Shown: piece after piece, positions 1 through 64,000 of the stretch
How the letters are laid out: every line of letters begins with the position of its first letter
Position numbering within the stretch: position 1 is the stretch's first letter
Program-made: the position numbers and the translations under genes
Origin: Candidatus Saccharimonadota bacterium
GTDB taxonomy: Bacteria > Patescibacteriota > Saccharimonadia > Saccharimonadales > Saccharimonadaceae
Direction: 5' to 3'
Assembly (NCBI GenBank): GCA_017514765.1
Contig: JAFWIU010000009.1
Coordinates: 1 to 64,000, forward strand
DNA: 64,000 bases
The notes under the pieces: generated by a model
Seen by the model: only the letters and a program-made list of their open reading frames with translations
Told to the model about the DNA's origin: nothing
Database searches by the model: none

Positions 1-870
1 AGACCAACCAGCAAAGCCATAACCGGTTCTACTGAAGTTAGAGGCAAGTAAAGTTGCACTGGTAGCTGAGCTAGTGATAGATTGTTGTCCCATGGTACCT
101 TCTATATCATTAGCTACTGGTGAATAGCAGATTTTATTAGCGGGACAGTTAGCTATAGGGCCATCATGTGGTTCATTATTGTATGGATGCACCATAGTGT
201 ATTTAACTTGTCCTATATATGTATCAGCAGCTTGGTTGGAAGCAATGTAGGCTGCATAGGTGGTTTCTAGTTTAACGCCCAGTGTAGTATCAGTGGTTGA
301 GGAACCAGTATTAGCATGGTATTCAGCTACTTTGGTATAAGTAGATGGTACTATGTTCCAAGCACTATAGCTATTAGTAATAGTAAGGTTCTCAGGATTG
401 TAGGTGACTGGATCTCCTGAGAGTGGGTTATCTACTTTGTTTAGTTTCATGGACCAGTTTGAGATAGTATCCCCACTAGCATAGGCTTTAGTAGAGATAG
501 TACCATTCGTATTACTGCCTACTAGTTTAGTGTGGTTCTCACTATCATATGAATTACCAGTAAAGCCTATAGCATAGATAGCAAAGCCATTATCATCATT
601 ACAAATAGCAGTTAGAGTAGTCTTACCGATACCGTTTTCATATTCACTACCACTAGCACCTGAGTAAGTACCTGGATTTAGTGTAGCTGTATGGTTGGTG
701 CCAGTACCGTTCATAGTACAAGCTACTGGAACAGTTAATTGTACTGTATCTATAACTTCGTCATTATCAGCAGAAACAGTAGAGGAAGATAAAGCTATGC
801 CAGAAAGAAGTGTGATGCTAATGATAATATATACTAGAGATGCAGAAGAATTAGGCATGAGCTTGTTCAT
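1..870 (-). CDS. Secreted repeat surface protein, C-terminus cut by window edge
   Basis: The gene starts at the ATG at 868-870 and stays open to base 1 (290 codons), so its C-terminus is outside the window. The N-terminus has a hydrophobic signal-like segment (SLVYIIISITLLSGIALSSS) ending near VSA. The body is Thr/Ser/Asn-rich and resembles the N-terminal modules of the surface proteins at 21718-22914 and 28334-32017. The last visible residues (FSRTGYGFAGWS) look like an InlB-type B repeat, so more repeats probably follow. An extended -10 (TGCTATACT) ends 6 nt before the ATG, suggesting a leaderless transcript. Probable role: adhesin or host-contact protein; the ligand cannot be read from sequence. 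Confidence 0.75.
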   Translation of the reverse strand, partial: MNKLMPNSSASLVYIIISITLLSGIALSSSTVSADNDEVIDTVQLTVPVACTMNGTGTNHTATLNPGTYSGASGSEYENGIGKTTLTAICNDDNGFAIYAIGFTGNSYDSENHTKLVGSNTNGTISTKAYASGDTISNWSMKLNKVDNPLSGDPVTYNPENLTITNSYSAWNIVPSTYTKVAEYHANTGSSTTDTTLGVKLETTYAAYIASNQAADTYIGQVKYTMVHPYNNEPHDGPIANCPANKICYSPVANDIEGTMGQQSITSSATSATLLASNFSRTGYGFAGWS

Positions 871-1079
871 GGTATTAGTATAGCATAGTTCTTGTGGTTT
901 GGGTGAAACCGAAATAAGATTTTATTGCTTTATTTGAGCAATAGGATAATTATGTTTTTCTAAGAGGTGATAGTTGTCGTGCTTTCGAGAAGATTCTTAT
1001 GTTGTAGATAAGGGTTGTAATTAGTTTGTGGTGTGCTTAGATGGTGGTGGGTTGGAGAAGATTAGTTTATGAGTACTAC

Positions 1080-1152
1080 AGATTCCCCTAAGTAGGGGCG
1101 AACTGCTGCGTTAGTAGGTGCGGCGAGTTCGCCCACAAGTGGGGGGATTTAT
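1080..1152. repeat. Imperfect inverted repeat upstream of surface gene
   Basis: Two arms of about 24 bases, starting near 1080 and near 1128, are inverted copies of each other (both contain a GGGGCGAACT or AGTTCGCCC core). The rest of 871-1230 shows no open reading frame with a ribosome-binding site. The arms could form a long RNA hairpin or mark an old small mobile element. No function is assigned. Confidence 0.5.
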
Positions 1153-1230
1153 ACATGACGATTCTAGATATGTCTGGATTTATCTCCCCAAATTGAGTTT
1201 TAACAAAAACAAAAATGAAAGGAGAACGAT

Positions 1231-1305
1231 ATGTTTATAGAGTTTAACTTTGTAATCAGATTCGGTTCCAAAACTAAAAAGATTACCATTCGGATAGAAT
1301 GGTAA
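1231..1305 (+). CDS. Possible 24-residue microprotein
   Basis: A short ORF begins 7 nt after a near-perfect Shine-Dalgarno (AAAGGAG) and encodes 24 residues of alternating hydrophobic and basic character, beginning MFIEFNFVIRFGS and ending TIRIEW. The stop codon lies inside a perfect 11-bp hairpin (1281-1307). I do not recognise the peptide. It may be a real microprotein, a leader peptide coupled to the hairpins, or a remnant. The strong ribosome-binding site is the only direct evidence for translation. Confidence 0.4.
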   Translation: MFIEFNFVIRFGSKTKKITIRIEW

Positions 1306-1372
1306 TCAAATCCAACCAAAAGTAGGTTCTAGATCCTACTCCTTGCCACTATTGTACCAAATAGTGGCAAGG
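1281..1372. other. Three consecutive hairpins
   Basis: Three hairpins follow each other: an 11-bp perfect stem (1281-1291 with 1297-1307), a 6-bp stem (1321-1326 with 1335-1340) and a 13-bp perfect stem (1341-1353 with 1360-1372). None has a clear U-tract on either side, so they are not classic intrinsic terminators. They lie just beyond the 3' end of nrdG and may protect mRNA ends or regulate the micro-ORF at 1231. Confidence 0.6.
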
Positions 1373-1397
1373 TCCGTCAACTAGATTATGTTTGTTA

Positions 1398-1946
1398 CTA
1401 TTCTACCGAGAGGATTTTGGCGGTGCCGAGTTCGAGGTGGAGGAGGCGCTGATTTTTGGAGCCACGGTATTTGAGACTAAGGTCACGCTGTTTTAGAATA
1501 AAGGGACCGTCAATGATAGCATCGAGAGATTTGAGGAGTTCCCAAGGTTCCTTGCCGTATTCTTTAATAATCTCATAAGTAAAGCCGGAGAAGCTCCAGA
1601 CATTCCAGCCAAGTTCCTGACGAACCCAGTCGGCGATTTCTTTGCAGGCTTTCGCTTGGACGAACGGTTCCCCACCGCAAAAGGTGAGGCCGGCTTGGCC
1701 TTTGAATTTACTGAGGCGTTCTTTAACCTCGTCGATTTCGACAAGGAAGCCGGCTTCATAGTCCCAAGTTTCGGGATTCTGGCAACCCTTGCAATGATTA
1801 GGACAGCCCTGAGTCCAGAGGACGGCGCGGAGGCCGTCGCCGTTCACGATATTATCGTGCTCGAGAGGGCCGCTCAGACGGATAAAACCGTCTGGTGTGT
1901 CGAGTTGTTTGGCAATCTTTTCTAGTGAAATCTTGCGCCAATCCAT
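1398..1946 (-). CDS. nrdG: Anaerobic ribonucleotide reductase activating enzyme (radical SAM)
   Basis: This 182-residue protein has the radical-SAM cluster motif CPNHCKGC (CX3CX2C) near residue 48, preceded by the family's GLRAVLWTQG strand, and a downstream FCGGEP glycine-rich motif that binds S-adenosylmethionine. NrdG uses a [4Fe-4S] cluster and SAM to abstract a hydrogen from a glycine in class III ribonucleotide reductase, making the glycyl radical. Its start overlaps the nrdD stop by one base (TAATG), so the two are translationally coupled. Length is normal for the family. Because NrdD here lacks the glycyl-radical segment, the substrate is probably the separate protein at 40608-41048. 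Confidence 0.95.
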   Translation of the reverse strand: MDWRKISLEKIAKQLDTPDGFIRLSGPLEHDNIVNGDGLRAVLWTQGCPNHCKGCQNPETWDYEAGFLVEIDEVKERLSKFKGQAGLTFCGGEPFVQAKACKEIADWVRQELGWNVWSFSGFTYEIIKEYGKEPWELLKSLDAIIDGPFILKQRDLSLKYRGSKNQRLLHLELGTAKILSVE

Positions 1947-4138
1947 TATTCCCCTTTCGCGCAGCTGCAGACTTTCTCGAATGGGAGGTCGCCTTCGAGA
2001 CGGCCACAGTGTGGGCAGCGGTCACCGGTAATGATGCCGGAGAAGCCACAGACTGGGTCGCGATCGACTGGATGGTTGACGGAACCGTAGCCGATGCCTT
2101 CGTCGTGCATTTTGCGGATGACGGCTTCGAAGGCAGCGATATTCTGTGACGGATCACCATCAAGTTCGATGTAGGTGATGTGGCCAGCATTACAGAGGTT
2201 ATGATAGGGTGCTTCAATCTCAATTTTCTCAAAAGCAGAGATCGGGAAGTAAACTGGTACGTGGAACGAGTTAGTGTAAAACTCGCGGTCGGTGACGCCT
2301 GGAATTTTGCCGAATTCCTTGCGGTCAATCTTAGTGAAGCGGCCGGCGATTCCTTCGGCTGGGGTGGCAAGAAGGCTGAAGTTGAGTTTGTACTTCTTGC
2401 AGTATTCATCACATTTCTCACGCATGTGGGTGATGATGTCGAGACCGAGTTCGCGGGCATCGGCGTCTTCGCCGTGGTGTTTGCCGACCATGGCGACGAG
2501 CGTCTCGGCGAGGCCGATGAAGCCGATGGAGAGTGTGCCGTGCTTAATCACATCACGGAGAGTGTCGTTCCAGCCGAGCTTCTCGGAGCCGAACCAGTTC
2601 CCTTGCCCCATCAGGAATGGGAAGTTGCGGACGTGCTGATTGGCTTGGAATTCGAAGCGCTCTAAGAGCTCATCCTTCACGAGGTCCATTTTCTCGTCGA
2701 GTTCTTTATAGAAACCATCCCAGTCGGCTTCTTTGCGTTCGCCGAGGCAGATACCGTGTTTGATACCGATACGGACGAGGTTGACTGTAGTGAAGGAGAG
2801 GTTACCACGACCGGTGACGATACCATCAGATTCTGGGAAGACCGAAGCGAAGACGCGAGTGCGACAACCCATAGTGGCAATCTCAGTGCGATAGTCGCCC
2901 TTCTTGTAATATTTGAGATTATATGGCGCATCGACGAAGCAGAAGTTCGGGAAGAGGCGCTTAGCAGAAACTTCCATAGACTTCTTGAAAAGGTCATAGT
3001 TGGGATCTTCGGGATTGTAATTAATTCCCTCTTTGACCTTGAAGATACTAATTGGGAAAATTGGTGTCTCGCCTTTACCAAGACCATTTTCAGTAGCAAC
3101 GAGTAGGTACTTGGAAATGAGGCGACCAGCTGGAGAGGTGTCAGTGCCAAAGTTAATACTGGTAAATGGCACCTGAGCACCAGCACGCGAGTGCATGGTA
3201 TTGAGATTATGGACGAAGCCTTCCATGGCTTGGAGGGTTTCACGCTCGACGTCTTCGTTCGAGGCATCGACAACTTCCTTGGGCCATTTAGCCTTGGCGA
3301 GTTTGTCGTCGTCGCCGTATTCGTAGGAATCTTTGACGTCGAGGTCTAATTTCTTGCCGGTGAATTTGTTATATTTGTCGAGATTTTTCTTAAGGGCTTT
3401 GCGGAAGGACTTATTAACCCCTGGAGCCATCGCATAATCGAAGTTCGGGATAGACTGGCCGCCGTGCTGTTCGTTCTGATTGGCTTGAAGCAGAATGGCA
3501 GCTAAAGCACCGTAAGAACTGATAGAATTCGGAGTGCGAAGATGGCCATGACCAGTGTTGAAACCCTTTTCGAACAAAACGAACGGGTCAGATTGGCAGC
3601 AAGTGAGGGTGCCGGTAGCATAGAAGTCGAGATCGTGAATATGAATATCGCCATTGTCATGAGCGGCGGCGATGTCAGGGCGTAAGAGTAGAGTCTTGGC
3701 AAAAACCTTGGAGCCTTCTGCACCGAATTGAAGCATTTTACCCATGGCAGAGTTACCGTCGACGTTGGCATTACTGCGCTTGACGTCGGAATCTTCGGAA
3801 GCATCAGCATGACTAATAGTGCGATAGATATTCATAAGGTCTGATTTGGCTTCGCGAATACGAGAACGCTCTTGACGGTATTGGATATATTCCCTGGCGG
3901 TTTTCTTGAAACTGGATTCCATCAAAACTTCTTCGACGATGTCTTGAATTTGCTCGACGCTAGGAGTCCTAGCCTTGATAGTCTCTTCGGCGCGCTTTAA
4001 AACCTTGTCAGATAGAGCCTTAGCGCGGTCGTATTTAAACTCTTCGGTCACAAGACCGGCTTTGGCAATAGCATCAGTAATCTTATCTGGATTGAAATTG
4101 ACGATTTTACCGTCACGTTTCTTGATTTTTTTGAACAT
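1946..4138 (-). CDS. nrdD: Anaerobic ribonucleoside-triphosphate reductase lacking the glycyl-radical domain
   Basis: A 730-residue class III ribonucleotide reductase that converts NTPs to dNTPs without oxygen. Residues 1-90 form an ATP-cone (MFKKIKKRDG start). The reductase barrel follows, with the cysteine pair at 180-181 (GTLTCCQSD) and the likely thiyl-radical cysteine at 425 (TMGCRTR). The C-terminus has metal-knuckle cysteines (697, 708, 711, 724, 726). In complete family members the knuckle is followed by a motif of type RRxTGYL carrying the radical glycine; here the chain ends at PFEKVCSCAKGE, exactly where that motif should start. The stop is clean and coupled to nrdG. A strong AGGAGG ribosome-binding site precedes the ATG. 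The missing part is found in the protein at 40608-41048. Confidence 0.95.
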   Translation of the reverse strand: MFKKIKKRDGKIVNFNPDKITDAIAKAGLVTEEFKYDRAKALSDKVLKRAEETIKARTPSVEQIQDIVEEVLMESSFKKTAREYIQYRQERSRIREAKSDLMNIYRTISHADASEDSDVKRSNANVDGNSAMGKMLQFGAEGSKVFAKTLLLRPDIAAAHDNGDIHIHDLDFYATGTLTCCQSDPFVLFEKGFNTGHGHLRTPNSISSYGALAAILLQANQNEQHGGQSIPNFDYAMAPGVNKSFRKALKKNLDKYNKFTGKKLDLDVKDSYEYGDDDKLAKAKWPKEVVDASNEDVERETLQAMEGFVHNLNTMHSRAGAQVPFTSINFGTDTSPAGRLISKYLLVATENGLGKGETPIFPISIFKVKEGINYNPEDPNYDLFKKSMEVSAKRLFPNFCFVDAPYNLKYYKKGDYRTEIATMGCRTRVFASVFPESDGIVTGRGNLSFTTVNLVRIGIKHGICLGERKEADWDGFYKELDEKMDLVKDELLERFEFQANQHVRNFPFLMGQGNWFGSEKLGWNDTLRDVIKHGTLSIGFIGLAETLVAMVGKHHGEDADARELGLDIITHMREKCDEYCKKYKLNFSLLATPAEGIAGRFTKIDRKEFGKIPGVTDREFYTNSFHVPVYFPISAFEKIEIEAPYHNLCNAGHITYIELDGDPSQNIAAFEAVIRKMHDEGIGYGSVNHPVDRDPVCGFSGIITGDRCPHCGRLEGDLPFEKVCSCAKGE

Positions 4139-4223
4139 CGATACCTCCTTCGTACGTTCAGAAATTATTTGATATATTTACAACTAATGTGGGGACCCGA
4201 TAGGTAATGCGATTTGGGTGCTC

Positions 4224-4277
4224 ACGCTAGATATAGTGTCTGTATCTTAGTATATAACACTAAATGTGGTAATGCAA
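4224..4277 (-). promoter_or_regulatory. nrdDG promoter with two NrdR boxes
   Basis: Read on the minus strand, a -35 (TTGCAT, 4272-4277) and a -10 (TATACT, 4249-4254) are 17 bp apart. Two NrdR-like boxes flank the -10: ACACTAAATGTGGTAA (plus strand, 4257-4272), within the spacer and -35, and ACACTATATCTAGCGT (minus strand, 4239-4224), just downstream. Their start-to-start offset is 33 bp, about three helical turns, as expected for cooperative NrdR binding. The same pair with the same offset occurs at 40459-40507. Confidence 0.8.
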
Positions 4278-4349
4278 GAGTTTTTATGGTTAAGTTTTGC
4301 ACATTTTTTGTTCACGCAGAAGCCCAGTAAGATGAGCTTTTACGATGGT

Positions 4350-5018
4350 TTAATTTTTGATTTTGCGAATACTACCACGAATACGCAATAACTTGCACGC
4401 TTCGCGGATGGTATCATCAAAACTGCTATATACTTTGACCTTACGACCGAAGAGGCGCCTCAGGGCTGGTCTAATATCTTCGAGTTGAGAATTCGCTAGA
4501 ATGATTTCTTCTGGCATAATCCTCTTCTTATCCATGAAGCTGACGATGGCGCTTTTGATTTCGGTAAAACTGAGTTCGCCTTCGTCGATGCGATCTGGCC
4601 AAGATTCAACGAGCATGGTCCTCACTCTATGTTTTTTGAGAGCAAAAAGAAAACCATGGTATTCCATGGTTCTAGCGAGAGCTTTAGTGGTGAATACTAA
4701 AATGTTTTTCTTAGTAAAGTATTCTGGTTTTTTCAGCTTCAGGCCGATGAATTTTTGCTCTGGGTATTTGCGGCGAAAGTATTTTAAACTAGTGGCCGAC
4801 AAGAGATGATTGGCCAGGATAATTAAGTCGACTTTGCCGATATAGGGACGGAGTGCCGCAGAGGCAAGTCTTCTGGCAGTTTTGGGTTTGCTGAGATATT
4901 GTTCAGCGTGACGCCAATCGATGACGCGAATAACGTCGACTACGCTCACTTCATCCTCGAAGCGGTCGGCGAAGAATTCCCCGCCGTAGCCGCTATCTAA
5001 TATTACAACTTTTAGCAT
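4350..5018 (-). CDS. Glutamate-racemase-like protein without catalytic cysteines
   Basis: A 222-residue protein with the Asp/Glu racemase (MurI) fold pattern: an N-terminal ILDSGYGGEFF strand matching the family's FDSGVGG, then two segments that align with the two active-site loops. In MurI these read ACNTAS and GCTHYP, with the two cysteines exchanging the substrate proton. Here they read ANHLLSA (near residue 70) and ANSQLED (near residue 175), so both cysteines are Asn. Racemase activity is therefore unlikely. It may bind an amino acid or regulate cell-wall synthesis. A good ribosome-binding site (AGAAAGGAAA) supports the start. Confidence 0.6.
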   Translation of the reverse strand: MLKVVILDSGYGGEFFADRFEDEVSVVDVIRVIDWRHAEQYLSKPKTARRLASAALRPYIGKVDLIILANHLLSATSLKYFRRKYPEQKFIGLKLKKPEYFTKKNILVFTTKALARTMEYHGFLFALKKHRVRTMLVESWPDRIDEGELSFTEIKSAIVSFMDKKRIMPEEIILANSQLEDIRPALRRLFGRKVKVYSSFDDTIREACKLLRIRGSIRKIKN

Positions 5019-5107
5019 GGTGTTTCCTTTCTTTTTCGATGATTGAAAAAATATGCATATTATTTCTCCTTTTTAGTTAATTTATCGTTTAGTTCGTTTC
5101 TTTAATC

Positions 5108-5133
5108 AAAAAAGCCCCTTACGAGGTGGGCTT
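5108..5133 (-). terminator. Intrinsic terminator after tRNA-Val
   Basis: On the minus strand the stem AAGCCC/GGGCTT, with a loop of about 10 nt, is followed by a run of T. It lies 7 bases beyond the tRNA-Val CCA end. Confidence 0.8.
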
Positions 5134-5139
5134 CTGCGC

Positions 5140-5216
5140 TGGTGGGTGATGAGGGGCTCGAACCCCCGACCTCTTCCGTGTAAAGGAAGCGCTCTAGCCA
5201 ACTGAGCTAATCACCC
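5140..5216 (-). tRNA. tRNA-Val (anticodon UAC)
   Basis: A 77-nt cloverleaf with acceptor GGGTGAT/ATCACCC, encoded CCA end, D-arm TAGCTCAGTTGG, anticodon stem CTTCC/GGAAG with loop TTTACAC (anticodon TAC), and T-loop GGTTCGAGCC. It reads GUA codons. A terminator follows directly. Confidence 0.95.
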
Positions 5217-5380
5217 GTGGTTGTTATCAATTATACCACAGATAAATGAAAAATGCTAGAGGATGAATCAAAAAACCGCTGAGCGACGGATTGATGGTGG
5301 GGAAAGTATTGTAAAATACTTCTGATATATTATCTGCTGTTTGTGATTTCGGCGCAATAATGGTAGAATGTGGCCAGAAG

Positions 5381-5476
5381 ATGGCGCACATTCTGCCAGA
5401 CAAGTGCGTTGGTTGCAGTGCATGCATCAGCGTTTGCCCGACTAAGAGTTTGGCTTTTCCGGAAAGGAGGGATTAA
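5381..5476 (+). CDS. 31-residue ferredoxin-like micro-protein
   Basis: This short ORF encodes 31 residues containing one complete [4Fe-4S] motif, CVGCSACISVCP (CX2CX2CX3CP), the binding pattern of bacterial ferredoxin domains. An extended -10 (TGGTAGAAT) ends 11 nt before the ATG. The stop (5474-5476) sits inside the ribosome-binding region of the next gene (GTG at 5478), so the two look translationally coupled. A chain this short would hold one cluster and probably works as a dimer or as a subunit of the zinc-ribbon protein. Alternatively it is a leader ORF. The motif and coupling make chance unlikely. Confidence 0.6.
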   Translation: MAHILPDKCVGCSACISVCPTKSLAFPERRD

Positions 5477-5477
5477 A

Positions 5478-5750
5478 GTGGCTAAGAGTAAGGTAGGTAA
5501 AAATGATTTTTACACCATCAAGGTTGTTTGCGCAAAGTGCCAGGCTGAACTGTATAAGTACAGGAAGGAAGGCGGCGGCGAGCTTATCAAATGCTACGTT
5601 AGTGGCATCATCGAAGATTATACCACTCAGAAGCTACACTGTCCGAAATGTGGTCAACAGTTTGCTCGCGAGGCAATGGTACATGGACGACCCGCTTATA
5701 AAATTATCCGGGGCAAAGTACGTGTTATTGGTCACCATGGCAAGAGTTAA
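5478..5750 (+). CDS. Small zinc-ribbon protein
   Basis: A 90-residue protein starting at GTG 5478, preceded by a strong ribosome-binding site (GGAAAGGAGGG). Longer in-frame starts upstream would run through the ferredoxin-like ORF in another frame and are unlikely. It has two CxxC knuckles (CAKC near residue 19 and CPKC near residue 55), the pattern of a zinc ribbon, with a basic C-terminus. Short zinc-ribbon proteins of similar appearance (KYRKEGGG, GR.A.KIIRGKV) occur in anaerobes, but I cannot name a function. Its partner is the upstream micro-ferredoxin. Confidence 0.7.
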   Translation: MAKSKVGKNDFYTIKVVCAKCQAELYKYRKEGGGELIKCYVSGIIEDYTTQKLHCPKCGQQFAREAMVHGRPAYKIIRGKVRVIGHHGKS

Positions 5751-5761
5751 CATCCTCCTAT

Positions 5762-5795
5762 AAAAGGCGGTGAATGACTAGTTCGCCGCTTTTTC
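5762..5795 (+). terminator. Probable terminator of zinc-ribbon gene
   Basis: A stem AAAAGgCGG/CCGCTTTT with one bulged G is followed by T residues on the plus strand. It overlaps the 3' end of the convergent CYTH gene. Confidence 0.5.
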
Positions 5796-6410
5796 TTGGT
5801 TGAAATGATAACGATTTTCGAAGTAATCTTCGGTGTAATCTTTAAAATCAAACACCTCGTTTACTTCTTTATTGAGAGTCTCGATGTATTCTATATAGCC
5901 TTGATCGGTGAAAACCTCAAGGCCTAGCTTCTTGCAGACTTCTTCCATATGTGTACGCGCTTTCTCAACACTACCTTCATCGGACATAATCTCGGCTTCA
6001 TAGTGAAAACTATGACCGGGGACTTCTACTAGCGCGAACTCGATGCCGTCGTACTCGTAAACATGTGTCGTGCGCTCACAGAGCATGCCTTTCTCGTACC
6101 CTAGCGCAGCGTAGATTTGGACCAAGCGGTCAAAACTCCCCGCTTCAGTAAAAACTGATAGCTCTTTGCGGTGATTGGCGCTGTTCCAATCGCCTAATTT
6201 TACAATAATTTCTGGATTGCCATTCGTGATACGGAGACGAATGTCTTTCTTGCGGTTCTTAAGTCCATCTCCAAGAAAGGTAGAATAATCAATCAAAACG
6301 CGATGTTTTACATTTGTTTTCTTGCCGTTTTTGTCAAAAAACTCCATTAATTCGGCGTTTTTTTCTTTTGTTAATGGTCCACTAATTTCTACTTCAATAT
6401 CTTTAGACAT
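5778..6410 (-). CDS. CYTH-domain protein (triphosphatase/adenylate cyclase fold)
   Basis: A 210-residue protein. The start at 6410 (MSKDIEVEIS) is chosen because CGGAGGA lies 5 nt upstream; a longer frame has no such signal. The N-terminal IEVEIS strand fits the CYTH ExExK-type signature, and the chain contains charged strand pairs (DIRLRITNGN, IIVKLGD, EFALVEVPG) typical of the tunnel fold that binds triphosphates. Family members hydrolyse inorganic triphosphate or thiamine triphosphate, or act as class IV adenylate cyclases. Which reaction occurs here is unclear. It lies alone between two tRNA genes. Confidence 0.7.
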   Translation of the reverse strand: MSKDIEVEISGPLTKEKNAELMEFFDKNGKKTNVKHRVLIDYSTFLGDGLKNRKKDIRLRITNGNPEIIVKLGDWNSANHRKELSVFTEAGSFDRLVQIYAALGYEKGMLCERTTHVYEYDGIEFALVEVPGHSFHYEAEIMSDEGSVEKARTHMEEVCKKLGLEVFTDQGYIEYIETLNKEVNEVFDFKDYTEDYFENRYHFNQEKAAN

Positions 6411-6489
6411 CTTTTTCCTCCGGTGATGCTTTAATAATAACAGACATTTATAAATTACGGAATAGTTGAAAAACATTTTATAACCCGTT

Positions 6490-6566
6490 TGGTGGGGATT
6501 ACAGGGCTCGAACCTGTGACCTTACGAATGTGAATCGTACGCTCTAGCCAGCTGAGCTAAATCCCC
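6490..6566 (-). tRNA. tRNA-Val (anticodon CAC)
   Basis: A 77-nt cloverleaf with acceptor GGGGATT/AATCCCC, encoded CCA, anticodon stem TACGA/TCGTA and loop TTCACAT (anticodon CAC). It reads GUG. The second valine tRNA in 1.4 kb, divergent from prfA. Confidence 0.9.
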
Positions 6567-6589
6567 ATGCGATGTGATATAATTATATC

Positions 6590-7630
6590 ATGAATTTAGA
6601 TAAAATTGAAGAGGAACTAACAGGGATTGAAAAATTCTTGGCGGAGCCGGAGGCTTATGCGAGTCCAGAGTTTGCGATGAAGAGTAAACGAGCAGTAGTA
6701 CTGAGGGAGATTCTGGATCTAAATCGAAAGATTGAACAGTTGAAGAACAACCTAGCAGAAGCGGAAGAGCTGGTAAATGATCCAGAACTAGGTGAGATGG
6801 CCAGAGATGATATCGAACAGATTAAGGCTGAGCTGAAGAGCAATCAAGAGCGGTTAGAGGAACTCTTGATTCCACGTAATCCCGAAGATGACAAACCCGC
6901 GATTATTGAGATCCGAGCGGGAGCAGGCGGTGATGAGGCTTCCCTGTTTGCAGGCGAGTTGTATCGGTTATATTTGAAATATGCCGAACGACACGGTTTG
7001 AAGTCTGAATTGATTTCGGAGAACCAGAATGAGGCAGGCGGGATGAAGGAAGTGATTTTTAAGATTTCGGGTGATAATGCGTACGGGCAGTTGAAATTCG
7101 AAGGTGGCGTGCACCGCGTGCAACGTGTGCCGGTGACAGAGTCGCAAGGGCGAATTCACACCTCAACGGTAACAGTAGCAGTGCTACCGGAAGCATCGGA
7201 ACAAGACCTCGAAATTAAGCAGGAAGACCTGAGGATTGATATTTATCGTTCTGGTGGACATGGTGGGCAGGGGGTAAACACGACCGATTCGGCGGTGAGG
7301 ATTACGCATTTGCCAACTGGTATAGTAGTGGCGATGCAGGATGAAAGAAGCCAACAACAGAACCGGATTAAGGCGATGAATATTTTACGTTCAAGGTTGC
7401 TTGAAAGAAAAAAAGAGGAGGAACGCAAAAATGCATCTGAGGCACGCAAATCTTTAATTGGAACTGGTGATAGGAGTGAGAAAATCCGGACTTATAATTT
7501 CCCACAAGACAGAGTAACGGATCATCGAATTCATTATTCAAGGTCAAATATCCCAGCGGTAATGGATGGCGATATCGACGATTTGGTAGCGGAGCTAACC
7601 AAAAATGAACGCGAACTCACAACAAATTAA
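6590..7630 (+). CDS. prfA: Peptide chain release factor 1
   Basis: A 346-residue class I release factor that ends translation at UAA and UAG. The catalytic GGQ motif is in [10 protein letters not shown] (about residue 220), and the codon-reading tripeptide is PVT in [10 protein letters not shown], the PxT type of RF1 rather than the SPF type of RF2. The extended -10 (TGATATAAT) ends 6 nt before the ATG, so the transcript is probably leaderless. It overlaps prmC by 26 bp, the usual pairing, since PrmC methylates the GGQ glutamine. Confidence 0.96.
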
Positions 7631-8243
7631 TTTCTACGGGCGCGAGTTTAGCGTTAATACTGATATCTTGATTCCCCGTCCAGAAACGGAAATGATGATT
7701 GATACAGCACTAAACCTAGTAGGCAAGGCATATTTGCTTGGAGTACGCCCGAGCAAGGCGAAGCTACCGCATGATTTAACTATAATAGATGTGGGAACAG
7801 GTTCAGGATGTATCGCGGTAACTCTGAAGTTAGAATTACCTGAAGCGCGCGTGGTGGCGTCAGACGTGTCAGAAGAGGCTTTAAAAGTGGCAAGACAGAA
7901 TGCGAAACGATTGGGAGCGGAAATAGAATTCGCGCAAGCAGATTTGTTGGATGGGGTTGAAGTAGTTCCGGATTTAGCAGTAGCGAACCTACCATATGTA
8001 GACGAAAATTGGGAGTGGATAGATAAGAAGGCACTAAATAAGGAACCGAGTTTGGCGCTATATGCAGAAGATGGTGGGCTTGCGATAATAAAGCGATTGA
8101 TTGATCAAGTAGTAGAACGAGGAATAAAGCATTTGATATTGGAAGCAGATCCGTGTCAGCATGAACGAATTGAAAAATATGCTAACAAAAAGGGTCTCAC
8201 TTTACGCGAGACCCGAGGATTTGCACTTTACTTGTCGGAGTAA
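7605..8243 (+). CDS. prmC: Release factor glutamine methyltransferase, short form
   Basis: A 212-residue SAM-dependent methyltransferase that modifies the GGQ glutamine of release factors. The SAM-binding motif [12 protein letters not shown] lies near residue 65. The active-site motif is NLPYV where most family members have NPPY. The chain begins almost at the linker (FYGREFSVN, then IPRPETE), so most of the usual N-terminal helical domain that recognises the release factor is absent. It overlaps prfA at the start, and its 3' end overlaps htrA by 16 bp in convergent orientation. Confidence 0.85.
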
Positions 8244-9487
8244 CCTTCCAGAGTAACGTTGACGGCGATTTCCTTCCCTTCGCGGACGACGGTAAGCTGA
8301 ACCGTATCGCCTGGTTTATATTCGCCAATCAGGCTAGCGAGTGAGCCGGCCGCACCAACTTTGACGCCGTTGACAGCGGTGATAATGTCTTTATCTTTCA
8401 GGCCAGCTTTGTCCGCAGGACTACCTTTGACGATGGCGGAATAGCTAGATGGGCTGTAAAGATATTCGCCGGAAGTAACGGGAAGATTGTTTTGCTTAGC
8501 AGACTCAGCAGTGATAGAAGTCGAATAGACACCAAGATAAGTGCGTTTAGCTTTGCCGCTTTCGATAAGTTGATTTAACATACCTTTGACACTAGAGATT
8601 GGAATAGCAAAACCCATATTCTCGGCGCTGGAGCTGGTCGCAGTGTTGATACCGATGACTTCACCGGCAGCATTTACGAGTGGTCCACCGGAATTGCCAG
8701 AATTAATGGCGGCGTCGGTTTGAATCATGTCAGAAAGGGTTTCGGAGTTATAGCCAGAGCCATCTGAAGCTGTAACGGAACGACCTGTACCAGAAACGAT
8801 GCCTGAAGTAACGGAATTCTGGAATTCACCGAGTGCGTTGCCGATAGCAATAACCTGTTGACCAACATTGATAGTTTTGGAATCGCCGAGTGTGGCGGCA
8901 TTGAGGTCGGAGGCGTCTTTGATTTTGAGGAAGGCAACGTCATTTAGCGGATCGGTAGCGACGACTTCGACGTTTTCGTAAGTAGTACCGTCGTCTAGAA
9001 CGACTGTAACCTTGGTAGCACCGTTGATGACGTGTTTATTAGTCAGAATGTATCCATCGCTCGTAACGATAATACCGGTACCGGCGGCGGAACTATCGTA
9101 ATCCTGGCCAAAGAAGTTGGTAACTTTAGTAGACGTAATAATAGAAACGACACTTTTGGAAACCTTGTCGGCGATATCAGCAATAGAACCTTCGGTGAAG
9201 TTGGCAGAATTACCATCTTGACCACTGCTTAGGAAAGTGATGGGTGTGTTAGATTTCTCGAAAGCTACCCAACCTAAGGCCAAACCGCTTGCACCGAAAA
9301 TAAGCGCTACGCTGGAAAGCGCAATGGCGAGTTTACCTTGATTGGTAATTCGAGGCTGAACGTTGGGCTGAGTTGTTGGTGTGACCGCTGGTGATTGAAC
9401 CTCCGCGTCCGGTCTGGATTCCGTAGTAGCTGGTGGGATTATAGTTTTGTTCTCTTCAGAAATTTCACCCTTTAATGATGTTGTCAT
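8228..9487 (-). CDS. htrA: Membrane-anchored HtrA/DegP-type serine protease
   Basis: A 419-residue protease for quality control of exported proteins. After a cytoplasmic Pro/Thr-rich tail comes one membrane helix (about residues 53-76, LAIALSSVALIFGASGLALG). The trypsin-like domain has the triad in LTNKHV (His), LNDVAFLK (Asp) and NSGNSGGPLV (Ser). One PDZ domain occupies about residues 320-415. A strong AAGGAGGT site precedes the ATG. It lies 9 bp downstream of the membrane protein gene at 9497-10279, with which it is probably co-transcribed. Confidence 0.95.
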   Translation of the reverse strand: MTTSLKGEISEENKTIIPPATTESRPDAEVQSPAVTPTTQPNVQPRITNQGKLAIALSSVALIFGASGLALGWVAFEKSNTPITFLSSGQDGNSANFTEGSIADIADKVSKSVVSIITSTKVTNFFGQDYDSSAAGTGIIVTSDGYILTNKHVINGATKVTVVLDDGTTYENVEVVATDPLNDVAFLKIKDASDLNAATLGDSKTINVGQQVIAIGNALGEFQNSVTSGIVSGTGRSVTASDGSGYNSETLSDMIQTDAAINSGNSGGPLVNAAGEVIGINTATSSSAENMGFAIPISSVKGMLNQLIESGKAKRTYLGVYSTSITAESAKQNNLPVTSGEYLYSPSSYSAIVKGSPADKAGLKDKDIITAVNGVKVGAAGSLASLIGEYKPGDTVQLTVVREGKEIAVNVTLEGYSDK

Positions 9488-9496
9488 ATTACCTCC

Positions 9497-10279
9497 TTAG
9501 ATATTAAATATTGGGTTACTAAACCATAAAACGATGATGCCTATCAGGATGACGCCGAATAAAACTGGACCGAGAATATGTTTGAAGCGGAAGTCGTCTT
9601 GATATTTAATCATGCTTTGACGAGCATAGTTGTAGACAAAAGCGAAGATGGTGAGGATAATCGCAAGCTGAGGAATACGTATCCCCGTGCTACCAAAAGT
9701 GTAGATGATGGACCACGAGTGGCAAAGCCAAGCGATTTCGGCAAAAACGAGACCACAGACCAGAGTTGAAAGGGTAAAATTGTGATCATCGGTCTGCGAA
9801 AGCACGTGACGACTGGCCGCATAGCCGACGAGGAAGGCTAGCAAAGTAATGACGATGGGATTAAGGGTGGCGGACATGATGGTCGATGCGGAAATGCCAA
9901 GAAATACGGCAATGAGTGACTGAATGAGAGTGGCGTTCTCGGATGAGAGTGGTTTAATGATGAGTAGCCAGATTGAGTAGACTGCCATCAAGACGAAATT
10001 GACCGGTAGAAAAGATGGCCCAGCGTAGTAAGTGAGTAACACTACGCTAACACCTACGATAATATCGACTAGATTAGACTTGAGATTCAGGAGCAGAAAT
10101 CGACTTCTGACAGCGAAAACACGCCATTTGGAAACTAGTACTAAGATGAGGCCTAGCACTGGGCTATTGGATAATACTGTGATTAAGACCGCACCGATAC
10201 CTAACAGTAAATTGAGGAAAATGTGTACCAGAGTGCTAGCGATGTTGCGTGATTTTCTTGCTAATATGTAGTCTGCCAT
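9497..10279 (-). CDS. Polytopic membrane protein of unknown function
   Basis: A 260-residue, highly hydrophobic protein with about seven predicted membrane helices and a C-terminal helix ending FSNPIFNI. No catalytic motif is visible. An extended -10 (TGCTATAAT) ends 8 nt before the ATG, divergent from lepB. It is the first gene of a two-gene unit with htrA, so a link to envelope stress or protein export is plausible but unproven. Confidence 0.7.
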   Translation of the reverse strand: MADYILARKSRNIASTLVHIFLNLLLGIGAVLITVLSNSPVLGLILVLVSKWRVFAVRSRFLLLNLKSNLVDIIVGVSVVLLTYYAGPSFLPVNFVLMAVYSIWLLIIKPLSSENATLIQSLIAVFLGISASTIMSATLNPIVITLLAFLVGYAASRHVLSQTDDHNFTLSTLVCGLVFAEIAWLCHSWSIIYTFGSTGIRIPQLAIILTIFAFVYNYARQSMIKYQDDFRFKHILGPVLFGVILIGIIVLWFSNPIFNI

Positions 10280-10340
10280 ACTTCTATATTATAGCAAAAA
10301 TTTTAAAGGAATCTTAAAAAACTCTGGTATAATAGATGCT
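10280..10340. promoter_or_regulatory. Divergent leaderless promoters
   Basis: Two extended -10 boxes point outward: one (TGCTATAAT, minus strand) 8 nt before the ATG at 10279, and one (TGGTATAAT, plus strand) 7 nt before the lepB ATG at 10341. Neither has room for a ribosome-binding site after the expected start point. Confidence 0.7.
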
Positions 10341-11018
10341 ATGGAACAAATGGAACCGAAGTTTTTTCAGCGGCATCCGCTACTAAAAGATTTGCTGAGC
10401 TTGGCTGGGTTTATTGTTGCAGTGGTGCTCGGAACGATGTTTTTAAATACGTTTATATACCGATCATATAATGTGGTGGGTGGAAGTATGGAAAATACTT
10501 TGCACGGAGATGACCGGGTGATTGTGAATCGAGCGGCGGTGTCGTGGGCGCATTTTCTGGGTTCGGAATACGTACCGGAACGAGGACAGATTATTGTGTT
10601 TCTGAATGAAGACGAAGAAAAAGTGAAGGAATATAAAGCAGCGGGGGTGGAGCATCCGATGACTTGCACAGTGCCGTCCAATGTGAAGGATCAGTATATT
10701 ATCAAAAGGGTGATTGCCTTCCCAGGTGAACGGGTGACAGTAAAAGATGGAGTAATGACGATTTATAACGAGGAACACCCAGATGGGTTTGTCTACGACG
10801 AACAGTGGCGAACGTCGGAAACGGATGGGCCAAAGGAGCATACTTCGGGTGATGTAGATACGGTGGTGCCAGATGGTGAGCTGTTTGTGTCGGGTGACAA
10901 TCGTGAGGGATCGAATTCGTGGGATTCGAGAAATGGGTTAGGGACGATTCCCTATTGTCGTATCATCGGACCAGTCATATTAAGGCTGTTCCCGCTTGAT
11001 AAAATTAGGACGTTCTAG
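10341..11018 (+). CDS. lepB: Signal peptidase I
   Basis: A 225-residue membrane protease that removes signal peptides from secreted proteins. One N-terminal membrane helix (about residues 15-40) precedes the catalytic serine in VVGGSMENTL and the catalytic lysine in YIIKRVIAFPGE. The C-terminal box SGDNREGSNSWDSR is also conserved. It would process the many surface proteins in this window. Transcription is probably leaderless. The stop codon lies in the arm of the palindromic repeat that follows. Confidence 0.95.
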   Translation: MEQMEPKFFQRHPLLKDLLSLAGFIVAVVLGTMFLNTFIYRSYNVVGGSMENTLHGDDRVIVNRAAVSWAHFLGSEYVPERGQIIVFLNEDEEKVKEYKAAGVEHPMTCTVPSNVKDQYIIKRVIAFPGERVTVKDGVMTIYNEEHPDGFVYDEQWRTSETDGPKEHTSGDVDTVVPDGELFVSGDNREGSNSWDSRNGLGTIPYCRIIGPVILRLFPLDKIRTF

Positions 11019-11217
11019 AATTAAAGTAAACTTGAATTCGTTTGCGATGACTTCACGCCATGTTGTTTTTTACAACATTTCACTCAATCCTCGTCTCGAT
11101 CAAGTTACCAGACTTGCTTGCGCAAATCTGTAACTTTACTCGCCTCGGATGAGGAAAGGTTGTAAAAAATAATTGGGTTCGTCATATGCAAACTCATCTC
11201 AAGTTTACTTTAATTCT
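11017..11217. repeat. Palindromic repeat between lepB and parB
   Basis: This 201-bp element is bounded by 19-bp perfect inverted arms (11017-11035 and 11199-11217). The inner part is about 90% identical to the element at 34981-35173 (shared block from GCGATGACTTCACGCCATGTT to GGGTTCGTCA) and is itself self-complementary, so the whole can fold as one long hairpin. The arms overlap the stop codons of both convergent genes and are unlike the arms of the sister copy. Confidence 0.8.
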
Positions 11218-12052
11218 TTAATTTCTTAATCAATTCATTTAGAACAGCTTCAGACTTGCACTTAAAAGTAAGCGAGTAGCCATTGATGCGGGCGACGACG
11301 TTGTATTTGGTGGAGAGGGCGTCTTCGTCTTTCCTTTGCATGATGGATTTGACGGCGGCAGTGCTGGATTTTGGCTTGGTGGTAGCGAAATAGCGTTCGA
11401 CCTTGCGGGCAGTCCAGCCTTCTTCAACAATCTTCGGGAGTACTTTCTTAATGGTTTTCTCGTCGCGAGAAACCAGTGGACGCATCACTCCTTCAGTGAG
11501 TTTCTCCTTAACCATGATTTGCTTGGCTTCTTCGGGGAGAGTGAGGAGTCTGAGAGTATTGCTAATAGTCTGTTCTGATTTGCCGACTTTAGCACCAATT
11601 TCTTCGGCGGTGAGATTGAATTGAGATTGCAACTTGGCGTAGGCGGTGGCAAGCTCGATGGCATTGAGGTCTTCCCTTTGGGCGTTTTCAATGATGGAGA
11701 GTTCGAGACGATTCTGAGAATCCAGAGTGCGGACGATGGCGGGTATTTTATCAAGACCGGCTAGTCTCGCGGCGCGCCAACGACGTTCACCAGCAACGAT
11801 TTTGTATTTGCCATCCTCCTTGGTGACGACGATGGGTTGCAAAACGCCGTGTTCCTTGATGGAGGTGGCGAGTGCCTCGATAGCTTCTTCGTTAAATTCA
11901 CGGCGAGGTTGTTCTTCATCACGAATGATATCGGTGAGTTTGAGTTGTTTTAATTCACTGGAGCTTTTGTCTTCGCTGGCAGTTAAATCGAATTCTTCGT
12001 CGACTAAATCTGTTGGAATGAGACTTTCAAAGCCGCGACCTAATCCTTTCAT
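11210..12052 (-). CDS. parB: Chromosome partitioning protein ParB
   Basis: A 280-residue ParB/Spo0J-type protein. The N-terminal CTP-binding/nuclease-like domain contains GERRWRAARLAG (about residues 88-99) after IVTKEDGKYKIVA. A helix-turn-helix region (TAEEIGAKVGKSEQTISN) for parS binding and a C-terminal dimer domain follow. The start overlaps the parA stop by 4 bp (ATGA-type coupling). Together with ParA it segregates the replication origin region. I saw no obvious parS palindrome in the window. Confidence 0.95.
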   Translation of the reverse strand: MKGLGRGFESLIPTDLVDEEFDLTASEDKSSSELKQLKLTDIIRDEEQPRREFNEEAIEALATSIKEHGVLQPIVVTKEDGKYKIVAGERRWRAARLAGLDKIPAIVRTLDSQNRLELSIIENAQREDLNAIELATAYAKLQSQFNLTAEEIGAKVGKSEQTISNTLRLLTLPEEAKQIMVKEKLTEGVMRPLVSRDEKTIKKVLPKIVEEGWTARKVERYFATTKPKSSTAAVKSIMQRKDEDALSTKYNVVARINGYSLTFKCKSEAVLNELIKKLKN

Positions 12053-12822
12053 TTGGTTCTCTCCTCTACTTCCTTAGTAAATGCTTTGTAGGCTTTGGCG
12101 CCTTTGCTGAACTTATCATAAGCACCGACTGGTACGCCATGGCTGGGCGCTTCGGCAACACGCACGTTTCTAGGGATAGTTGTCTTGAAGGCTAGTTGCT
12201 TGAAATATTTCTTGATTTCGTTATAGACTTGAGCGGAAAGACTGGTGCGCTTATCATACATGGTAGCGAGGACACCGAGAAGCTTGAGGCTGGGGTTGGC
12301 CTGCTTCATAACGAGCTTCATGGATTCAAGCAGTTGAGCGACACCTTCTAGCGCATAAAACTCGGTCTGGACAGGCAAGAGGACGTAGTGCGATGCAATC
12401 ATACCATTAACAGTAAGAAGACTGAGCGAAGGCGGTAGGTCGATAATAATATAGTCATAGTGATCGGCGACAGTGCGGACGGCGTCGCGGAGACGCGTGA
12501 ATCTCTTCTGTTCAGTGGTAATTTCAACTTCAGCGTTAGCGAGTTCGGGAGTGGTGGGGGCAAGGTCAAAACGTTTGTACTTGGTGGATGTAATCACTGC
12601 TGGGAGTTCAGCATTGCCAAGTAGGACGTCGGTCATAGTGGCTTTCAGGTTGCCTTTAGCTTTGTCGATACCGAGACCGGAGGTAGCGTTGCCCTGAGGG
12701 TCGAAATCAATCAGTAAAGTCTTGAATTTATCTTTAGCGAGATAATAACACAGATTGACCGCCGTAGTGGTCTTCCCTACGCCGCCTTTCTGATTCGTAA
12801 CACAAATTACCTTCGCACTCAT
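12049..12822 (-). CDS. parA: Chromosome partitioning ATPase ParA/Soj
   Basis: A 257-residue deviant Walker-type ATPase: KGGVGKTTTAVNL near residue 11, DFDPQGNATSGL near residue 40 and DLPPSLSLL near residue 127. It binds DNA non-specifically and moves ParB-parS complexes. An extended -10 (TGCTATAAT) lies 10 nt before the ATG. It is coupled to parB downstream. Confidence 0.96.
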   Translation of the reverse strand: MSAKVICVTNQKGGVGKTTTAVNLCYYLAKDKFKTLLIDFDPQGNATSGLGIDKAKGNLKATMTDVLLGNAELPAVITSTKYKRFDLAPTTPELANAEVEITTEQKRFTRLRDAVRTVADHYDYIIIDLPPSLSLLTVNGMIASHYVLLPVQTEFYALEGVAQLLESMKLVMKQANPSLKLLGVLATMYDKRTSLSAQVYNEIKKYFKQLAFKTTIPRNVRVAEAPSHGVPVGAYDKFSKGAKAYKAFTKEVEERTK

Positions 12823-12850
12823 AATACTTAAGATTATAGCACAAAAGCCA

Positions 12851-12906
12851 ATAAAACAAAATAACTTAGTTTCGCTCGCGGTTGAAACTAAGTTATTTTG
12901 TTTTAT
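12851..12906 (-). terminator. 23-bp perfect palindrome at the rplU stop
   Basis: Two perfectly complementary 23-base arms (12851-12873 and 12884-12906) enclose a 10-base loop. One arm includes the rplU stop codon. It probably terminates rplU. The arm and loop sequence (AACTTAGTTTCGCTCG) recurs in the palindromic elements near 17591 and 33387, so this may be the core-less form of that repeat. Confidence 0.75.
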
Positions 12907-13211
12907 CCGATTTTCGTGATTTCGATTTCGGTGTATTTCTGGCGGTGGCCAGTTTCCTTGTGGACGCGCTTCTTCGCTTTGTAGCGAATGATGCGGAGTT
13001 TGTCACCCTTAACTTCGGGCGTCTTGACTTTGGCTGAAACTTTTACGCCCTTTACCGTAGGTGTGCCAACAGTGGTTTTGTCACCGTCGATTACGAGTAA
13101 AGCGTCAAGTTCGAGCTCTTTGGTGCCTGCCGGGAGGAGGTCCACCCGTAGGGTCTCTTTTTCGGCGACGAGATACTGTTTCCCGCCGACGAGAATGACT
13201 GCTTTTTTCAT
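12903..13211 (-). CDS. rplU: 50S ribosomal protein L21
   Basis: A 102-residue ribosomal protein with the L21 pattern: VGGKQYLVAEKETLRVDLLP at the N-terminus and a basic C-terminal section (RIIRYKAKKRVHKETGHRQ). It binds 23S rRNA. The usual downstream partner rpmA (L27) is absent here; a hairpin and parA follow. A -10 (TGGTATAAT) about 25 nt upstream and an AAAGGA site indicate a normal leader. Confidence 0.95.
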   Translation of the reverse strand: MKKAVILVGGKQYLVAEKETLRVDLLPAGTKELELDALLVIDGDKTTVGTPTVKGVKVSAKVKTPEVKGDKLRIIRYKAKKRVHKETGHRQKYTEIEITKIG

Positions 13212-13236
13212 ATTGTTCCTTTATTAACTCTTGTTA

Positions 13237-14664
13237 TTATACCATATCATTTGGTTTTTGGGAAGAGTCTACGTCTTTTGAGCCGTCTATCGAGGTAGTT
13301 TCTTCAGTTGCCGATGCATCTTTGCCAGAAGCTTTGTCCTCAACGGTCTTCAAAGTACGTCTACTGCGATAGAGGTAGTAACCGCCGCCACCGATGCCCG
13401 CAATAATGACAATCGCTAGAACGATTTCGAGTGGTCCGGTGTTCGGAAGCTCTTGGCAGCCTTCCATTTCGGGGTTAGTTTTACAATTCTTTTCTTGACA
13501 GCCTGGAATATTAGGGTTATCTTTACACTCTTCTGGTGTAGGATTAGGTTCGGGTTCCTCGCAAGCTACTAGGACAGTGGCATTATCAGATTGTTGCTCG
13601 GTGGAGTTATATGATGCTGTAATGGTGTTATTGAGTGATTTGTTGCAGATTGACTGATCCCAGCTGATTTGAGCTTGGTAGATGATTTGGACTAAGGCAC
13701 CCGCAGCAGCATTACCAGTATTGTATCCACTGAGGTCGATAATGTCATCAATAGTTTTGCCATCCACGTTATCTACGTCAAAGACTTTGGTGCTGCCGGA
13801 ACGTAAGGTGAGACTTTCGTCGTGGGTATCCTTGAAAATGACATTGGTGAGATCGGTGTTACCGGTGTTATTGAACTGAACTTTGTAGGTGACATAATCG
13901 CCTGGCTTGGCGGTCACTTCGGCTGCCCAGTTTTCACCATCTAATGAAACGAATTTTTCTAGAGAGGTGTCAGTTTTCTCAGCAACTAGAGTATAGGTGA
14001 TGTAGCCAGAGTACTCGGCGCAGCCTGGTAGAGTGCCAGTAAGCTTATTAAACCCAATGGGCGTACCTTCTTCAGTGAAAAGCGTAGTGGGCAAAATGGA
14101 ATTATTGGCAGCACCGGCATTATGAATAGTAGCAGTACCGGTTTTGTACCTTAACACTGTGTTATCGGATTGAGTAGTGAGATATGCTTCGTCCCAGACT
14201 TTGCCGGTTTGGGCGGTTTTGGGGTTTTCTGGAGTAACGTAACTCCAAGAAATAATACCGCTAACCATACCACGCTCGTTGGTTTTGAGGATAGTGGGGT
14301 AGGCTGATGCTATTCTAGTATTGGTAGCTACACCTAGACCAGAGGCGTTGGTATTTGAGCCAGCATTGTTATGATAATAAATATATACTTCGTATTCTTT
14401 ACCGGGTACTACTTCTATTTCATCTTTATAGGTATCGTCCGTACCAAGCTCTCGGACCCTGACGAAATTGCGCTCATCCCCTACTGCTACGTTGTCAGTA
14501 ATGGAGTTGAAAGTCGCGTAGCTGGCTGGATGCTCATTAGTGTAAGTGGTGCGCTCAGGCCCCCAAGCGTGAACCGGGACCAATATGCCGAGAGTGGCAA
14601 TGAGACCGCCGATTACGAATAATGATTTCGCCACCCTTATTTTGTTGTGAAAATAGTGAATCAT
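13237..14664 (-). CDS. LPXTG-type surface protein with DUF11-like domain
   Basis: A 475-residue secreted protein. An N-terminal signal segment (SLFVIGGLIATLGILVP) is followed by about 230 residues of unknown fold, then a DUF11-like repeat (KPGDYVTYKVQFNNTGNTDL, about residues 245-345). A Pro/Glu/Asn/Cys-rich linker leads to LPNTG at about residue 405, a hydrophobic helix and RSRR, the layout of a sortase sorting signal. Unusually, about 45 further cytoplasmic residues follow. The start has an AAAGGAAT site. Last gene of a probable operon with 14684-16970. Confidence 0.75.
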   Translation of the reverse strand: MIHYFHNKIRVAKSLFVIGGLIATLGILVPVHAWGPERTTYTNEHPASYATFNSITDNVAVGDERNFVRVRELGTDDTYKDEIEVVPGKEYEVYIYYHNNAGSNTNASGLGVATNTRIASAYPTILKTNERGMVSGIISWSYVTPENPKTAQTGKVWDEAYLTTQSDNTVLRYKTGTATIHNAGAANNSILPTTLFTEEGTPIGFNKLTGTLPGCAEYSGYITYTLVAEKTDTSLEKFVSLDGENWAAEVTAKPGDYVTYKVQFNNTGNTDLTNVIFKDTHDESLTLRSGSTKVFDVDNVDGKTIDDIIDLSGYNTGNAAAGALVQIIYQAQISWDQSICNKSLNNTITASYNSTEQQSDNATVLVACEEPEPNPTPEECKDNPNIPGCQEKNCKTNPEMEGCQELPNTGPLEIVLAIVIIAGIGGGGYYLYRSRRTLKTVEDKASGKDASATEETTSIDGSKDVDSSQKPNDMV

Positions 14665-14683
14665 TTTATTCCTTTCTTGTTAA

Positions 14684-16633
14684 TTAAAAATCACCATTTG
14701 CAAGTGCGGCGCTCCGATCCGTATCGGTCGCTCCTTGATTCGATGTGGCTTCGGCAGAATTAGCCTCAGCTTGATTGTTGGCTCTGGTTTGGGTTTGTTC
14801 CCTACTTTCTCGCTCGGCTGCGTTTTGCCGTTCCTGTTCAGCCTTTTCTTCTTGAACTTTTGCAGCTTCCGAGACAGCCTTATCGGCGGCTTCGTTGGCC
14901 AATCTTTTGGCTTCTGCTTCGCCAGCTTCACGTTGTTGACGTTCGCTTTCAGACATTTGGTTGAGTTCGTTTTGCCTGTTGGCCTCCTGAGTTTGACGAC
15001 GATTCTCTGCCTCGGTGGTAGCTTGAGCTTCTTTGGTGGCCTGTTCATTAGCAACACGCTCCGCTTCGGTGGCTTTATTGGCATCATCGGCTTGTTGCTG
15101 ACGAATTGCTTCAAAGTTGGCTTGATCCTGTTCAAGAGTAGTGCTCGGTGTAACATTTTCGTCTAGTTCGAGCGGGGTAACATTTGGCCCGGCGTTTTCC
15201 CTTTCGGCTTCCGGGTTTTTAGGTGCCGGTGTAACGGTTGGATTTTCGGGTGTGGGGGTAGGAGTAGGTTGGTCAGGGGTGGGGGTAGGTGTGGGCTGGT
15301 CTGGAGTTGGGGTAGGTTGATCGGGAGTTGGGGTAGGTTGATCGGGAGTTGGGGTGGAGGGCACTAAGTCAGGAATTGAAACTAACCCAGCGTACAGGTA
15401 GGCTTTCTCGCCAACTTTATTGACCACTTGCTCACAACCTTCTATAGTGCCGTCCTCGTTGTGAATGATTTTGACTGTCATTGAACCAATTTCGTTGCCA
15501 TCTTGGTCTGTCCAATAGAATTGCGTTACCTCAAGGTTGTTCTCGTTGGTAGTACACTCAACGAGCTCCATATTATCATGTGTGACCCCGGAAGCTCCGT
15601 CTCTTAGACGCATGTAAGCATTGCTGTATTGACCATCTAGCTTGGTTCTGCGAGTGAAAGCATTGTCGATGGTTTCGTCAAATTGGTTGCGAATATTATC
15701 GTATTCTTCATCACTGAGACTTTCTAGTTTTTGCTCTGTTTCTATAATACTAAGACCTTTAAAACCTTCGGGTTGCAATTGTTCCGGAAGATTAGCTAGA
15801 TAGTCTGCAAAGCTTTCGACTTGATTGTGAGCTGTGTATTTTATCATTTCACATTCATCATTATCGCAAACCTCTGCTACTTCGCTAGCCGAAGCAAAGG
15901 CATATTCGCTAGATTTGGTGCCCGAAAGCCACATGCCTTTCTTGTCGTAAGCATCTTGGATGCCCTTCTGAGATTCTTGATTCTCAAAGTTGGATGAATA
16001 GAAATCGCTTGGGTCTTTTATTTCCTTGTCTTGACTGATTGGGGTTGATTCAGGTTGGGTGGTTTTGGATTTATTCTTGATACCGCCCGCAATCATGATA
16101 GCTGTGAGGCCGCCGATAAGGGCAGTAGCGAGAAACTTCTTAATACCATTGTTTTTCTTGGATGCATTTGCAACCGATTCTACTTGCTCAGGTGTAGCTG
16201 GAGCATCATCTAGCAAATCGGGTTCTTCTGACGCAACGGGAGTGAGTTCAGGGGAGTCGGCTTCTTCTGATGTAGTGGTGGTGGAGCTTGATGTGTCGGA
16301 TGATGATTCTGGCGCAGCGGAGGTTGCGGACGAGTGGTCAATAGATAAGGTTGTATCGCCCGGATTGGATGAATCCACCTCTTTTGCGTCGTCTTTCTGA
16401 TCGGTTGGTGGTACTGAAGGCTCTTTCTGACGGCCAGATAGGATGGCGTCTATTTGTGTATTCTCTTCTACAAGTCTTTCGTTTTCTGCTACGAGCTGAG
16501 CGCGTCGTTCAAGGAGTGCTTTTATTCGCGCTTCACGCTCTGCTTCGACCGTCATCTTGCCACGTTGCTGTTCGGCTTTACGATTATTGCCGGTTGATTC
16601 ACTGTGATTATTGATAAATTCCATATCAGGCAT
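14684..16633 (-). CDS. Type II membrane protein with PTPDQ repeats and coiled coil
   Basis: A 649-residue protein. Residues 20-75 form a Glu/Arg/Leu coiled coil, followed by a Ser/Thr/Asp/Glu-rich stretch and one membrane helix (about 168-186, FLATALIGGLTAIMIAGGI). The outer part has an unrecognised domain of about 230 residues, a PTPDQPTP repeat region of about 50 residues, and a Gln/Glu/Ala/Arg-rich coiled coil of about 150 residues. No anchor is present at the C-terminus. It may be a stalk or contact filament. A good ribosome-binding site (AAAGGAG) lies within the end of the upstream gene, which it overlaps by 8 bp. Confidence 0.65.
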   Translation of the reverse strand: MPDMEFINNHSESTGNNRKAEQQRGKMTVEAEREARIKALLERRAQLVAENERLVEENTQIDAILSGRQKEPSVPPTDQKDDAKEVDSSNPGDTTLSIDHSSATSAAPESSSDTSSSTTTTSEEADSPELTPVASEEPDLLDDAPATPEQVESVANASKKNNGIKKFLATALIGGLTAIMIAGGIKNKSKTTQPESTPISQDKEIKDPSDFYSSNFENQESQKGIQDAYDKKGMWLSGTKSSEYAFASASEVAEVCDNDECEMIKYTAHNQVESFADYLANLPEQLQPEGFKGLSIIETEQKLESLSDEEYDNIRNQFDETIDNAFTRRTKLDGQYSNAYMRLRDGASGVTHDNMELVECTTNENNLEVTQFYWTDQDGNEIGSMTVKIIHNEDGTIEGCEQVVNKVGEKAYLYAGLVSIPDLVPSTPTPDQPTPTPDQPTPTPDQPTPTPTPDQPTPTPTPENPTVTPAPKNPEAERENAGPNVTPLELDENVTPSTTLEQDQANFEAIRQQQADDANKATEAERVANEQATKEAQATTEAENRRQTQEANRQNELNQMSESERQQREAGEAEAKRLANEAADKAVSEAAKVQEEKAEQERQNAAERESREQTQTRANNQAEANSAEATSNQGATDTDRSAALANGDF

Positions 16634-16970
16634 TTTGAGCTCCTTTCAGATAATTCGTACTAAAGGTATTTGCTGCATCGGTAATGATTTGCTCAACATT
16701 AATACCGTGTTCTGAAAAGAAATTACGGAAAACATCTGGGTTTTCAGATTCTTGGTCAAGTAGTTGGTTGAGGTTGGTGATTTGTTCTTCGCTTAAACTG
16801 CCAAATAGCTCATTAGTAATATGGTTATCTAGTGCGCGGATTTGTTCTTCCCTGAAACTATTGAGTTCGTTGGCGTCCTCGATGGGCAATGGACGTTTTT
16901 TGATGAGTTCGTCGACAAACTTGCCCAGAGTTTCTCGATCGAAGAGATAATCTTCCATGGTTTGTTCCAT
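16626..16970 (-). CDS. Small acidic helical protein (DUF5663-like)
   Basis: The start at 16970 gives 114 residues (MEQTMEDYLFDRETLG); an upstream in-frame start lacks support, while AGAAAGG lies about 13 nt before this one. The sequence is acidic and helical, with the pattern LSEEQITNLNQLLDQ seen in small CPR proteins sometimes labelled DUF5663. No enzyme motif is visible. It is the first gene of a unit with the two surface proteins downstream, with overlapping stop and start, so it may act in the cytoplasm in their assembly. Confidence 0.55.
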   Translation of the reverse strand: MEQTMEDYLFDRETLGKFVDELIKKRPLPIEDANELNSFREEQIRALDNHITNELFGSLSEEQITNLNQLLDQESENPDVFRNFFSEHGINVEQIITDAANTFSTNYLKGAQNA

Positions 16971-17060
16971 TTTAATTGATGTTAACCTTTCTGTTTTTAG
17001 TTTAGCATAACCTAAATCATGGGTCAACTGTCTGTATGTTGTTTTGCGAAATTGGTAACA

Positions 17061-17088
17061 AAAAACCGAACGCGGTGTTCGGTTTTTT
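17061..17088 (-). terminator. Bidirectional intrinsic terminator
   Basis: A stem AAAAAACCGAAC/GTTCGGTTTTTT with a 5-nt loop is U-rich on both sides. It separates the 70-residue gene at 17229-17441 from the surface-protein unit. Confidence 0.75.
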
Positions 17089-17228
17089 ATGTAATTTATA
17101 GCTCGTCTGGGTGTCTATCTTATAGGCATAGTCTCGTGCTTAAGTATTGTATGGCTGTTGGTTTTTGTGTTTACATTACATAGGTGTTCCTTTCTCTTGT
17201 CAAGTGACATCAATCAGTTATCGATTAA

Positions 17229-17441
17229 TTAGGCCGTAGCGTTATTGATAATTTTATCCCAGTCAACCATGTTTCTGATGGCTAATTTGATTGGAGATTT
17301 CTTGATCTTGGTAATGGTTTCTTTTTTGACGCTTTCTGGCGAGATATAGGTTTTCTCATCTTCATATGGCTCGTAGTCGATATCGTCTTTCCAGTCGGAA
17401 TCGATTACTTTGTTTGGTAAGTTGATGGTTTCGGTTTTCAT
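17229..17441 (-). CDS. 70-residue acidic protein of unknown function
   Basis: A short ORF with an AAAGGAAA site 8 nt before the ATG and a terminator 150 bp downstream. It encodes 70 residues, first acidic (DSDWKDDIDYEPYEDE) then basic (TKIKKSPIKLAIRN), with no cysteine or membrane segment. I do not recognise it. The bases between it and the terminator (17089-17228) contain a minus-strand TTGACA element, with no ORF. Confidence 0.5.
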   Translation of the reverse strand: MKTETINLPNKVIDSDWKDDIDYEPYEDEKTYISPESVKKETITKIKKSPIKLAIRNMVDWDKIINNATA

Positions 17442-17590
17442 TTTATTTTTTCCTTTTTTTGTTTTTATTTGTTAGAATTTTTGTTTTATTTTCTAACTCG
17501 TTTTCATTGTAGCACACTTGGGTGATTTTGTCAATAGTGTTTATGCTAAAAAATGGCGGAAATGTCAAGTATACCCCTGTAAAATTATAT

Positions 17591-17767
17591 AAATATAATA
17601 ACTTAGATTCGTTCGCGCTTCGTTCGCGTCATGAATTATTCGGCAATTTTCTTTACGGAAATTCGCGCGTCTTACGCCGGATGGGGGTCACGCGCGTCGA
17701 ATTTCCTAAAAATTGCCAAATAATTCTTGGCTCGCTCAATGCTCACTCATTCTAAGTTATTATATTT
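17591..17767. repeat. Palindromic repeat downstream of ileS
   Basis: About 177 bp bounded by near-perfect inverted arms (AAATATAATAACTTAGA type) that reach the ileS stop. A second long inverted repeat lies inside (GAATTATTCGGCAATTTT against AAAATTGCCAAATAATTC). The core resembles the element at 33387-33572 (GGCAA.TTTCTT.ACGGAAATT), and the right junction has CAATGCTCACTCA. It fills most of the 324-bp gap 17442-17765; the remainder is AT-rich with no gene. Confidence 0.75.
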
Positions 17768-20700
17768 ACATCTTTTCCAGGGAGATGGTGATGTTTTCGC
17801 CATTAATTTTAGCGATTTCGTCGTGGGAGTAGTTGGCGTTTTGGTTGATTTCGATGGTGTTCGTCTCGGATTTGACGAGATTTTCAAAGCCTTTGGGCGG
17901 TTCGATAGAGAGGGAGAGTTTGATTTGGTCATCTTGGCGGAGGCCGGCATGTTTGCGGGCGGCTTGGATGGCACGGATGAGCTCGCGAGCTCTTCCCTCT
18001 TCTCTAAGTTCTTCGGTGAGGGTCTTGTCCAGGGTGAGAGCTTTGCCGTTTTCGATTGTCTTGACGTTGACTTCGTCGGCAATGATTTGCTCGTAGAAAT
18101 CGCCGAGTTTATCGCCGTCGTAGGTTAGCTTGGAGAGGGGTTGGCGAATCTTAATCTGTTCTTCGGTGTCGGATTTCTGCATACGAAGGGCGAGAGCATC
18201 GGTAATGATTTGGCGGGTGCGGGCCATGTCGTCTAAGACTTTGACGTCAATCTCACCAGTGGCTGGCCAATCTAGAAGATGAACAGAATCGGTAGAACCG
18301 GTTATTTTCTGATAAAGTTCCTCGGATAAGAATGGTGTAAAGGGAGCGAGGATCTTGGATAGATAAATGAGTGTATAATATAGGGTTGCAAAAGCCTGCC
18401 GTTTATCGTTAACATCATCATTCTTGCTGAAGCGGCGACGAGAGCGACGAACATACCAGTTGGATAAGTCGTCAATGAACGGAAGGACGCCGGCAAGAGC
18501 CTTTGGAATATTATACTCTTCCATACCATCGGTGATTTCGTCACGGAGCTGGTAGAGGCGGGAGACAATCCAGAGATCTAATGGATTAGAATTCAGAATA
18601 ATGCCATTTTGGGTCGCGTCGTTTTCCCCTGTCGCCACAGGGGAAAACGCGCTAACCCTCGCGCTGCCGCGCTCCGGAATCCCCTCAATGGCATTATTCC
18701 CGAATTCTAGCAACAATTCGCTATTAATATCTTCCACCTCGGCGTAGGTGGTGAAGAAGTCGTAGACGTTCCAGATCATGGCGAGTTTACGATTGACGTC
18801 AGAGACGTCTTTGTCGAGGAGGGCGAAGTCTTCGCCGGAGAGGACGGGAGAGCTAAGGAGGAGGAAGCGGAGAGAGTCGGCAGAGTACTGGTCCATCAGC
18901 TCGTTGGGATCAGTGAAGTTGCCAAGTGATTTGCTCATCTTGCGACCGTCGTTACCGGCTAAGGTACCGGTGGTGATGACGTTTTTGTAGGCGTTTTTAT
19001 GACCTTTCTTAGCCTTTTCGCCGAAGGCGCCGATGCTGGCGAGAGCAGTGTTAACAGTGTGAACATAGTAGAACCAGGCTCGAACTTGACCAACATATTC
19101 GACTATGAAATCAGCGGGGTAGTTGGCCTCGAACTTTTGCTTGTTTTCGAAGGGGTAGTGGAGTTGAGCGAACGGCATGGAGCCGGATTCGAACCAGCAG
19201 TCTAATACCTTTTCGATACGAGTGAAATGCTCGCCGTCGATATCGAATTCAATCTCATCGACCCAAGGGCGATGGTAATCGTCTAGTTCCCTGCCAGATA
19301 GCTCTTTGAGCTCGGCGTAGGAGCCAATGACTTTGACGGAGCCTTTGTCGCCTTTCCAGACTGGCATGGCGGTGGCCCAGAAGCGATCCCTTGAGAGGTT
19401 CCAATCGGGAGCTTGTTCGATATTCTTAGCGAAGCGACCGTGCTTTAAGTAGCTCGGGAACCAGTTGATATGTTCATTTTCCTCGAGCATCAGTTGTTTC
19501 TGACCATCGATGTCGAAGAACCAACTAGGGAAGGCGCGGTACATAATGCGCTCTTTGGAACGAGGGTTGAAGGGGTATTCGTGCTGGATATATTCGATTT
19601 TATAGATGATTCCCTTTTCCTCGAGGCATTTGGCGATGAATTTGTTGCCAGCCCAGATCTGGATGCCATGTTCATCGGTGTCACGGACGCCGAGGTCGTG
19701 AAGTTTGCTGGCGTATTCGTCGTTGTAGTAGCCATTCTCATCAAGAGTGTCGACAAAATCAATATCACCTTCGTGTTGTCGATATAGCTCGTAGTCATCT
19801 TCGCCGTAGGCAGGAGCGATATGGACGATACCGGTACCTTCTTCCTCACCGACGAAATCAGCGGTGAAGACCTGGCAAGTGGTGCCGTCAATGGATTCGT
19901 ATTGGAGGCCAGCGAGTTCTTCGCCTTTCATGGTACGTTCTGGCTTAGCGTCACCGAATAGTTTGCTCGCGAGTTTGGTGGCGACGATGAGATTATCGCC
20001 GTCTATACTATAAACGCCGTAGGTCATTTCTTTGCTGACAGCGAGGGCGCGGTTGGCCATGAGGGTCCAGGGTGTGGTAGTCCAAGCCAGCATAAAGCTG
20101 GATTCAGAAATAGCTCTTTCTCGGGACGCTTCGTCGCGCCCGTCGTTACGGGGCTCCTCGCTTCGCCCGCTCCCGTCGTCGCGGATGCCCCTCGAAAGAC
20201 TATTTCCTGAATCCGCATCTACTATCTTGAACTTGACGTAGGCGCTGGGGTCGGTGACGGTTTGGTAGGCGTCGTTATCCATAGTGACTTCGGCCTTAGA
20301 GACTGGAGTGGCGAATTTAGTATCATACATGAGAACTTTACGGCCTTCGTAGATTTTGCCGGCATCGTAGAGCTGTTTGAAAGCCCACCAAACGGATTCC
20401 ATGAAATCTTTATTCATAGTGCGATAGCAGTTGTCAAAATCTACCCAGCGACCGATACGATCAATAGTGCTGCGCCAGGTCTCGGAATTAGCGACCATGG
20501 ATTCGCGGGCTTTGATAATGTAGTCCTCGAGAGACCATTTGGTGCCGATATCCCTTCTGTCGGTAATGCCAAGTTGCTTCTCGACGAAATTCTCGGCGGG
20601 GAGACCATGACAATCCCAACCCCAGCGGCGTTCAACGCGGTAACCGTTCATGGTCCAGAAACGCGGAACGGCATCTTTGACAATAGAGCTGAGCAGTGTG

Positions 20701-20870
20701 CCGTGGTGAGGATTGCCAGTAATAAACGGAGGGCCGTCGTAAAAAACATAAGATTTATCAATCGGGCGATTCTCTACTGACTTTTCGAAGGTTTTATTTT
20801 TCTTCCACCACTCGCTGATGGCTTTTTCGTATTCTATAGCCTTGCGGCGTTCTCCAGCTCTATATTTCAT
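17766..20870 (-). CDS. ileS: Isoleucyl-tRNA synthetase with two in-frame repeat insertions
   Basis: A 1034-residue class I aminoacyl-tRNA synthetase. The HIGH-type motif is NPHHGTLL (about residue 54) and the KMSKS loop is GRKMSKSLGN (about residue 635). Editing and anticodon-binding domains are present. Two segments do not belong to the family: about residues 219-257, encoded by a palindromic repeat (20100-20214), and about 720-761, encoded by a different palindrome (18587-18709). Both keep the frame open, and flanking motifs are intact. The extended -10 (TGATATAAT) ends 7 nt before the ATG, suggesting leaderless transcription. Confidence 0.95.
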   Translation of the reverse strand: MKYRAGERRKAIEYEKAISEWWKKNKTFEKSVENRPIDKSYVFYDGPPFITGNPHHGTLLSSIVKDAVPRFWTMNGYRVERRWGWDCHGLPAENFVEKQLGITDRRDIGTKWSLEDYIIKARESMVANSETWRSTIDRIGRWVDFDNCYRTMNKDFMESVWWAFKQLYDAGKIYEGRKVLMYDTKFATPVSKAEVTMDNDAYQTVTDPSAYVKFKIVDADSGNSLSRGIRDDGSGRSEEPRNDGRDEASRERAISESSFMLAWTTTPWTLMANRALAVSKEMTYGVYSIDGDNLIVATKLASKLFGDAKPERTMKGEELAGLQYESIDGTTCQVFTADFVGEEEGTGIVHIAPAYGEDDYELYRQHEGDIDFVDTLDENGYYNDEYASKLHDLGVRDTDEHGIQIWAGNKFIAKCLEEKGIIYKIEYIQHEYPFNPRSKERIMYRAFPSWFFDIDGQKQLMLEENEHINWFPSYLKHGRFAKNIEQAPDWNLSRDRFWATAMPVWKGDKGSVKVIGSYAELKELSGRELDDYHRPWVDEIEFDIDGEHFTRIEKVLDCWFESGSMPFAQLHYPFENKQKFEANYPADFIVEYVGQVRAWFYYVHTVNTALASIGAFGEKAKKGHKNAYKNVITTGTLAGNDGRKMSKSLGNFTDPNELMDQYSADSLRFLLLSSPVLSGEDFALLDKDVSDVNRKLAMIWNVYDFFTTYAEVEDINSELLLEFGNNAIEGIPERGSARVSAFSPVATGENDATQNGIILNSNPLDLWIVSRLYQLRDEITDGMEEYNIPKALAGVLPFIDDLSNWYVRRSRRRFSKNDDVNDKRQAFATLYYTLIYLSKILAPFTPFLSEELYQKITGSTDSVHLLDWPATGEIDVKVLDDMARTRQIITDALALRMQKSDTEEQIKIRQPLSKLTYDGDKLGDFYEQIIADEVNVKTIENGKALTLDKTLTEELREEGRARELIRAIQAARKHAGLRQDDQIKLSLSIEPPKGFENLVKSETNTIEINQNANYSHDEIAKINGENITISLEKM
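18587..18709. repeat. Palindromic insertion in ileS, second type
   Basis: 123 bp with near-perfect 22-base inverted arms (18587-18608 and 18687-18709) and an internal hairpin of about 12 bp (18619-18648, GTTTTCCCCTG against CAGGGGAAAAC). It is translated in frame as a Gly/Ala/Ser-rich stretch. Its core differs from the IRDDGS-type elements. Confidence 0.75.
20100..20214. repeat. Palindromic insertion in ileS, IRDDGS type
   Basis: 115 bp with inverted arms of about 26 bases and a core (CCCGTCGTTACGGGGCTC, then CGCTCCCGTCGTCGCG-like) shared with insertions in polA and argS. In the ileS frame it reads SRGIRDDGSGRSEEPRNDGR. Confidence 0.85.
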
Positions 20871-20916
20871 AGATAATATTATATCATATCTGGACGAAGT
20901 TTCTTATGAACGCATT

Positions 20917-20942
20917 AAAAAGCCGCTCGGGGAGCGGCTTTT
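20917..20942 (-). terminator. Terminator of the 20949 gene
   Basis: A perfect 11-bp stem AAAAGCCGCTC/GAGCGGCTTTT with loop GGG, U-rich on the minus strand, placed just after the stop at 20949. Confidence 0.85.
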
Positions 20943-20948
20943 GCGTCC

Positions 20949-21500
20949 TTAGTAGGTAATCTCAACAGTCTGACTTCTCTTGATGCGTAAATCACGAAAT
21001 GGCGCGTCACCTTTCAACACTTCAATATAGAATGAATACTCCGTGATAGGATCCTCTGCTAGCCGATAAACCGAGATATCATACGCCTCTTTTTCATCAG
21101 CACTGCTGATTGAGAACTGAGCAAAGTCACGCAAATCAACTTCCACGCACTCAAATATGCATGCATCATTTAATCGTCTCATTGAGAAGACAAAAAAGAG
21201 CCTAACACCATCGGTGCATTCCGAAAAATCGCAACAATATAGTTTTGCAATACTTGGTTTACCCTGCAGGCAGTCCATGATAGCAGCCCGTTTTTCTTCT
21301 GGTAAATCAGGCTCAAATGAAATGATTTCGCTCAAATCTAGTTCGTTAGAGTCGTAATACTCAAAACGGAGACTTGGTGCTTCATAATGCGCTACATCGG
21401 GTGCACCTGGAAGGAAATCTCCTGGCGGTGCATTATGGATAGAGAAAATTTCATACGAATCTTGCGACACCTGTACTTCAATAACCAAAGCATTGTTCAT
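20949..21500 (-). CDS. Unknown acidic cytoplasmic protein
   Basis: A 183-residue acidic protein with a strong AAAGGAGGG site 8 nt before the ATG. It has alternating strand patterns, six cysteines scattered without CxxC pairs, and no membrane segment. I do not recognise the family. It is a single-gene unit: an upstream region of about 200 bp holds a TGGTATTAT element (minus strand, near 21650) and possible leader hairpins, and a clear terminator follows. Confidence 0.55.
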   Translation of the reverse strand: MNNALVIEVQVSQDSYEIFSIHNAPPGDFLPGAPDVAHYEAPSLRFEYYDSNELDLSEIISFEPDLPEEKRAAIMDCLQGKPSIAKLYCCDFSECTDGVRLFFVFSMRRLNDACIFECVEVDLRDFAQFSISSADEKEAYDISVYRLAEDPITEYSFYIEVLKGDAPFRDLRIKRSQTVEITY

Positions 21501-21717
21501 ATTGTACCCTCCTTTATGATTATGGTGTCATCCATGGTCTGTTTAACTTATTCAATGTATAAGGGACCATAGACAATTTCCATAATCATAATAATTCTGG
21601 GACGCCTAAAAGGACTAGGGATAGTTTTATCCCCTGGTGTATATAATACCACAAAGTTAGATAGCTGTCAAGAGGTTAAGCTTGAGTGAGTGGGGAGAGT
21701 GGCGAATCTATACTATT
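21501..21717 (-). promoter_or_regulatory. Leader region of the 20949 gene
   Basis: On the minus strand an extended -10-like TGGTATTAT lies near 21650. The roughly 130-nt leader that would follow contains small inverted repeats (GGGGATAAAACTATCCC, and CATGGTC paired with GACCATAG). It could be a structured 5' UTR. No known riboswitch class is recognised. Confidence 0.35.
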
Positions 21718-22914
21718 CTATAGATACTCGTAATTCAGTAAATCTGGAAGGACTACCTCGATTATGTAATTCGCATACTCTAAGTATGTAATGACACCAT
21801 CTGAATTAGCGTCAGCTTCTTCAATGTATAGTTCCGTATCATAAGTCTCACTTGGGTTGGCGAAATAATAGAACAAACTGAACCAATTGAAACAGTCTTC
21901 TCCGCCAAATTTACTAAAGTCTATTTGGTGATAAAGTTGAATTACTCGATCGAGGAGTTCGGATGGGACCGTACCGGTATAAGTAGTGATTGGTATTACC
22001 ACATCACCATTTATGCAATCTAAGGTAGAACAATGAGGGGTTATTGTATAGGCAAAGGATCCAGTGTCCGGATTAAGTGAAACTGAGTAACCCGTGCCAG
22101 GTTCGTATAGGTCTTCCCATTGAACGTTAATATTCGAGGAGATATTTGCGATAGCGATATAGTTTATGGTTGGTCCGGCATAGTTGCCAGATGGTAATTC
22201 GTCATTGACGAGAGCTCCATAGTAAACCGTGGTGGCATCGTTTTCAGGAGTAGTATTGAAGCTTGATTTAATGGTCAACATTTTATTCTGTGATGTAGGC
22301 ATAGCGTGCCATACTTTTGAAGTTTCGTCTTCAGGTGACACGAGGGATACACCCCATGTGTTTTCACTCAATGTAGTAGACTGCGAAGCGTCAGGAAGGC
22401 TGGTGATTGCTTTCTCTTTATCATCGGTGGACACAATATCTACATCGGAAGCGTAAACACCCAAAGTATAGCCATTGCTTGTACCAGAATTCACTGTAAT
22501 CTTATTAGCCACAGAACTATAGGCGGTTTTACCTTCACGAGTAATATCGAGAATAACGTCTTCAGTCTTAATGGCTAGTGCATCTGAAGATGCTGCTGAC
22601 ACCTGATGGGGTTCAGTTTCTGAGTTAACAAAAGCGAAGATGGCACTCATAGCAACCAATGTGATTGCAAAGAAGCCAATGAACATACTTTTAGACGAAC
22701 GGAGCTTCATGCTATTTCTATCTTGGCTAACCACACGATGGGCTTTGTGGCGAGTTAGGATGATAGACAATGCACATAGAAAAACCAATATAACGGTGGC
22801 AATCCCTAAGCCAACCATGATGACGCCTCCAGTATTTTCCGTTGTGAAGGCTCCAGTATTTGGCACAGAAATCCCTTTCGAGTCTGTAATAGTGACTTTA
22901 AAATTACTAATCAT
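21718..22914 (-). CDS. Surface protein with an N-terminal sortase-like signal
   Basis: A 398-residue protein. The first 60 residues look like the tail of a sortase substrate: VPNTG at about residue 17, a membrane helix (about 31-52) and a basic RHKAHR. A second helix (about 76-95) then leads to an outer domain resembling those of the other surface proteins here (SNGYTLGVYAS, WGVSLVSP, LPSGNYAGP). Near the C-terminus DANSDGVITYLEY resembles an EF-hand loop. The start has a GAAAGG site, and a TTGACG/TATTAT promoter lies upstream. N-out, C-out topology is predicted. The order is unusual; it could be an old fusion. Confidence 0.65.
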   Translation of the reverse strand: MISNFKVTITDSKGISVPNTGAFTTENTGGVIMVGLGIATVILVFLCALSIILTRHKAHRVVSQDRNSMKLRSSKSMFIGFFAITLVAMSAIFAFVNSETEPHQVSAASSDALAIKTEDVILDITREGKTAYSSVANKITVNSGTSNGYTLGVYASDVDIVSTDDKEKAITSLPDASQSTTLSENTWGVSLVSPEDETSKVWHAMPTSQNKMLTIKSSFNTTPENDATTVYYGALVNDELPSGNYAGPTINYIAIANISSNINVQWEDLYEPGTGYSVSLNPDTGSFAYTITPHCSTLDCINGDVVIPITTYTGTVPSELLDRVIQLYHQIDFSKFGGEDCFNWFSLFYYFANPSETYDTELYIEEADANSDGVITYLEYANYIIEVVLPDLLNYEYL

Positions 22915-23039
22915 GTTTACCTTTCGTTTTTGTTTATGTAGTTACCTTTATGCTTATATAATAGTACACATAAATAAATCCGTCAAGAGGGTTAGGCTTG
23001 GTTTTCTATGGCTAATGGGTGCATCGGAAGCTAAATGGC

Positions 23040-23252
23040 TTAGTCGTCGTTCTGTTCAATGATACGATGAGCACGGAGCTCGGCAAATTTGGCGGTGCGG
23101 CGGATAGCGCTGGCGTGGCCAGAAAGAGCGGCGTAGGGGGCGAACTGGGCGGCGCGCATTTCATGAGGCAGGCGTGGGTGATGCTTCGGTTCGTAGTGGG
23201 GGTGGTCGATAATATCGGCATATTTTACTGATGCGGGAATCGGATTGGTCAT
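23040..23252 (-). CDS. YolD-like companion of Y-family polymerase
   Basis: A 70-residue protein with the motif MRAAQFAPYAALSGH, like the RAAQFAPFAALTG pattern of small proteins encoded beside UmuC/UvrX polymerases in Firmicutes. Its start overlaps the polymerase stop by 4 bp, so the two are translationally coupled. The function of YolD-like proteins is poorly known; a role in controlling the lesion-bypass polymerase is likely. Confidence 0.65.
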   Translation of the reverse strand: MTNPIPASVKYADIIDHPHYEPKHHPRLPHEMRAAQFAPYAALSGHASAIRRTAKFAELRAHRIIEQNDD

Positions 23253-24604
23253 TTGCGATGCCCTCCGATCTGGGCGTTACGTTCCCTGCCGGTGGCGCCT
23301 TGCTCAAAATTGATGCCTTTTAAAATCGCGTTTTTGCCGTAGCGTTTCTTGATGGCAAGAATGGCCTCCTCGGCACGTTTTTCCTTCTTTAAGTTCGCTT
23401 CGTCCTGCGGTTTATCGAAAAGTTCTAATTGGCGGAACTCTTTACCTAAGTCTTCTTCCCTTTTGACGTGGTTGACATCAATAGTGAGACGGCGGATTTT
23501 TAGGGCGGAATTGACTTTATCGTCAAATAGTTTGGCAACTGCTTCAGAAATGAGCCGAGAGGAGGCGGTGGGATGAGTGAGATTATAAGTACCGTGAGCG
23601 TGTTTGGGGATTTCGCGCCCATAGAAATCTCGTGTAGTTTCACCTTCATAGCTGGCGAGACTGACCTTGTCGTAGCCAACGGTTAAGATGACTTGGTCTG
23701 TTACCATTTTTCTAGATAAAAGTCCGAGGCTGACTTCCTCAGCCATTTCAAGTGCTACTACTCTGGCTTGATTGAAGTTGTAGGGTTCCTTCAGGACTTG
23801 GCCGGAAGAGAAGGAGTTGGTACTAGGACGATAAGCGCGGATTTCAGAAATTTCGCAGGGTTCCCAACCCCAAGCATGATCGATTAGGAATTCGGCGTTG
23901 ACGCCAAACATCTTATATAAATAGTCCTCGTCCTTCTCGGAGCAGAGCGCCACATCGCCCATAGTGTAGAGGCCAGCGGACTCTAATCGTTTGGCGTAGC
24001 CACGCCCGACGCGCCAGAAATCCGTCAGAGGGCGATGATTCCAGAGTGCTCGCCGATAGCTCATTTCATCTAATTCGGCGATTCTAGCGCCGTTTTCGTC
24101 AGGTTCGGCTTTCTTGGCCATGATGTCCATAGCGACTTTGGCGAGATAAAGATTGGTGCCAATACCAGCTGTAGCGGTAATACCGGTCTCATCGTAGACT
24201 GCTTGTAAGATTTTCTGGGCGAGTTCTTTCGCGGTGAGATTGTAGTTTTTGAGATAGGGGGTGGTATCGATAAAAACTTCGTCGATGGAGTAAACATGCA
24301 TATCTTCCTCGGCGATGTAGCGAAGATAGATATTATAGATACGCGTGCTGTAGCTGATATAAAACGCCATGCGTGGTACTGCAATAATGAAATCTTTGGC
24401 TTTTTGCTTGACTTCGTAGAGCCTAGCACGGCCTGGTATGCCGAGTGATTTCAGGGCGGGCGAGACGGCGAGACAAATCGTCTTATCAGTACGCGATTCG
24501 TCGGCAACTACGAGTTTGGCTTTCAGGGGGTCCAGACCGCGTTCGACACACTCAACTGAAGCATAGAATGACTTGAGGTCGATGGCAATATAACTCTTTC
24601 CCAT
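23249..24604 (-). CDS. Y-family DNA polymerase (UmuC/DinB type)
   Basis: A 451-residue lesion-bypass polymerase. Metal-binding sites are in AIDLKSFYASVE (residues 7-18) and YSIDEVFID (about 105-113). The palm, thumb (helix-hairpin-helix, ESAGLYTMGDVAL) and little-finger regions follow. The gene pair with yolD resembles uvrX-yolD of Firmicutes and their phages. A -10 (TATAAT) ends 6 nt before the ATG, so the mRNA is probably leaderless. No LexA-type operator was recognised. Confidence 0.88.
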   Translation of the reverse strand: MGKSYIAIDLKSFYASVECVERGLDPLKAKLVVADESRTDKTICLAVSPALKSLGIPGRARLYEVKQKAKDFIIAVPRMAFYISYSTRIYNIYLRYIAEEDMHVYSIDEVFIDTTPYLKNYNLTAKELAQKILQAVYDETGITATAGIGTNLYLAKVAMDIMAKKAEPDENGARIAELDEMSYRRALWNHRPLTDFWRVGRGYAKRLESAGLYTMGDVALCSEKDEDYLYKMFGVNAEFLIDHAWGWEPCEISEIRAYRPSTNSFSSGQVLKEPYNFNQARVVALEMAEEVSLGLLSRKMVTDQVILTVGYDKVSLASYEGETTRDFYGREIPKHAHGTYNLTHPTASSRLISEAVAKLFDDKVNSALKIRRLTIDVNHVKREEDLGKEFRQLELFDKPQDEANLKKEKRAEEAILAIKKRYGKNAILKGINFEQGATGRERNAQIGGHRK

Positions 24605-24749
24605 GTTTTAATTATACACGCCGTAACCAATCTTACGAAAAATACGAATTTGGGGGTTCTGGCCGGGAAAATGGTTATGATTGCGAAATTGGGATTTTGG
24701 TAGTATAGTCTGAGCAAGGTGGGTGAACTTTAAGAGAGGTGGTGAAACT

Positions 24750-25373
24750 ATGTCGAATTTATATATACCATGTGAATCAACAATGTTTACATATCTAAGA
24801 GGTAGGTTGGATGGCCCTGGATTCGATCAGTCGCGGACGGCATTAGTATTTGCACGGAAAGCGCATGCTGGGCAATTTCGCAAAGGTGGAGCGCCTTATA
24901 TCGTGCATCCGCTATCGATGGCTTGCGATGCAATTGCTTGCAAGGGTGCTACAGACGAGATTATTGCAACGATTCTATTACATGACGTTTGCGAAGATTG
25001 CAATATCCCGCTGTCGGCGTTACCAGTAAATGATGTAGTAAGACAAGGTGTGAAACTGATGACGATCCGACCTTTCCACGGCGAGGAAAAAATTGAGACC
25101 AAGAGACGTTATTTCAACGAATTACTCGACTCGAAAGAGGCCGTTATCTGCAAGGCCTTCGACCGTTATGCTAATCTCAACGATGCGGAAGGAGCTTTGA
25201 CGGAGGAAGCGATAGTGAAGAATATTCACGAGACACATGAATTCTTGATGCCGGTGCTAAAGGAAGCAAAATATGAATACCCGGAACTTTCGGATATGAT
25301 GCACACCATACGCACGGCGTTGAAGCGTACGCTAGTAATGATGGCGAGATATCACAATGTTGAATTAGAATAG
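24750..25373 (+). CDS. HD-domain hydrolase, small alarmone hydrolase type
   Basis: The start at 24750 (MSNLYIP) gives 207 residues; the longer GTG start has no ribosome-binding site while AGAGAGG lies upstream of this one. Metal ligands fit the RelA/SpoT hydrolase pattern: FARKAHAGQFRKGGAPYIVH, then LLHDVCED. Synthetase residues are absent, so it would degrade (p)ppGpp or a related nucleotide. It is divergent from the polymerase gene and ends at a clear terminator. Confidence 0.75.
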   Translation: MSNLYIPCESTMFTYLRGRLDGPGFDQSRTALVFARKAHAGQFRKGGAPYIVHPLSMACDAIACKGATDEIIATILLHDVCEDCNIPLSALPVNDVVRQGVKLMTIRPFHGEEKIETKRRYFNELLDSKEAVICKAFDRYANLNDAEGALTEEAIVKNIHETHEFLMPVLKEAKYEYPELSDMMHTIRTALKRTLVMMARYHNVELE

Positions 25374-25394
25374 TGAAGTACCCACCTGTATTAG

Positions 25395-25420
25395 TAACCC
25401 CGTTCTGTGAGCGGGGTTAT
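25395..25420 (+). terminator. Terminator after alarmone hydrolase
   Basis: A GTAACCCCG/CGGGGTTAT stem is followed by a T-rich tract (ATTTGTTTTT). It overlaps the 3' end of the convergent mscS gene. Confidence 0.8.
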
Positions 25421-26220
25421 TTGTTTTTAGTGTGAAGATCGAGCTGAGTGTAGGGGAAGTGGACTTTGTGTTCTTCGAGGGTAGTAGCAATGACGCGAAG
25501 GGTGTCGCGGCGGATTTGGAGTTTGTTCACTGGGTCGCAGGTGATGACAATTTGATAATTGAGCGAAGAGTCACTAATAGCGGTGATTCCCTGGTAAGCA
25601 GCGCTAGTAATGCCGTCGTGGTGATGAAGTTTCTTGATAATGTCTTGCATAAGTTCTTCGGCTTTGGCGACCGGAAGGTCGAGAGGCAGCGGAATCGGAA
25701 TGTAGACGTAGCCTGGATCGACTTCGACTTTGTCAACATTGCGATTGGCAATAGAAACAAAATTCATGGTATTGATGTCTTGAATCTTAGTGGTAAGGAG
25801 ACTAACAGAAGTGACTGGGCCAATATTGTCACCAAATTTAATGACGTCACCGATTTCGTAATAATTGTCCGAGACGATAACGAAACCGCGAATGATATCC
25901 TTCAATGAATCCTGCAAGGCAAAGCCGATCACGATGCTAGCGATACCAACTCCAGCAAGCATGGAAGTTACATTGATTCCATAGATTTGTAAGACCATCA
26001 GCACAGTAATAATGCCGAGTGTGCCAGCGATGACGCTTTTTAGCATGCGAATGATGGTCTTATTCTTCTTATTGCCCATGATTTTGGAGGTCTTCTGTTC
26101 CCTGCTATTGAGGACTTTGGTAGTAACATGGTAGATTAGGAGGCTAAATAGAATAACAATCACCGACCAGAAGGCTCTCTGAATCCAAACGTTTTCAACA
26201 ATGTCTTTGATAAAATCCAT
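25417..26220 (-). CDS. mscS: Small-conductance mechanosensitive channel
   Basis: The start at 26220 (MDFIKDIVEN) gives 267 residues; an extended -10 (TGGTATAAT) ends 6 nt upstream, which excludes the longer frame. Three membrane helices precede the pore-lining region GVGIASIVIGFALQDSLKDIIRGF and the conserved beta domain (EIGDVIKFGDNIGPV). It releases solutes under osmotic downshock. MscL is also encoded in this window (51708-52115). Confidence 0.9.
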   Translation of the reverse strand: MDFIKDIVENVWIQRAFWSVIVILFSLLIYHVTTKVLNSREQKTSKIMGNKKNKTIIRMLKSVIAGTLGIITVLMVLQIYGINVTSMLAGVGIASIVIGFALQDSLKDIIRGFVIVSDNYYEIGDVIKFGDNIGPVTSVSLLTTKIQDINTMNFVSIANRNVDKVEVDPGYVYIPIPLPLDLPVAKAEELMQDIIKKLHHHDGITSAAYQGITAISDSSLNYQIVITCDPVNKLQIRRDTLRVIATTLEEHKVHFPYTQLDLHTKNK

Positions 26221-26227
26221 ATGCTTA

Positions 26228-26482
26228 TTATACCATGTAGAATAGGACTTCGTTAATAAGTGGGAGTTCTTTCCCGCGCCAACTGGCACGAACTTCGCCG
26301 CGTTCGCCCAAGGCTAGGATGGTGGGGTATTCAACTATGTCATAGGCTTCGCAGAAACTGGGATTATGATCCGGATCCATAGTTTCAACTTCGCGGCCGG
26401 TTTGGCGACGGATGTTTTCAAGCCATTCACTGACCGAGCGACTATAATCTTGATTATCTCGATAAATACATACTACGCGCAT
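26228..26482 (-). CDS. Thioredoxin-fold protein lacking the CxxC motif
   Basis: An 84-residue protein starting MRVVCIYRDNQDYS. The EYPTIL element matches the cis-proline loop of thioredoxins, but where the redox CxxC should be the sequence reads RDNQDYS. It is therefore probably not a disulfide reductase. Its start lies inside the nrdR 3' end (10-bp overlap), suggesting co-translation. It could be a degenerate electron donor or a regulator linked to ribonucleotide reduction. Confidence 0.5.
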   Translation of the reverse strand: MRVVCIYRDNQDYSRSVSEWLENIRRQTGREVETMDPDHNPSFCEAYDIVEYPTILALGERGEVRASWRGKELPLINEVLFYMV

Positions 26483-26928
26483 TTTTTCCTCTTCTGTTCT
26501 TTTAAAATATTCTCGAAGTCTTCAAGAGTTTTAAATTCGCGGAAGACGGAGGCGAAACGGACGTAGGCAACTTCGTTAACTTCGGCTAGGACGTCGAGGA
26601 CGGCTTCGCCAATTTGCTTGCTAGTGATTTCGTCGGTGCCATAGGAATAAAGGATATCGGAGGCACGACTGACCACTTCTTCGACTTCGAGCTCGGAATT
26701 AAAAAACTTGCCCACGCTGCGACGAACAGCGAGGAGAAGTTTATCGCGGTCGAAAATTTCTTTGTTGCCGCTACGTTTGGTGACGGTAAGAGGTGGCATT
26801 TCGATGCGCTCGTAGGTGGTAAAACGATGACCATCAGAGGATTCACGACGGCGCCGTATCATGGTGCCGTCTACAGTTTCACGGCTTTCTAATACTTTGC
26901 TGTCTCCGATTCTAAACTGATGTTCCAT
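26473..26928 (-). CDS. nrdR: NrdR repressor without zinc-ribbon cysteines
   Basis: A 151-residue homologue of NrdR, the ATP/dATP-sensing repressor of ribonucleotide reductase genes. The conserved IRRRRES.DGHRFTTYER segment and the ATP-cone (about residues 50-140) are clear. The usual ribbon ligands are all missing: CPFC is replaced by HQFR at residues 3-6, and CEAC by SSDG near residues 30-33. It follows ftsZ by 24 bp. Likely targets are the box pairs at 4224-4272 and 40459-40507. DNA binding would have to work without zinc. Confidence 0.88.
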   Translation of the reverse strand: MEHQFRIGDSKVLESRETVDGTMIRRRRESSDGHRFTTYERIEMPPLTVTKRSGNKEIFDRDKLLLAVRRSVGKFFNSELEVEEVVSRASDILYSYGTDEITSKQIGEAVLDVLAEVNEVAYVRFASVFREFKTLEDFENILKEQKRKKCA

Positions 26929-26952
26929 CCGAACCTCAATTCTCCTCTATGA

Positions 26953-28110
26953 TTACTTCTTGAGTTTGTTCTTAAAACGGGCGCGGAGTGAAGGTGGCAC
27001 ATCCATATCTTCATCGGCAGGTGTTGGCTCGGGCTCTGGTTCGGGTTCGTTCTTGATGGATTCCCACATATTGGATTTGCTTTCTAGGGCAAAATCTTTA
27101 GGGGCGGCGGAAGGGGTCTCGTTCTTGACGTCTTCGACTGGTTCTTCGGTTGGTTCGTTGTAATAGTCGGAGTCAAAACCAGTAGCGACAACGGTGACGA
27201 TGATTTCATCTTCTAGTTCAGGACGAATGCTGGCACCGAAGATAATATTGGCATCGGGCGAAACAGCTCCGGTGATAACTTCAGCGGCTTCCTGAATCTC
27301 GCTCATGCTCATATCGTAGCCACCAGCGACACTAAAGAGTACACCGCGGGCGCCTTCGATTTTGACTTCGATGAGTGGTGACTCGACGGCTTGCTGAGCG
27401 GCAATAACAGCGCGATTCTCCCCGCTGGCACGGCCGATGCCCATGAGGGCAGAACCGGCGTTTTTCATGATGGCTTTAACATCGGCAAAGTCGAGATTAA
27501 TCAAGGAATGCTCAGTAATTAGTTCTGAGATTCCTTGCACGCCTTGGCGTAATACATCGTCAGCAATTTTGAAAGTCTCAAGAAGCGGGGTGCGCGGATC
27601 GATAGTCTGAAGCAGTCTGTCGTTAGGAATAGTGATTAATGCATCTACTTGGCGGGCGAGTTTATCAATCGCGACATCAGCATTAGCCTTGCGGCGAGCA
27701 CCTTCGAAGGTAAACGGCTTGGTCGCGACACCGACGGTAAGAATGTCCTTCTTACGGGCCTCTTCGGCGACGATAGGGCCAGCACCGGAACCAGTACCGC
27801 CACCGGCGCCGAGTGTAATAAACACCATGTCGGCACCATCTAGGGCTTTATCGATGGCTTCCCTGCCTTCTTCGGCAGCCTCACGACCCTTCTCAGGATC
27901 ACCACCGGCACCAAGACCTTTACCGATGTGCACCTTGACATCAGCTGGGTTATGATGGAGGGCCTGGGCATCGGTATTAACTGCAACGAATTCCACGCCA
28001 GAAAGACCGACTTCCTTCATGCGCTCCACTGCAGAACCACCGGCGCCACCTACACCTACTACTTTAATACTTGCTTTACTTTCCACCTCTGTTGGTTTTA
28101 CTTCTGGCAT
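26953..28110 (-). CDS. ftsZ: Cell division protein FtsZ
   Basis: A 385-residue tubulin-like GTPase that forms the division ring. The signature GAGGGTGSGAGP lies near residue 102 and the synergy-loop region FADVKAIMKNAGSALMGIG near residue 205. The C-terminal peptide DMDVPPSLRAR matches the tail that binds FtsA, whose gene is at 32107. A GAGGT site precedes the ATG, with a TATACT element further upstream. First gene of a unit with nrdR. Confidence 0.97.
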   Translation of the reverse strand: MPEVKPTEVESKASIKVVGVGGAGGSAVERMKEVGLSGVEFVAVNTDAQALHHNPADVKVHIGKGLGAGGDPEKGREAAEEGREAIDKALDGADMVFITLGAGGGTGSGAGPIVAEEARKKDILTVGVATKPFTFEGARRKANADVAIDKLARQVDALITIPNDRLLQTIDPRTPLLETFKIADDVLRQGVQGISELITEHSLINLDFADVKAIMKNAGSALMGIGRASGENRAVIAAQQAVESPLIEVKIEGARGVLFSVAGGYDMSMSEIQEAAEVITGAVSPDANIIFGASIRPELEDEIIVTVVATGFDSDYYNEPTEEPVEDVKNETPSAAPKDFALESKSNMWESIKNEPEPEPEPTPADEDMDVPPSLRARFKNKLKK

Positions 28111-28333
28111 AACTACCTCACTTTACTTTGTATATAGTATACACCTGATTTTGGGTTTTATCAAGGGGTTTATTTTGGGTAATTCTATTCCGAAAAAAAT
28201 ATAAGTGCAGAAAATTCGGAATAGAGACTATCTAGATGTCACTGCCTCTCCGGGTCGCTGAGGCGACCGCGGGGAGATAGCAGAAATTACTTTTGAGCTA
28301 TTTCTCTGCGGGGTAGGTAGAACGCTAAATGAA
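28111..28333 (-). terminator. Intergenic region with terminator-like hairpin
   Basis: It holds the ftsZ promoter region near 28130 and, at about 28242-28283, a nested hairpin (GGTCGC/GCGACC inside CTGCC.TCTCC/GGGGAGATAGCAG) just beyond the stop of the adhesin gene. The hairpin probably limits its transcript. No gene is seen. Confidence 0.5.
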
Positions 28334-31300
28334 CTAGCTACCTATCAAGCAACGGACACCAAGACCGCGGTACTTACCATCGGCGCCGGACGGGCTCAAG
28401 TACGTAGAGCCTAGGCTCAGGTAGTAAGAGTGGCTGCTGCTAGCCGCCGACCTACTCCAATAGTAGCCTCTCGAGCCACGATAGGCCGCGTTCGAGCCAT
28501 GGAAGTAGCCGGAGTAAAGGAAGTTGTTGGGGAAGGTTCTAAAACGGTTACTTATAACGCTACTTGATGATTGGTTTTCACCGCTCCCATCATAACTTCT
28601 AGAAAGAGTACCGAAATCTTTAGTAGTAGTACCGCTGGTTGGCAAAGTCCAGTTAGTGGGACAGATAGAAGTACCGGCAGATTCAGAACCAGAAGTACCG
28701 GTAGCTGAGCTGTAGTAGGTAGTGTTAGCCATAGCAGCTGCCCAGGTGTAGTAGTTGCCGTAACTGTACCAGCTGTAGTAGGTACTGCTACCCGTACCAT
28801 CGTAACTAGCAGTGAGGCTGGTTTTAGTGTTATTGTTGTTGTAACGAGGAAATCTGTAACCCGTATAGCTTCCTGTGATATTGGTGCTATTATATAAGTT
28901 GTTGGGGGTGGCAGTGGTAGTATTATCAAAGTTGGCATTTTCTGAAGTATCTAGACCCGTAAAGACTCCACCATAGCCTTGGGAGAGAGACTCATTAGTG
29001 ACTGATGAGTCGTATTGGTTGTTTCCTACCGTATTCTCCGCTTCTAGTCTTAGGTTCTCCGTCATCCAGCAGTTACCATCGGCTAGTCTAGCTACAGTGT
29101 AGACATTGTTGTCACGTTGGTCTTTTAAGGCTATGACGCTACCAGCTGGGGTGGTGATCTTGCCGGTTGATGAACTAAATGTAGTCTGAGCTAGGTTCTG
29201 ACAATCAGTGGCAGTGAAGGTTTGCATAGTCTTAGTGGAATCAGCTTCTTGCCAGATGGCGTAGAGAGTAATAGTCTTAGTGCCACTGATTTCCTGGCCA
29301 TAGGTGTCATAACTTGGGGCAGAGATGGATTCATTGGGACCGTAGATAGGATCAGGACCACCAACTGTAGCAGTAGGACTGGGCGACCAACCAACGAAGC
29401 CGAAGCCCGTATTCCAGTAGTTAGGTGCGTAGAGGTTTACAGTACTACCTTCGTTGATATCAGTATGTTTTAGTTCTGTACCACTGCTTACCATACTACC
29501 ACCTGTAGCATTATTACCATCGTAGACTATTGTATATCTAGGACCCCATTTGGCGTAGAGGGTGATAGAATTGCCTGGAGTGACTGTAGTGGGTGCGGTA
29601 TAAGTTGCACCGTTAGCATAGACTACTTCATTATTGGCTCTACTTTCTTCTGTCATCCAGCCGATGAAATAATTACCAGATGGGGCGGTGAAGCTATTAT
29701 TCTTTAAGGCATTAGAAGTATTCTCTGGGATAAGTTGGGCAGTCATGGTACCAGAACCACCATTACTATTGAAGTTGATGGTGAGAGCTGGAGACCACTG
29801 AGCGTAGAGGGTAACTTGATCGGGAGCGGTAAGGGTGGATGGCACAGTGTAGCTAGATGAGATATTATAGCTAGTACCACTGCCATCCCTAGCAGTATTC
29901 CAGGAAGTGATGACATAGCCAGACCTTGTGGCAAAGTAGGAGTCGCTACCTAGGGTAATACTACTACCAGCATTAGTCCAGCTGCTAGTATTAGTGGTAT
30001 CGGTGCTAGTCGCACAGCCGGCATTGTTGTAGCTACAGTTATCGTTGTAGATGATTTGGCGTTGTGGGGTCCATTGGGCATATAGAGTAATGGTTTCGCC
30101 AGGTTTAAGATTTAGGGTAGAAAGTGCAGCTGAGTTCGCAACAGTAGTGTCAGTACCATCAGCTGCGGTATTCCAGTTCTTGAATGAATAGTGAGTTCTC
30201 GTGAATGCGTTGCTGGTGAGGTTGGCTGAATTTATCTCTACGTTTTCTTGGGAAGCGGTAGTGCCGGTGACTGGATGCTCGGCGGTGCCATTGCCGTTAT
30301 AGTTGATGGTGGCGGTGCCGTTAGAGGCGACACAACGGATGTTCTTTTCGTAGTATTTATTGCCACCGTAAGTGGTGCCACTAGAAGCTCTAACGGAAAT
30401 AGAAGAAGCATTGACCCTAGAACCGTAGGCATATGTTCCGGCCGTCCTTGATGTCCAAAAATGGCTGTAACTGGTTTGGTAGAAGGTGGCACCATTAGTG
30501 AAGCCACCATTCGTGAGGAAGCTACTCGGAGCGGATGTAGTTGTGTTAGAGGAAGTATAGGCAGCTTTGGTTTGAAGATTAGTATATTGGTCGTTGGTTG
30601 GTAAGTCCCAGTTTTTTGGACAAACAGAGCTAGTCACTATTACATTGGCAGTGGTATAGGTAGCGGTACTAGCAATAGCGGCTGGCCAGGAGTAATAAGT
30701 GCCGTTGTTGTTGTCACCACTGGTATTGGTGACACGGATTCTAGCTGCGGTAGTGGTGGTGCTAGAAGTAGTGGTACTAACAGGCACAGTGAAGGTGGTG
30801 TTTTCTGCTAGGTCTGTATCGTCACTGGTGAGAGTGATAGTGCCGTTGCCGTTCGGGCCGTCAGTACCGCTTCTACCTAGGTTTAGGTTCTTAGTCATCC
30901 AGCAGTTGTTGTCGGCGAGTTTTGATACTGTGTATTGTTCGGCCGATTCTGGGCTTTCACCAGTAGTCACTTTACCACGATAATCTAGGAGAGTGGCAGC
31001 AGGAGCATTTTCAGCTGTAGTGATAGGTGAGTTATAACAGACTTCGGGGCACATGTCCTGCATTTCGTTGTGTGATATTTGTTTGGGGTCGGTAGGCTCA
31101 GTTGATGGGGTAGCTGTCATATCAGCTAGGGTGGCTTGTTTCCACTGGGCGTAGAGAGTGATAGTAGAGCCAGCATTTGCTAGGTCTTCTACTGATTCCC
31201 TGTCTTTGTACCAATCACTGGTGCCGTCTGCCTTAGTATTCCAGCCCCAGAAGGTCCAGAGTTTGTCTGGGTCTCCGGTGATAGTGTTGTTATCTGCATC

Positions 31301-32017
31301 GGTGTAGGATGCGCCTTGGGGGGCTTTTAGCGAATCCGATGAGTCTAGCTTGGTGGGTTCGCCTATTTGGATGCCTTGCTCTGGATTGGTAGTACCACTA
31401 GCTAGGGTGCCGCCATTGGGATTAAAGGATACGGTGTATTGAGTACATGTAGTATCCATGGTGAGATAGTAGACTACTGCGCCTTGGTTTGCCATTTGGT
31501 AGTTACCTGGAGCTATAGTAGTATCAGTCTTTACGCCATAGTTAATGTTAAAGGTATCATTAATATCAGTATCGGTACTAGCAGTTTGAGATGGAGTTTT
31601 CAGGATTGATTGAGTGGTAGAGAGTGGTGAGAAAACTGTACTAGAAGTTGGATCAGAATCTAGCGTATAGCCCCATTTGTTAGTGTTATTGTTGCTGCTA
31701 AGAGCTGATGTACCATCTACCGCAGTAAAGGATGCGGTGCTACTAGATTGGGTGCTATTGTCATACTTATATAAGTTACTACCACTTGGAGTGGCAATCG
31801 TGAGATTATAACCTGCTCTACAGTCTGATTGGATATTGATAGATTCACTATGGATGGAAGTACCATCACCAGATGGAGAGACGTCTAGATTAATGCTACT
31901 ACTCGTTGTGATGGAGGCTGAGAAAGCTGAAGTATTAGTTACATTCAATTGCGATGAAAGCAGAAAACAGGCTATAAGTAGCCCAAACGCTGCAAGATAG
32001 TTTGTTTTTGTATGCAT
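28334..32017 (-). CDS. Large secreted adhesin with FISUMP and InlB-type repeats
   Basis: The start is placed at ATG 32017 (MHTKTNYLAAFG) because AGAAAAAGGTG lies just upstream; the GTG 9 bases earlier is part of that site. The 1227-residue chain has a signal peptide, a Ser/Thr-rich N-terminal module (about 30-190), five InlB-type repeats ending in ITLYAQW or a variant, and two FISUMP-like domains with NCWMTKNLNL and NCWMTENLRL, each ending in an IRCVA/VRCLI strand. No sortase motif or C-terminal helix is visible. Likely an exported host- or surface-contact protein. The same family appears at 1-870. Confidence 0.8.
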   Translation of the reverse strand: MHTKTNYLAAFGLLIACFLLSSQLNVTNTSAFSASITTSSSINLDVSPSGDGTSIHSESINIQSDCRAGYNLTIATPSGSNLYKYDNSTQSSSTASFTAVDGTSALSSNNNTNKWGYTLDSDPTSSTVFSPLSTTQSILKTPSQTASTDTDINDTFNINYGVKTDTTIAPGNYQMANQGAVVYYLTMDTTCTQYTVSFNPNGGTLASGTTNPEQGIQIGEPTKLDSSDSLKAPQGASYTDADNNTITGDPDKLWTFWGWNTKADGTSDWYKDRESVEDLANAGSTITLYAQWKQATLADMTATPSTEPTDPKQISHNEMQDMCPEVCYNSPITTAENAPAATLLDYRGKVTTGESPESAEQYTVSKLADNNCWMTKNLNLGRSGTDGPNGNGTITLTSDDTDLAENTTFTVPVSTTTSSTTTTAARIRVTNTSGDNNNGTYYSWPAAIASTATYTTANVIVTSSVCPKNWDLPTNDQYTNLQTKAAYTSSNTTTSAPSSFLTNGGFTNGATFYQTSYSHFWTSRTAGTYAYGSRVNASSISVRASSGTTYGGNKYYEKNIRCVASNGTATINYNGNGTAEHPVTGTTASQENVEINSANLTSNAFTRTHYSFKNWNTAADGTDTTVANSAALSTLNLKPGETITLYAQWTPQRQIIYNDNCSYNNAGCATSTDTTNTSSWTNAGSSITLGSDSYFATRSGYVITSWNTARDGSGTSYNISSSYTVPSTLTAPDQVTLYAQWSPALTINFNSNGGSGTMTAQLIPENTSNALKNNSFTAPSGNYFIGWMTEESRANNEVVYANGATYTAPTTVTPGNSITLYAKWGPRYTIVYDGNNATGGSMVSSGTELKHTDINEGSTVNLYAPNYWNTGFGFVGWSPSPTATVGGPDPIYGPNESISAPSYDTYGQEISGTKTITLYAIWQEADSTKTMQTFTATDCQNLAQTTFSSSTGKITTPAGSVIALKDQRDNNVYTVARLADGNCWMTENLRLEAENTVGNNQYDSSVTNESLSQGYGGVFTGLDTSENANFDNTTTATPNNLYNSTNITGSYTGYRFPRYNNNNTKTSLTASYDGTGSSTYYSWYSYGNYYTWAAAMANTTYYSSATGTSGSESAGTSICPTNWTLPTSGTTTKDFGTLSRSYDGSGENQSSSSVISNRFRTFPNNFLYSGYFHGSNAAYRGSRGYYWSRSAASSSHSYYLSLGSTYLSPSGADGKYRGLGVRCLIGS

Positions 32018-32106
32018 ATTAAACACCTTTTTCTATTAATGAATGACCTTAATGGTTTTATTGTATACTGCTTGTGAATAAAATGCAAGTGGTTTTGTGG
32101 AAAGAA

Positions 32107-33360
32107 TTAGAATTTCGAGAAGAGTTTTTTGATAAAGCCGAATGGGTTGCTGCCGGAGCCGGAACTGGAGGATTTCTTGCCCTGTTTTTTGGACTTCTTG
32201 CCCTGGGTGACGACGAGGTCGCCGGATTCGGCGGCGATGAGGGCGAGACCGACGGCGGTGGCGAATTCTGGTTTCGCGACGGCATCAGAGACACCATCAA
32301 AGCCATGAGGGATGCCGATTTTGACGGCGGCTTCTAAGGCTTCTTTGGCGAATTGATCGATATCGCGCATCTTGGCGCCACCGCCAGTAAGGATAATTCC
32401 CTCTGGGAGGCGTTGGTCGTATTTGGCGGCTTTGAGTTTCTTTCTGACTTCAGCAAAAATGTCTTCGAGACGAGCCTTCACGACGGCTTCGACTTCTTTG
32501 CGTTCGAAATTGCGTTCTTTGCCGTCTTTGGTAAGCTTAATGACGGGATTTTTATCAGAGCCAAAGACGCCCGTAATGAAACGGGTCTTGATTTCTTCGG
32601 CAAGATCTGGGTCGATAGCAAGCACAATGGCAAGATCGTTAGTGATATTATTAGAGCCAGCCGGTACTACGCCGACATATTGTAAATCACCTTCTTCGTA
32701 AATAGCAATGCTGGTAGTGCTAGAGCCCATATCAATAACAGCGACACCGTTTTCCTTTTGCTTCTCAGTGAGAACGGCGCGGGCGGCGGCAACTGGACTA
32801 GGTATGAGACGGTCAGCTTGAACATCGGCAGTAATGGTGGCTTTCTTGAGGTTCTCACAATTAGGAGTGAGGGCAGAAATAACGTTAGCACGCATTTCGA
32901 GACGTGCACCAGACATGCCAAGCGGGTCTTTGATACCACCTTGACCATCCAGAGCATATTCGAGTGGGATAACGTCGAGAACAGTGCGATTAGCTGGAAT
33001 ACGACCAGAGACGGCCACATCTTCGACACGATCTAAATCCTGGTCATCGATTTCGTGTTCTACTGTACCGACAGCAATCATCCCTTCAGTGTGAGTGGAA
33101 ATGACAGTGGAACCATTAATCGAAACATAGGCGTTTCTGACATCATAGCCGCCCATGCGTTCTGCGTCGCCGAGCATTTTGTCGATACTACTGGCAGGAC
33201 CAGCGAGATTAGCAGGGATGCCTTTGCGCATACCAGCTGATTTGCCTTCGTTGTAGCCAACAATGGCAACTTCGCCATTTTTACTAACTGATGCGATTAC
33301 GGCACGGACGTTCTCGGTGCCAACGTCTAAGCCAGTTACGAAACGTTTATCGTTATCCAT
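32107..33360 (-). CDS. ftsA: Cell division protein FtsA
   Basis: A 417-residue actin-like protein. FVTGLDVGTENVRAVIAS forms the first phosphate loop, VIDMGSSTTSIAIYEEG the second and GIILTGGGAKMRDI the adenosine motif. The C-terminal amphipathic helix NPFGFIKKLFSKF would anchor it to the membrane. It links FtsZ to the envelope. An extended -10 (TGATATAAT) ends 6 nt before the ATG: a leaderless arrangement. Confidence 0.96.
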   Translation of the reverse strand: MDNDKRFVTGLDVGTENVRAVIASVSKNGEVAIVGYNEGKSAGMRKGIPANLAGPASSIDKMLGDAERMGGYDVRNAYVSINGSTVISTHTEGMIAVGTVEHEIDDQDLDRVEDVAVSGRIPANRTVLDVIPLEYALDGQGGIKDPLGMSGARLEMRANVISALTPNCENLKKATITADVQADRLIPSPVAAARAVLTEKQKENGVAVIDMGSSTTSIAIYEEGDLQYVGVVPAGSNNITNDLAIVLAIDPDLAEEIKTRFITGVFGSDKNPVIKLTKDGKERNFERKEVEAVVKARLEDIFAEVRKKLKAAKYDQRLPEGIILTGGGAKMRDIDQFAKEALEAAVKIGIPHGFDGVSDAVAKPEFATAVGLALIAAESGDLVVTQGKKSKKQGKKSSSSGSGSNPFGFIKKLFSKF

Positions 33361-33386
33361 AAGTTTATTATATCATACTCGACAAA

Positions 33387-33572
33387 TTTAACAAAATAAC
33401 TCAGTTTCGTTCGAGGTTCACTGCACGCCGGGAAAGTTTTGGCAAATTTCTTAACGGAAATTACTCGTGTCTCACGGCTGTCTTCACGGTTCGCACGAGA
33501 TAATTTCCTAAAATTTGCCAAACCTTTCTCGGGTTTGTTCAATGCTCACTCAATCAGAGTTTTTTTGTTTAA
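33387..33572. repeat. Palindromic repeat between ftsA and map
   Basis: About 186 bp. Outer arms pair TTTAACAAAATAACTCAG with its near complement around 33550-33572. The core holds a second long inverted repeat (TTTGGCAAATTTCTTAACGG against TTTCCTAAAATTTGCCAAA) with the right junction TTCAATGCTCACTCA. It is related to the elements at 12851 (arms) and 17591 (core). It abuts the map stop codon. Confidence 0.75.
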
Positions 33573-34363
33573 TCGGGTAAGGTCAGAATCTCATAACCAT
33601 CTTTGGTCACCAATACTGTGTGTTCGCAGTGGCAGCCTACACTGCCGTCTTTCATGCGGACGGTCCAGTTGCTGTCTTTATCAACATAATTGGCAGGTTT
33701 GCCAAGGCAGGACATGGGTTCGATACAAATAGTGTCGCCTTCAACCAACCGATAACCGTGACCTTTCTTGCCGTAATTAGGAACTTCGGGTGGTTCGTGC
33801 ATGGATTTGCCGATGCCGTGACCGATATAGTTTTCGATTACACCAAGATGTCCTTTACGAAGAACTTGCTCAACGGCATGGCCGACATCGCCAATGTGGG
33901 CACCTGGCTTGACTTGTGCAATTCCCTCCCACATGGAAGCTTCGGTGACTTCAATCATCTTCTTGACGGCGGGATTACCTTTGTCACCAACTATCATAGT
34001 AAAAGCTGAATCCGTGAAATAACCATTGTAGTAGATATCTAGGTCGAAAGACACTTTGTCGCCTTCTTCTAGCGGTTCGTCGGTAGGTGCGCCATGAACC
34101 AGTTCGTCGTTTACGGAAATACAAATGGCACCCGGAAAGGGATAATCCAGCATGTCGTAAGCTACCTTGGCGCCGCGTTTGACGATTTCCTTGCGCACCC
34201 AAGCGTCGATTTGTTTGCCAGTCATGCCGGGCTGCACGTAGTCTCTTAAGTCGCGCAGAAGGTTGCCGAGAATCTTGCCGCACTCACGCATCGTGGCGAT
34301 TTTCTGGTCGACTTCGGCGCGAGAAGCAGTTTCGATGTTGATAATTCCCTGTTTACTCGCCAT
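33569..34363 (-). CDS. map: Methionine aminopeptidase type I
   Basis: The start at 34363 (MASKQGIINIE) gives 264 residues. It removes N-terminal methionine from new proteins. Metal ligands are in SFDLDIYYNGYFTDSA (two Asp), IGHGIGKSMHE (His), CIEPM (Glu) and CEHTVLV (Glu). The ATG lies inside the end of adk (11-bp overlap), the common adk-map pairing of ribosomal-protein operons, here without secY. Confidence 0.95.
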   Translation of the reverse strand: MASKQGIINIETASRAEVDQKIATMRECGKILGNLLRDLRDYVQPGMTGKQIDAWVRKEIVKRGAKVAYDMLDYPFPGAICISVNDELVHGAPTDEPLEEGDKVSFDLDIYYNGYFTDSAFTMIVGDKGNPAVKKMIEVTEASMWEGIAQVKPGAHIGDVGHAVEQVLRKGHLGVIENYIGHGIGKSMHEPPEVPNYGKKGHGYRLVEGDTICIEPMSCLGKPANYVDKDSNWTVRMKDGSVGCHCEHTVLVTKDGYEILTLPD

Positions 34364-34946
34364 AGCTTTTTTCGATTTCTCCACCGTTGACGTCCTGAAC
34401 TTGCTCAGTAGCATCAGGAACCATTTGTTTAATAATGGCTACGAGGCGAGCGGTTACTTCCTCAATCTTGCCTACACCATCTACATGAGTGACAGGAATA
34501 TGATTGGCTTCTAAAAGTGGCACAATCGAGCCGATGTTTTGTTCGAAGACTTCAAAACGGCGTTCAATAGAAGCGCGTTCCTTATCATCATCACGACCAC
34601 GAAGAGCGAGACGTTCGTAGAGTTCATCCTTCGGGACTTCGAGAATGATAGCGCCGTCGATTTTGTCAGGTATAGTGTTCATTAAATATTCAGCTTGGTA
34701 AACATCGCGCGGGTAACCATCCAGTATAACATCAAAACCTTCGTCTTCGGCTTTGTGGATTTGCTTATCCATGATTTTAATCACTTCATCGTCAGGAATA
34801 AGGCCACCTTGGTTGATGATGTCCTCATAACCGCCGTTTTGGCGAATAGCTTCGCCAACCGAAAGCCATTTCCAGCCAAAAAGCTCCGAAATGGCCTTAC
34901 CTTGAGTACCTTTGCCTGAGCCAGCCAGGCCAAATAATATAATCAT
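34353..34946 (-). CDS. adk: Adenylate kinase
   Basis: A 197-residue P-loop kinase (GLAGSGKGTQ at residues 6-15) with LDGYPRD near residue 78 and the lid arginine region RLALRGRDDD; the lid is short and has no zinc cysteines. It interconverts AMP, ADP and ATP. An extended -10 (TGTTATAAT) and AAAGGAG indicate a short-leader transcript. It is coupled to map. Confidence 0.93.
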   Translation of the reverse strand: MIILFGLAGSGKGTQGKAISELFGWKWLSVGEAIRQNGGYEDIINQGGLIPDDEVIKIMDKQIHKAEDEGFDVILDGYPRDVYQAEYLMNTIPDKIDGAIILEVPKDELYERLALRGRDDDKERASIERRFEVFEQNIGSIVPLLEANHIPVTHVDGVGKIEEVTARLVAIIKQMVPDATEQVQDVNGGEIEKSYGE

Positions 34947-34980
34947 TTAATCTCCTTTCCTAAATTATAACATATCTCTT

Positions 34981-35173
34981 GTATCAAATACTTAATCCTC
35001 ATTCGCGATGACTTCACGCCATGTTATTTTTTACAACACTTCACTCAATCCTCGTCTCAATCAAGTTATCAGACTCGCTTCGCGAATCTGTAACTTTATT
35101 CGCCTCGGATGAGGAAAGGTTGTAAAAAATAACTGGGTTCGTCAAATGCTCTCTCGGATTAAGTATTTGATAC
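34981..35173. repeat. Palindromic repeat between rpsU and adk
   Basis: 193 bp bounded by 18-bp perfect inverted arms (34981-34998 and 35156-35173). The inner 150 bp is about 90% identical to the element at 11017-11217, but the arms are unrelated to the arms of that copy. Confidence 0.85.
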
Positions 35174-35204
35174 AAAAAATCTCCTCTAGAAGTTAAAGGA
35201 GATT
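35174..35204 (-). terminator. rpsU terminator
   Basis: A perfect 8-bp stem AATCTCCT/AGGAGATT followed by T residues on the minus strand, 10 bp after the rpsU stop. Confidence 0.8.
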
Positions 35205-35213
35205 ATGATTGTA

Positions 35214-35432
35214 TTATTTAAGTCCTAGCTTGATGCGTTCGGTCTTCTCAGCCTTGCGAGCTTCGCGGATGATCGCCTTCATGCGACGTTCGCGCTTAGA
35301 CATAGGCTTAGTAAAACGCATCTGCGATTTCTTCAGTGGCATCATACCACTCTGGAGGACTTTACGGTTGAAACGACGAATAATGTTCTCGTTCGCCTCA
35401 CCCTGATCTTTTCTGGTTACTTTAATTGTCAT
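35214..35432 (-). CDS. rpsU: 30S ribosomal protein S21
   Basis: The start at 35432 (MTIKVTRKDQ) gives 72 residues. ENIIRRFNRKVLQSG and the basic C-terminus (KPMSKRERRMKAIIREARK) match bS21. An extended -10 (TGCTATAAT) lies 9 nt before the ATG, so the longer frame is excluded and the leader is very short. S21 helps 30S subunits select translation starts; several genes nearby appear leaderless. Confidence 0.93.
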   Translation of the reverse strand: MTIKVTRKDQGEANENIIRRFNRKVLQSGMMPLKKSQMRFTKPMSKRERRMKAIIREARKAEKTERIKLGLK

Positions 35433-35463
35433 ATTGGGGATATTATAGCACAGATGAAGCAAA

Positions 35464-35612
35464 GTGGCAAGAACAATTAATGACGAGACTCGACTTTTTG
35501 CTTCGCAAAAAGTCGTCCGTTCCTCCTTGCTCGGAAAAAGAAATATTAGTATTTCTTTTCCTCTCGCTTCGTCGTCCGGTCGAACTACGTTCTCGTCCCG
35601 TTCGGTATCATT
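35464..35612. repeat. Hairpin-rich intergenic segment
   Basis: It contains a perfect hairpin at 35491-35515 (GACTTTTTGCTTCGCAAAAAGTC), another at about 35533-35561 (GGAAAAAGAAATA against TATTTCTTTTCC), and a GC-rich stretch (CTCTCGCTTCGTCGTCCGG) similar in character to the core of the coding repeats. Probably a degraded repeat; no gene is seen. Confidence 0.45.
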
Positions 35613-35613
35613 A

Positions 35614-35658
35614 TTAAGAAATAAAATAAGACCCTTTGGGTCTTGTTTTATTTCTTAA
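35614..35658 (-). terminator. Terminator directly after tRNA-Asp
   Basis: A 21-bp stem with one mismatch (arms 35614-35634 and 35638-35658, loop TTT) directly abuts the tRNA CCA end; AT-rich flanks follow. Confidence 0.7.
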
Positions 35659-35735
35659 TGGCGGATCCGACGAGACTCGAACTCGCGACCTCTGCCGTGA
35701 CAGGGCAGCGCTCTAACCAACTGAGCTACGAATCC
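35659..35735 (-). tRNA. tRNA-Asp (anticodon GUC)
   Basis: 77 nt with acceptor GGATTCG/CGGATCC, encoded CCA, anticodon stem CTGCC/GGCAG, loop CTGTCAC (anticodon GTC), and T-loop GAGTTCGAGTC. It reads GAC and GAU. Confidence 0.95.
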
Positions 35736-35783
35736 ACTATTGGTATTATAGCGTATTTTGTTGGGAAAAGCAAGTATCTCGTG

Positions 35784-37796
35784 TTAAGAAGAGTAAGAGC
35801 CGGGGATTTGGAAGGCGCTGGGGTCAGCAGCTTGAGGTTGGTAGACCTGATCTTGCATGGCAGGTTGGGGTCCTAGCGGAGTAGTGGGCGCACCGGCGAC
35901 CGGTAAATCTGGTTCCGTAGTGGAAGTAGTAACTGTTGGCATAGTTGGTTCCATGCTTGGCACATTGCTTGACAAATCAATAGGAGGGGTAGGTGGTGGT
36001 GGCAGAATGCTATCACTTGATTCGGAAGAGGTTGGTGCATAATTCATTTCTGGCACACCATTAATTTCTGGCGCATCCGCTACAGTTGGAGTGTTCATGG
36101 TGGCAGGATTATCTGTGGCATCTGGTGCAGAGAAAATCGCAGTCGATGGCGCAACAGGTGTCGTAGCGGCCGCAATTGAATCCTGTAATGCTGGGTCATG
36201 CTGATTAGTATTATCAGTCATATGAGTAATTGAGTCTGAAACGGGTTGTTCTTCTACTGTTGGTAATGTCAGCTTATCGCTAGAAGATTCGTTACTGGAT
36301 GATGGGCTGTCGGATGACGAGTCGCTACTGATTTCTAGCGCAGCATTATTATCGTCGGGTACGGTTTCGGCGCTGGCTTCAACAAGGCTTTGCTCAGCTG
36401 CTTTTAAATCATCCAGAAGAGTATGCTCTTTCTTGGTAACGTCAGCATCAATGGTGTCAGAATCTTCGGTTGTAGATTCGTCTTTTGCATCTGATGATTC
36501 CCCTTCGGATGATTTTTTGCCTCTTGCCTCATATTCATGTTCTATATCTAGCTTGGTAGGATCTTCTTCTTCGGTCTTGGATGAATCATCTCTATCTCTA
36601 TCTATCGGTAAACCAATTAGCTCATTATCAATGTCTGGTGTAATGTTCTTAGAAACAAGTTGTTGATTAGCACCGGATTCCATGAGTTTAGAGCAGAGTC
36701 GCATAGTTTCTGGGGTGGTCTTAGCGTTGGCAAAACGATTGGTAGCAGCCACAATGCCTGTGAGGTAGGCTGTAGCTTCGTCTTTGGCGACTGGATTATC
36801 CCCGCCGTAGGCGTATAACAATGTAGCGATCATTTCGGAGACGGAACTGGATTTTTTATCGCTCCATTCAATTTCGCCGAATTTACCTGGGTTGCTCGTG
36901 GTAACGTTAATAATAACTGCATCATGCATAATGCGGCCATGTTCGCGAAGGGCGGAATCAAGATCAATGCCATTAGCAACATCTAGAGCGATAACTAAAT
37001 CTACATTGTAATCGCCATAAGAGAACTCCAGGTCTTCTTCGGATAGACGATGACGATATGGCGTGATGTAGATTTTGACGAATTCGCCATCTATCTTATA
37101 GCGTAGATGGTCTGCTTTTTCCTTGTTAAGTGCTATCACAAAATCTTGCAAAGTATCGGCTGTAGATTCGAAGGTTTCCTCTGGCTTGAGAAACTCGAGA
37201 GCATTTGGAGTAGAGCCAGAATAGATTGCAGTAGCGCGCTTGCCCAAACGATCTAGATAGAGCGAAATACCGATGGCGGCGGATAGTTCATCAACTGATG
37301 GATCGCTAGAAAGGGCGACTAAAACGTTTTTTGCTTCGCTAATCTTAGCAGCGACTTCGGCATAGATATTGGGGAGTTTCGGTGCGGCGATAGGCTCTTC
37401 GGCTGGAAAATTAAAATCCGGCATAACGATTGTGTCAGATTGCGGAATTGGATTAGATAATGCAGGATTATCTTGAGATTGCTGAGTAAAGCCTGAATTG
37501 TCTTGCATTGAGGGTTGTGCAAAAGTCGTATTATCTTGGACTGGGGGTTGCGCTAGCATTCCGCTATCCTGAGTTGGCATTCCAGTGAAAGAACCGTTAT
37601 CTTGGGTTGATGGCATGGGAAAAGCAGCGCCATCTTGAGGTGACGACATCGGAAATGTGGTGTTATCCTGAGTGGAAGGCATAGGAAAAGCAGTATTATC
37701 TTGAGCTGGTGCCTGAAGATATCCACCGTCGTCTTGAACTGGCGGGATAGTTGGTGCTGGTGTAATTGGTGGAATAAATGTGTTATCTTGTGGCAT
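35784..37796 (-). CDS. DHH-like protein with degenerate active site and QDN repeats
   Basis: A 670-residue protein in three parts. Residues 1-130 are repeats built on QDN(T/S)xF with Met/Pro/Ser spacers. Residues about 145-390 resemble the DHH phosphoesterase (NrnA-type) core: SSDPSVDELSAAIGI sits where active enzymes have NPDGDAIGS, DLVIALD keeps one Asp, and NVTTSNPGKFGEI replaces the DHHxSN motif. The last 280 residues are acidic, Ser/Thr/Pro-rich and disordered. Most metal ligands are lost, so nuclease activity is unlikely. A nucleotide-binding or scaffold role is possible. No signal peptide is present. Confidence 0.6.
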   Translation of the reverse strand: MPQDNTFIPPITPAPTIPPVQDDGGYLQAPAQDNTAFPMPSTQDNTTFPMSSPQDGAAFPMPSTQDNGSFTGMPTQDSGMLAQPPVQDNTTFAQPSMQDNSGFTQQSQDNPALSNPIPQSDTIVMPDFNFPAEEPIAAPKLPNIYAEVAAKISEAKNVLVALSSDPSVDELSAAIGISLYLDRLGKRATAIYSGSTPNALEFLKPEETFESTADTLQDFVIALNKEKADHLRYKIDGEFVKIYITPYRHRLSEEDLEFSYGDYNVDLVIALDVANGIDLDSALREHGRIMHDAVIINVTTSNPGKFGEIEWSDKKSSSVSEMIATLLYAYGGDNPVAKDEATAYLTGIVAATNRFANAKTTPETMRLCSKLMESGANQQLVSKNITPDIDNELIGLPIDRDRDDSSKTEEEDPTKLDIEHEYEARGKKSSEGESSDAKDESTTEDSDTIDADVTKKEHTLLDDLKAAEQSLVEASAETVPDDNNAALEISSDSSSDSPSSSNESSSDKLTLPTVEEQPVSDSITHMTDNTNQHDPALQDSIAAATTPVAPSTAIFSAPDATDNPATMNTPTVADAPEINGVPEMNYAPTSSESSDSILPPPPTPPIDLSSNVPSMEPTMPTVTTSTTEPDLPVAGAPTTPLGPQPAMQDQVYQPQAADPSAFQIPGSYSS

Positions 37797-37868
37797 TTTT
37801 ACCTTTCTAATACTAGATTATCATAAGCGGGAAAATAATGCAATGGTGTTATAACACTATGAAGACTT

Positions 37869-37965
37869 TTGCTACTTTTGAAGCGGTCTCAAAACTGAAA
37901 AAAGTAAAGCCACAGGAGCATTGACTTTTTTCAGGTTTTCGGGAAATTGCTCCAAAAGTAGTAAC
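37869..37965. repeat. Long imperfect hairpin upstream of rpsT
   Basis: Arms of about 37-42 bases pair around a short loop (TTTTGCTACTTTTG and AACTGAAAAAAGT on the left, ACTTTTTTCAGGTTTT and CCAAAAGTAGTAAC on the right). It lies in the divergent gap before the rpsT promoter. It may be another repeat element; no gene is seen. Confidence 0.6.
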
Positions 37966-37999
37966 AGGTTTCATGTTGATATATCGCCTGGGTATTCTC

Positions 38000-38028
38000 T
38001 TTACATTTCTAGAGATTTGAGGTATAAT
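38000..38028 (+). promoter_or_regulatory. rpsT promoter
   Basis: TTTACA (38000-38005) and TATAAT (38023-38028) are 17 bp apart. The start point would give a leader of about 34 nt before the ATG at 38068. Confidence 0.8.
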
Positions 38029-38067
38029 AGGCAAAAGTCATTAATTTTTAATCTATATAGGAAGAAA

Positions 38068-38322
38068 ATGCCAATAATTAAATCTGCCAAGAAGGCGGCG
38101 AGGCAAGCAGATAAGCGAACCGCGCATAACGAACAAATCAAGAAAGACATCAAGGCTGCCGTGAAGGCTTTCAAGGCAAAGCCATCGAAAGAGACTTTGG
38201 CAAAGGCGCAGTCCGAGTACGATAAGGCTGTGAAGAAAGACCTTTTGAAGAAGAATACCGCGGCACGTCGCAAAGCGAAGTTGCACGCAATTGCAAAATC
38301 GGCCAAGGTTAAGCTAGCTTAG
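38068..38322 (+). CDS. rpsT: 30S ribosomal protein S20
   Basis: The start at 38068 (MPIIKSAKKAARQ) gives 84 residues, with AGGAAG just upstream; the longer in-frame ORF runs across the promoter. The sequence is basic and helical, with KRTAHNEQIKKDIKAAVK and AARRKAKLHAIAK typical of bS20. It ends convergently with holA (9-bp overlap). holA and rpsT are neighbours in many bacteria. Confidence 0.95.
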   Translation: MPIIKSAKKAARQADKRTAHNEQIKKDIKAAVKAFKAKPSKETLAKAQSEYDKAVKKDLLKKNTAARRKAKLHAIAKSAKVKLA

Positions 38323-38913
38323 TCTGAGTAGGCACGCTTCGATGAGAAGCCAAGGATCGATTGATGTAGATTTTAGCTGTAGGTCAAGTTTAGAGAGCTC
38401 TTTTAGGGTTCTCTTTTCTGTGATGCCTTGATGCTGGTCGTAATCTTTGAGAGCTTGAGAAGCGAGGAGGCCAAAAAACATCATGGGATCCTGGGTGGGT
38501 TTGATTTGTTCGAGCATTTTGATGGCGCGTTTGCCGTCGCGCTTGGCGGTTTTGTAAATATCAAAAACTAGACTAGCATTGGGGTCCTTCGGGAGATTAA
38601 ATTCGGTGATGGGGATTTGGTTCTTGATGGCTTTGTAAGCGGCGGAGCGTTTGTCAATTTTGAGTTCCTGGAGGATGATGTCGTGAGGGGTGCCGAGATA
38701 ATTTGCGAGATGGTCGGCGACTTGTTTGTTGGCGAGGAAGTCGCGGATGAGGATATGACGTTTATCGCTGAAAAGCGAGACACCTTTGAAGATGTTGGGG
38801 AGATCGCCAGGAGTGAGTTCAGCGCCTTCGATGACTTCGTAATTATCGCCGAGGAGTTTGGTGATTTCCTGTCCGGCTCTCACACGGTTGTCGCCGGTAA
38901 AGATTCTAATCAT
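38314..38913 (-). CDS. holA: DNA polymerase III delta-like subunit, short
   Basis: A 199-residue protein that starts MIRIFTGDNRVRAGQEI, like the N-terminal domain of HolA, and has the C-terminal helical collar pattern (MMFFGLLASQALKDYDQHQ). HolA is part of the clamp loader and opens the beta clamp. It is much shorter than usual (about 330 residues), a reduction often seen in CPR genomes. Identification also rests on the conserved neighbour rpsT. Its start overlaps the mutM 3' end by 8 bp. Confidence 0.7.
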   Translation of the reverse strand: MIRIFTGDNRVRAGQEITKLLGDNYEVIEGAELTPGDLPNIFKGVSLFSDKRHILIRDFLANKQVADHLANYLGTPHDIILQELKIDKRSAAYKAIKNQIPITEFNLPKDPNASLVFDIYKTAKRDGKRAIKMLEQIKPTQDPMMFFGLLASQALKDYDQHQGITEKRTLKELSKLDLQLKSTSIDPWLLIEACLLRLS

Positions 38914-39775
38914 TTTGTTTGTCCTTTACTTGGCAGCGTGGGCAGATGTGAGTGCCGCGACCGGTAACTTTAATCTTCTGAATGGTGGTGCCGCAGCGAG
39001 GACAGGGTTGGTCTTGCCGTCTGAAAACTTGTGCAAAAAGCTCGAGATAGTCACCTGTGGTGCCGTCAGCTTTGACGTAGGTGCTCATAGTAGAGCCGCC
39101 GGAGGCGATAGATTTGTCCATGACGGTTTTGGCGGCTTCAAGGAGAGCCGCGGTTTCCTTTTTCGTGATGGTGCCAGACTTTCGCTCGGGGTGGATTTTC
39201 GAGGCAAAGAGGGCTTCGTCGGCATAGATGTTGCCAAGACCAGTGATGATGGTTTGATCTAGGATGGTGGCTTTAATACAAGAATTTGGATGTTTCTGGA
39301 GCTTGGCGTAGAGTTCGTCTGCAGTCATATCCCAGGGTTCTTTGGCGAGCTTCTGAATAAATGGATCTTGTTCAACCTCTGCGGTGGGGAGGACTTTGAT
39401 GAAGCCGAATTTGCGCTGGTCATTAAAGTAGAGCGTACCGCTGTCGAAATGCAGAATGACGCGAGTTTGTTTGTTAGGAAGCTCAGCAGTGAAATTATCG
39501 CTGGGGTGGCCAGCGGCGTAGCGCCCGTTGTCTTTATGATTGGTGGGATCGTAAATGAGCTGGCCGGTCATGCGAAGATGAATCATGAGAGACTTTTTGT
39601 TATCTAGGTCGATGATAAGAGCCTTGCCGAAACGACGAATGCTAACGACTTTGCCGGTGGTGGGCTTGCCTTGAAATGATTTGGCGCACAAAATTTCGGT
39701 GTTTTGTAACTTCTGGTTTTTGATGTATTTGATGAGACCACGACGGATTGTTTCAACCTCTGGTAATTCAGGCAT
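38906..39775 (-). CDS. mutM: Formamidopyrimidine-DNA glycosylase
   Basis: The start at 39775 gives MPELPEVETIRRG; the catalytic proline must be residue 2 after Met removal, so longer starts are wrong. The 289-residue enzyme removes 8-oxoguanine and related damage. The conserved lysine loop, the helix-two-turn-helix (ATILDQTIITGLGNIYADEALF) and an intact C-terminal zinc finger (CPRC with CPRC) are present. The 8-bp overlap with the upstream gene suggests co-translation. Confidence 0.96.
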   Translation of the reverse strand: MPELPEVETIRRGLIKYIKNQKLQNTEILCAKSFQGKPTTGKVVSIRRFGKALIIDLDNKKSLMIHLRMTGQLIYDPTNHKDNGRYAAGHPSDNFTAELPNKQTRVILHFDSGTLYFNDQRKFGFIKVLPTAEVEQDPFIQKLAKEPWDMTADELYAKLQKHPNSCIKATILDQTIITGLGNIYADEALFASKIHPERKSGTITKKETAALLEAAKTVMDKSIASGGSTMSTYVKADGTTGDYLELFAQVFRRQDQPCPRCGTTIQKIKVTGRGTHICPRCQVKDKQND

Positions 39776-40412
39776 GATGGCGGTCCCCTTTAAGATAATC
39801 ATTGGTGAAACTATCAATCATGTCTTCCATGAGTTCGTCAAGACGTTGCTTAGTGTAGAACTGATAGTGCTGCCCTTTGATGTCATCGTTTAAAGAATCT
39901 TCAACTAGAATTCGTTCCACGTCGGCAATATCTTCTGGGGTAATCTCGGCGGCCGAGACTGCGTTGGCACGCTTCGCAAGTGCCGGCAAATCCTCCGGCT
40001 TAAGATTAAGACAATGATGAAAATTGGAGTCATAAAGCCAGAAATCGTGATGTTTAATCTTGCTCTTAGCATCGCGATCTATTCCCTGTCCGAGTTTATG
40101 GCGTTTAATGGTGCGATAGAAATCATAGTTAAAGAATCCATCAGTATAGAGATGAAATAGGTAGCCTAGATAAATCGGGTCGCGCTCCGTGATGTGCTGT
40201 CGATTCTCGGCATAGAAATTGAGTGACGATTTTTGATCATAGGCATAGTGGGTCTCGTGGTGATGCTTCTGAACCTTGACTTTGTTAATATAACCATTAT
40301 TAATATCGGGTAAAAGGCAGGCAAACAAAAATTCTTTCCGTTTAGTACCGGTAAATTTTAGTTTCTTAACTAGCCGCGTACCGGCTTCTAAATGAATATT
40401 CCAACTTGGCAT
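39768..40412 (-). CDS. Zinc-dependent phospholipase C-like protein
   Basis: A 214-residue protein starting MPSWNIHLEAGTRL, with LLPDINNGY, THYAYD and LGYLFHLYTDGFF motifs. The spacing of His and Asp resembles the zinc phospholipase C / S1 nuclease-like fold found in cytosolic proteins of Firmicutes. No signal peptide is seen, so it may act inside the cell. The actual substrate is unknown. First gene of a unit with mutM and holA. It is divergent from the NrdR-box promoter. Confidence 0.5.
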   Translation of the reverse strand: MPSWNIHLEAGTRLVKKLKFTGTKRKEFLFACLLPDINNGYINKVKVQKHHHETHYAYDQKSSLNFYAENRQHITERDPIYLGYLFHLYTDGFFNYDFYRTIKRHKLGQGIDRDAKSKIKHHDFWLYDSNFHHCLNLKPEDLPALAKRANAVSAAEITPEDIADVERILVEDSLNDDIKGQHYQFYTKQRLDELMEDMIDSFTNDYLKGDRHHA

Positions 40413-40458
40413 AATAACTACTTCTATTCTATCATAGTGTGAGGGAAATTGTGGAAAA

Positions 40459-40513
40459 ACACTATATTTAGCGTGATAATAGTCTTGACAGACACTATAT
40501 GTGGGGTTACAAT
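40459..40513 (+). promoter_or_regulatory. NrdR-box promoter of the glycyl-radical gene
   Basis: TTGACA (40485-40490) and TACAAT (40508-40513) are 17 bp apart. NrdR box ACACTATATGTGGGGT (40492-40507) fills the spacer, and box ACACTATATTTAGCGT (40459-40474) lies just upstream, with a 33-bp start-to-start offset. The upstream box differs by one base from the box at 4239-4224 of nrdD. Confidence 0.85.
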
Positions 40514-40607
40514 AGGTTGTAGGTAATGCTTATAAAATAACGAAAGCGAGTCTGAAGACTGTGTCAGAAGATGAGTATTTTGAAGACGCGCTAAAGAAAG
40601 GAAAACT

Positions 40608-41048
40608 ATGAAGAAAATAATATACCGAAACGCTAACGAGGTCGAGAACTTTGACTTGAAGCGGTTGGTGAAATCGATTTCGCGCTATGCGAAGGTTTCA
40701 GAGAAAGAAGTGAAGGAAGCATTGGCTGAATACGATCAATATGAGACAATGCACGTATCATGCCTTGTGGAAATTGGGATGAAATTAATTGGCGAGAAAG
40801 CTGGTGACAAGGCGATGAAGGAATATTTCAATGAACATTCCGAATGGTTTGACGAAGGTAAATTCGAGAGACTACGTCGTATTACGGGTTACTTAGTAGG
40901 GACTTTGGATCGCTGGAATGATGCCAAGAAGGCTGAAGAGAAAGCCCGCGTGAAGCATTGCGTGAATTCGTCGATTGATGATGCCGAGAGACTAGCAGCA
41001 CTTGAGACACAGGCGATGGAACAGAATGTGGCATACGCAAGAGCATAG
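40608..41048 (+). CDS. Stand-alone glycyl-radical subunit for class III ribonucleotide reductase
   Basis: A 146-residue protein. Residues 85-117 read like the C-terminal radical segment of class III reductases: FERLRRITGYLVGTL, then DRWNDAKKAEEKARVKH, with Gly94 as the radical candidate. The N-terminal 75 residues (IIYRNANEVENFDLKRLVKSI) look like a worn ATP-cone. The segment begins at the position where the NrdD encoded at 1946-4138 ends. An AAAGGAAAA site precedes the ATG, NrdR boxes control the promoter, and a terminator follows. Inferred role: NrdG makes the radical here and this protein docks on NrdD in trans, as GrcA does for pyruvate formate-lyase. Confidence 0.75.
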   Translation: MKKIIYRNANEVENFDLKRLVKSISRYAKVSEKEVKEALAEYDQYETMHVSCLVEIGMKLIGEKAGDKAMKEYFNEHSEWFDEGKFERLRRITGYLVGTLDRWNDAKKAEEKARVKHCVNSSIDDAERLAALETQAMEQNVAYARA

Positions 41049-41065
41049 ATATAATTAGTTGTTAT

Positions 41066-41092
41066 GAATAGCAGCCTTGGAGGCTGCTATTT
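41066..41092 (+). terminator. Terminator of the glycyl-radical gene
   Basis: A 10-bp perfect stem AATAGCAGCC/GGCTGCTATT with a 5-nt loop, followed by TTTTG on the plus strand. Confidence 0.8.
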
Positions 41093-41122
41093 TGATATAT
41101 ATCCGTGATAATCTTTTTAGAA

Positions 41123-43555
41123 TTAGAGTTCACCCCAAGTGTAACCGGTGGTGACGTCGACGACGAGTTTGACGCCGAGTTCGGGAGCGACGGATTCCAT
41201 GTTGGACTGCAGGATCTTAGCGACTTCGGTTTGCTGAGACTCGTCGCATTCAACAATGAGGGAGTCGTGGACTTGCATGATGAGATTGGCGCCTTCGGGG
41301 AGAGCTTTGTCAACATGGAGCATGGCGCGTTTCATAAGGTCGGCTTCGGTGCCTTGGATAGGCATATTCTGGGCGGCGCGCTCAGCGGCTTGGCGGATGA
41401 CGAAATTAGACGACTTTACATCGGGAGTGGGGCGACGGCGACCGTAGTAAGTCTCGACGAAGCCTTGTTCCCTGGCCTGCTTTAAAGTATTCTCCATGTA
41501 CTGCATAATAGGAGCGCGGAGTTTACGATAGCTATCCATAAACTGCTTGGCTTCGGCGTAAGGCATGTGAGTAGTTTCGGCGAGGCCGTTGACACTCATA
41601 CCATAAATAATGCCGAAGTTGATAGCCTTAGCGGAGCGACGTTGTTCCTTAGTGACTTGGTCGAGTGGGACGCCGAAAGCTTCGGAAGCGGTCTTGGTGT
41701 GGATATCGACATCGTGATTGAAATCATTGATGAGGGCTTGGTCGTTTGCAAGCACCGCAGAGAGGCGGAGTTCGAACTGGGAGTAATCAGCGGAGACTAG
41801 TACTTTACCTTTTGGTGCAATGAAGCCTTGGCGGATACGTTTGCCTTCTTCGGTGCGGACCGGGATGTTCTGAAGGTTCGGGTCCTTGGAGCTGAGGCGG
41901 CCGGTGGCAGTAACGTTCTGGGTGAAAGTGGTATGGATGCGGTCGTGATTATCAGCGAGAGTCGGCATAGGAATAATGTAAGTGTTGAGGAGCTTGGCAG
42001 CTTCGCGATATTCGATAATTTTACCGATGATAGGATGCTCGTTTTTGAGCTTGTCGAGTTCCTTGGCGCCGGTGGAATAGCCGCGGGTGGTCTTCTTGAT
42101 TCCCTTTGTAGGGAGGGCGAGCTTCGTGAAAAGAATTTCGGAAAGTTGGACGGGTGAATTAACGTTGAAGTCGGTGCTGGCAAGTTCTTGAATCTCGTGT
42201 TCGAGCTTAGCGACTTCGGTATGATATTCGGTTTCGAGGTTTTTGAAATAAGTGCGGTCGATGAGCATACCTTGCTCTTCCATTCTATACAGGACTGGGA
42301 TGAGGGGTAGGTCAAATTCGGTATATATATTATATAGTCTTGGATAGTTCTGGAATTCGGCATATTGGTGCCGATATTCTTCCTCGGGGACAACTAGTTG
42401 AGGCTCTTCCCTGGATAAAGGGTTTAATAGAAATGCTGCTTGGCCGAGATCCCAAAAAGGAGTACCCTCTAAAACCTTCTTCGCCACTTCCCCGTCATTG
42501 TGCATCAAAGATTTGATATCCCAATCAATAATCGCTGGGATGGGGCTCAGCTGGCCTTTCTTCGGACCGCTTCGCTCGCGCCCGTCGTTACGGGGCTCGC
42601 TCGCTATTCCGCTCCCGTTGTCGCGTATGTCCTCAGAAAGACCAGTCTGAGCCCTTCCCGAAGTTGTCGGTTGTTTAGCCATTGATATCTCAGGCGAGGA
42701 CTTCTCGAGTTTGCGGATGAGGGAGTTGAATTCGAGTTTCTTCAGGCCGGCGATGACTTGGTCGTGATTGAAGTGAAAATCGGGGAGGGTGGAAAGGGAT
42801 ATGGGGGCGTCGAACATGATCTGGGCGAGTTGTTTCGACATATAAGCGGAGTCGCGGCCCGTTTCGAGCTTGATCTTGGTAGAGCCTTTGATTTCATCAA
42901 GGTGAGTATAGATACCGTCGAGGTCGCCGTAATCATTTAAGAGTTTTGCGGCGGTTTTCTCGCCGATGCCAGGAACGCCGGGGATATTATCAGAAGAGTC
43001 GCCTTTTAAAGCTTTTAGGTCGAGGAACTGGGTTTTTCTAATGCCATATTTGGCTTCGATTTCGGCGATGTCGATTTGTTCAATGTTAGTGAAGCCTTTC
43101 AGGATGCGCCACATGTGAGTGTTGCTATCTACGATTTGGAGCATATCGAGATCGGATGAAATGATGAAAGTCTCCCAGTCGCCAGCTTCGTCAGCTTGTT
43201 TACTCAAGGTGCCGATAATATCGTCGGCTTCATAATCATCGAGCTCGACGAAGTCCCAGCCGAGGTCGTGGACGAGCGCTTCAAGTAGTGGAATCTGGGT
43301 ATAAAAATCTTCACCGGGTTTGACACGACCGGCTTTGTATTCTTCATAGATGGCGCGACGTTTGGATGTAGAAGTCTTGGAATCCCAGGCGACGACAACT
43401 TTGGTGGGATTTAGTTTGCTCACAATTTCCATAGAAATAGCGGCGAAGCCATAAACACCGCCAGTGGGGGTGCCGTCGGATAGGCTGAGAGCGCCCATGG
43501 CGTAGTAGCCTCGGTAAAAGACCGATTTACCGTCAATTAATACAAGTCGTTTCAT
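41123..43555 (-). CDS. polA: DNA polymerase I with in-frame repeat insertion
   Basis: An 810-residue protein. Residues 1-290 form the 5' nuclease (LIDGKSVFYRGYYA, DYEADDIIGTLS, LKGDSSDNIPGVPGIG). The polymerase domain has motif A (VSADYSQFELR), motif B (RRSAKAINFGIIYG) and motif C (QVHDSLIVEC). The middle is short and shows no intact 3' exonuclease motifs, so proofreading is probably lost. Residues about 300-337 derive from a palindromic repeat (42543-42654). It starts one base after the upstream gene, with AGGA before the ATG. Confidence 0.95.
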   Translation of the reverse strand: MKRLVLIDGKSVFYRGYYAMGALSLSDGTPTGGVYGFAAISMEIVSKLNPTKVVVAWDSKTSTSKRRAIYEEYKAGRVKPGEDFYTQIPLLEALVHDLGWDFVELDDYEADDIIGTLSKQADEAGDWETFIISSDLDMLQIVDSNTHMWRILKGFTNIEQIDIAEIEAKYGIRKTQFLDLKALKGDSSDNIPGVPGIGEKTAAKLLNDYGDLDGIYTHLDEIKGSTKIKLETGRDSAYMSKQLAQIMFDAPISLSTLPDFHFNHDQVIAGLKKLEFNSLIRKLEKSSPEISMAKQPTTSGRAQTGLSEDIRDNGSGIASEPRNDGRERSGPKKGQLSPIPAIIDWDIKSLMHNDGEVAKKVLEGTPFWDLGQAAFLLNPLSREEPQLVVPEEEYRHQYAEFQNYPRLYNIYTEFDLPLIPVLYRMEEQGMLIDRTYFKNLETEYHTEVAKLEHEIQELASTDFNVNSPVQLSEILFTKLALPTKGIKKTTRGYSTGAKELDKLKNEHPIIGKIIEYREAAKLLNTYIIPMPTLADNHDRIHTTFTQNVTATGRLSSKDPNLQNIPVRTEEGKRIRQGFIAPKGKVLVSADYSQFELRLSAVLANDQALINDFNHDVDIHTKTASEAFGVPLDQVTKEQRRSAKAINFGIIYGMSVNGLAETTHMPYAEAKQFMDSYRKLRAPIMQYMENTLKQAREQGFVETYYGRRRPTPDVKSSNFVIRQAAERAAQNMPIQGTEADLMKRAMLHVDKALPEGANLIMQVHDSLIVECDESQQTEVAKILQSNMESVAPELGVKLVVDVTTGYTWGEL
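42543..42654. repeat. Palindromic insertion in polA, IRDDGS type
   Basis: 112 bp with inverted arms of about 25 bases (GGGCTCAGCTGGCCTTTC against GAAAGACCAGTCTGAGCCC) and the shared core. In the polA frame it encodes EDIRDNGSGIASEPRNDGRE, placed in the linker between nuclease and polymerase domains. Confidence 0.85.
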
Positions 43556-43556
43556 A

Positions 43557-43994
43557 TTAGAGTCCTATATACTCGCGACCGATTTTGCGCGAAATTAATG
43601 ATTTAATAGTGGCGAGGATTTTCGGTTTCTCGCTACAAGTGCCGAGCTCACAGAATTCGATGGTGTCTTCGTCGTACTGAAGGCTAGTGGTATTGATGCC
43701 GTCATAGATTAGAACGCTGCGATTTAGGTGATCGCCTATGATGCTTTCATCTTCGGCTAGGATTTTATCATCATAAACATAATAACGGGTACGAATGTTG
43801 CTACCTTCGATATAATTATCGGTGACAGAAAACTTATAGCCCTCTGGTACGGTGGCGGAGACGTCGCCGTTCATCATGGTAATAAACGAATAGATTAGTA
43901 TGCCGATGCAGATAGCGGCAAGCGCCCAAAGCGAGTAGCGCATCCAGTTGCCTTTCTTGTAGGCGACATTTGATAATTTAGCGATGTCGGTCAA
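43557..43994 (-). CDS. Small single-pass membrane protein
   Basis: A 145-residue protein with one membrane helix (about residues 19-41, YSLWALAAICIGILIYSF) and a soluble domain that would lie outside. Two cysteines (FCELGTCSE) could form a disulfide. I do not recognise the family. It overlaps the upstream kinase gene by 4 bp and nearly touches polA, so it belongs to the same transcription unit. Confidence 0.55.
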   Translation of the reverse strand: MTDIAKLSNVAYKKGNWMRYSLWALAAICIGILIYSFITMMNGDVSATVPEGYKFSVTDNYIEGSNIRTRYYVYDDKILAEDESIIGDHLNRSVLIYDGINTTSLQYDEDTIEFCELGTCSEKPKILATIKSLISRKIGREYIGL

Positions 43995-44557
43995 AACTCA
44001 ATCTCCTTTAGAATTGTAGCCAAGTGGTCTTGTAATTCTGCAACGGTACCGTTATTTAGGATGTAGTAATCGGCTGCAGCGATGGGACCACCCTTCTCGA
44101 GGTTCTCAATCTCGCTACGGTCGCGTTCGCGGATGGCCTTGCCGTCAAAGGCACGGCCCGGGCGCTTCCCGACGCGGTCATAACGGAGTTTTTTATCTAC
44201 AACAATGGCAATGAAAGTGAGGCAGGTTGGGAATTCGTGTTTCAAAATCTTGTACTCGGTCCAAGAATAGACGCCGTCTAGGATGATGCGCTTTTGACCG
44301 GCTTGAATAAGGTCTTTGGTTTCTTTGATGACCTGGTTCACCACCCAGTCCTTCCCTTCTTTCTCGCGGATTTCTTCGCGGAATTTCTTCTCGGATTCTC
44401 CATCTTCCGTGCGGATGATGCCGCGTTTTTCCATTTCTTTGTAAATCATGCCACCGAAGTAAACTTTCGGGTAACCTTTATCAGTGAGATAGTCGACGGC
44501 GACGGATTTGCCGGAGCCGCTCATGCCGACGACGGCGAGTATTTTGACGTTTTCCAT
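43991..44557 (-). CDS. P-loop nucleotide kinase, dephospho-CoA kinase-like
   Basis: The start at 44557 (MENVKILAVVGMSG) gives 188 residues; a TGCTATACT element ends 6 nt before it. The Walker A is GMSGSGKS (residues 11-18), and IILDGVYSWTEYKIL and KRPGRAFDGKAIRERD resemble the lid and substrate regions of dephospho-CoA and nucleoside monophosphate kinases. The substrate is not certain. It is first in a unit with 43557-43994 and polA. Confidence 0.65.
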   Translation of the reverse strand: MENVKILAVVGMSGSGKSVAVDYLTDKGYPKVYFGGMIYKEMEKRGIIRTEDGESEKKFREEIREKEGKDWVVNQVIKETKDLIQAGQKRIILDGVYSWTEYKILKHEFPTCLTFIAIVVDKKLRYDRVGKRPGRAFDGKAIRERDRSEIENLEKGGPIAAADYYILNNGTVAELQDHLATILKEIEF

Positions 44558-44575
44558 AGTAATAGTATAGCACAA

Positions 44576-45286
44576 TTATTTCTTGTCGAGTTTGTCGTCG
44601 ATGGAGATGCCGCCGAAGCCGCCGGCGGCGTCGATGTAGATGGTGTGTTTGGTCTTCTCGGATTTGTCCTTGCGGTCATCGGAAATGCCGCCGAAGATGA
44701 AGCCGGAGCGAAGCTGGACTCTAATATCCTTCGGGACCTTGATGTCGATACCGCCGAAGAGACAGAAGGCCTTAATGACCGTGTCTTTGGTAAAGGTTGC
44801 ATTGCGGAGGTCCAGGTTGACACCACCGAAAACGGCGACGAGATTAGAACCAGTGAAGGCTTCGTCGTTATAGGTGCGGTCGCTACCGGAGAAGATGGCC
44901 ATCTGGGAATCCATGGTTTTATCGTCCTTGAGGTCTTGAATCTTTCGTTCGACTTCTTTGTCGTTGTCATTCTTGAAGACACCCTTGATGATGATGCCGA
45001 GGCCGATGATGATTAGCGCAACGGCAAGAATGGCCTTCCAGGCGACGTCGTAGTCGAAAACATTCTGAGCAGCGAGAAGAAGAATGATGCCGGCGGCGAG
45101 AAAGCCGAGGCTACTGAGTTTTTCCTTTTCGGTAATAAGGCTAATGGCGCTTGGAATGATGATGAAGAGAGTCCACCAGCCGTCGAAGAAGACGTTTAGT
45201 TGAAATAGCCCGAGGGCGTTGCCACCGAAGATAATACCGAGGGCGATGATCGCGACACCCCAGATGATTGGTTTGAATTGTTTCAT
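44576..45286 (-). CDS. LiaF-like membrane protein
   Basis: A 236-residue protein with four membrane helices in the first 120 residues and a C-terminal beta domain rich in glycine strands (NLVAVFGGVNLDLRNA, KAFCLFGGIDIKVP, GFIFGGISD), the pattern of LiaF/YvqF and DUF5668 proteins that sense envelope stress. An AAAGGAG site supports the start. No histidine kinase lies next to it, so its partner is unknown. Confidence 0.7.
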   Translation of the reverse strand: MKQFKPIIWGVAIIALGIIFGGNALGLFQLNVFFDGWWTLFIIIPSAISLITEKEKLSSLGFLAAGIILLLAAQNVFDYDVAWKAILAVALIIIGLGIIIKGVFKNDNDKEVERKIQDLKDDKTMDSQMAIFSGSDRTYNDEAFTGSNLVAVFGGVNLDLRNATFTKDTVIKAFCLFGGIDIKVPKDIRVQLRSGFIFGGISDDRKDKSEKTKHTIYIDAAGGFGGISIDDKLDKK

Positions 45287-45347
45287 ATTGCTCCTTTGAG
45301 ATATTATTGCTTGGTTTTATTTTAGCATAAAAATGGTATAATGGGGT

Positions 45348-46160
45348 ATGGGTAAATTTTTTACTACATCTGACCCGCTCGACAGTATAATTGCCGAAAC
45401 GATGCCAGAGAAGAAGATTGAAAAAACAGAGCATATTTTGACGGGGTGGACGAATATTGTAATTGAAGTGACGACTGACGCGGGGTCGTATTTTTTCAGG
45501 TTCCCAAGGAATCCATTCTGGTCGCGGATGATCGTGAAAGATGCGGCGGTGTGCAAGTTTGTAGACGGTAAGACTTCGTATTATACGCCGCAGATGCAAC
45601 TATGTTATGATTCTGAAGGTCGACCGTTTTCGGTGCATGAGAAGATTGAAGGATATACACTGGGAGATAGGATTTACCATTTATCGCATACGGCGATTAC
45701 GGGAGTGGCGTACGATGCGGCAAAGTTTATTAAAGAACTATCGGGCATTGACCTACGTGGAGCACCGAAGGAAGTGAAGTTCCCGTTGAGCGAATTTTTG
45801 CATGAGTTGGATTACGAGCATTACGACGAGCATATCGATGCGGACCATGAATATATTCGCGAAACAGAGGGTGATTCCTTGGTGCACGGTGACTTAAATC
45901 TGGGAAATATACTGTTAGACGAAAATGATAAAATGATTGGCGTGATTGATTTTGCGTTTTCTGGAACTGGGAATCCAAATATGGACGTGGCGCGGATGGT
46001 GTCAAGGCCAGCACCGGAAGAGTTTAAAAAGGAATTCTTGGCGTTTTTTGATGATGCAGAGGAAATTTCGCGCATGAAGGATGCGTGGCAGCACATTGAT
46101 AATGGTTATGCAGAGCACATCCGAGCGCACTATCCGGAAATTAATCTAAATCAGTTGTAA
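45348..46160 (+). CDS. APH/choline-kinase-like phosphotransferase
   Basis: A 270-residue protein with kinase-like motifs: VHGDLNLGNILLDEN (catalytic loop) and GVIDFAFSGTGNPNMDVAR (metal-binding Asp), typical of aminoglycoside phosphotransferase and small-molecule kinases. The substrate is unknown and resistance should not be assumed. A TGGTATAAT box ends 5 nt before the ATG (leaderless). Its 3' end overlaps the convergent gene by 20 bp. Confidence 0.8.
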   Translation: MGKFFTTSDPLDSIIAETMPEKKIEKTEHILTGWTNIVIEVTTDAGSYFFRFPRNPFWSRMIVKDAAVCKFVDGKTSYYTPQMQLCYDSEGRPFSVHEKIEGYTLGDRIYHLSHTAITGVAYDAAKFIKELSGIDLRGAPKEVKFPLSEFLHELDYEHYDEHIDADHEYIRETEGDSLVHGDLNLGNILLDENDKMIGVIDFAFSGTGNPNMDVARMVSRPAPEEFKKEFLAFFDDAEEISRMKDAWQHIDNGYAEHIRAHYPEINLNQL

Positions 46161-46947
46161 GATATTTAATTTTAGCGTCGCGGCGGGCATCGTCGTCTTT
46201 TTGGGGGAGGTTTTCACGAGACGAATAATCTTCGAAAATCGCTAGGCAATCTTTGACTGGGCCATCGTAGATGGGTGGCTGGTCGTAGACGCTCCAGAGA
46301 ATAATGTGAATATCGGGGGATTTGGTGGCGTAAAAGTTAAGAGCCTTGGCGGTGGCACGAATGAATTCTTGTTCAGTTTCCTGAGAGTGACGCCAAGCAC
46401 GACCTTCTAAGAAATGTTCAGTGACGGTAGGAGAAACAGCAATCATCAAAAGAAGCATAGTGTATTGTTCGGATTTGATAAACTTAAGTAGGATTGCTTC
46501 AATTTCGGGATCAAGGAGAGTAACATCAAGAATGATGTCATAGCCCGCTTTGAGAAGTGTGGAAAGAGTGAGGAACATGAGAATTGTGGCGAATTCGTCG
46601 GTCATTTTGCGAAGGTTCTCTTCACCATAATAGTCCTTGATATCCTGGTAGTGGGGGTGATATTCGACGAAACGGCGTGCGGCAACCAGAATAGGTTGGT
46701 AGTGGTGTTTATCACAGTAGGCTTCAACGGCCGGAAGAATCTGGGTGGTTTTGCCTGAACCGGAAAGACCGGCGATGCGAATAAGCTGGTGATTCTTAGT
46801 AGCACCTGGTGTGAAGTCGGCAAGAACCTGTTTCAAAATATTGGGATAATCTGCGAGGCCAATCTGCCATTCGGGCTTCACGGTGGAAGGCCAGTGCGCT
46901 TTCATATATGTAATGATTTGGGTTAATTCTCGATTACTTTCAGGCAT
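46141..46947 (-). CDS. Zeta-toxin-like P-loop kinase
   Basis: A 268-residue protein with a Walker A motif GLSGSGKTTQ (about residues 54-63) and an ILDVTLLDPE strand further on, the layout of zeta-toxin/UDP-GlcNAc kinase-type P-loop proteins. No antitoxin gene is adjacent, so a toxin role is not indicated. It overlaps the lipid-kinase-like gene by 25 bp and is probably part of the rpoD transcription unit. Confidence 0.55.
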   Translation of the reverse strand: MPESNRELTQIITYMKAHWPSTVKPEWQIGLADYPNILKQVLADFTPGATKNHQLIRIAGLSGSGKTTQILPAVEAYCDKHHYQPILVAARRFVEYHPHYQDIKDYYGEENLRKMTDEFATILMFLTLSTLLKAGYDIILDVTLLDPEIEAILLKFIKSEQYTMLLLMIAVSPTVTEHFLEGRAWRHSQETEQEFIRATAKALNFYATKSPDIHIILWSVYDQPPIYDGPVKDCLAIFEDYSSRENLPQKDDDARRDAKIKYLTTDLD

Positions 46948-47834
46948 TTGGTTCCCTTCTTGATTTCAATGCGATGAGCATCTTTTAATTTGATGGATTC
47001 GCCTTCGGCTTGCAACATGACACTGGACGGATTCTCGAATTCTAGAATGTCGCCTGAAGTAGCAGAGCCTGGAACGCGGGAAAAAATGCTATGGAGCATG
47101 AGGTTCATGAGACGTGGGAAGCTAGTGAGGCGCTCCGTCTCATGGCGAAAATAGGATGAATCGCGATAATCTTCACCGCCTCTCATAACACGAGCCATGG
47201 AACGACCGTTGACAGCAGCATAATCAGAAATGCGATTATCCTGAGGAATGCCGTTTAACTTGAAGGGTGGAATGAAAGTGTGGTTGCGACGATTCTGAAA
47301 ATACCATTTGATGAGCTCAGTATAGGAAGTTATCTTACGACCGAATTTGCTTTTGAGTTTGGCACGTAATTCGGGTGAATCGTAAATCTGAACGGCTTCG
47401 GCGGTCATACCAATGGTAACGTAACAAGTCGCATAGCGGAAAAATTTACCGTCGATATAGATTTCTAGTGGATAAAAGTTGCGGGAAGCGTCGTCTTGGC
47501 GATTAAACACATCTTCAAACTTTTTGGTGTGAAGAGTTCTCGAGAGGTCGTTAAAGTTGCCGTATGGTAAGACGGCGAGAGTGGCATCTTTGTCGGATTT
47601 CAGGATGGCGTTACTAGAAATAATGCCGGTGGCGTCACCGCCTGCGGACAGGACGAGGTCGCCGTCTTTGATGATTTTGGAAAGTTGAGCGATGTTATCA
47701 TCAAGATTGGTGGCGGCTACTTCATATTTACCGACGAGATAGCCATTTAGCTCCTTGACGCGAGCAAGCACTTCTTGCTTGACATCGGCGTAGCGAGAGG
47801 AGCGTGGGTTATAGACGACAATAAGACGTTGCAT
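46923..47834 (-). CDS. Diacylglycerol-kinase-family lipid kinase
   Basis: A 303-residue protein with YNPRSSR at the N-terminus, the nucleotide-binding LSAGGDATGIISSNA (GGDGT variant) and VLPYGNFNDLSRTL, as in DagK/YegS lipid kinases. It would phosphorylate diacylglycerol, sphingoid or an imported lipid, useful for a parasite that recycles host lipids. It follows rpoD by 3 bp. Confidence 0.85.
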   Translation of the reverse strand: MQRLIVVYNPRSSRYADVKQEVLARVKELNGYLVGKYEVAATNLDDNIAQLSKIIKDGDLVLSAGGDATGIISSNAILKSDKDATLAVLPYGNFNDLSRTLHTKKFEDVFNRQDDASRNFYPLEIYIDGKFFRYATCYVTIGMTAEAVQIYDSPELRAKLKSKFGRKITSYTELIKWYFQNRRNHTFIPPFKLNGIPQDNRISDYAAVNGRSMARVMRGGEDYRDSSYFRHETERLTSFPRLMNLMLHSIFSRVPGSATSGDILEFENPSSVMLQAEGESIKLKDAHRIEIKKGTKCLKVIEN

Positions 47835-47837
47835 ATA

Positions 47838-48812
47838 TTACCTCAAATATTCATGAAGTTTCTTGGTGTCTTTGTTCTTGCGAAGCTTGCTGAGAGCTTT
47901 GGCCTCGATCTGACGAATGCGCTCACGAGTGACGTCGAATTCTGCGCCAACTTCTTCTAGGGTGTGCGGACGGCCACCGCCGATACCAAAGCGAAGACGA
48001 ATGATTTTCTGCTCGCGGTCGGTTAAGGTGGCGATGATTTCGGAGAGTTGCTCTTTCAAGATTTGATTGGCAGCGGAGTCTTCGGGAGAGTCACGCTCTT
48101 CGTCTTCCACGAAGTCACCGAGAACAGATTCCTCGTCGTCGCCTTCACGACTAATGGAGGCATCGAGTGAAGCGATATCTTGCTTAATGCGCATGACGTA
48201 GTCGATTTTCTCGGGTTCCATATCAAGAGCGGCAGCGATTTCTTCATTGGTTGGTTCACGATTCAATTCGGTAGTCAGCTTGCGGGTAGTACGAAGAACC
48301 TTGTTAATGGTCTCAACCATGTGAACTGGGATACGAATGGTACGAGCTTGGTCGGCAATAGCACGAGTGATGGCCTGGCGAACCCACCAAGTAGCGTAGG
48401 TCGAAAACTTAAAGCCCTTTCCGGGGTCGAATTTATCGACAGCGCGAAGGAGTCCGGTGTTCCCTTCCTGGATAAGGTCAAGAAAATCAAGACCACGACC
48501 ACCGTAACGTTTGGCGATAGAAACCACGAGGCGCATGTTCGCTTCGACCATTTTGTCTTTGGCTTTCTTGTCACCTTTGACGATACGCTGAGCCAGATCG
48601 GCTTCCTCTTCGGGGGTGAGGAGAGGAATTTTGCCGATTTCGCGAAGATATAATCTAACTGAATCGTCAGCAAAAGCATCCACGTTTTCGGCAGTGATGG
48701 CGAGTTCCTCGCTAGAGAGCTCTTCCTCATTCTCGAGGTCATCACTAGCCGGCTCGTCAATGTCGAGTGGTATTTCGTTGACGTTCAAAATATTGTCTTT
48801 TTTGGATTTCAT
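47838..48812 (-). CDS. rpoD: Primary sigma factor
   Basis: A 324-residue sigma-70. Regions 1.2 ([19 protein letters not shown]), 2.4 ([17 protein letters not shown]), 3 and 4.2 ([19 protein letters not shown]) are complete; region 1.1 is short and acidic. It recognises the -10 boxes seen throughout the window; the frequent TGn extension fits region 3. A TATACT element lies 8 nt before the ATG. Downstream are two kinase genes; upstream is the pilin-like gene, then dnaG. Confidence 0.97.
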
Positions 48813-48858
48813 TGGTTATAAGTATAATGTATTTTGAAGAATTTTGCAAGGTTATATT

Positions 48859-49368
48859 TTAGCCTCCATTGCCGCCGAAGTTAGGAAGGAGCCAGTTGAG
48901 TAGTGCCGCCGCAATAGCATAGGCGGCAAGGCCGATGACGATTTCAAACATGCGACGTTTAGCCTTGCGGACCTGATCCTCATTGCCGCCGGCGGTAAGA
49001 TACTGAATGCCAGTGATAGAAATGCCGATGACACCAAGAATACCGACACCAATAGACATGATATTAACGACGAATGTAAGGATACTCTTAACCGATTCCC
49101 CGTTACCGCATTCGCAACCAGTGGTGCTATTGTCGCCCTTTCCAAGGATGCTAGTCTTAGGACGTGTGCCTTCTCCACCACCTACGCAGGTGCATTTTTC
49201 AATATTGGGATTATTTGAGTTCGTATCATCTTCATCTGCCGCGCCCTCGTCTGTTTGTTCTGTAGATTCGGGTGGTGGTTCATCAGCGAACACCGGAGAC
49301 GTTATCGTAAAACAGCCCAGGCAGAAGACCATTGCCATAATAGTTAAAGACTTGATTATCGTTTTCAT
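48859..49368 (-). CDS. VirB2/TrbC-like pilin protein
   Basis: A 169-residue secreted protein. It has a signal peptide (SLTIMAMVFCLGCFTI to VFADE), an acidic Pro/Glu/Cys-rich segment with CTC and CEC pairs, and two C-terminal membrane helices separated by a short charged loop (GGNEDQVRKAKRR), the layout of TrbC/VirB2 pilins. No other conjugation gene is adjacent. It sits between dnaG and rpoD. A TATACT element lies 8 nt before the ATG. Confidence 0.65.
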   Translation of the reverse strand: MKTIIKSLTIMAMVFCLGCFTITSPVFADEPPPESTEQTDEGAADEDDTNSNNPNIEKCTCVGGGEGTRPKTSILGKGDNSTTGCECGNGESVKSILTFVVNIMSIGVGILGVIGISITGIQYLTAGGNEDQVRKAKRRMFEIVIGLAAYAIAAALLNWLLPNFGGNGG

Positions 49369-49390
49369 TTGATATCAGTATAACCCTTTT

Positions 49391-51022
49391 TTATTGATTT
49401 TGCAAATCCCGAATTTGACGGAGGATAGTTTCGTATTCCTCGTCGTCTTCATCCATTTCAGCGAGTTTGGCAGTGAGTGTTTGGATTTGTTGTTTGATGG
49501 ACTCGGAGTGATAGCGATTGAGCAATTCGGTTGCTTCTTTTTCTAGGTCAGCGTTCTTAACCGCGGCATGTTCTTGGTTGAAAACGAGTTCGAGCTCGGC
49601 TAGTCTGGCATCATCCTCGGGGATTTCAAGGGGGATTTTGGTTTTAGTGACGCCACCGAAAATTTTAAGTGCTAGGAGGGAGTTCTCGATTTTGATGAGG
49701 GTGTCGTTTTGCAATATGGTCTTGGGTTTTTTGAGATACTTCTTGGGTTTACTGGCGAGTTGGTGATTAAGGCGGTCACCTTTTTCACGAAGAATCTCGA
49801 CTTCAACCCCAAGTTTTTTAGCAACTTTAACTTCGTAACTGGCACGTTCGACTTCATCTTTAACATAGGATAGAAGTTTGAGTGCGACGTCAGAGTATTT
49901 ACGTTTGCCGGGAGCGGAAGAGAGATCGAGAGTTTCCTCGTATTTAGTCAGGAGCCAATCGACGGCGGGGGTCCTGTGGTTTACGGCATCTTGCCAGAGT
50001 TTCGGGTCTTTCTGGATTAGCTCGTCGGGGTCTTTAGCGCCATGATAATCGGAAATCACGGTGAGATCAAGTCCTAAATCACCTGCCATCATGATAGCAC
50101 GTTCGGTGGCTTTGACGCCGGCAGCATCACCATCATAGGCGAGACGGATGTCGGTAGTGAGTTTGGAAAGGATTTTGAGATGCTGCTCAGTCATAGCGGT
50201 ACCGGAAGTGGCGACAGCTTCTTTAACACCGGCTTGATGGCTGGAAATGACATCCATGTTCCCTTCCACAATAACCACATAACCGTTACGCCGGATGGAT
50301 TCTTTGGCGTGGTAAAGTCCGAAAATAAAGCGAGATTTGTTAAACAGTATCGTCTCAGGAGTATTGAGATACTTCGGCTCGCCTTGATTGATAATGCGAG
50401 CCGTGAAACCAATAACGTTACCATTAGTGTCGATAAATGGGACCATCATGCGGTCTCTGAAAAGATCAGCATTAAAACGATTGAGCAGGCCAGCGGCATC
50501 AAGCTCTGCCGTAGTGAAACCGCGTTTTTTTAGAGCGTTAGTAAGAGACTTGCCGTCACTAGGTGAATAACCAATTTTGAATTCTTGGACAGTTTTGCGG
50601 TTCATGTTTCGCTTATAGAAAACATACTCGCAAACAGGTTTGCTACGAACGAGGCAGGCTTGATAGTATTTAGTAGCAAGTTGCAGGGCTTCTTTAGCGC
50701 GTAGTTTTTTCTTGTTGACGGTTTGGTCGCCACCGTGATATTTGCTTAAATCAACACCAGCTTGATTAGCTAACTTCTCGAGCGCAGTTTTAAAATCGAC
50801 ACCCTCAACAGCCATCACGAAGGAAAAAATATCGCCACCTTTATTGGCGGAAAAATCGTGCCAAATGCCTTTCTCGGGTGACACCATAAAACTCGGGGTT
50901 TTGTCGACACCCCAAGGTGAGTGGCCCTTTAGATTACGGCCAGCACGCTTCAATTCAACGTATTGGCCGACAACATCCTCCACGGCAAGACGAGATTTAA
51001 TTTCCTCTTTGACGTCCTCCAT
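49391..51022 (-). CDS. dnaG: DNA primase with a zinc-less CHC2 domain
   Basis: A 543-residue primase. The Toprim core has VVIEGNMDVIS and IRLAYDGDAAG. The N-terminal domain aligns well with CHC2 ribbons (GRNLKGHSPWGVDKTPSF, then GIWHDFSANKGGDIFSFV), but all four zinc ligands are lost: CPFH has become SPWG, and CFGC has become DFSA. Family members use this ribbon to read template DNA. The C-terminal helicase-binding region is present. A TGATATAAT element ends 6 nt before the ATG (leaderless). Confidence 0.95.
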   Translation of the reverse strand: MEDVKEEIKSRLAVEDVVGQYVELKRAGRNLKGHSPWGVDKTPSFMVSPEKGIWHDFSANKGGDIFSFVMAVEGVDFKTALEKLANQAGVDLSKYHGGDQTVNKKKLRAKEALQLATKYYQACLVRSKPVCEYVFYKRNMNRKTVQEFKIGYSPSDGKSLTNALKKRGFTTAELDAAGLLNRFNADLFRDRMMVPFIDTNGNVIGFTARIINQGEPKYLNTPETILFNKSRFIFGLYHAKESIRRNGYVVIVEGNMDVISSHQAGVKEAVATSGTAMTEQHLKILSKLTTDIRLAYDGDAAGVKATERAIMMAGDLGLDLTVISDYHGAKDPDELIQKDPKLWQDAVNHRTPAVDWLLTKYEETLDLSSAPGKRKYSDVALKLLSYVKDEVERASYEVKVAKKLGVEVEILREKGDRLNHQLASKPKKYLKKPKTILQNDTLIKIENSLLALKIFGGVTKTKIPLEIPEDDARLAELELVFNQEHAAVKNADLEKEATELLNRYHSESIKQQIQTLTAKLAEMDEDDEEYETILRQIRDLQNQ

Positions 51023-51072
51023 GGTTTTATTATATCATCTTAGTTTGCCGCCATGTGTGGTATAATGGTAAT

Positions 51073-51690
51073 ATGGAAAGTCAGGAATATTTAGACCAGA
51101 TTTCGGCGAAACCAGTAGTAGAGAAAAATGGTGGCGGTCTGGGTGGAATACTAAAATCAAAATATACATGGATTATAGTGGGTGGCATAGTGTTATTCAT
51201 TTTGTTTGCCATCATTGGTACAATACTAAGCTCAACCAAAGGTGACGTGAAAGGTGATGCCATTAACTTACAGGTGCGCCTCGATAGTACTGCGGAGGTG
51301 ATTTCGGAATACCAGCCCAAAGTTAAATCGTCTGCGCTGAGGTCTAGTAGTGCTTCTCTGTCGACCGTGATTGCAAATACGAATAATAAATTAACAAGTT
51401 ACCTTTCGGAAAAATATGAATACAAGAAGGGTAGTGATAAAAAACTAGTTGAGCAAATGAAAACTGAACAAGATGGTCTAATGAACGAATTGTATGAAGC
51501 AAAAATTACAGGTGTGCTCGATAGAACTTATGCGCACAAGATGGCTTTTGAAATTTCGAAAATCCTAGCGGAAGAAGCCATGCTGCGCAAAGAAAGTAGA
51601 GATGATAACTTAAATAGTATCATCGATGAATCCTATGGTAGTCTGGAAAATTTATATGAAGATTTCAATAATTTTTCAGAAGGTAGTTAA
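51073..51690 (+). CDS. Single-pass membrane protein with helical outer domain
   Basis: The start at 51073 (MESQEYLDQ) is set by a TGGTATAAT box ending 6 nt upstream. The 205-residue protein has one membrane helix (about residues 34-57, YTWIIVGGIVLFILFAIIGTILSS) and an outer Ser/Lys/Glu-rich helical domain. No motif is recognised. It is 17 bp from mscL and in the same direction, so probably co-transcribed. Confidence 0.6.
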   Translation: MESQEYLDQISAKPVVEKNGGGLGGILKSKYTWIIVGGIVLFILFAIIGTILSSTKGDVKGDAINLQVRLDSTAEVISEYQPKVKSSALRSSSASLSTVIANTNNKLTSYLSEKYEYKKGSDKKLVEQMKTEQDGLMNELYEAKITGVLDRTYAHKMAFEISKILAEEAMLRKESRDDNLNSIIDESYGSLENLYEDFNNFSEGS

Positions 51691-51707
51691 ATAAAGAAAG
51701 GAGTGAC

Positions 51708-52115
51708 ATGGCTAAATCTGAAGAGGCAGCCAAGCTTGCAGAAAAGCAAGGTCTAAAGGAGGAATTTATTGAGTTTATCAATCGTGGTTCGATGATTGAT
51801 CTCGCAGTAGGTGTGGCAGTAGGTGGTGCATTTACAGCAATTGTTAATTCCCTAGTGAACGACATTGTGATGCCGGTTGTGGGGTTGCTACTAGGCGGTG
51901 TGGATTTCACTGGACTCGCCATTCGGATACCGAATTTCTTTGGGAATGGGGATGAGGCAGTGATTGCTTATGGTAATTTCATCCAGAATGTAGTGCAATT
52001 CCTCGTAATCGCTTGGGTGATTTTTATGGTAATTAAAGGAATGAACCGTTTGAATCGCAGTCGCGATGCAAAGAAAGCCAAAAAAGAAGAAAAAGCTAAG
52101 GCTGATAAGAAATAA
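51708..52115 (+). CDS. mscL: Large-conductance mechanosensitive channel
   Basis: A 135-residue MscL. The N-terminal helix and first membrane helix (EFINRGSMIDLAVGVAVGGAF) are typical, followed by VNDIVMPVVGLLLGG and the second helix (FIQNVVQFLVIAWVIF) and a basic tail. It opens under strong membrane tension. AAGGAG lies before the ATG. With MscS this gives both emergency valves. Confidence 0.96.
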   Translation: MAKSEEAAKLAEKQGLKEEFIEFINRGSMIDLAVGVAVGGAFTAIVNSLVNDIVMPVVGLLLGGVDFTGLAIRIPNFFGNGDEAVIAYGNFIQNVVQFLVIAWVIFMVIKGMNRLNRSRDAKKAKKEEKAKADKK

Positions 52116-52403
52116 TTATTGCGTCATATTATAACTTAGTCTGATTAAGTCCTCGATTTCGCGAGGACTTAATTGTCCGGCGAGGACGATTTCGATGCCA
52201 CCTTTGCCGTAGTAGCGAGAGTCCATAACGGATTCATATTTAGACTTGAGATTGTCGCTAAGATTAGTATCACAGCGAACTTCGATAGTGTTCTTGTGTA
52301 GCACTAGGAAGACGAGTTGATCTTTGCAATATAATTCCCTGTCTTTTTCCTGTTTGACTTCGTAAGGTCCGATGCCCGTTATTTTAGAAACGTCAGGTAC
52401 CAT
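52116..52403 (-). CDS. MmcQ/YjbR-like small protein
   Basis: A 95-residue protein. VFLVLHKNTIEVRCD, SKYESVMDSRYYGKGGIEIVL and the ending LIRLSYNMT match the YjbR/MmcQ (DUF419) pattern, a small fold related to DNA-binding proteins with no proven function. It overlaps orn by 25 bp and is part of the argS-orn unit. Confidence 0.6.
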   Translation of the reverse strand: MVPDVSKITGIGPYEVKQEKDRELYCKDQLVFLVLHKNTIEVRCDTNLSDNLKSKYESVMDSRYYGKGGIEIVLAGQLSPREIEDLIRLSYNMTQ

Positions 52404-52903
52404 TTTAACTCCTCAATTGAACCGTTGATATCATCCAGAGCGCGGTGATTCTCTGGTTTAATAAACTTTTTATTCAGGGCATTTTCAAAATAAATCTTCC
52501 AGGCAGAAACATCGAGCATGCGATAGTGCAATTTCTGGTTTAGCTTGGGCATCTCACGTTCGATGAATTTGCGATCCTGATGGATGGAGTTGCCGGCAAG
52601 GTAAAGCTCCTTATCGCAATGTTGGTCGATAAAATCTAGCAATTCCTTTTCAACAGTTTCGAGGGGTTTACCAGATTTGTTCTGTTCGATGAGTGCATCG
52701 CGAGATTTACTATTCTTATCCCAAAACTCACCGACCATGCGTTCATGCATGAGTTGCTCATCAACTTTAATAACAGCTTGGTAGTCGGCGATGCGATTCA
52801 ACTCCATATCGGTAGCAATGGCAGCGACTTCGAGAATTCTATCCTTGTCCGGATCGAGTCCAGTCATCTCGAGATCGAGCCACAATAATTTGGCTTTCTT
52901 CAT
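52379..52903 (-). CDS. orn: Oligoribonuclease
   Basis: A 174-residue DEDD exonuclease that degrades 2-5 nt RNAs. LLWLDLEMTGLDPDKDRILE holds the first Asp/Glu pair; GNSIHQDRKFIEREMP the next Asp; YRMLDVSAWK and HRALDDINGSIEEL the final residues. Presence of Orn may explain why the DHH-like protein at 35784 no longer needs NrnA activity. It overlaps the argS stop by one base. Confidence 0.95.
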   Translation of the reverse strand: MKKAKLLWLDLEMTGLDPDKDRILEVAAIATDMELNRIADYQAVIKVDEQLMHERMVGEFWDKNSKSRDALIEQNKSGKPLETVEKELLDFIDQHCDKELYLAGNSIHQDRKFIEREMPKLNQKLHYRMLDVSAWKIYFENALNKKFIKPENHRALDDINGSIEELKWYLTFLK

Positions 52904-54705
52904 TACATTTCCTCCGGGATATTAATACCTAGCAGATTGAGGCCGTGGGCCATGGTGCTTAGATAAACTTGGACGAGCTTGAGGCGTTCAGCTTCGTAGT
53001 CACTTCCGATTACTGCGCAATTTTCGTAAAAACGACTGAAGGACTGGGCGAGTTCGTAGAGGTAATTGGCCAATTTGTGTGGGGCCATTTCGGCAACTGC
53101 CTCCTCTAAGACTGGCTTATACTCCAAGAGCTTCTTCATCAAATTGCGTTCGGACGAGTTCAAAACACGCGCTTGTTCGCCTCCTCGCTCGCGCCTGTCG
53201 TTACAGGGCTCGCTTCGTCGTTCGCTCCCGTTGTCGCGAATGCTCACTCGCTGCGCGTTTTGCAACTCGTCCGTCCCCGACTTGGATAGGATCTTCTTGG
53301 CGCGGACGCAGGAATAGAGGAGGTAGGGGCCGGAATTGCCGGTCATTTTGACAGAATCCTCAGGGTCGAAGACGATGTTGCCACCCATCTTGTATTTTAG
53401 AAGAGCGTATTTGGTGGCGGCGAGAGAGACTGTCTCGTCAGTGGAATCATATTCGAATTTTAGAGCGTCGCGGACCATATCTAAGACGTCGACGGCTTTT
53501 AAGAAATTGCCTTTGCGGGAGGACATTTTGACGTTGCCAGGAAGTTTGACAAGACCGTGAGTGAGGTGATTGGTACGTTCAACGAGCTCGGGAGCGTATT
53601 GTTCGACAGACTTTAGGACTACCTTCATGTAGTCGAGTTGTTCGGAGCCAGTGATAACAACGGATTTGTCGAAATGATAGTCTTGCCATTTGGTGAAGAT
53701 GAGCCCGACGTCCTTGGTTTCGTAAGTGGGGACGCCTTCCTTGTTGATGAAAACGCGAGTATGGAGACCGTATTGGTCGCCATCGAAGATAACAGCGCCG
53801 TCGGAGTATTCGTAAACGCCTTTTTCGAGTTGTTCTTTGACTTTGGCGAGACCGAGATCGGCGACGGTGGATTCGGGATAGTATTTATCGAAATGAACAC
53901 CGATGGAAGCGTAGAACTGGTCAAAATATTCATAGGACAATTCCCTACCCTTCCAGTAAAGCTCTGCAAGGTCGGAATCGTGAAGACCTTTGGAATTGAT
54001 TTCGTAGATTTCTTTGTTGAGTTTAGTGATTTCCTTGTGAGCAGATTCGTCGTCTTCATAAGCGGCGGTGCCTTCTACGTAGCATTTCGCAATGTCGTCG
54101 ATAGTGAGTTCGGTTGGGTTTTTCTGGCGGAGGGCGTACAAGGTTTTCGCAACGTGAAGACCGACGTCGCCGCCGAAGTTGGCACGGATAACTTTGGCGC
54201 CGGCGTATTCGAAAAGACGCGCGATGGAGTCGCCGACGATGCTGGTGTAAAGATGACCGACGTGGAGAACCTTAAATGGATTAGGGTCACTAAATTCGCA
54301 GACGACCGTCTTGTCCGCAAATTCGTCGGACGAGACGCTTTTGTCAAAATCACTTGTTGATTCATCAATTTGAGTCTTCAGATAATCGTCCGATAAAGTA
54401 AAATTTAAGAAGCCTGGTCGGCTGATTGAGAGGTTTTGTTCGCCTCCTTGCTCGCGCCCGTCGTCACGGGGCTTGCTGCGTCGTTCGCTCCCGTCGTCGC
54501 GAATGCTCACAAAACCTCCCAATTCAGTCGCTAATTCTTCTGCAATTTCTATCGGAGATTTGTGGAGGGATTTGGCGAGTTTTAAGGGAGCGTTCGATGA
54601 ATAGTCGGCGTCAATGTTGTCGGGTGAGGGTGCCACGTCGGGATCAGAATCAAGACCGTAGAGGTCGTGAATAACTTTTTTAAGCACCGTCTTGATATCT
54701 TGCAT
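52903..54705 (-). CDS. argS: Arginyl-tRNA synthetase with two in-frame repeat insertions
   Basis: A 600-residue class I synthetase. FKVLHVGHLYTSIVGD holds the HIGH-type motif and VKMSSRKGNFL the KMSKS-like loop; the DALR anticodon-binding domain is C-terminal. Two segments are foreign: about residues 60-94 (SIRDDGSERRSKPRDDGRE) and about 478-518 (SIRDNGSERRSEPCNDRRE), each encoded by a palindromic repeat. Frames remain open. A TGGTATAAT element ends 6 nt before the ATG (leaderless). Confidence 0.95.
   Translation of the reverse strand: MQDIKTVLKKVIHDLYGLDSDPDVAPSPDNIDADYSSNAPLKLAKSLHKSPIEIAEELATELGGFVSIRDDGSERRSKPRDDGREQGGEQNLSISRPGFLNFTLSDDYLKTQIDESTSDFDKSVSSDEFADKTVVCEFSDPNPFKVLHVGHLYTSIVGDSIARLFEYAGAKVIRANFGGDVGLHVAKTLYALRQKNPTELTIDDIAKCYVEGTAAYEDDESAHKEITKLNKEIYEINSKGLHDSDLAELYWKGRELSYEYFDQFYASIGVHFDKYYPESTVADLGLAKVKEQLEKGVYEYSDGAVIFDGDQYGLHTRVFINKEGVPTYETKDVGLIFTKWQDYHFDKSVVITGSEQLDYMKVVLKSVEQYAPELVERTNHLTHGLVKLPGNVKMSSRKGNFLKAVDVLDMVRDALKFEYDSTDETVSLAATKYALLKYKMGGNIVFDPEDSVKMTGNSGPYLLYSCVRAKKILSKSGTDELQNAQRVSIRDNGSERRSEPCNDRRERGGEQARVLNSSERNLMKKLLEYKPVLEEAVAEMAPHKLANYLYELAQSFSRFYENCAVIGSDYEAERLKLVQVYLSTMAHGLNLLGINIPEEM
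53152..53273. repeat. Palindromic insertion in argS, C-terminal copy
   Basis: 122 bp with arms pairing GGACGAGTTCAAAACACGCGC and its near complement at the other end, around the shared core (CGCCTGTCGTTACAGGGCTCG, then CGCTCCCGTTGTCGCG). The right junction reads GCGAATGCTCACTC. Confidence 0.85.
54422..54527. repeat. Palindromic insertion in argS, N-terminal copy
   Basis: 106 bp with arms pairing CTGATTGAGAGGTTTTGT and ACAAAACCTCCCAATTCAG around the shared core (CGCCCGTCGTCACGGGGCTTG, then CGCTCCCGTCGTCGCG). The right junction reads GCGAATGCTCAC. Confidence 0.85.
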
Positions 54706-54738
54706 AGATTTATTATACCATAATCAATAGAGATGTGA

Positions 54739-54744
54739 TATAAT
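54739..54744 (+). promoter_or_regulatory. -10 box of tRNA-Gly
   Basis: TATAAT preceded by TGA (extended -10), 12 nt before the mature tRNA. It is back to back with the argS -10 (TATAAT on the minus strand near 54715). Confidence 0.6.
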
Positions 54745-54755
54745 AGTAAGTGCCG

Positions 54756-54830
54756 GCGGGTATCGTATAGCGGCTATTATGTATCCTTCCCAAGGATGAG
54801 ATTGGGGTCCGACTCCCCATACCCGCACCA
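54756..54830 (+). tRNA. tRNA-Gly (anticodon CCC)
   Basis: A 75-nt cloverleaf with acceptor GCGGGTA/TACCCGC, encoded CCA, anticodon stem ATCC/GGAT with loop TTCCCAA (anticodon CCC), T-arm GGGGTCCGACTCCCC. It reads GGG. Confidence 0.93.
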
Positions 54831-54844
54831 CTATTCAAGTAAAA

Positions 54845-54867
54845 ACCGCTATAGCGGTGTTTTTTTG
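54845..54867 (+). terminator. tRNA-Gly terminator
   Basis: A perfect ACCGCTATAGCGGT hairpin followed by a run of seven T after one G, 14 nt past the tRNA. Confidence 0.85.
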
Positions 54868-54933
54868 TTTTACTCGGTGTATAACCGCGCTTCAATAAGA
54901 AAAATTCTAGTGGTATTTATTTTGAATGGATGC

Positions 54934-55974
54934 TTAATCCGTTGGTTCGTCGATGGCGGAGTCGACAACAGAAGGATCTGTCAAAGTGATGTGTTCTTTG
55001 ATTTTGCCTTCTTCCCTCAGGGCTTCGAAACGTTTGTTGAATTCAGTGAATGGGATGCGGATAGAAACGAAGTTGACTTCGGAGGCAGTTTTCTTGATGA
55101 GTTTGACGAAGTAGTAGCCATCGCCGTTGATGGAGATGAATTTGCCACTGCTTTGGCCGGGTTCAAGCTTGAAGGCTTCGGTGGCGCGACCGCCATCGAT
55201 ATTCTTGCTGTCGACAAGTCCACCGGTTTCCTCGTAAGAGATTTGGTCGCCAAGCTCATCGACAACAGCTTTGTAATCATTGCCGTTCGCGGCAAGCATG
55301 GATTCAACTTGACTAGCAAGTTTGCTGGCATGAGTGTCGATTTTCTCTTCGACGGCAGATTTAATGAGGCTGAGGTAAAGCATGCGTTCATATTCGGATT
55401 TGTCGAGACCGAAATTGTCGGTAACGATTTTCATGAAGGCTTCTTCGCTCCGGTCGATGCTGCCGATTTTGAGATGCCGATTGAATTCAGCGGCGATTTC
55501 TTCATCAGTAACAGTAATATCCATTTCTTTGGCGAGTTTGATAGCATAGGTGTAGGATTCGGCGTCGGTGAGAGCGGCGCGTTTGTACCTATAGCGAAGG
55601 TCATCAATGGCGGCTTGATCAAATTGGTTGCCGGATTGACGTTCGATGGAAGTCATGCTGCTACGATAGAGCAAAATGTAATCGGAAAAAAGGACGTTCT
55701 CGGAATCAACTGAGGCGACCGAGATGGGGATAATTTTGGTGACACGGAATAAAATATCGTCGGTCATGTTGAAACGGTAGAGAGCAAGCCAGCCACCAAC
55801 TAGTATCATAGCAATAACTACGATAGAAATGAGAATGGTGCTTATAACGATACGATGTTTGGTCAATTGGAGTGGATATTTGAATTTGCGACCTTTGGCG
55901 AGGACTTCCTCGCGGCGCTCTTCAACCTTTTCCTGCTCGGTTTTGACTATATCTTTTTTCTTGAGTGCTTTCAT
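54934..55974 (-). CDS. SurA/PrsA-like foldase
   Basis: A 346-residue protein with a short basic cytoplasmic segment, one membrane helix (about residues 43-66, IVISTILISIVVIAMILVGG) and an outer part that matches a SurA-type N-terminal chaperone domain (about 90-210) followed by a parvulin-like region (about 225-320: ETGGLVDSKN, KLEPGQSSGKFISINGDGYYFVKL). It would fold or hold exported proteins. Isomerase activity is uncertain since the parvulin part is divergent. Confidence 0.75.
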   Translation of the reverse strand: MKALKKKDIVKTEQEKVEERREEVLAKGRKFKYPLQLTKHRIVISTILISIVVIAMILVGGWLALYRFNMTDDILFRVTKIIPISVASVDSENVLFSDYILLYRSSMTSIERQSGNQFDQAAIDDLRYRYKRAALTDAESYTYAIKLAKEMDITVTDEEIAAEFNRHLKIGSIDRSEEAFMKIVTDNFGLDKSEYERMLYLSLIKSAVEEKIDTHASKLASQVESMLAANGNDYKAVVDELGDQISYEETGGLVDSKNIDGGRATEAFKLEPGQSSGKFISINGDGYYFVKLIKKTASEVNFVSIRIPFTEFNKRFEALREEGKIKEHITLTDPSVVDSAIDEPTD

Positions 55975-55990
55975 AGTATAAATAATTATT

Positions 55991-56066
55991 TGGTGACCCG
56001 GGTGCGAGTCGAACGCACAACCTTTTCCTTAGGACGGAACTGCTCTATCCATTGAGCTACCAGGCC
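55991..56066 (-). tRNA. tRNA-Arg (anticodon CCU)
   Basis: A 76-nt cloverleaf with acceptor GGCCTGG/CCGGGTC (wobble pairs), encoded CCA, anticodon loop GTCCTAA (anticodon CCT), T-loop CGTTCGACTCG. It reads AGG, the Arg codon that appears repeatedly within the AGGGAA hexamer in this window. Confidence 0.9.
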
Positions 56067-56113
56067 GTGTAAATATTATACCATATTTCGCTGCTTGATG
56101 GTATAATGGGATT

Positions 56114-56965
56114 ATGCATAAGGTTAAACGCATATTGTATTTAGTACTGTTCGTGCTGGTGACGGTGGGAATGGGCGTGAGTGTGTGGTGGTCGATTGAC
56201 GGTGAAAAAACGGCAGATTACGTAGTGGAGACGAATGTACCATTTGCACCGTTCGAGTTCTATGAGAATCGGGAGATTGTAGGAGTAGATGTGGACATCG
56301 TAAATCGCGTAGCTGAGAAGATGAATAAGACAATACAAATTAAAAATGTGGAATTTGATGTAATTATTGACAATGTGGAAGCGGGCAAGATTGCCGACGC
56401 GGGTGCGGCAGGACTCACGATTACGCCGGCGCGGGCGGAAAAAGTGAATTTTACGATTCCCTATTATAATTCGGTGCAGTATGTAATATACAATCGCGAG
56501 ATGCCACCGTCGCTGCGCGAAGACCATGTGGTGTGGGAAGCATTGGCGGGCGCAAAGCTGGGATCGCAGATTGGAAGCACGGGTTATTTGTTTATAGATG
56601 ATGAGATTGAAAACGGGGTATTGGCTGGAACTGGCACAACGCTGAAGGGGATAGATTCACACCAGTTAGCGGCGGATGCGATACTGGCACATATTGTTGA
56701 TTACGCAGTGGCAGATGAACTGGCGGCGAAATTTATCGTGGAGAAGAATCCGGGTTTAGAAGCGCTACCACTGTATTACTCGGGCCCGACTAGAGAGGAT
56801 GATTATCCAGTGGAAGAAGCTTATGCAATTGCAGTGAACCGAGACAGAACAGAATTACTAGAAGCTTTTAATGCAGTACTGGCGGAGATGTTGACCGAGG
56901 ACGATGAGGGCAAGACTGAAATTGATAGATTAGTATTAAAATATATGGGGTTGGAAGATGAGTGA
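56114..56965 (+). CDS. Amino-acid ABC transporter substrate-binding protein
   Basis: A 283-residue family 3 solute-binding protein. An N-terminal helix (about residues 6-27) without a lipobox cysteine would keep it membrane-anchored. FAPFEFYENREIVGVDVDIVNRVAEKM and AGLTITPARAEKVNFTIPYY match the polar amino-acid binding family. The specificity is not certain. TGGTATAAT ends 6 nt before the ATG (leaderless). It overlaps the permease gene by 8 bp; the three genes form a complete importer. Confidence 0.92.
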   Translation: MHKVKRILYLVLFVLVTVGMGVSVWWSIDGEKTADYVVETNVPFAPFEFYENREIVGVDVDIVNRVAEKMNKTIQIKNVEFDVIIDNVEAGKIADAGAAGLTITPARAEKVNFTIPYYNSVQYVIYNREMPPSLREDHVVWEALAGAKLGSQIGSTGYLFIDDEIENGVLAGTGTTLKGIDSHQLAADAILAHIVDYAVADELAAKFIVEKNPGLEALPLYYSGPTREDDYPVEEAYAIAVNRDRTELLEAFNAVLAEMLTEDDEGKTEIDRLVLKYMGLEDE

Positions 56966-57662
56966 TTTCTTTAGTAAACTAGGCGAGCTGTTCAGTACAC
57001 CGGAATACATTGATTCCCTGCTTCACGGCTTCTTGTTGACGATACAGATTTCGTATTTTGCATTGTTGATTGGAATCTTGCTCGGAACAATCATCGCGTT
57101 AATTGACACGGCGAAGCCATCGAAATGGATGGCGGTACCGAAATTCATTTGCCGAGTATATGTAGGAATGATTCGAGGGACGCCGATGGCTTTGCAACTG
57201 TTTATTATGTTCTTCGTGATATTCGCCGTGAAAGGGTTTCCGAGTATTATTACCGCTATTATAGCGTTCGGGCTAAACTCAGCGGCCTATGCGGCGGAGG
57301 TGATTCGCGGTGGGATTCTATCGGTGGATCCTGGACAGACTGAGGCGGGGTTGGCATTGGGACTTTCGAGGTGGACAATTTTTACGAAAATTGTGGCGCC
57401 ACAAGCGATTAAGAATATTATTCCGGCGCTTGGAAATGAAATTATCACCGTGATAAAAGAAACAGCAATTGTGAGTATGGTAGGGATGTACGATCTTAAT
57501 ATGGCAGCGAAGGATATTGGTTCGGGTCAAAATATGGCAAGTTACATCGTGCCGATGTTTGTGGCGGCGTTGTTCTATCTCGCTACTATTTACTTAATAA
57601 TGTTTATCGTGAAACGGATCGAGAAAAGTTTAAGGCGCAGTGATTTAAGGACGGAGGAGTGA
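56958..57662 (+). CDS. Amino-acid ABC transporter permease
   Basis: A 234-residue HisM/GlnP-type permease with about five membrane helices. The EAA loop that contacts the ATPase is TEAGLALGLSRWTIFTKIVAPQ (about residue 128). Overlaps both neighbours (8 bp upstream, 4 bp downstream). The stop is TGA, direct evidence that UGA is not recoded. Confidence 0.94.
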   Translation: MSDFFSKLGELFSTPEYIDSLLHGFLLTIQISYFALLIGILLGTIIALIDTAKPSKWMAVPKFICRVYVGMIRGTPMALQLFIMFFVIFAVKGFPSIITAIIAFGLNSAAYAAEVIRGGILSVDPGQTEAGLALGLSRWTIFTKIVAPQAIKNIIPALGNEIITVIKETAIVSMVGMYDLNMAAKDIGSGQNMASYIVPMFVAALFYLATIYLIMFIVKRIEKSLRRSDLRTEE

Positions 57663-58396
57663 TGAATAATAAGAATACGGATCTGAAAATTAAGAATTTA
57701 CGTAAGGCCTTTGGTAAGAATAAGGTGCTGAACGGGATTGATTTTGAGTTGGTTGAAGGAGAGCGCGTGGTGATACTAGGGCCGTCGGGTTCAGGTAAAT
57801 CAACGTTCCTCCGCTGTATCAGTTGGATGGAAGAGCCGACCGCGGGGGAGATGTATTTCGATGGTGAATTGGTGACGGAAAAGAACATTCGACGTATACG
57901 ACGTAACATTGGAATGGTGTTTCAGCATTTTAACCTGATTAGTAATATGACGGTAATGGAAAATCTAACATTGGCGCCGGTAAAACTGAAGCTGATGAAA
58001 AGAGACGAAGCAGAAAAAAGGGCGCGTGAGCTATTGAAACATATTGGACTATTATCGAAAGTAGACGCATACCCAGCATCGTTATCGGGCGGACAGAAAC
58101 AGCGTGTGGCGATTGTGCGAGCGATGATGCTGTCACCAGAAGTGTTGTTGTTCGACGAGCCGACTTCGGCGTTGGATCCGGAATCGATTGGGGATGTACT
58201 GTCGTTGATTCGAGAGTTGGCGGAGCGCGGGATGACTATTATGATAGTGACGCACGAAATGAGTTTTGCTAAGGAAATTGCGACTAGGATTGTATTCCTG
58301 GATAAAGGTAAGATTATCGAGGAAGGGACGCCGAGTGAGTTCTTCACGCATCCAAAAACTCCCAGAGTAAGGGAGTTCTTAGAGAAAGTCTTATAG
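57659..58396 (+). CDS. glnQ: Amino-acid ABC transporter ATP-binding protein
   Basis: A 245-residue ATPase with Walker A GPSGSGKST (about residue 41), signature LSGGQKQRVAIVRA, Walker B VLLFDEPTSALD and the switch His in IVTHEM. It closely follows the GlnQ/HisP pattern and completes the polar amino-acid importer. Such uptake fits an epibiont with few amino-acid synthesis genes. No clear terminator follows. Confidence 0.95.
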   Translation: MMNNKNTDLKIKNLRKAFGKNKVLNGIDFELVEGERVVILGPSGSGKSTFLRCISWMEEPTAGEMYFDGELVTEKNIRRIRRNIGMVFQHFNLISNMTVMENLTLAPVKLKLMKRDEAEKRARELLKHIGLLSKVDAYPASLSGGQKQRVAIVRAMMLSPEVLLFDEPTSALDPESIGDVLSLIRELAERGMTIMIVTHEMSFAKEIATRIVFLDKGKIIEEGTPSEFFTHPKTPRVREFLEKVL

Positions 58397-58412
58397 ACTT
58401 TGCTGCTTTGGG

Positions 58413-59381
58413 TTAAGTGGCTGGGGGAGTGGTGGGAGATGGTGGCTCAGGTGTAGTAGGGGGAGGGGTTGGTGCAGTAGGTGAAGGGGTAGTTGGCGTA
58501 GCTGGAGTAGTTGGAGGGGTAGTTGGTGCTGGGGGAGTTGGTTCAGGAGTGGCAGGAGGAGTGGCCGGAGCTGGAGTGGTTGGCGTAGCTGGAGCGGGTG
58601 CGGGAGATGGTGGTTCTGGTGCGGTTGGAGCGGGTGCGGGAGCGGTAGGCTCAGGTGTGGCGGGTGTAGGTGCAGGTGCGGTAGGAGCGGGTGCGGGTTC
58701 AGCCGCTGCTGCAGGCGTCGGTGCCGGCGCAGGTTCAGCATAGTTTTCGGACGGAGCTTCAAGTTCGGCTTGTTTTTCTTTGTATTCCTTGTCCTCTTCT
58801 TTCTGAACTTCAGCATAGGCCTTTTTGAGCTTTCTGATGTGGCTCGATGTAATAATAATCTTAATGACAAGATACAGGAAGCAGATTGGACCGAGCATCA
58901 TGGCAATCATGGATTTGAGTAGGAACCAGGCGAGCGAAAGGATGCTCATGAAGAAGCCTTTGCCTTGGTATGTCACGTAGCCATAATCGGTTTCTATGGT
59001 GTAAATGTTATCGTCATAGCCTTTGTTCGGATCCCCACCTTTGTTGAAGTTCATTGCGAGAAAGCCGACTGGAGCGAGAGTAAACATAATAATAAATGGC
59101 CAGTAGGTAGGAATATCTAAATGGTTTGCCATAAAAAAGGCTATAGTGATAATAGCGCCTAGTACTAGGCCGCCAAAAAGCTTACCGTATAGTTTGCCGC
59201 GGTATGCGGTTAAATCGTCACGAAGTTTGTTATAGCGCTCCTCTAGAGAAGCAGAATTGCTAGCGTGGTTGCACTCGTTACAGATGCCGCCATTTTGCTG
59301 AAAACAATCTTTGCAGAGGCCCTTACCGCAGTTTTTACATTGACCGACCGCTTCGCGATCAATATGATTAAAGCATTTCAT
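58413..59381 (-). CDS. B-box zinc-finger membrane protein with Pro/Ala/Thr tail
   Basis: A 322-residue protein. The first 40 residues hold a B-box-like zinc finger (CFNHIDREAVGQCKNCGKGLCKDC, then CNECNH as ligands). Four membrane helices follow (about residues 68-180), then a charged coiled coil and about 110 residues of PAPTP/TPATPE low-complexity sequence. The zinc finger is intact, unlike NrdR and DnaG. No function is known. The tail's repeats make the opposite strand Gly/Val-rich, which is not a gene. Confidence 0.65.
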   Translation of the reverse strand: MKCFNHIDREAVGQCKNCGKGLCKDCFQQNGGICNECNHASNSASLEERYNKLRDDLTAYRGKLYGKLFGGLVLGAIITIAFFMANHLDIPTYWPFIIMFTLAPVGFLAMNFNKGGDPNKGYDDNIYTIETDYGYVTYQGKGFFMSILSLAWFLLKSMIAMMLGPICFLYLVIKIIITSSHIRKLKKAYAEVQKEEDKEYKEKQAELEAPSENYAEPAPAPTPAAAAEPAPAPTAPAPTPATPEPTAPAPAPTAPEPPSPAPAPATPTTPAPATPPATPEPTPPAPTTPPTTPATPTTPSPTAPTPPPTTPEPPSPTTPPAT

Positions 59382-59440
59382 AGAAAATCCTTATGTTATA
59401 TAGTTAGATTATAACGTTATTCTGAATAATGGTCAACAAA

Positions 59441-59471
59441 AATCATCCTTCTAACGGCTAGAAGGATGATT
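59441..59471 (-). terminator. ndk terminator
   Basis: A perfect 13-bp stem AATCATCCTTCTA/TAGAAGGATGATT with a 5-nt loop, followed by TTTTTG on the minus strand. Confidence 0.85.
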
Positions 59472-59477
59472 GTTGGA

Positions 59478-60014
59478 TTAGCGAGTATATTTCTCGTTGA
59501 GATCGGAATAATCGTAAAGCTCATTAGCATTGAACCAAAGGTCGATTTCCTTCTTGGCTTCCTCGAGGGAGCCGGAAGCATGAACGAGGTTCGGCACGCC
59601 AGTGCCCTTAGCATCAGAATAGCCGAAGGACATATGACTGAAATCGCCACGGATGGTGCCCATCTCAGCGGATTTAGGCTCAGTTGGACCGACAATCTTC
59701 CGGACGAGAGGTTGAGCTTCGACACCTTCTAGGACCATGGCTATGACTGGACCAGTCATCATGTATTCGACATTATAGCGGAAAGCTTGCTCACCACGAC
59801 GCGTAATCATCTGGCCGATGTCTTCATAGTGCTGACGATAGAGATGTTCGTCTGGCATGACCATTTTCATACCGACAATCTTGAGACCGACACGTTCGAA
59901 ACGCTGAATCACTTCACCAATAATTCCCCGCTGGACGGTGTCCGGTTTCAGAACCACTAGGGTGCGTTGGATGTAATCTTCTTGTTTTGCTTTTGCCTTT
60001 TCTGCTTTTGCCAT
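59478..60014 (-). CDS. ndk: Nucleoside diphosphate kinase
   Basis: A 178-residue enzyme balancing NTP and dNTP pools. LVVLKPDTVQRGIIGEVIQRFE and GTIRGDFSHMS are conserved, and the phosphorylated His is in NLVHASGS, where most bacteria have NxxHGSDS. It is longer than usual because of an insert (about 15 residues, SFGYSDAKGTG) before the His and a C-terminal extension, features common in archaeal and CPR forms. Confidence 0.95.
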   Translation of the reverse strand: MAKAEKAKAKQEDYIQRTLVVLKPDTVQRGIIGEVIQRFERVGLKIVGMKMVMPDEHLYRQHYEDIGQMITRRGEQAFRYNVEYMMTGPVIAMVLEGVEAQPLVRKIVGPTEPKSAEMGTIRGDFSHMSFGYSDAKGTGVPNLVHASGSLEEAKKEIDLWFNANELYDYSDLNEKYTR

Positions 60015-60094
60015 AAAAACTCCTTTTTGATATTATACTCTAGTTGTGGAGATACGGCAACACACAGATTACATAACGAGTATGGAGCGAGGTA

Positions 60095-61096
60095 TTATTC
60101 AGTGACGTCTGTGGGCGTTACTTCGATGGTTTCGGCGTCAGTCTCGGCTGGGGTCTCTGTAGGGATTTCTTCAACGGTTTCGATAGCTTCTGTGACTTCG
60201 GTATTTTCTGAAGCTTCATGAGTTGGAGCCTGATAGGTGGAAGCTTTGTAAACTTTATAGGTCGCATTTTGCATTTGCTCCGGTGTCATGACCGTATAAA
60301 CGAAGGCTTGGAAATGTTGAGTATCACCCGGTTGGATACCTTCAGCATAGAGTGCGGAAGTATCAAGTATATTACCGTCGCGATCTTCTGCGGAAATAAT
60401 GATGGCGAGCGACTGCGTTTCGTTGGAGATATTCTTGATGTGGACTGGAACTACATCGCTCGAGATTTCGTTATCGTCAACCTTTTGATAACCGTCAATA
60501 GTGACTTCGGCGTATTGGTCGAGAGTTTCTTTGGTGGTTTTGTCATCTTCTTCGGTAGGCGCTAGGGTTTGGCTGGTGTTGTTGGTGGGGCCAACCGATT
60601 CTGAACCTGAGTTCGCTCCTTCACCTTGGCTGCGATTGCTGAAGGCAACGGCGAGTATGATAGCGACGACTAAGACAACTATGGCTACGCAAGCACCGAT
60701 GATAAGCGGTAGATTTTTATTGGATTTCTTATCGGATTTGGTGGCAGCAGGTCTGGCTTCAGCCGATGCAGTGTTGGTGGGTGCAGCGGCGGGTCTGGCG
60801 GGTGTAGTAGTTGGTTGTGTAGCTGCTGGGGATACGGTTGATTTAGCCGTTACGGTGGCTGGCTTAGCCACTGATGCGGCAGGCTTCACTGGTACTGCGG
60901 TTGGTTTGGCTGCCACAGTAGCTGATTTAGCTGTTGCGGTAGCTGGACGAGCACCATTTACTGCAACCCTAGTGGGTGCGGTAGCGGGCCTAGCTGACGC
61001 TGCTATGGGTTTGGTTCTAGCTGCACTAACCACTGGTCGGCCGGGAGTAGTTACTCTAGGTTTTTGACTTGGAAAAAGTGATTTCTTATTATCCAT
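60095..61096 (-). CDS. Single-pass membrane protein with Ala/Pro/Thr/Lys cytoplasmic tail
   Basis: The start at 61096 (MDNKKSLFPSQ) gives 333 residues and has GGAGGA upstream. Residues 1-150 are basic Ala/Pro/Thr/Val-rich repeats built on (A)AKPAxV, which may bind acidic surfaces. A membrane helix (about 155-180, LPLIIGACVAIVVLVVAIILAVAF) leads to an outer domain like DUF5067/FxLYD proteins (VPVHIKNISNETQSLAI) and an acidic Thr/Glu tail. Function unknown. Confidence 0.6.
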   Translation of the reverse strand: MDNKKSLFPSQKPRVTTPGRPVVSAARTKPIAASARPATAPTRVAVNGARPATATAKSATVAAKPTAVPVKPAASVAKPATVTAKSTVSPAATQPTTTPARPAAAPTNTASAEARPAATKSDKKSNKNLPLIIGACVAIVVLVVAIILAVAFSNRSQGEGANSGSESVGPTNNTSQTLAPTEEDDKTTKETLDQYAEVTIDGYQKVDDNEISSDVVPVHIKNISNETQSLAIIISAEDRDGNILDTSALYAEGIQPGDTQHFQAFVYTVMTPEQMQNATYKVYKASTYQAPTHEASENTEVTEAIETVEEIPTETPAETDAETIEVTPTDVTE

Positions 61097-61192
61097 TATT
61101 ATTCCTCCATACTTTTCTTTAGTATATTTTACCATAAAAACTATAAATAGGTGAAATATGACGTTTGTTTTTTGTTTTGCTATAATTGTGGT

Positions 61193-62131
61193 ATGGATAT
61201 CTATGATTTGATCAATGATTTTTTGGAGCATCTAGAGATTGAAGCTGGGCGAAGTAAGAAGACGATAGACAATTATCGGTTGTATCTGGAGCGGTTTGCA
61301 GAGATTGCACTAGAAGTGTCGGGCAAGGAGGAGTTGAAGCCACAGGATATTACGAAAGAGGTGCTTCGGAAATACCGAATTAAGCTGAACCGATATGGGT
61401 CGGAAAATGGTGAGGATGATTTGAAAGTAATTACGCAGGCCTATCATTTGATTGCTCTGCGTGGGTTTCTGAAATATTTGGCGAGACGAGACATCAAATC
61501 GCTTGATCCGTCATTAGTAGATTTGCCGAAGGTGGTGCGAAAGCAGGTGACGTTCCTACACTACGATGAGGTGGAAGATATGCTGGAAGAAATTGACACG
61601 TCGACAGAATCTGGACTGCGGGATAGGGCGATTATTGAGCTGTTGTATTCTGGGGGATTGCGGGTGTCGGAGTTGGTGGGTCTAAATCGGGATTCGATTA
61701 ATTTGGAAAGACGGGAGTTCATGGTGCGAGGCAAAGGATCGAAAGACCGACCGATTTTTATCTCGGAGGCTTGTGCGGATAGAGTGCAGGATTATTTGGA
61801 TGCGAGGACTGATTCCCTGCCGGCGTTGTTTTTGAATAATTCGAAGCATTTGCAGGAAGTGGATACGTCGGGTGATTACCGGCGCATTACGGCACGCTCG
61901 GTGGAGAGGATCGTCGAAAAGTATGCACGGCTAGCCGGGATTACAAAACACGTGTCGCCGCATACATTGAGGCATTCTTTCGCGACGGATTTGCTGATGA
62001 ACGGAGCGGATATTCGCTCGGTGCAATCGATGCTCGGACATGCGGACATTTCAACGACACAGATTTATACGCACGTGACGGATGCGCATTTGAAGGAAAT
62101 CCACGAAAGATTTCATTCGGAAACCAAATAA
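61193..62131 (+). CDS. xerD: Xer-type tyrosine recombinase
   Basis: The start at 61193 (MDIYDLINDF) gives 312 residues; a TGCTATAAT box ends 6 nt before it. The catalytic set is complete: Arg in GGLRVSEL, Lys in GKGSKDRP, HxxR in HTLRHSFATDL, His in GHADISTTQ and the nucleophile in IYTHV. Probably the dimer-resolution recombinase acting at dif, assigned to XerD/XerC by likeness. No dif site was recognised nearby. Confidence 0.9.
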   Translation: MDIYDLINDFLEHLEIEAGRSKKTIDNYRLYLERFAEIALEVSGKEELKPQDITKEVLRKYRIKLNRYGSENGEDDLKVITQAYHLIALRGFLKYLARRDIKSLDPSLVDLPKVVRKQVTFLHYDEVEDMLEEIDTSTESGLRDRAIIELLYSGGLRVSELVGLNRDSINLERREFMVRGKGSKDRPIFISEACADRVQDYLDARTDSLPALFLNNSKHLQEVDTSGDYRRITARSVERIVEKYARLAGITKHVSPHTLRHSFATDLLMNGADIRSVQSMLGHADISTTQIYTHVTDAHLKEIHERFHSETK

Positions 62132-62169
62132 AACTGTTTGTCGTTAAGTGGTGGCTGTCTGATTAATTA

Positions 62170-62976
62170 TTATTGGTCATTAAAATTGATGCTAGGATTA
62201 TAAAGCCTGATAACCGTAGAAATAGTTGATGGGCGGGTGGCGTCGGTGCCGTACCAGCAGGTACGAATGTAGAAGTCGTAGAAGGCGGAGGTCGGAGTGG
62301 TATCTCCCGAACCTGGAATGGCGCTGTTTTGGACTATTTTGGTTTCGTTGGCATCTTTGACTGCGATGACATAGATTCCCTCAGCGCGGTAGATTTGGTC
62401 TCTTACGGTGGTATCTATTAGAGTTTCGTCGGAATCATCAGTATTGCTGGCATTGGTGAAGATTAGCCTCGGATAAGTGGAAGCCGGAGCGAATTTGGAT
62501 ACGTCATCATCGTTATTAGCGTAGACATAAGCTTCACTGGGGTTCGACAATTGCTTGGTGTTGAGGAAGAAAGCATTTTGGCTGAAGATGTCGCCGATGT
62601 CGCCGTCCTCGTCAGTGGGTTCGTGTTTGGTATAGAGTTCGTCACAGGTACTTGGCATAAACTGGGTAACCCCGTTGACGTCTTCGACTTCGATGGCGTT
62701 TGCGGTGATGTTTTTCCAGAGCTGCTGATAAGGATTACTGGTGTCACCGTTGGACTTGTTATTAGCTTTACTACTCCTGCCGGAAATAAAAGCTGAATGT
62801 ACGAAACGCAAAGCTTCGGCCTGAGCGTCGATTTCTTCGCGGGCGAGAGTAGTCTCAAGGGCAAGCTGTGAGCCGGCGGTGCCACTACTCATAACTGATG
62901 CCACAGCGATTGCAATCATGGAAAAGATGCCGATTGCGATTGTCACTTCAATAAGCGTGTCACCCTTTTTTACCAT
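62170..62976 (-). CDS. Type IV pilin-like protein
   Basis: The start at 62976 (MVKKGDTLIEV) is set by a TGTTATAAT element ending 6 nt upstream. The 268-residue protein has the class III signal G|DTLIEVTIAIGIFSMI with Glu at +5, cut and methylated by prepilin peptidase. The globular domain contains two Cys pairs (PSTCDELYTKH, IRTCWYG). It is likely a minor pilin or pseudopilin. The peptidase gene lies 8 bp upstream in the same direction. Confidence 0.8.
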   Translation of the reverse strand: MVKKGDTLIEVTIAIGIFSMIAIAVASVMSSGTAGSQLALETTLAREEIDAQAEALRFVHSAFISGRSSKANNKSNGDTSNPYQQLWKNITANAIEVEDVNGVTQFMPSTCDELYTKHEPTDEDGDIGDIFSQNAFFLNTKQLSNPSEAYVYANNDDDVSKFAPASTYPRLIFTNASNTDDSDETLIDTTVRDQIYRAEGIYVIAVKDANETKIVQNSAIPGSGDTTPTSAFYDFYIRTCWYGTDATRPSTISTVIRLYNPSINFNDQ

Positions 62977-62983
62977 AAGTTTA

Positions 62984-63763
62984 TTATAACATATACGCGA
63001 TAATAAATGCAACGACAAGAAATGGTCCGAAATAGATTTTGTGGGATTGGTTGGATTTGAAGGTAGGTAACATGACGAGGCAAGCAAGAAAGTTTGCAAA
63101 GAAAAGAGTAAGCAGCGCCGGCCAAGGATCGGCGAGCACAATGGCAAGCGCCGTAGCGAGGAGCCAGTCACCATCGCCAACCCATTTGCCTTTGGACACT
63201 AAATAGAGTGCCAGATAGAGCCCACCGAGAATAGCCACAGCGGCGAGTGGTCGCCAGACTAATTCGAGCGAGAAGGGGTTGGACTGGAGATAGGTGATAG
63301 TCTGTAGTGCGAGAATAATGAGAGCTGTGATGATGGCGGCGGTGAGGCAACACGTGGGAAGTTCGCCATAAAGGCCGTCGTAGATAGCAAGAAAAGCAAT
63401 GATGCTGGCGAAAATAAGTGTAATGATGAAGGTGGTCCAGCTGAGGAAATTGGCGGTGGTGGGATCAAAAGTAGTACCGATGGCTAAAAAGGCTAGGCCG
63501 GTGCCGAGTTCGGCAAGAGGTTCGGCGAGGCCGATTTTGGTTTTACATTTACGACACTTCCCTTTCAATGTGAGCCAGGAGATGATGGGGATATTATCAT
63601 ACCATTTGAGCTGATAGTGACAATGGAGGCAGATGGAACGGGGAGTGGAGAGTTTCTTGGATTGATGCTTCGAGTTGTAATGAAGACGGCGAGCCTGGCA
63701 ACAAAGAAAAGAGCCGAGACAAGCACCGAGAACGAAAAGGATAATGTAGAAGATAATTGTCAT
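62984..63763 (-). CDS. pilD: Prepilin peptidase
   Basis: A 259-residue A24-family membrane aspartate protease. The zinc-binding loop has two CxxC pairs (CLHC, CRKC) in ICLHCHYQLKWYDNIPIISW. The catalytic Asp residues are in LAIYDGLYGELP and WVGDGDWLLATALAI. It cleaves the leader and methylates pilins such as those at 62170 and 63851. TACAAT ends 6 nt before the ATG (leaderless). Confidence 0.92.
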   Translation of the reverse strand: MTIIFYIILFVLGACLGSFLCCQARRLHYNSKHQSKKLSTPRSICLHCHYQLKWYDNIPIISWLTLKGKCRKCKTKIGLAEPLAELGTGLAFLAIGTTFDPTTANFLSWTTFIITLIFASIIAFLAIYDGLYGELPTCCLTAAIITALIILALQTITYLQSNPFSLELVWRPLAAVAILGGLYLALYLVSKGKWVGDGDWLLATALAIVLADPWPALLTLFFANFLACLVMLPTFKSNQSHKIYFGPFLVVAFIIAYML

Positions 63764-63850
63764 AGTTTTATTGTATCATTATTTGACTGAATTTGGCTGG
63801 AGAGCCTTGATATTTATGATGAATTCGATATAATAAACATAAGGAGAAAT

Positions 63851-64000
63851 ATGAAAAGAGGTGACAAAAAAGGATTTACTATCATCGAAGTGTCGTTAGT
63901 ACTGGCGATTGCGGGTTTGATTTTGATGATGGTTTTCATTGCATTACCAGCGTTGAGGCGAACACAGCGAGATTCAGCGCGGAAAGATGATATAATGGTG
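63851..64000 (+). CDS. Type IV pilin-like protein, cut by window end
   Basis: It starts at ATG 63851 with AAGGAG 5 nt upstream and TATAAT (63829-63834) just before that, and runs open to base 64000 (50 codons). The signal is KKG|FTIIEVSLVLAIAGLILM with Glu at +5, the classic prepilin pattern, on the opposite strand to the other pilin genes. The C-terminus is outside the window. Confidence 0.8.
   Translation, partial: MKRGDKKGFTIIEVSLVLAIAGLILMMVFIALPALRRTQRDSARKDDIMV

What the first reader, a model, noticed from the sequence alone, without database searches (positions are those of the whole stretch)
1946..2060. NrdD ends before its glycyl-radical site
The reductase body, ATP-cone, thiyl cysteine (425) and knuckle cysteines are intact, but the chain stops at PFEKVCSCAKGE, exactly where class III enzymes continue into the RRxTGYL radical motif. 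The stop overlaps the nrdG start, so there is no room for a frameshifted tail. Such an enzyme cannot work alone.
Basis: partly seen in the sequence, partly recalled or inferred. Interest (0 to 1): 0.85.

Follow-up and report, generated by a model that had tools for sequence, protein, structure and literature searches.

The report
Anaerobic ribonucleotide reductase with detached radical domain
In a lineage of ruminant-gut Saccharibacteria the only enzyme for making DNA building blocks has lost the piece that carries its catalytic radical, and that piece is encoded elsewhere in the genome as a separate 146-residue protein, relatives of which are also found on viral contigs.

Summary
NrdD (window 4138-1946, minus strand, 730 aa) stops right after its zinc knuckle, and no glycyl-radical motif follows in any frame. 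The missing motif lies about 36 kb away in the same window: ORF 40608-41048 (+), 146 aa, carries FERLRRITGYLVG with Gly94. It matches the NrdD profile positions (532-562) that NrdD lacks (it covers 2-529). All 19 sampled genomes with the truncation have this second gene. They form one clade nested among relatives with full-length NrdD, some of which also carry the gene. The genome has no class I or II reductase. Both proteins are under purifying selection and their divergences correlate. The small protein's first 80 residues are predicted to fold as an ATP-cone without the KRDG nucleotide motif, so it looks like an NrdD with its barrel removed. Best reading: an obligate two-subunit class III reductase, with the radical made by NrdG on the small subunit and used in trans. 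It works like the PFL spare part YfiD but is not a member of that family. Related splits occur in other Patescibacteria, and many viral contigs carry NrdD-type radical domains without an NrdD. I found no published report. Nothing here has been tested biochemically.

The parts
1946..4138 (-). nrdD: catalytic subunit without its glycyl-radical end (730 aa; ATP-cone 4-92, NRDD 123-713)
   Evidence: truncated in 19 genomes of one clade
2864..2866 (-). codon of Cys425 (GCRT), presumed thiyl-radical cysteine
   Evidence: GCRT in 19 of 19 truncated and 41 of 41 full-length NrdDs; role by homology
2006..2050 (-). zinc knuckle with C697, C708, C711
   Evidence: sequence and conservation
1946..1980 (-). 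short new C-terminal tail of NrdD after PFE, with a Cys at 726 in 18 of 19 truncated genomes
1398..1946 (-). nrdG: radical SAM activase (182 aa), start overlaps the nrdD stop
   Evidence: TIGR02491 NrdG above cut-off
40608..41048 (+). separate radical subunit, 146 aa: ATP-cone-like domain (1-80), glycyl-radical loop (85-117), helical tail
   Evidence: PF13597 positions 532-562 over cut-off; 48 homologues; AlphaFold2 and Foldseek
40887..40889 (+). codon of Gly94 in RRITGYLVG, presumed radical glycine
   Evidence: invariant in 42 aligned homologues including viral ones; role by homology
40485..40513 (+). promoter-like site TTGACA-17-TACAAT upstream of the radical subunit
   Evidence: 11 of 12 consensus bases; consensus match only
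40592..40605 (+). Shine-Dalgarno-like AAAGGA before the ATG
   Evidence: similar purine-rich site in most relatives
41049..41105 (+). hairpin followed by a short T-rich stretch after the stop, likely terminator
   Evidence: fold energy -19.9 kcal/mol, z -4.2; the consensus terminator scan did not flag it

Best explanation
This is a split class III ribonucleotide reductase. The catalytic subunit (NrdD, 4138-1946 minus) holds the barrel, the thiyl cysteine, the allosteric ATP-cone and the zinc knuckle. The radical glycine sits on a separate subunit (40608-41048, Gly94). NrdG makes the glycyl radical on the small subunit, either free or already docked. The RRITGYLVG loop inserts into the NrdD barrel next to Cys425 and starts catalysis in trans. 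The ATP-cone-like half of the small subunit is probably a docking or oligomerisation handle and not a nucleotide sensor. Likely history: a spare radical domain arose beside an intact NrdD, perhaps from a duplicated nrdD that lost its middle; one lineage then lost the domain in cis and came to depend on the spare. Shown here: gene anatomy, complementarity, universal co-occurrence, single origin of the truncation, selection, absence of another RNR. Inferred: activation, docking, catalysis, role of the cone, order of events.
For: Profile positions 2-529 and 532-562 lie on two genes of one genome. The standalone is present in 19 of 19 genomes with truncated NrdD. The truncation is one clade, support 100/99, nested among full-length relatives. 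No class I or II RNR in the genome. 334 of 367 invariant columns are kept in truncated NrdDs; median dN/dS about 0.03 to 0.06. Distances among standalones and NrdDs correlate, Mantel r 0.84. Own promoter-like site, Shine-Dalgarno site, hairpin and conserved mutM-polA setting. The predicted fold of the N-terminal half matches ATP-cones. In PFL a separate glycyl domain (YfiD) restores activity in trans (PMC8683613).
Against: No experiment and no complex model. The radical loop itself is modelled with low confidence when alone. Synonymous sites are near saturation, so dN/dS values are rough. Saccharibacteria are host-dependent and could in principle take up deoxynucleotides. Co-occurrence among 19 genomes of one clade is one evolutionary event, not 19.
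Confidence: 0.85

Rival explanations
1. Spare part only: the small protein evolved to repair oxygen-cleaved NrdD, and in this clade NrdD is a decaying gene in a host-dependent cell that takes deoxynucleotides from its partner.
For: Relatives carry the small protein beside an intact NrdD (7 of 14 g1 and 22 of 34 g8 genomes), which is what a spare part would look like. Many genomes of the same family have no NrdD match at all.
Against: Truncated NrdD is under strong purifying selection with all catalytic motifs kept, across 19 genomes with long separate histories. The standalone is kept in every one of them.
Confidence: 0.06
2. The small protein is a regulator or inhibitor that mimics the radical loop and ATP-cone of NrdD, not a radical carrier.
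For: ATP-cone folds are regulatory modules, and viral contigs carry homologues without NrdD, as they might carry an inhibitor.
Against: The most conserved part is the radical loop, with Gly94 and its neighbours invariant. Truncated NrdD would then have no source of a glycyl radical. The KRDG nucleotide motif of ATP-cones is missing from the sequence.
Confidence: 0.04
3. The tail is restored to the NrdD chain itself by frameshifting, stop read-through, an intron or trans-splicing of the two products.
For: Other Patescibacteria have inteins or in-frame stops in nrdD, and phage nrdD genes can be split by mobile elements (PMC3653736).
Against: No glycyl motif lies within 1.5 kb downstream of the stop in any forward frame in 19 genomes. 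The standalone has its own start, ribosome-binding site and folded N-terminal domain. Tails of truncated NrdDs vary in length and sequence.
Confidence: 0.02
4. Assembly or binning artefact.
For: Most genomes concerned are metagenome-assembled.
Against: Both genes lie on one contig in the window. The same arrangement recurs in 19 species-level genomes from independent studies, including the Candidatus Nanosyncoccus alces record.
Confidence: 0.01

Closest known systems
Class III anaerobic ribonucleotide reductase NrdD/NrdG (for example Prevotella copri PMC11226230, Streptococcus thermophilus PMC12662201, T. maritima, phage T4)
   Same: ATP-cone, barrel, thiyl cysteine, NxN flap, HxHD motif, zinc knuckle, NrdG activase, sequence of the radical loop
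   Different: In the known enzymes the radical loop is the C-terminus of the catalytic chain; here it is on another gene about 36 kb away, joined to a second ATP-cone-like domain
YfiD/GrcA and T4 Y06I, spare parts for pyruvate formate-lyase (PMC8683613)
   Same: Small protein that duplicates the glycyl-radical end of a large enzyme and would be activated by the enzyme's own activase to work in trans; a phage version exists
   Different: The radical domain is of NrdD type, not PFL type (no PF01228 match); it has an ATP-cone-like N-terminus; in this clade the target enzyme has no radical domain of its own, so the part is obligatory
Split class II reductase NrdJa/NrdJb of Pseudomonas aeruginosa (PMC4520616, PMC5704485)
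   Same: An RNR whose C-terminal domain is encoded as a separate gene
   Different: NrdJb is a cysteine-rich domain for re-reduction in a B12 enzyme, not a radical carrier
ATP-cone on NrdB (Leeuwenhoekiella blandensis, PDB 5OLK)
   Same: An ATP-cone sits on the radical-carrying subunit instead of the catalytic one
   Different: Class I diiron/tyrosyl subunit; a functional nucleotide-binding cone on an unrelated fold
Fragmented phage nrdD genes (PMC3653736)
   Same: nrdD broken into separate reading frames
   Different: Reported cases are discussed with introns, inteins, homing endonucleases or unexplained breaks; the word 'glycyl' does not occur in that text

Membership tests
Class III RNR catalytic subunit NrdD (window 4138-1946) | Match to the NrdD family profiles | tested here: met
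   PF13597 603 bits; NF005497 and TIGR02487 above cut-off
Class III RNR catalytic subunit NrdD (window 4138-1946) | Thiyl cysteine and substrate motifs (GCRT, HxHD, NxN flap) | tested here: met
Class III RNR catalytic subunit NrdD (window 4138-1946) | Glycyl-radical motif at the C-terminus of the same chain | tested here: not met
   chain ends at profile position 529 of 562; no motif in 1.5 kb downstream. The two genes together cover the profile, so I call the pair a split class III RNR
Class III RNR system | Cognate radical SAM activase NrdG | tested here: met
   TIGR02491 above cut-off, gene overlaps nrdD
Class III RNR system | Radical formation on Gly94 and deoxynucleotide production in trans | not testable with these tools
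   needs EPR and an activity assay
YfiD/GrcA spare parts of PFL | PFL-type Gly_radical domain (PF01228) | tested here: not met
   no PF01228 match in the protein or the genome; it works like this family but is not a member
YfiD/GrcA spare parts of PFL | Restores an enzyme that has its own radical domain but lost it to oxygen | tested here: not met
   the window's NrdD has no radical domain; relatives with full-length NrdD could fit this use
ATP-cone domain (first 80 residues of the small protein) | Sequence match to PF03477 | tested here: not met
   0 of 42 members match; hhalign probability 8% or less
ATP-cone domain (first 80 residues of the small protein) | Fold: three-stranded cap and four-helix bundle | tested here: met
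   predicted b-b-a-a-b-a-a; all 50 PDB hits listed are ATP-cone or RNR proteins, best E 4.6e-3; weaker for a viral homologue
ATP-cone domain (first 80 residues of the small protein) | Nucleotide-binding KRDG hairpin | tested here: not met
   RNAN or PSDA-like sequences at that place

The most novel reading that the evidence does not exclude
Class III RNR exists in an obligate two-subunit form in which the glycyl radical is carried by an exchangeable small protein. The carrier is a minimal NrdD (ATP-cone joined directly to the radical loop, barrel deleted) that began as an oxygen-damage spare part, became essential in one Saccharibacteria lineage, and is also carried by phages, which may use it to keep up host deoxynucleotide synthesis during infection.
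Probability: 0.5. Interest if true: 0.92.

Novelty: new variant of a known kind. Interest (0 to 1): 0.86.

Why it matters
In class III RNR the radical glycine has been regarded as part of the catalytic chain, so oxygen destroys an enzyme of some 700 residues. A detached radical subunit means oxygen would destroy only a 146-residue part, and it gives a natural two-component system for studying how NrdG activates the glycine and how the radical reaches the cysteine. It would help answer the question raised for PFL (PMC8683613) of whether other glycyl radical enzymes have spare parts, and the relatives appear to show every stage: no spare, spare beside an intact enzyme, obligatory partner. It also warns that annotation will call such NrdDs truncated or inactive.

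Tried and rejected
PFL-type glycyl domain (PF01228) in the genome: none. Other RNR classes (PF02867, PF00268): none. Homology of the standalone N-terminus to ATP-cones by sequence: Pfam, a custom HMM of 55 cones, hhalign and pairwise shuffles were all inconclusive; only predicted structure supports it. Origin of the standalone from the host's own NrdD, judged by the 34-residue loop: 90% identity to the own cis copy against 88% to others, too constrained to decide. Whole-genome download was not available. Frameshift, read-through and splicing were considered and rejected. Literature searches for a split or trans glycyl domain of NrdD found nothing; the library is open access only.

Full report
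THE OBSERVATION. NrdD is encoded at 4138-1946 on the minus strand (730 aa). The chain ends ...CPHCGRLEGDLPFEKVCSCAKGE, and its stop shares a base with the nrdG start. The NRDD profile matches positions 2-529 of 562, so everything but the radical loop is there. The zinc knuckle has three cysteines, not four; the first position is Asp in all full-length relatives examined too. No glycyl-like motif occurs in any forward frame within 1.5 kb of the stop, in the window or in 18 relatives.

THE MISSING PIECE. Searching the whole genome with the same profile gives one more match: window 40860-40958 (+), profile 532-562, over the curated cut-off. It lies in a 146-aa ORF at 40608-41048, read. Gly94 is the radical-site glycine by homology. 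The gene has a promoter-like site TTGACA-17-TACAAT, a Shine-Dalgarno-like AAAGGA and a stable hairpin after its stop. It lies between mutM and polA. That setting is kept in almost all of 80 named loci, nearly all titled Candidatus Saccharibacteria and mostly from ruminant guts, including Candidatus Nanosyncoccus alces (mutM 79, polA 76 of 80). NrdD and this protein are the only NRDD matches in a genome estimated 99.2% complete. There is no class I or II RNR and no PFL-type glycyl domain.

DISTRIBUTION. In 245 genomes of the family, and with a profile of the standalone, I find 19 genomes with truncated NrdD, all in the window's genus (g1); every one has the standalone. Fourteen g1 genomes have full-length NrdD, and 7 of them also have the standalone. 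Of 34 g8 genomes, all full-length, 22 have it. No sampled genome has the standalone without NrdD. In a tree of 60 NrdD bodies the truncated ones form one clade (100/99), nested among full-length relatives. So the truncation happened once, in a lineage whose relatives often have the spare. Distances among standalones mirror those among NrdDs (Mantel r 0.84), which indicates mainly shared inheritance.

SELECTION. Of 367 columns invariant in full-length NrdD, 334 are unchanged in all truncated ones. GCRT and the knuckle cysteines are unchanged, HxHD and the NxN flap are kept, and the drastic changes lie beyond residue 720. Pairwise dN/dS medians are 0.03 for truncated NrdD, 0.06 for the standalone and 0.03 for its radical loop; dS is near saturation, so these are rough. 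Two changes accompany the split: 18 of 19 truncated NrdDs end in a tail with a Cys at 726, and the standalone has Cys52 in 19 of 19, against 0 of 29 in full-length hosts. Each may be a single event, so this is only a lead for a contact or redox link.

THE N-TERMINAL HALF. By sequence it matches nothing securely. AlphaFold2 gives b-b-a-a-b-a-a with block pLDDT 76-91 for residues 1-80 and lower confidence for the radical loop. Against the PDB all 50 hits listed are ATP-cone or RNR proteins: NrdR, ATP-cone NrdB, NrdD, NrdA (best E 4.6e-3). A viral homologue gives mainly RNRs, with weak E-values. The KRDG hairpin, whose Lys and Arg contact the nucleotide in a known cone (PMC12662201), is replaced. 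The protein thus resembles the two ends of NrdD without the barrel. An internal deletion of a duplicated nrdD is the simplest origin, but this is inferred, and a fusion cannot be excluded.

WIDER PATTERN. Across 380 genomes of the phylum, about 34 genomes outside this family, in about 21 families by my count of that table, show NrdD and the glycyl end as separate matches. I read 29 loci. In 28 NrdD stops after the zinc knuckle and a short ORF just downstream carries a motif such as CEVYSRVVGYIRPV, in several cases with a strong Shine-Dalgarno site; an nrdG motif follows closely in 18 of 29. One genome (G282) has a full-length NrdD plus an extra radical gene. These have no ATP-cone-like part and are probably independent splits. 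Among 47 IMG/VR records retrieved with the standalone profile, 7 hold NrdD body sequence and 31 have only an over-cut-off radical domain. Four of them (L271, L272, L274, L275; L273 carries the same protein as L274) have the same N-terminal domain, near terminase, portal, dihydrofolate reductase, single-strand binding or MazG genes. Records may be incomplete, so absence of NrdD from a contig is not absence from the phage.

MECHANISM. Most likely NrdG activates Gly94 of the small subunit, and the loop occupies the barrel of NrdD next to Cys425, as the same loop does in cis in P. copri NrdD (PMC11226230). This is by homology. The PFL/YfiD precedent shows that a radical domain added in trans can restore a glycyl radical enzyme (PMC8683613). 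The advantage may be that oxygen damage consumes only a small part. In full-length relatives the protein would be a true spare part; in the window's clade it is the only candidate source of the radical.

NOVELTY. The literature searches returned no split class III RNR with a separate radical subunit and no spare part for NrdD. PMC8683613 says that only PFL spare parts have been validated and speculates about others. The chemistry is that of a known class, so I rate it a new variant of a known kind. The library held is open access only, so an unseen report cannot be excluded.

Noticed in passing
L271-L317 (viral contigs), e.g. L271:5998-6411, L281:5977-6123: NrdD-type glycyl-radical domains as small separate ORFs on viral contigs, 31 over cut-off without NrdD body in the record; several share the ATP-cone-like N-terminus and lie near terminase, portal or DHFR genes. 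Possible phage-borne radical carriers.
   Followed up: partly
L033-L052, L064-L072: In many other Patescibacteria nrdD is cut after the zinc knuckle and a 45-90 aa radical-domain gene follows directly, often before nrdG; G282 (L034) and G332 (L033) versions carry extra CxxC motifs before the radical loop.
   Followed up: partly
G639 (viral record of L309): 58452-60122 and 84926-85039: A viral contig with a nearly full-length NrdD and a separate radical domain about 25 kb away.
   Followed up: no
L318 (Eggerthella phage EL753P1) 2533-6081: A sequenced, named phage has an NrdD that stops after the zinc knuckle; a radical-domain remnant downstream lies in a different frame from the annotated small ORF, so it may be broken.
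   Followed up: partly
G061, G113, G165, G205, G221, G239: NrdD frames of 1025-1557 aa in other Patescibacteria, with the profile match interrupted, suggesting inteins at several places.
   Followed up: no
window 1-870 (-): Protein cut by the window edge with a hydrophobic N-terminal stretch and no Pfam match; possibly a surface protein.
   Followed up: no
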